Source: Cyclostephanos tholiformis
Taxonomy: Eukaryota; Bacillariophyta; Thalassiosirophyceae; Thalassiosirales; Thalassiosiraceae
Length of the DNA: 15,170 bases
Direction of reading: 5' to 3'
NCBI GenBank assembly: GCA_036939975.1
Contig: JALLPB010001292.1
Coordinates: 1-15,170 of the forward strand
A model generated the notes under the pieces. It worked only from the letters and a program-made list of their open reading frames with translations, had not been told where the DNA came from and searched no databases. The position numbers and the translations under genes were made by a program. Below, in pieces: positions 1 through 15,170 of the stretch; position 1 is the stretch's first letter, and every line of letters begins with the position of its first letter.

Positions 1-799
1 AAGAGGAAAATAAGAATGTACACAGATAAGTTTAAGTTTTTGAGTCACATTAGACATTGACTTACAGCGGAGAATCAGAAACCTCGTTCACTTGTGTATG
101 AGAACTGCTAGTGGGAATGAAAAAATGTTTGGAACGTTAATTTTTTGTGAAACCAGAAAATCATAACTAGATGTTCAGATTTCCTGTGCTCTCCACGTGT
201 TGGGATGAGACAGGGGTCCGCATCGCAGCACATGTCCAATCAGCCATTCCCCACGTGCAGCAATGGACCTTCATGTGCATAAGCCATACCGGGTGACGGC
301 ATCACCATCCCTGATCTCGTTTCGGTCCCCCAACCTCACTCGTATCGTTGCCCTCCCCCCCCACTCCATTGTGAATGTCATTCTCGTTTGGAGGATAACA
401 GCGGCTCTATTAACAGTGTGAATCCATTCCTCAATTGTCGGGGACTGCCTACGGCCTCCACCCATAGTTCGTTCCTTGTCCGAACGTAGGTGTCTGCATT
501 CCCTACCACGGCAGCAGCACGGACATCACATCCGATGAAGTCGCGTCGTCCGCATGGCTCACCTCGGTGCGGAAGGTGGGGGGCACATGCGGCTGTGCCA
601 CCAAGAAGAAGAGGAGGACCAGCGACAAACAACCAGTTTAATGCATCGATCCCCCAGCCATGTCGGTGGCATCATCCAGGGCGGCCCGCAACGACGTTTG
701 ACAGAGGATGCCTCCACGCTTCGCCGACACAGTATGCTCGAGAGCGGTCATTTTCAAATTCAGCACCAATACCCCCTCGTACTGCATTACGTCAAGGAG
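1..799. other. Intergenic region, no gene recognised
   Basis: I see no protein-coding gene here. Short open frames exist on both strands, but none carries a recognisable domain and none has splice sites that join it to anything. The stretch contains two perfect CACGTG palindromes (194-199 and 252-257) and a poly-C run near 353-362. The first half is AT-rich and the part from about 480 is GC-richer. It ends at the target site of the retrotransposon that begins at 805. Confidence 0.5.
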
Positions 800-804
800 G
801 AACG
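800..804. repeat. Target site duplication, left copy (GAACG)
   Basis: The five bases GAACG immediately before the left LTR are identical to the five bases immediately after the right LTR (2941-2945). A 5-bp duplication is the usual product of copia-type integrase. The exact match at LTR ends defined independently by TGTTGA and TCAACA fixes the element boundaries. Confidence 0.9.
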
Positions 805-995
805 TGTTGAGGACACGATGAATCAATTGATTCAGATCCGATTTGATGTTGTAAATCAAGATATTGACTTATGCCAGTCTACTCTACTCTGTGGCTACAG
901 GATGGATGTGACGTGAAAGGAGAGCATCTCTCAAGCTCACCTTCTTCTGTGCTGGACAGTACGATGTATGTACTGGCTTGGATTTTGTCTCAACA
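805..995 (-). repeat. LTR, left copy (3' LTR of the minus-strand element)
   Basis: This 191-bp LTR starts TGTTGAGGACAC and ends TTTTGTCTCAACA on the plus strand, giving perfect 6-bp terminal inverted repeats. It aligns along its whole length with 2736-2940. It lacks several short blocks (3-6 bp each) present in the other copy near its right half, for example inside the CTCACC/TTCTTC junction and after TGTATGTAC. Confidence 0.92.
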
Positions 996-1007
996 CACCC
1001 CCACAAT
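996..1007 (-). other. Candidate polypurine tract of the minus-strand copia element
   Basis: Read on the minus strand, the bases just before the 3' LTR are ATTGTGGGGGTG, a G-rich run touching the LTR edge. This is where plus-strand DNA synthesis is primed in LTR retrotransposons. It is short and interrupted by T, so the call rests mainly on position. Confidence 0.5.
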
Positions 1008-1027
1008 GAAAGATAGGTCGGTACGAC

Positions 1028-2666
1028 TCAGGGTTTCATTGGAGAAGGAGAAGTTGAAGTTAAATTTTGTATTGGTGTAGAAGTGGTGGAAGGTGCCAAT
1101 GTCGGATGTTGAGCCGGTATAGAGGGAGGCGGAGTGTCAACATATTCGATGGGACAATTCATCAACATTGCACGGAAAAGACGAAATTTATGTCCTTGAA
1201 GAGGTTTTGCGAGAACGTCTGCCCACATTGCTTTGGTGGGACATTAGCGTAATTCTAGTTCACCAAAAATGTGGTAATGTCAAACAAATAAAATACTTTG
1301 CTTTGATGTGTTTCATCCGATTTGAGCTGGATACATAACTATTTTTGGCAAGGGAAAGGGTGTTCATATTGTCTTGATAGACAATATTGGATGAAATAAT
1401 GGTGTATCCCTGAAGTTATGAGTCTATTGAACATCACTGCATTTGTCATAAAGGCCGATCAAGTTTCTTGTCAACTGTGTCATATCGGGTGGAGAGCCAA
1501 TCGGTAAACCATTTACCAACCATTGAATCCTCATGTCCAGTGAAGAGGTCGTCAACGTGCCAGCATACTGTGAGTTGTTTGCCATTCACCATATTATTTG
1601 CAACACAAGGGTCATAGGGATATATCTCGAAACCAATAGAAGTGAGATCAGCAACGAGCTTTCTGTAAAATAATAAAGCACTTTTCATCATGCCGTAGAT
1701 GGCCTTCTCGACTTGAACATAGAGGATTGGTTTACCTTTTACATTGGTGGTAATATATTTTCGGAAGAGGGAAGGTTCCACTTTAACCATCAACTCCGCA
1801 AGGATACCATCAAGGCACATGATGACATAATCCGGGTTATCGGCTTGGAGAAACGTGCCTGGAATATCACAAGTAGCAACATGACGGCTTTCATGTGCAA
1901 ATATCGTTCCCTGTATGAAGATAGCCTCGGAGGTCACGGTGTGCACGGTGGCTTCCTCTTTGGTGATGGCATAGGCATGGGCCTTGATTTTGCCAGAACT
2001 TTTTAGAGAAAGGAACATGAGTGATGTTAGAACCTTCCAACGATCATCACGGGTGAGGGTGGAGGGGTCACATGGACGTAAGTAACGAAGGGTGTGAAAT
2101 TGTGTCAGTTCTTTGCGAAATGCATCTTTACCACGATCGGCAAATTTACGAAGCCCAGCTTTAAGACTGTATTGCTTCTTTGAGGGAATGGTTTCGTTAA
2201 AGTAAAGGGATTCAGCTGTGCGAACCATGACATAGTGACGTATGTGAGCCATGACATCGTCATCCTGTAAAGCAAGGTCACCATCAGTAACATCAGTCCC
2301 GTCTGCCATACGATAGGGATAATTGGGTGGAAGCTTGTTCACGTCGGCAAAAGTCGTGAAAAGATGGCAATCGTCAAGTTATTGAGGAGGTTGCTGTTGT
2401 TCACGGGAAGGGTATCGGGAAGTTGGCAGAATAGGAGGAGCTGGTGGCAGCGCAGGAGGAGTTGAAGAATCAGGCTCAACTTTGGGAGGAAAGAACGGAG
2501 TAGCAGGTAAGACAGGATAATCGTCATCATCGTCGATCTCAATCACCTCCGGGGGAGGGGGAAGAATATCAGAAGAATCGAGATCTGCATTAAAAGCTGC
2601 CTCCATTGCAAGGGCTTCCCAGTCGTAAGTGGGAATGTTGGTAACATCAGAAGTGCCACGGGATGC
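1028..2666 (-). pseudogene. pol: Decayed copia pol remnant: RT and partial RNase H
   Basis: Reading from 2666 leftward, one frame is open to 1446 except for a single TAA at 2381-2379. It encodes an acidic, proline-rich linker (about 2606-2382) and then a reverse transcriptase: a motif DIPGTFLQAD, KAIYGMMKSALLFYRKL, and the catalytic box as HVDD where YVDD is usual. The frame ends at 1446. RNase H resumes at about 1385 in another frame (IVYQDN, then SLAKN and KHIKAKYF), reaches a stop at 1262-1260, shifts frame again, and finishes with MWADVLAKPLQGHKF and MNCPIEY, the normal end of copia polyproteins. Tether and early RNase H sequence is missing between 1446 and about 1385. Gag, protease and integrase are gone. 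It is a dead copy with several frame breaks. Confidence 0.88.
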
Positions 2667-2735
2667 TCAGCCGGAATGTCGGGGTAAGCGGCCATGGGTG
2701 AGGGGGGGGGAACACCTGAATAAAATCAATTAATA

Positions 2736-2940
2736 GGTTGAGGACACAATGAATCAATAGATTCGGATCCGATTTGACTGTGTAAATCGAGATATTAATT
2801 GATTACTCTACTCGGTGGCTACAGGAGGGATGTGACGTGGAAGGAGAGCATCTCTCCAGCTCACCTCCTTCTTCTGTGCTGGGCGGTATCGTACGATGTA
2901 TGTACGTAGTGGCTTGAACCGGGGAGATTTTGTTTCAACA
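2736..2940 (-). repeat. LTR, right copy (5' LTR of the minus-strand element)
   Basis: This 205-bp LTR is the partner of 805-995. It starts GGTTGAGGACAC on the plus strand (first T changed to G) and ends TTTTGTTTCAACA. It is longer than the left copy because of several short extra blocks in its right half. The G/C tract at 2702-2710 lies just inside the element, where the leader and primer-binding site would be. I could not identify a primer-binding site. Confidence 0.9.
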
Positions 2941-2945
2941 GAACG
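2941..2945. repeat. Target site duplication, right copy (GAACG)
   Basis: Identical to 800-804 and directly abutting the right LTR. See the left copy for the argument. Confidence 0.9.
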
Positions 2946-3312
2946 GCAACCTCCCGGCACGTAAGCGAGGTCCGCGCAGCGGTCGTCGTCGGCTAAACCG
3001 TCTCCCCTACGCATCGACATCGTCGCCGCCGGACGCGCCCGACGACGATCAAGGTACCGTGACCATACATATTATTATCGTGAAGTACAGTATCGCTATC
3101 TAAATTAGTGCGTGGTAGTAAATACCATTCTGACAATCCAATCCCACCAGAAAAATTTAGAGGTGAAATACCCTACTACTCGAGGTATTATTATTTTTTT
3201 ATGGTAGACTTCATATCTCATTTCACGAGAGGCCATCATTGGTGTTCGGTCTGCCCTTTCCTCCGGCGCAAAGGAGGGGATGGCGTCACGAGCTGCAGAA
3301 TAAATTACTGTC
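2946..3312 (+). promoter_or_regulatory. Probable promoter and 5' UTR of the MBD-PHD-SET gene
   Basis: This 367-bp stretch lies between the retrotransposon and the first codon of the host gene. It opens with a GC- and CpG-rich block (2946-3050) holding a 10-bp inverted repeat (2983-2992 with 3039-3048, TCGTCGTCGG against its complement), then turns AT-rich. I see no convincing TATA box. An in-frame TAA at 3301-3303 precedes the chosen ATG, so the coding region cannot extend upstream without another exon. The region has been cut off from its former upstream DNA by the copia insertion. Confidence 0.45.
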
Positions 3313-6300
3313 ATGAAAACGAAGAAAAGGGGGGGCGGAAGCAAGGAAGGCAAACCCATCCCGGCGGCAGGATTGCCCGCGGGATGGGTGACACGCGACA
3401 AGCCTCGAATCGTCAATGCGGTTAGTGGCAATAACGACAGCATGCGGAAATTTTGGTATTCCCCGATCCTCAACTTGCAATTCAGATCCCGTGAGTGTGC
3501 TCGGCCTCTTTTTTTTGTCGGCGAGTGAATACATGCCTTTGTGTTGAATGTTTATCCATGACTTAATTACCCAGTGACACTTCCGCGAATTGTAGTGCAA
3601 AGTGCCCGTCGATTCCTTCAATATTTGAAGAGGGCAAATGGGGACGAAGGAATCGCGATCAACGAGTTTCGCCAAAATAGCGCAATTGATTCCGATCGAA
3701 GGGCCGGGAAGGGCTCAATCGCTGATGTGTTACTAGCTCCGGGGAAATCTCCCGAGGCAACGAAGCCGAGTCCGGTCGTCAATGTCGGCGATGTTGGTTA
3801 CACATTTCGCAAGGAGTTTCACACGGGATGGTACAACGGGACTGTCGTCGAAATTCGTCCACATGCCGGTAAGTGTGTAGATTCTTGCCTCCCTCCCACA
3901 CCCACTCAGCTCTCTTGCTCCGCGGTATGTATATGATTTTTTTCTCAAAACGGACGTGATGATTCATTGCTCTCACACAGCAGGTGGAAAAGATCGCCGA
4001 TGTGTCTACGAGGATGGCGATTGTGAAGACCTAAGTCTTATTGAATTGCAAAACCTTGCTATAATTGACCCGAACGTGATGAAGAAAAAGCCGAGCTCCG
4101 CGCCGAAAGAAACGACCAAGACCCCAAAAACAAACGATGCAGTGCACCTGCCATTGCCACGGAATGGAAGGGTGTATACAACGACTGAGGCATATACAGT
4201 CCTCTCTGCATTTCCAAAGTATACTCGCGAGCGCAAGCGCGCTATTAAATTTGCACACGAAAATGGCTATATTCCAAAAAGCGAGAGAAGTATCTATAAA
4301 ATTTTGGAAAAGGTTGAACGTGTAACTCCAGAATCAAACGATGCAGTACACCTACCGTTGCCACGGAATGGAAGAGTTTATACAAAAACTGAAGCATTTA
4401 TAGCCCTCTCTTCATTTCCAAAATATACTCGTGAGCGCAAGCTTGCCGTCAAAATGGCACATGAAAGTGGCTATGTTCCAATTAGCATGAGAAGTATCTA
4501 TAAATTTTTGGAAAAGTATGAACGCGGTGGAAAAATTGTCGAAACTCATTGGGGAGATAAATCGAATAATAACTCGTGGGGACGAAAATTTTCCGAGCTG
4601 AAAGAATACAAGAGGAAATATGGGTGAGAATGATAGAATCTAGTTAGTGGCTGATTTTATTCTCCTGTATGAAACTCTCAACCCCCTCCACTTTGCAGTC
4701 ATACGTCCGTACCTGTTAGCACCGATAAAAATCTCCATGACTGGGCAGCTAATCAACGGGAGTACTACGCCAGATTTCTTGATGCAAAAGGGAAGAAGCT
4801 CATCTCGCAGGAAAAAATTGACTTGTTGGTAAGTTCTCTCGTTGTTTTCTGATGCCAGAGTGCCTGCCGATTTGAACGTGTTGTCATTACTGAATTACTA
4901 ATATATCCACTCACTCACACGTTACACGTATGGTGCAGAAAAGTATTGGCTTTGAATTTCATGTGAAAAAAGGAAACACAGTCAAATCAGAAGCCACGGC
5001 CGTCCCCAAACAACGGACGTGCATGATGCCTTCAAGTCACGAAGAAGTGAATGAGTCTCGAAAAAGTAAAAGAGCCGTTAGACCGCCCCAAAAGGTCGAC
5101 GAGATATACAGCTATGAGCAAATGAAAAACTTGTATCGAAGAAAAAAATCGCATGAGGATGACCCATTGACCTCGCGGCATCAATCAAAAAAGGCTCGTA
5201 TAGATCCATCAACTCCAGGGGGACATATTCTTTCGGCTATAAATGATGACATTCCCATGGACAACGCTGCGGCATCAACACTTCATGTCGAGAATTCCGG
5301 AGATTTGCGCCCCGATGGAAGAAGTTTGTACGATTCTGATGACGACGACAGAGAATGGCTTGAGAGAGTGGCCGCGTCATTGGGAGCAGAAAAACGAGTG
5401 ACACCTCCATCCGCTCCAAACTTGAATAAATTACCAAGTCAAAACCATCCATCTCACACGAAATCAGACGTAGCCTCTCCATCTTCCTTAGTGACATGCC
5501 AAAGTAACATCAAAACTGGTAATTGTGATAATTATGCGATGAAACAGCCACCACAGTCCGTGCTTATCTCAAACATACAATCTGTTTCTCAAGACCCTGT
5601 GAGAAATGTACTGCTCAGTGAATACAAAGTAGGAAGTCGGTATGGAACCTACGTCATTAACAAGAATGACAAGCGGGGTAGGGTCGGGGAGGTCATTTTA
5701 GAAAATGGCGATTCCTGGGTTGAGGTTGCAATTGGTGGCACACTAAAAAAATATCATATTACACACCTCATCGTCGTGCCTTCAAAGCATTCCAAAGCTT
5801 CTGGATCCATGAATGCATGCAATGCATCCACAAAATCAAGTTCAAGTAAAAACATTCGCGCCAAATCATCAGCCAGTGAAAGAAAGCCACCATCCACTGA
5901 AAAAAAAAAACTTCCAAAGGTAACGAATGTTCCACCAAAAATCGAACTGAATGTTTCGAATGAAGAGATACTATTATCAAATGAAAAGATGATTCCGGCA
6001 TTTTCTGCTGATCACCTCTTTTGCTGGTTTTGTTATGTTTGTGACGCTGCCAATAATCCGGGTGCATCGGAATGCAATAAATGCAACGGAAGGAAAACTG
6101 ACAAATCCAAGAGATCTATCCTGCTTGGAATCGCAGAAAGTGCAATTATGGATGAGTCAAAAACAGTGGAGGAAGCAATAAGCTGCATTCCATATTCTGA
6201 TCGAGCGTCAATACCGAAGAAGCTCATCGAATACCTTCTTGAAGTCAAAAGTTTAGGGCCATCGAACGTTGAAATGTTTAGTTATGTGCCTAGGCCCATC

Positions 6301-9135
6301 ATCGAGACCTATTTTTATTGGATGTGTGGTTATTGCACAACACAAAACTCATACAAAAGGACAACATGCTCCGCTTGCCTACAAGGAAAAGGCTTGGCTG
6401 ATAGATCACCGCTATTGAAAATCGCCGAGGATGCTGCGATGAATAGCCAAACATCAGATGATGCACTTTTGCTTTTGCACCCTCACGAAAGAATGGTGAT
6501 CCCGAAAACCGTGATGGATGTACTTGTTACATGTGTATTCATCATAACAAGCCGGTATGGTCAGCAAAGGAGGTGCCGCAAGGCGAAAAAGGATGGGTTC
6601 GACTATTGCGAGGCACACTGTGATCCTCTCCTTCTTATCAGGCCACGGCTTGATGAAAAACAAAATTTTCAGGTGTGCAATGGGGTTGAATCTATTTTAA
6701 ATGACAATGAGCCGATTTCTCGTGGAAAAATTTCTATGATAAATGAGGTAATGCCTCCTTTGTTATCAACTATTCAATCATATCAAGTCAACAAGCTCAG
6801 ATGGACAATCAATAGCATCGAAGATTCTGTGCTATGTGGGGAATACACCTCTTTCCCCTTGGGCATGACTATACGAAAGTTCTTCACAAACTACGGATTT
6901 CACGATGGTAGGATCATTAAAGTTGTTCGCAAGATATGGGCCGACCGCGAAAGGAGAACAGATCGCCCTGTTCTTGTATATCGATGCATATAGTGAGTAT
7001 TTTTGCTTTGTGGATCCGTGTACATCAAGCATTCAATTTCAAAAATGGAAATTCAACGATGCCAGCTAACCGAATTCATTCTCTAAATTTTGTCTGAATA
7101 GTAATGATGGTGATGAAGAAGACTTCCTCCACCATGAAATTATTTCTTTGAGTCAACGTAAGGCAAAATGGCTATCGAATATCATTCCTCGTCAAAAATG
7201 TCTTGGTCACATCATTCTTTCTGATTTTTTCGCACAGTCTATGATAAACGCAATGTTCCTCCTGAAGCTCCACCTCACAAGCAAATCCCGCTGGGAGCAA
7301 TATATGAATCGCGAAGTGGCCATACTTTCAAAATTATTGGCCACAAGACACCACGTGGGTGTAATACAGATGAAGGGGGGATAGGTGAGGATAAGAAGGG
7401 GGAAACCTTTTACTCTGTCTTTTTTATCAAGTTCCTGCTGCTCAAATGCCTTCTTATATTGTACGGTTTTTCATCATCCATAGTTATGGTCAAATTTTGC
7501 CACTCATCAAAATGTATTGAACTTGAAATAGTGGAGCTACAAAAGGCTATTCTTCGAAAAGTTAGTGAGCTAATTTCCCCCTCAAGAAACTCTTCTCTTT
7601 CTTTATATTCAGACTCGAACGAAACAGCTACTGCGCCTGTTTTGGAATGGCCGATGCAATGCCAAAGCAAATCTGATGGGGAATCAGGTGATGAACGCAT
7701 TGAGATCTTCAACGGTTTTTCTCTTCATCAAAGGCGATACTTTGCTTCTTCTGATGATCATGTTGCTCAATTACTCACAACAAGCAATATAAATAACCCG
7801 AATGACATCCGATCTGGAGTTTCCGTAGGGATGTGGGATCCAGCATCTTCGTATGATCATTTGCTGTGGGACCCCTATGCTTCGACTGTGGTGAGTATTA
7901 CCAGCAATTTCTTCGTTATTCTACTTGTCGGGCCCAACTTCATGCTTCTTCTATAATCATTTAGTGTGAAATCTGTGACGTTAACAAAGATGACAATCAA
8001 GTTGTTATCTGCGATGCCTGCCACAAAGGCTTTCATACTTATTGCCTGAGACCAGTGATGGTAAACATTCCGCGTGGGGACTGGTGGTGCTCCGCCTGTT
8101 CTGGACGGTCAAAGGTGCATCTGTCATACTCCGAATTTAAGGCGAATTTGTCGAGTGATACTCGAGAGATTTTCCGATATTTCGGGTTGCCCTTCCACAG
8201 TCCTGCTGAATTCTTCAAAGTCCACTCTGATGCAATCAGCCTGTTTTCAGTGGACTCACAAGCAGCTATCAAGCAGTATGCAATAAGTCATCAAGTAGGA
8301 ACGAAACACGTTGTATTTGACGTGATGAATGTGAAGTTCATACGCTCACCTGAGAAGAATGACTGGCTCTTGCCTACACCTTTGTTGTCAGAAAAAGAAT
8401 ATGTAAGTCAATTTTCATCGTTCTCAATCGAACCATAATCAGCTGCCCCAAATAGAAACCTGGCTCCTATACTTCTTGCTCTTAACGTTCTACCAGATAT
8501 CATCGGTATTGAGTATGGTTGCTGCGATGAAGTACTGTGGCATGGAATCGAACTTAATGGAACTTGCATATACTGGGAATGCCACAGAAGAAATGAATGA
8601 TCCAAGCTTAGAGGTTGATGAGATCACAAAAATGAGCAAACGGAACATAGAGATTTATCGAGCCTTTCAGCATAATCTAAAGCAAGGCGTTCTCCCTCCA
8701 GTTGAGATCTTCCACGACGAGAATTTCGGCTTTTCTGTCAAGGCCTTAAGTTTCATGCGCAAGCATACGCTCATCGGGGGATATCTTGGCGAGGTAGTGA
8801 CGATGGAACAGAGTGGCCAGTCCAGTAGCGATAGTTTGATGGTGTTGCTTGATACCGGAAGTCCCAAAACGAGCTTGATCATCGATCCTACTCGTGCAGG
8901 TAACATCGCTCGGTTCCTCTCTGGCATCAACAACCGAAGCTTGGTGAGCAGGAGAAAGAGAAATGTGAGGACTAGACGATTCGTTATGGATGGAAAGATG
9001 CACGTTTGTTTGTTCACATGTAGACCTGTAGAGGCCGGCGAGATTCTTAACTACGATTACAACGCTGGGAATGAGGGAAAAGATATCGGTCAGTGGACCA
9101 AAACGGGATTTTATGACACGTCCAATTTCTTCTAA
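3313..9135 (+). CDS. ATXR5/6-like PHD-SET histone methyltransferase fused to MBD-like, Tudor-like, HTH-like, HA and RanBP2 zinc-finger modules
   Basis: Ten exons: 3313-3490, 3596-3868, 3984-4623, 4699-4828, 4939-6992, 7102-7157, 7238-7384, 7484-7890, 7965-8402, 8497-9135. All introns are GT-AG, all phases agree, and the product is about 1653 residues. Order by residue: MBD-like 20-80; Tudor-like 122-176; two 68-residue HTH-like units 200-335; HA 338-420; basic and acidic linker; Tudor-like 632-690; RanBP2 fingers 768-795 and 868-893, each with a helical tail; Cys/His cluster 940-970; Tudor-like 1040-1110 and 1130-1185; PHD 1296-1340; SET about 1509-1653. PHD, the PHD-SET spacer and SET all follow plant ATXR5/6, which monomethylate H3K27 in the nucleus. 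Plant ATXR5/6 are far shorter and lack the upstream modules. The start is the first ATG after an in-frame stop. A non-coding first exon or an alternative first exon is possible. Substrate and methyl-DNA binding are inferred. Confidence 0.86.
3370..3658 (+). other. Methyl-CpG-binding-like (MBD) domain, split by intron 1
   Basis: Residues about 20-80. Exon 1 gives GLPAGWVTRDKPR and then KFWYSPILNLQFRS. Exon 2 continues with SARRFLQYLKRANGDE. The pattern of LPxGW, an aromatic YSP turn, a FRS strand and a helix ending RFL is that of MBD domains. By eye, the Arg of DKPR and the Arg of FRS occupy the places of the two DNA-contacting arginines of MeCP2 (R111 and R133). Whether it binds 5-methylcytosine cannot be told from sequence; some MBD-fold proteins do not. 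Confidence 0.68.
3491..3595 (+). other. Intron 1 with two in-frame acceptors
   Basis: The donor is GTGAGT at 3491. Two acceptors, CCCAG ending at 3574 and TGTAG ending at 3595, leave the same reading frame and differ by 21 nt (seven residues, TLPRIVV). The downstream acceptor joins FRS to LQSARRFLQYL and gives the compact MBD fold, so I chose it. The upstream one inserts seven residues in the middle of the domain. Confidence 0.6.
3777..4061 (+). other. First Tudor-like module (spans intron 2)
   Basis: Residues about 122-176: VGYTFRKEF, then GWYNGTVVEI, then after the intron RRCVYEDGDCEDLSLIEL. The strand order, with a WYNG turn and a final Y-x-DGD-x-EDL box, is that of the small Tudor or agenet-like domains common in stramenopile chromatin proteins. 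Such domains bind methylated lysine or arginine, or DNA. The ligand here is unknown. Confidence 0.55.
3978..3983 (+). other. NAGNAG tandem splice acceptor of intron 2
   Basis: The 3' end of intron 2 is CAGCAG. Either AG (ending 3980 or 3983) keeps the frame, so use of the first adds one alanine between the YNG strand and the EDGD strand of the Tudor-like module. The donor is GTAAGT at 3869. Confidence 0.7.
4132..4535 (+). repeat. Tandem duplication of a 68-codon helix-turn-helix-like unit
   Basis: Two copies in exact register with a period of 204 bp: unit 1 from 4132 and unit 2 from 4336. Both begin NDAVHLPLPRNGRVYT, continue TEA, then FPKYTRERK, HE(N/S)GY(I/V)P, and end RSIYK(I/F)LEK. The nucleotide copies are still clearly alike, so the duplication is fairly recent. 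The helical pattern, with basic residues and a closing SIYK-LEK helix, resembles small HTH (psq or CENP-B type) DNA-binding units, but I cannot name the family with confidence. Confidence 0.75.
4540..4980 (+). other. Helicase-associated (HA) domain across exons 3-5
   Basis: Residues about 338-420 spliced from three exons: WGRKFSELKEYKRKYGHTSVP, then LHDWAANQREYYAR, then LISQEKIDLLKSIGFEF. The spacing W...L..YK..YGH..VP...L..W...QR......L...I..L..IGF is the HA domain signature (Pfam PF03457 from memory), abundant in diatoms. It is a three-helix, probably DNA-binding unit. Junctions at 4623/4699 and 4828/4939 restore the motif exactly, which supports both introns. Confidence 0.8.
5608..5790 (+). 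other. Second Tudor-like stretch in exon 5
   Basis: Residues about 632-690: YKVGSRYGTYV, KRGRVGEVILENGDSWVEV, then KKYHITHLIVV. The alternation of short strands and the place of the GEV and WVEV strands suggest a small beta-barrel of Tudor or SH3-like type. It lacks the EDGDxEDL ending seen in the other modules, so this is the weakest of the four. It is preceded by an acidic patch (DSDDDDREW) and basic clusters (KSKRAVRPPQK, RRKK) that could be nuclear localisation signals. Confidence 0.4.
6016..6540 (+). repeat. Duplicated module: RanBP2-type zinc finger plus helical tail
   Basis: Finger 1 (about 6022-6096) is WFCYVC, three residues, N, then C-x2-C (ECNKC). Finger 2 (about 6319-6393) is WMCGYC, three residues, N, then TCSAC. 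Both fit W-x-C-x2-C-x3-N-x6-C-x2-C of RanBP2 fingers, which bind RNA or ubiquitin. Each is followed by a matching helical segment: S-I-L-L-G-I-A-E-S-A-I-M against S-P-L-L-K-I-A-E-D-A-A-M, then IPKKLIEYLLE against IPKTVMDVLVT. The whole unit of roughly 95 residues is therefore an internal duplication, older than the HTH-like one because only key residues are kept. Confidence 0.78.
6528..6622 (+). other. Third Cys/His cluster after the RanBP2 modules
   Basis: Residues about 940-970 read C...GQQRRCRKAKKDGFDYCEAHC. The C-x10-C-x2-H spacing with a preceding basic run recalls the C3H-type fingers of KANL2 and INO80D, but only part of that pattern is visible. It is a probable metal site of unassigned family. 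Confidence 0.4.
6832..7157 (+). other. Third Tudor-like module (exons 5-6)
   Basis: Residues about 1040-1110: PLGMTIRKFFTNYGFHDGRI, a spacer, then PVLVYRCIYNDGDEEDFLHHEI. The last box is the same Y-x-DGD-x-ED ending as in the first module, rebuilt exactly by removing the intron 6993-7101 (GTGAGT...TAG), which supports that small 56-bp exon. Confidence 0.55.
7285..7565 (+). other. Fourth Tudor-like module (exons 7-8)
   Basis: Residues about 1130-1185: IPLGAIYESRSGHTFKIIGHK, then across intron 7 GVMVKFCHSSKCIELEIVELQ. It has the strand pattern of a Tudor-like barrel with a divergent last box. The donor GTGAGG at 7385 and acceptor TAG at 7483 keep the frame. Confidence 0.4.
7965..8100 (+). other. 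PHD finger, ATXR5/6 type
   Basis: Exon 9 opens exactly with the first Cys. C4HC3 ligands run CEIC, CDAC, H (KGFHTYC) and CSAC, with DWWCSAC giving the usual aromatic before the last Cys pair. KGFHTYCLRP followed by a (V/I)P(R/K)G turn matches the PHD finger of plant ATXR5/6, which reads the unmodified H3 tail. All eight zinc ligands are present. Confidence 0.9.
8690..9135 (+). other. SET domain, ATXR5/6 type, no post-SET
   Basis: Residues about 1509-1653: PPVEIFHDENFGFSVKA, GGYLGEVV, a DSLMVLL strand, NIARFLSGINN, and ILNYDYNAG with the conserved catalytic-pocket tyrosine. NIARFxSGINN in place of the common RFxNHSC motif, and the absence of a Cys-rich post-SET, are the ATXR5/6 hallmarks. The spacer before it (SMVAAMKYCGME) also matches the plant proteins. 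Expected reaction: transfer of one methyl group from S-adenosylmethionine to H3K27. The key residues appear intact. Confidence 0.88.
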
Positions 9136-9570
9136 ATACGAGAACAGTGCCGTGGACCTAAGGGAAGATACTATTTTGTCAAGTTCGGATACACGCCATT
9201 TGACTCTGAGAAGCACTAGGTTCTACCAAAGGCATACACCAGTGGATTGATGTTTGGGAGTGGTGGAGTGGTACTATCCGTACACTGATGGACCGATGTT
9301 GAGCGATCTTGTCAATATCAATGCAATAATGTCTGACGTCTCATTCATCAATGGTGAACAGATGAAAAACATGACCAATAACACTGCCGAGCGAGACTGA
9401 TTTCCCCTGAATGGTAGGCAATCTACCCTCCACCAGTTGAGATATCTTCACACAGCTTTCAATCAAATTGAGGTGGAGACCTTGCAAACATTTTTGGATT
9501 TCATTAAATAAAAGAGGAGTTCCAAATTACTCATTTCATTTCATCATTACAAGCATATATTACATAATTA
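9136..9570 (+). other. 3' UTR and intergenic stretch
   Basis: No gene is seen. An AATAAA at 9507-9512, in TTAAATAAAAG, could be a polyadenylation signal, though it lies about 370 bp after the stop codon. The SET frame stays open for 24 codons between its TAA and the next stop (9214-9219 region), which I treat as chance. The region ends at the presumed edge of the next retrotransposon, which I cannot place exactly. Confidence 0.45.
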
Positions 9571-9635
9571 GGAACATTGGATACTTACATATCCTACTAA
9601 CCGACCCACCTTAGGAATTCAACAAAACTTTAGGA

Positions 9636-9690
9636 TCAAGACAGCTCAAGACTGATTCGATCAAGACTATGTTTCAAGATCAATTCAAGA
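9636..9690 (+). repeat. Five TCAAGA hexamers
   Basis: TCAAGA occurs at 9636, 9646, 9661, 9674 and 9685, spaced 10-15 bp apart, roughly one helical turn. It lies about 140-190 bp upstream of the TATAAA. This could be an enhancer-like array in U3. No factor is known to me for it. Confidence 0.6.
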
Positions 9691-9827
9691 TCAATTTCAC
9701 GAGGCATTTTAGGCATTTTAGGTTAAGAATTAATATTATAAAATCAACTTTTCAACATCGATTAAAAGCCCAGCTAGCATTGGTATTAGGGGACGCCCTT
9801 CCACCCTTCGGCTAGCATCTACTTCTT

Positions 9828-9833
9828 TATAAA
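9828..9833 (+). promoter_or_regulatory. Candidate TATA box of the right-hand copia element
   Basis: TATAAA inside CTTTATAAAGAT. It is the only strong TATA match between the host gene and gag, and it sits where an LTR promoter should be. Confidence 0.5.
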
Positions 9834-10052
9834 GATAACACGCTTCCTCTGCGCAAAAGGATACTTACCAGGTTATTGTTGCTGTTTCACTGCCGTGGAA
9901 CCTCCAATCGACCAATTTCAAGCCAACATATTCGGAATTGATCACCCGAAGTATCTCCCTCGAGATTTGTTGCATTTCTGCTCCCAGCAGCAACCACAAG
10001 CTCAACCATTCCGGCCTCTACCAGAAAACAACGAAGAGACGAAGCTGAAGCC

Positions 10053-11314
10053 ATGGCCGCTCAACCAACGGTCGCAGAGCTACTCGCTCAAATTCAGGCC
10101 CTCCAAGGGCAAGTCAATGCACTTACCGCCGCTGCCGCGGCACCCACTGCTCCGGTGGCTCCCACTACCGTCGTTTTTGCGGACACTCCCCAGTCTCTTG
10201 ACGTGGAGAACGTGATTGACTACGGAACCAAACGGGGAAGTGAGATATTCAAGCAAGGATGTGCAGCTCTAGACGACAAGTCACTCACTGAAGGTTTCAA
10301 CATGACCGCCGATCAGGTGGTCATCTTCGTGGAGGCCCTCCAGCGCCGATGCAAGGAGATGGGATGGGACAAGGGTTCCAAGAATATCACCTCATTCTTG
10401 AACCGTGATGGTGAAAGCGTCCCTTCGCACTGCCTGTGCGCGCTTCTGCTCGGCCGCTGGGGTCGACTCTCAATCAAGAGCAAGGCAGAACAACACGATG
10501 ATGAGCATCTGCTTGGGCAAGTCACTGTCCGCGGAAGCACAAACAAGACTCCTAACGTACCGCAAGGACTTCATCATTGAAGGAGTCGAGTGCGCGCCAC
10601 TGATGTACAAAGTCATCATGCGGTTGGCGACGATCGACTCCGTCGCGACCACCAAGGCCCTCAGGAACAACCTGCAGAACCTGGGGACTTACGCGAGCAC
10701 TGTGAGCGGTGATATCGACAAGATCAACACCGAGTTCGACAAGAACTATTCGCAGATCATTGCCCGCGGTGCCACCGTTGACGACCCCGTCGGCATCCTT
10801 TTCGAGGCTTACAAAGTCGTCCCGTGCCACAATTTCAAGGCCTACATCCATCGCATGCACGATGACTACCTTGACGGGAAGCTCCCCACCATGTCGCACG
10901 AATCCCTCATGGGATTAGCCAAGAATAAGTTCAACTACCTGAAGAACGAAGGCACATGGGGGGCCAAGTCGTTGGAAGACGACAAGATCATCGCGATGGC
11001 CGCTGCCATCGAGAACCTCAAGGGCCAACTCAAGCTCAACCCCAAGCTTGCGAAGGCTGCCGAAGGCAAGGATAAGAAACAAGGACGGTGAGAAGAAAAC
11101 GAAGGAGCATGATGGGCGCACTTACCACTGGTGCGTCCACCACATGGCGTGGACCATGCACGATCCCAAGGAATGTCGCCTCGGCCTTGAACGAAAGGGA
11201 GACGACAAGGGCGCGAAGCCATCGGTCGTCGCTGCATCAGCCACTACCTCCATCAATCCGTCGTATCAAGCCCTCCTATCCACTCTTGCCCGGATGCAGG
11301 AAGAAGAAGAATGA
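10053..11314 (+). pseudogene. gag: Copia gag with two +1 frame breaks
   Basis: The coat protein of the element. It starts at ATG 10053 in a good context (GCCATGG) with a coiled-coil-like, Ala-rich N-terminus (MAAQPTVAELLAQIQALQGQ). Homologous sequence runs in frame 3 to about 10410, in frame 1 from there to 11091 (for example NNTMMSICL, LLTYRKDF, RLATIDSVATT, GDIDKINTEFDKNYSQ, ARGATVDDP), and in frame 2 to the TGA at 11312. The last part carries YHWCVHHMAWTMHDPKEC, an unusual C/H knuckle in place of the usual CCHC. Both shifts are in the same direction (one extra base, or two lost). They could be mutations or assembly errors; programmed shifting inside gag would be unusual. I would not expect functional Gag from this copy. 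Confidence 0.82.
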
Positions 11315-11335
11315 TGGTTCGCGCCAGCGTGGACG

Positions 11336-14300
11336 ATGGCATTTCAGATGTTAGCGTTCATGGCTGGGCCTACATTGGACACAGGACAACAAGTCACTTA
11401 CCTTTATTACTTCATCGCCCCTTACCTCTTCACTTTCCTATTCGACGCCCTCCTCCAGAAGGACCAACGCCAGCGTGCGTTGACGATCGCGGCTTTCGCA
11501 CGAGGGAGCCAATGGCAATGGCCCCCGAAGACCAGGCGCTCTCTCCCTGCGTTCCGGCGCCTCAAGCGAGCAAGGAAGCCAAGCGTCAGGTTCAGGATGA
11601 GCACGAACGACAAGAGCGAAATCTCGCCAACGATGCGGGCACATTTGCTCCCCATCGCTTCCTCCATTTTCAAAGTTGGTTGTCGCATTGAGGACTTCCT
11701 CCGCCGCCACCGGTTGAGGGAGATAATGGCCCCAGCACGCGTGAGGGAGCCACTGACGGCTTTCTCAGCCTCCTCAGGCGCCCCCACGTGCGCTCGCTCC
11801 GTCCGCTTCGATTCGGACTCCTATCCAATCGGCGTGGACTGCCACGCATCGCGCTGCATGGCCAACTCCCCGCACCTCTTCGAGGACCTGAAACTTGCCA
11901 AGGTGGGCGCGGTGACAGGCATAAACCAAGGGTTGGACATCCAGGGGGTAGGGACATTCAAGTTCAAGATTGATGACGACAACGGAAGAACACATGAGAT
12001 CAAGATCCCAAACTCTCTCTACTTGCCGGGTCTGAAGAAGTGCCTCCTGTCGCCCCAACATTGGGCGCAGGAGGCGGGAGACAATCATCCGTTGCCGAGA
12101 GGCACCCGAATGGAAAATGACGATGCACATTGTGTTTTACTTTGGGATCAAGGACGCTTTCGCAAGACAATCCCACACCATCCGGATTCGAACGTCCCGA
12201 TCATGCACTCCGCATCCTCTCTGCTGGCGTACCGCGCCTTCGCCACCACCTTCGAAGCAATGGAAGCGAACTACTTCCTCCGAGAGCATGTCCGTCAAGT
12301 ACCCGGCCTCAGCAAGCAAGACGAGAACCCCGAAGAGCAGGAATTCGTTGCCGAGGAGAACGTCAATTTCGACGGCGGAGAGAAGACAAACGTAAGTCAC
12401 GACGACGACACGGTCAAGACGTCGAACGCCTCCCCGCCTTCTGAGGGAGACAGCGTCGGCCAAGAACGAATGCAGGCACTCACCTTCGATCCCTCCCCGC
12501 CTCTCGAGGAGGAAGAGGAGGTTAGTTTTGCCGCCGCCGATGACCAAGCGGAGTTAATGCGATGGCACTATCGCCTGGGGCACTTGCCCTTCGCCAAGCT
12601 CAAGATGCTAGCCAAGAATGGAGAGATCCCTCGGCGCCTGGCCAAGGTCCCTCCTCCCAAGTGCGCTGGCTGCCTTTTTGGAGCTATGACTAAGGTGCCT
12701 TGGCGCGGAAGAGAATCGAAGTCAACGCACGAGATCTTCGTGGCAACAAAACCCGGAGAATGCGTGAGCGTCGACCACATGATATCGACGCAGCAAGGTT
12801 TCTTCGCTCAAATGAAGGGAAAGCTCACTCGCAAGCGTTACCGCGCAGCCTCCATCTTCGTGGATCATTTCTCCCGCCTCCGCTACGTCCATCTGATGCA
12901 GGACCTCTCGTCGGACGAGACCATCAAGGCAAAATTGGCATTCGAACGCTTCGCTGCCGAGCACGGCGTCACCATCAAGCACTACCATTGTGATAACGGC
13001 AGGTTCGCGGACAACGCTTTCAAGCTGTCATGCGAACAGGAACGACAGCAGCTTACCTTCTGTGGTGTCAACGCCCACTTCCAAAATGGAATTGCGGAGC
13101 GCGCGATCCGAGACCTATCGGAAAGCGCGCGAAAGCAGCTCCTTCACGCGAGACACCGATGGCCTGCGGCGGTGCACGTGGCCCTGTGGCCATACGCCCT
13201 CCGCAGCGCTGCCATGCTTCACAATAGCCTGCCGACGCTCCCAGACGGGACATCGAGACTCGAGCTCTTCAGCTCAATCAGAGTTGGCCTGAAAATGGCA
13301 CACAATCACACTTTTGCTTGCCCCGTGTTCGCTCTGCAAAACGAGCTAGCAGCAGGCAATTCTGTTCCCAAGTGGTCCCCAAGGGCAAGATTGGGCCTTA
13401 ATTTGGGTCCGAGTCCGATGCACGCGAGAAACGTGTACCTCGTGCTCAATTTGAGCACCGGGCTTGTTTCTCCACAATACCACTGCAAGTTCGATGATTT
13501 CTTCGAAACTACCAAGTATGGCGCTCCTGATGTTGCAGTTTCACGTACTTGGCAAATGTTAGCTGGTTTTGAGCGAGTGACATCTGCTGAATCTAGGAAA
13601 ACAAGACCAACTTCGGCACAGAATGAGACACCACATGAGACCAGTGTTCCTTCGGCACAGAATGACCTTCCCCACAGTGTCACAAGCCCCCAGGACGAGG
13701 CGACAAGTAGTCAGGGTTCTCACACGAATGAGGGAGCTCCTCAAGCAAGCGCTGAGACCCCGCCAGATTGGATCAGCAGTAGGACAAGATCTCGGACTTT
13801 GGCTAGAAGAATGGCCGACTCAGTCTCTCGACAAGATTTCTTTGGCAATGCCCACATGCATTACATGGCCTCTCAAGCAGCTCTCGAAGGCACTGAAGAG
13901 GACCTGTTTCATGACACGCACCTGGAATTACAAGAACGAATGGGCAATCCAGTGGCTTTTCACGCCGAAATGATGGGGGACATCATGTACCTTCACCAAG
14001 CCCTTCAGCAAGATGACGCATCCGAATTCGTGAAGGCAGTTGTGCAGGAAATCAACGGACACGTGGAGAATGAACACTGGGCCCTAGTCAAGAGAGACAC
14101 TGTCCCTGAAGACGCCCAGATCGTACCATCGGTTTGGTCCCTACGACGCAAGCGCAACCTCACTACAAATGCCATCACCAAGCACAAGGCAAGGCTGAAT
14201 CTACATGGTGGCAAGCAGATATACGGGATGAACTATTACGAGACATACGCCCCAGTGGTGACATGGTTTGCCATAAGGTTGATGATCATCTTTGCCATCA

Positions 14301-15170
14301 TCTTCCGCTGGTCCCTCAGACAGGTCGACTTCGTCATGGCATACCCACAAGCTCCGATCGAGATGGACATCTACATGGAACTGCCTCAGGGAATCGAGAC
14401 CGCAAAGGGAAACTCCAAGGACCACGTTCTCAAGCTGCTCAAGAACATCTACGGTCAGAAGCAAGCAGGAAGAGTGTGGAACGAGTACCTGGTGGACAAG
14501 TTGAGGTCAATCGGCTTCAATCAATCCCTAGTCGATGACTGTGTGTTCTACCGAAACGACACTATCTTCATGGTTTACGTGGATGATGGAATTTTCGTTG
14601 GTTCCAATGACGATCAGCTACGAGAGGCCATCAGGGATCTGAGGGAGCTCAAGCTCAAGATTGAGGATCAGGGCCATCCTGCAGACTATGTTGGTGTAAA
14701 TATCCGCAAGGCCAAGGACGGTTCCTATGAATTCACTCAAAGGGCTCTAATTGACTCTATCATCAAGGATGTAGGTGTTACAGACTCCAAGTCCAAGCCA
14801 GTTCCAGCCAAGGTTTCTCTGCAGCTTCATGCTTTCAAGGACGATCTCCCATTTGATCAGCGCTTCGACTATCGCTCAGCTGTTGGCAAATTGAACTACC
14901 TCGCTCAAACTACCAGGCCGGACATTATGTATGCAACTCATCAAGTCGCCAAGTACTCTTCAGATCCAAGGCAAACCCATGGTGAAGCCGTAGAATATCT
15001 GGTGAGATACCTCAAGCGTACCAGAGACCTAGGACTCAGCTTCACGCCCAATCCAAGCAAAGGTTTCGAGTGCTACTGTGATGCAGACTTCTCCGGGAAT
15101 TGGAACAAGGCATTCGCTCCAGTGGACCCAAGCACAGCCAAGTCACGCAGTGGATGGATTATCTTCTATG
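11336..15170 (+). CDS. pol: Copia Pol polyprotein (protease, integrase, RT, RNase H), 3' end outside the window
   Basis: Open for 1278 codons with no stop; the end lies beyond the window. By residue from ATG 11336: aspartic protease with Asp168 in IGVDCHAS; integrase zinc site H411, H416, C443, C446; integrase triad D480 (SVDHM), D553 (HCDNG), E588 (NGIAERAI); a low-complexity Ser/Thr/Gln linker about 740-820; reverse transcriptase with D998 (QVDF) and YVDD 1081-1084; RNase H starting near D1249 (YCDADFSGNW). All catalytic residues I can place are present. Gag's last frame and pol share one reading frame, separated only by TGA 11312-11314, so the true product may begin upstream by readthrough; I start at the first ATG after that stop. 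G/C-ending codons dominate to about 13260 and then drop clearly. Confidence 0.9.
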   Translation, partial: MAFQMLAFMAGPTLDTGQQVTYLYYFIAPYLFTFLFDALLQKDQRQRALTIAAFARGSQWQWPPKTRRSLPAFRRLKRARKPSVRFRMSTNDKSEISPTMRAHLLPIASSIFKVGCRIEDFLRRHRLREIMAPARVREPLTAFSASSGAPTCARSVRFDSDSYPIGVDCHASRCMANSPHLFEDLKLAKVGAVTGINQGLDIQGVGTFKFKIDDDNGRTHEIKIPNSLYLPGLKKCLLSPQHWAQEAGDNHPLPRGTRMENDDAHCVLLWDQGRFRKTIPHHPDSNVPIMHSASSLLAYRAFATTFEAMEANYFLREHVRQVPGLSKQDENPEEQEFVAEENVNFDGGEKTNVSHDDDTVKTSNASPPSEGDSVGQERMQALTFDPSPPLEEEEEVSFAAADDQAELMRWHYRLGHLPFAKLKMLAKNGEIPRRLAKVPPPKCAGCLFGAMTKVPWRGRESKSTHEIFVATKPGECVSVDHMISTQQGFFAQMKGKLTRKRYRAASIFVDHFSRLRYVHLMQDLSSDETIKAKLAFERFAAEHGVTIKHYHCDNGRFADNAFKLSCEQERQQLTFCGVNAHFQNGIAERAIRDLSESARKQLLHARHRWPAAVHVALWPYALRSAAMLHNSLPTLPDGTSRLELFSSIRVGLKMAHNHTFACPVFALQNELAAGNSVPKWSPRARLGLNLGPSPMHARNVYLVLNLSTGLVSPQYHCKFDDFFETTKYGAPDVAVSRTWQMLAGFERVTSAESRKTRPTSAQNETPHETSVPSAQNDLPHSVTSPQDEATSSQGSHTNEGAPQASAETPPDWISSRTRSRTLARRMADSVSRQDFFGNAHMHYMASQAALEGTEEDLFHDTHLELQERMGNPVAFHAEMMGDIMYLHQALQQDDASEFVKAVVQEINGHVENEHWALVKRDTVPEDAQIVPSVWSLRRKRNLTTNAITKHKARLNLHGGKQIYGMNYYETYAPVVTWFAIRLMIIFAIIFRWSLRQVDFVMAYPQAPIEMDIYMELPQGIETAKGNSKDHVLKLLKNIYGQKQAGRVWNEYLVDKLRSIGFNQSLVDDCVFYRNDTIFMVYVDDGIFVGSNDDQLREAIRDLRELKLKIEDQGHPADYVGVNIRKAKDGSYEFTQRALIDSIIKDVGVTDSKSKPVPAKVSLQLHAFKDDLPFDQRFDYRSAVGKLNYLAQTTRPDIMYATHQVAKYSSDPRQTHGEAVEYLVRYLKRTRDLGLSFTPNPSKGFECYCDADFSGNWNKAFAPVDPSTAKSRSGWIIFY

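Follow-up and report, generated by a model that had tools for sequence, protein, structure and literature searches.

The locus analysed here raises the question of whether a single diatom gene joins a histone methyltransferase end of the ATXR5/6 kind to a long series of putative chromatin- and DNA-binding modules and, if so, what such a protein might do. It lies in a stretch of 15,170 nucleotides from Cyclostephanos tholiformis (contig JALLPB010001292.1), the whole of which we call the window. We consider it likely that the locus is one nuclear gene coding for a large predicted histone methyltransferase, related to plant ATXR5/6 and ciliate TXR1, that would be targeted by its reader modules and play a role in silencing.

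The gene lies on the plus strand, where one frame runs from an ATG at 3313 to a TAA at 9135 through ten exons and nine introns, all GT–AG and of 74–112 nt, which bears out the agreement of exon phases reported in the initial annotation; the spliced product has 1654 residues (Table 1). When the chosen donors were paired with nearby acceptors and retention was allowed, 24 combinations stayed open to 9135, and 12 of the 24 retained intron 7, the length of which is divisible by three. One combination was picked out because it aligns without a gap to P0001, an NCBI hypothetical protein (gene model) from Stephanodiscus triporus with 71% identity across 79% of the query; this ungapped match fixes the ends of introns 1, 2 and 9 at 3595, 3980 and 8496, respectively. 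Retention of intron 7 was ruled out, the retained segment being absent from P0001, and a start of exon 2 at 3575 was rejected as it adds seven residues missing in P0001 and P0010. With the SET exon as a query against the 25-Mb assembly of the same genome (E up to 0.001), the only match is at the gene's own place.

Searches with the full-length protein matched 22 proteins, 16 of which belong to the same family, with the remaining six being PHD-containing proteins, mostly animal. This homology, foremost to P0001, excludes chance as the source of the open frame. In seven relatives, below termed complete (P0001, P0002, P0008, P0009, P0011, P0012 and P0013), Tudor 1 to SET lie on one chain. P0010 and P0025 probably stem from a single gene, since each is listed with a 5240-base contig and the two complement each other around intron 5. 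Every named carrier of the complete core belongs to the Thalassiosirales; further, Tudor 2, PHD and SET are visible by eye in P0080 from Stephanopyxis turris. The arrangement recurs in large part in other diatoms and in reduced form in a related alga. AP2 domains seen by eye in P0006 and P0008 were dropped, there being no Pfam match.

Table 1. Exons and predicted modules of the gene, with positions in the window; residues (aa) refer to the spliced product.
Feature	Residues	Position	Strand	Remarks
Exon 1		3313..3490	+	Start codon; first half of MBD-like module
Exon 2		3596..3868	+	Second half of MBD-like module, start of Tudor 1; acceptor by ungapped P0001 match
Exon 3		3981..4623	+	Remainder of Tudor 1, HTH-like repeats, start of HA
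Exon 4		4699..4828	+	
Exon 5		4939..6992	+	
Exon 6		7102..7157	+	
Exon 7		7238..7384	+	Beta-rich stretch, kept in relatives
Exon 8		7484..7890	+	Linker
Exon 9		7965..8402	+	PHD and PHD–SET linker
Exon 10		8497..9135	+	nSET–SET and stop codon
MBD-like module	20–72	3370..3633	+	PDB profile search; split by intron 1 (3491–3595)
Tudor 1 (PF21743, PTM/DIR17 type)	127–175	3796..4054	+	38.1 bits vs cut-off 27.2; split by intron 2 (3869–3980)
HTH-like element, two tandem copies		4121..4524	+	200-nt repeat, 83% identical
HA (helicase-associated) domain, PF03457	348–413	4571..4953	+	50.5 bits vs cut-off 28.4; spans introns 3 and 4
SH3-like barrel (Tudor/KOW-like)	631–690	5605..5784	+	
RanBP2-type zinc finger a		6025..6084	+	C4 pattern; sub-threshold in Pfam; helical stretch after
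RanBP2-type zinc finger b		6319..6378	+	PF00641 15.8 bits vs 27; helical stretch after
C3H zinc element	940–968	6532..6618	+	Conserved Cys/His columns
Tudor 2	1050–1112	6862..7157	+	PF21743 14.2 bits vs cut-off 27.2; ends in exon 6
PHD finger	1297–1341	7965..8099	+	35.8 bits vs cut-off 24
nSET–SET catalytic module	1461–1654	8551..9132	+	SET profile 8728–9063, 28.1 bits, over cut-off

Among the modules between the N-terminus and the PHD finger, the Tudor that had been called from the sequence stands as the first Tudor, which passes its Pfam cut-off and is also found in relatives; to the modules named at that stage we add a second Tudor, an SH3/Tudor-like barrel and a C3H zinc element. The barrel is similar both to KOW folds and to the Tudor folds of PHF1/PHF19, without discriminating between them, and at the place of the C3H element P0012 matches a CCCH model (21.7 bits against 20.9). 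The C4 pattern of RanBP2 finger b is present in all seven complete relatives and that of finger a in six of them, with finger a one residue shorter in P0012; in Triparma, PF00641 reaches 25.4 bits (cut-off 27). The Triparma protein P0016 has one Tudor, which the window's Tudor 2 matches too. Identity to the window over nSET–SET is 184/199 in P0001, 137/199 in P0008, 114/198 in P0012 and 97/189 in P0016; the corresponding values for Tudor 1 are 51/61, 36/60, 35/57 and 20/44. For the MBD-like module it is 48/63 in P0001 and 25/61 in P0010; MBD and HA have no meaningful match in P0002, P0008, P0012 or P0016, and occur together in two of the 16 family members, P0001 and P0010. On these sequence comparisons, the series of Tudor, zinc-finger, PHD and SET modules forms the core that is conserved, and MBD and HA together form a block of restricted occurrence.

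Within that restricted block the HA domain is secure, scoring above its Pfam cut-off as originally called. The MBD survives as MBD-like: no PF01429 match is listed for the window protein (cut-off 21 bits) and those in P0001 (12.8 bits) and P0010 (19.3 bits) are sub-threshold, but a three-sequence profile run against the PDB matched 18 chains at an E of 1 or less, of which 15 were MBD proteins, with 3.1e-7 as the best value, and three were NEDD4-like. The single-sequence PDB search returned MBD proteins in five of six rows (best 0.017). The structure models have a mean pLDDT of 55.8, so the confident stretches alone were used; with the P0010 model, Foldseek places AtMBD5 at rank 3 (probability 0.99, E 0.19) and gives no row at E up to 0.001. 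The profile match extends over the MBD core of plant MBD5/MBD6 and animal MBD2/3, and the presence of an MBD-like module in the window protein is, by these comparisons, well supported. Two alignment positions, D and Y, we take to be methyl-CpG contacts: the pair is D and Y in MBD6 and in P0010, D and F in MBD3, R and Y in Stephanodiscus, and R and F in the window. MBD3 is weak on methyl-CpG. Given the changes from D to R and from Y to F at these presumed contacts, reading of 5-methylcytosine by the window's module appears doubtful. Of the HTH modules proposed alongside, the element itself exists, as a tandem duplication, but the HTH label finds no significant Pfam or sequence match (best E 0.68). 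In the P0010 model the element folds into three helices (pLDDT 63–69); one copy each is present in P0010 and P0008 and it is missing from P0001, while the repeat has no further match in its own genome at E up to 0.001.

These observations bear on an alternative that accepts the same protein and the same catalysis, and so overlaps with the explanation that we favor: the enzyme would simply dock on nucleosomes at the time of replication or later, with the DNA-binding block at its N-terminus being a neutral decoration that comes and goes. We hold this to be possible, if on balance unlikely. It accommodates the patchy occurrence of MBD and HA, the lack of the HTH-like element in P0001 and the drift of the MBD contact positions; yet the identity of the MBD-like module to P0001 and P0010 is above expectation for a decaying stretch, and all seven complete relatives retain Tudor 1 and the two zinc fingers, the shorter finger of P0012 included. 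The reading in which the modules target the enzyme is the one that we carry forward.

At the other end of the chain, the nSET–SET module is of the ATXR5/6 type, with the PHD N-terminal to the SET. The claim of a PHD–SET end of this kind was well founded: both domains exceed their Pfam cut-offs and ATXR5/6 is the best solved match by sequence and fold, with the ATXR5 PHD being the best solved match to the PHD (1.1e-12), others close behind. The H3K9 SETs score far below ATXR5 against the window SET, among rows that do not extend to SETDB1 itself. Activity is not certain because the NH motif of the SET (GINNH in plants) lacks its histidine, with R in its place in the window and either R or K in all seven complete relatives. 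This replacement would suit a pseudo-enzyme, or a methylase of another residue, at the end of a protein serving as a scaffold reader. We judge this quite improbable, as the same histidine is variable among the ciliate-like members too, all seven complete relatives retain the Y-D-Y-N motif and the SET is the most conserved part of the protein, from Stephanodiscus to Triparma. A catalytically active, reader-targeted enzyme remains our preferred reading.

How close this enzyme stands to plant ATXR5/6 depends in part on the PIP motif. The strict PIP consensus, a pattern that would miss degenerate motifs, is absent from the window protein and from all 149 proteins that were fetched, a set in which fragments and six non-family proteins are counted. 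The PHD–SET linker of the window protein contains TREIFRYF, a PIP-like stretch lacking Q which, by eye, is not kept in P0001. As PIP is a defining feature and its strict consensus was tested for and not found, we set the protein down as ATXR5/6-related, not as ATXR5/6. In the tree, which is midpoint-rooted and where the plants are one PDB fragment on a long branch, the branching order of the plant, ciliate-like and diatom SET groups is unsure; the plants enter by that fragment because, among the matches listed (including the best 120 of 153), there was no protein named plant ATXR5/6. A separate observation concerns P0073, a 621-aa metagenome protein in which a recombinase-like N-terminal part (by eye) is fused to an ATXR5/6-type SET.

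According to PMC9409234, the heterochromatin role of plant ATXR5/6 depends on PCNA binding via the PIP motif. Two reviews term ATXR5/6 plant-specific (PMC8566409, PMC9409234), and one of them also names ciliate TXR1 as an ATXR5/6 ortholog in which the H3.1 preference is absent (PMC9409234). The window gene resembles the plant system in having a PHD followed by nSET–SET and an A31-type H3 in the genome, but differs in the approximately 1290 residues before the PHD, which hold the Tudor, zinc-finger, MBD-like and HA modules, and in the PIP result given above. The ciliate TXR1-type PHD–SET proteins, a label that is presumptive for the fetched rows, share the nSET–SET class; those PHD rows compared in full are about 460–530 aa with zinc fingers only, and most of the ciliate-like rows so compared have a PIP-like stretch of the T-K-I-S-D-F/Y-F kind without Q. 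SETDB1 is an animal H3K9 methyltransferase with MBD, Tudor and SET on one chain; it embodies the same idea of a DNA-reader-like module, Tudor and SET, but with a different SET type.

A search of the literature (the titles and abstract beginnings listed) found no description of this architecture or family, in line with the initial annotation, which knew of none with this order. The order is nonetheless not unique to the window, being found without the HTH-like element in P0001 and with one copy of it in P0010 plus P0025; the gene belongs to a conserved family. That the exon model joined two neighboring genes is very improbable: although P0097 and many metagenome frames hold the C-terminal part alone, as intron-blind gene callers would also yield, any division between exons 5 and 9 conflicts with single-chain proteins of relatives, namely the transcript-derived P0002 (MMETSP label, Thalassiosira punctigera taxid) and P0008 (an MMETSP transcript labelled complete), which span Tudor 1 to SET, and the P0001 gene model, which runs from MBD through SET. 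The P0097 model (prefix CCRYP, presumably Cyclotella cryptica) starts at nSET and codes for nSET–SET alone, and its quality string begins with 3867, which we take to be the 5' UTR length in nt; on this account, a short isoform is possible.

Plant ATXR5/6 read the distinction between alanine and threonine at position 31 of H3, and in the genome of the window H3 genes code for A31-T32 on contig C706 and for T31-A32 (in a second exon) on C881. A divergent H3-like frame at C339:66-458 has a KKPHRYRPGT core, an unusual N-terminus and an insertion. For cytosine methylases there is a single strong match, at C425, with a further two of lower strength at C446. The genome search found four MBD places, with a Tudor following the MBD at C558 (by profile) and at C1118 (by eye). 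At C558 (5600-14500) the MBD scores 22.9 bits in the genome search and 19.3 in the long frame, under the cut-off of 21; the PF21743 Tudor reaches 45.3 bits, the SNF2 and helicase C domains are over cut-off and the methylase pieces are sub-threshold. Its best solved chain is 7r76 (SNF2 piece 8.5e-14, one methylase piece 1.3e-5; exons not joined), which carries the label Rad8 and which we take to be Cryptococcus Dnmt5. A PIP-like motif without Q (I-K-A-F-F) was seen by eye at this locus. Of the other MBD places, C1118:500-4000 combines an MBD with a CXXC zinc finger, both above their Pfam cut-offs, and by eye also shows stretches resembling AP2 and Tudor, and C272 has an open frame with an MBD and, by eye, MYB-like, HSF-like and cysteine-rich CXC-like stretches.

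The DNMT5-like locus and the window gene have in common an N-terminal MBD followed by a PF21743 Tudor, the former continuing into cytosine-methylase and SNF2 domains, not PHD–SET. It is conceivable, though we regard it as distinctly unlikely and offer it as speculation, that MBD–Tudor is a shared address label by which homologous readers send DNMT5-like and ATXR5/6-type enzymes to the same chromatin, with the PCNA tie lost and the MBD of the window lineage moved from 5-methylcytosine to another DNA state.

The gene is placed between two retroelements. On the minus strand, 806-2872 holds a degraded copia-type retroelement (RVT_2 at 1446-2378, 21.4 bits against 31.6), flanked by two direct repeats resembling LTR remnants (67-69 nt blocks, 85-93% identical). 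On the plus strand, 11315-15170 holds a copia-type element with RVT_2, gag_pre-integrs and Pol_BBD in a 1285-aa open frame that leaves the window.

We propose the following mechanism for the reader-targeted enzyme. Its catalytic end, comprising PHD, nSET and SET, belongs with plant ATXR5/6 and enzymes of the ciliate TXR1 type; its most likely activity is monomethylation of H3K27 on those H3 proteins that have alanine at position 31. This end may have been joined, within the diatom line and probably before diatoms and bolidophytes split, to the Tudor and zinc-finger modules, which would dock the enzyme on nucleosomes. A candidate DNA-binding block of MBD-like, HTH-like and HA modules occupies the N-terminus in this lineage and in those close to it. 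Reader-based targeting would have taken the place of the tether to PCNA that plant ATXR5/6 use, and the enzyme would mark H3K27 over silent, transposon-rich chromatin. The 'self-contained silencing machine' that the initial annotation suggested for this protein is kept as a hypothesis. The absence of the strict PIP consensus predicts that the location of the enzyme would be set by its readers, not by replication forks, and the gene offers a route by which genome silencing in algae of this kind can be tested.
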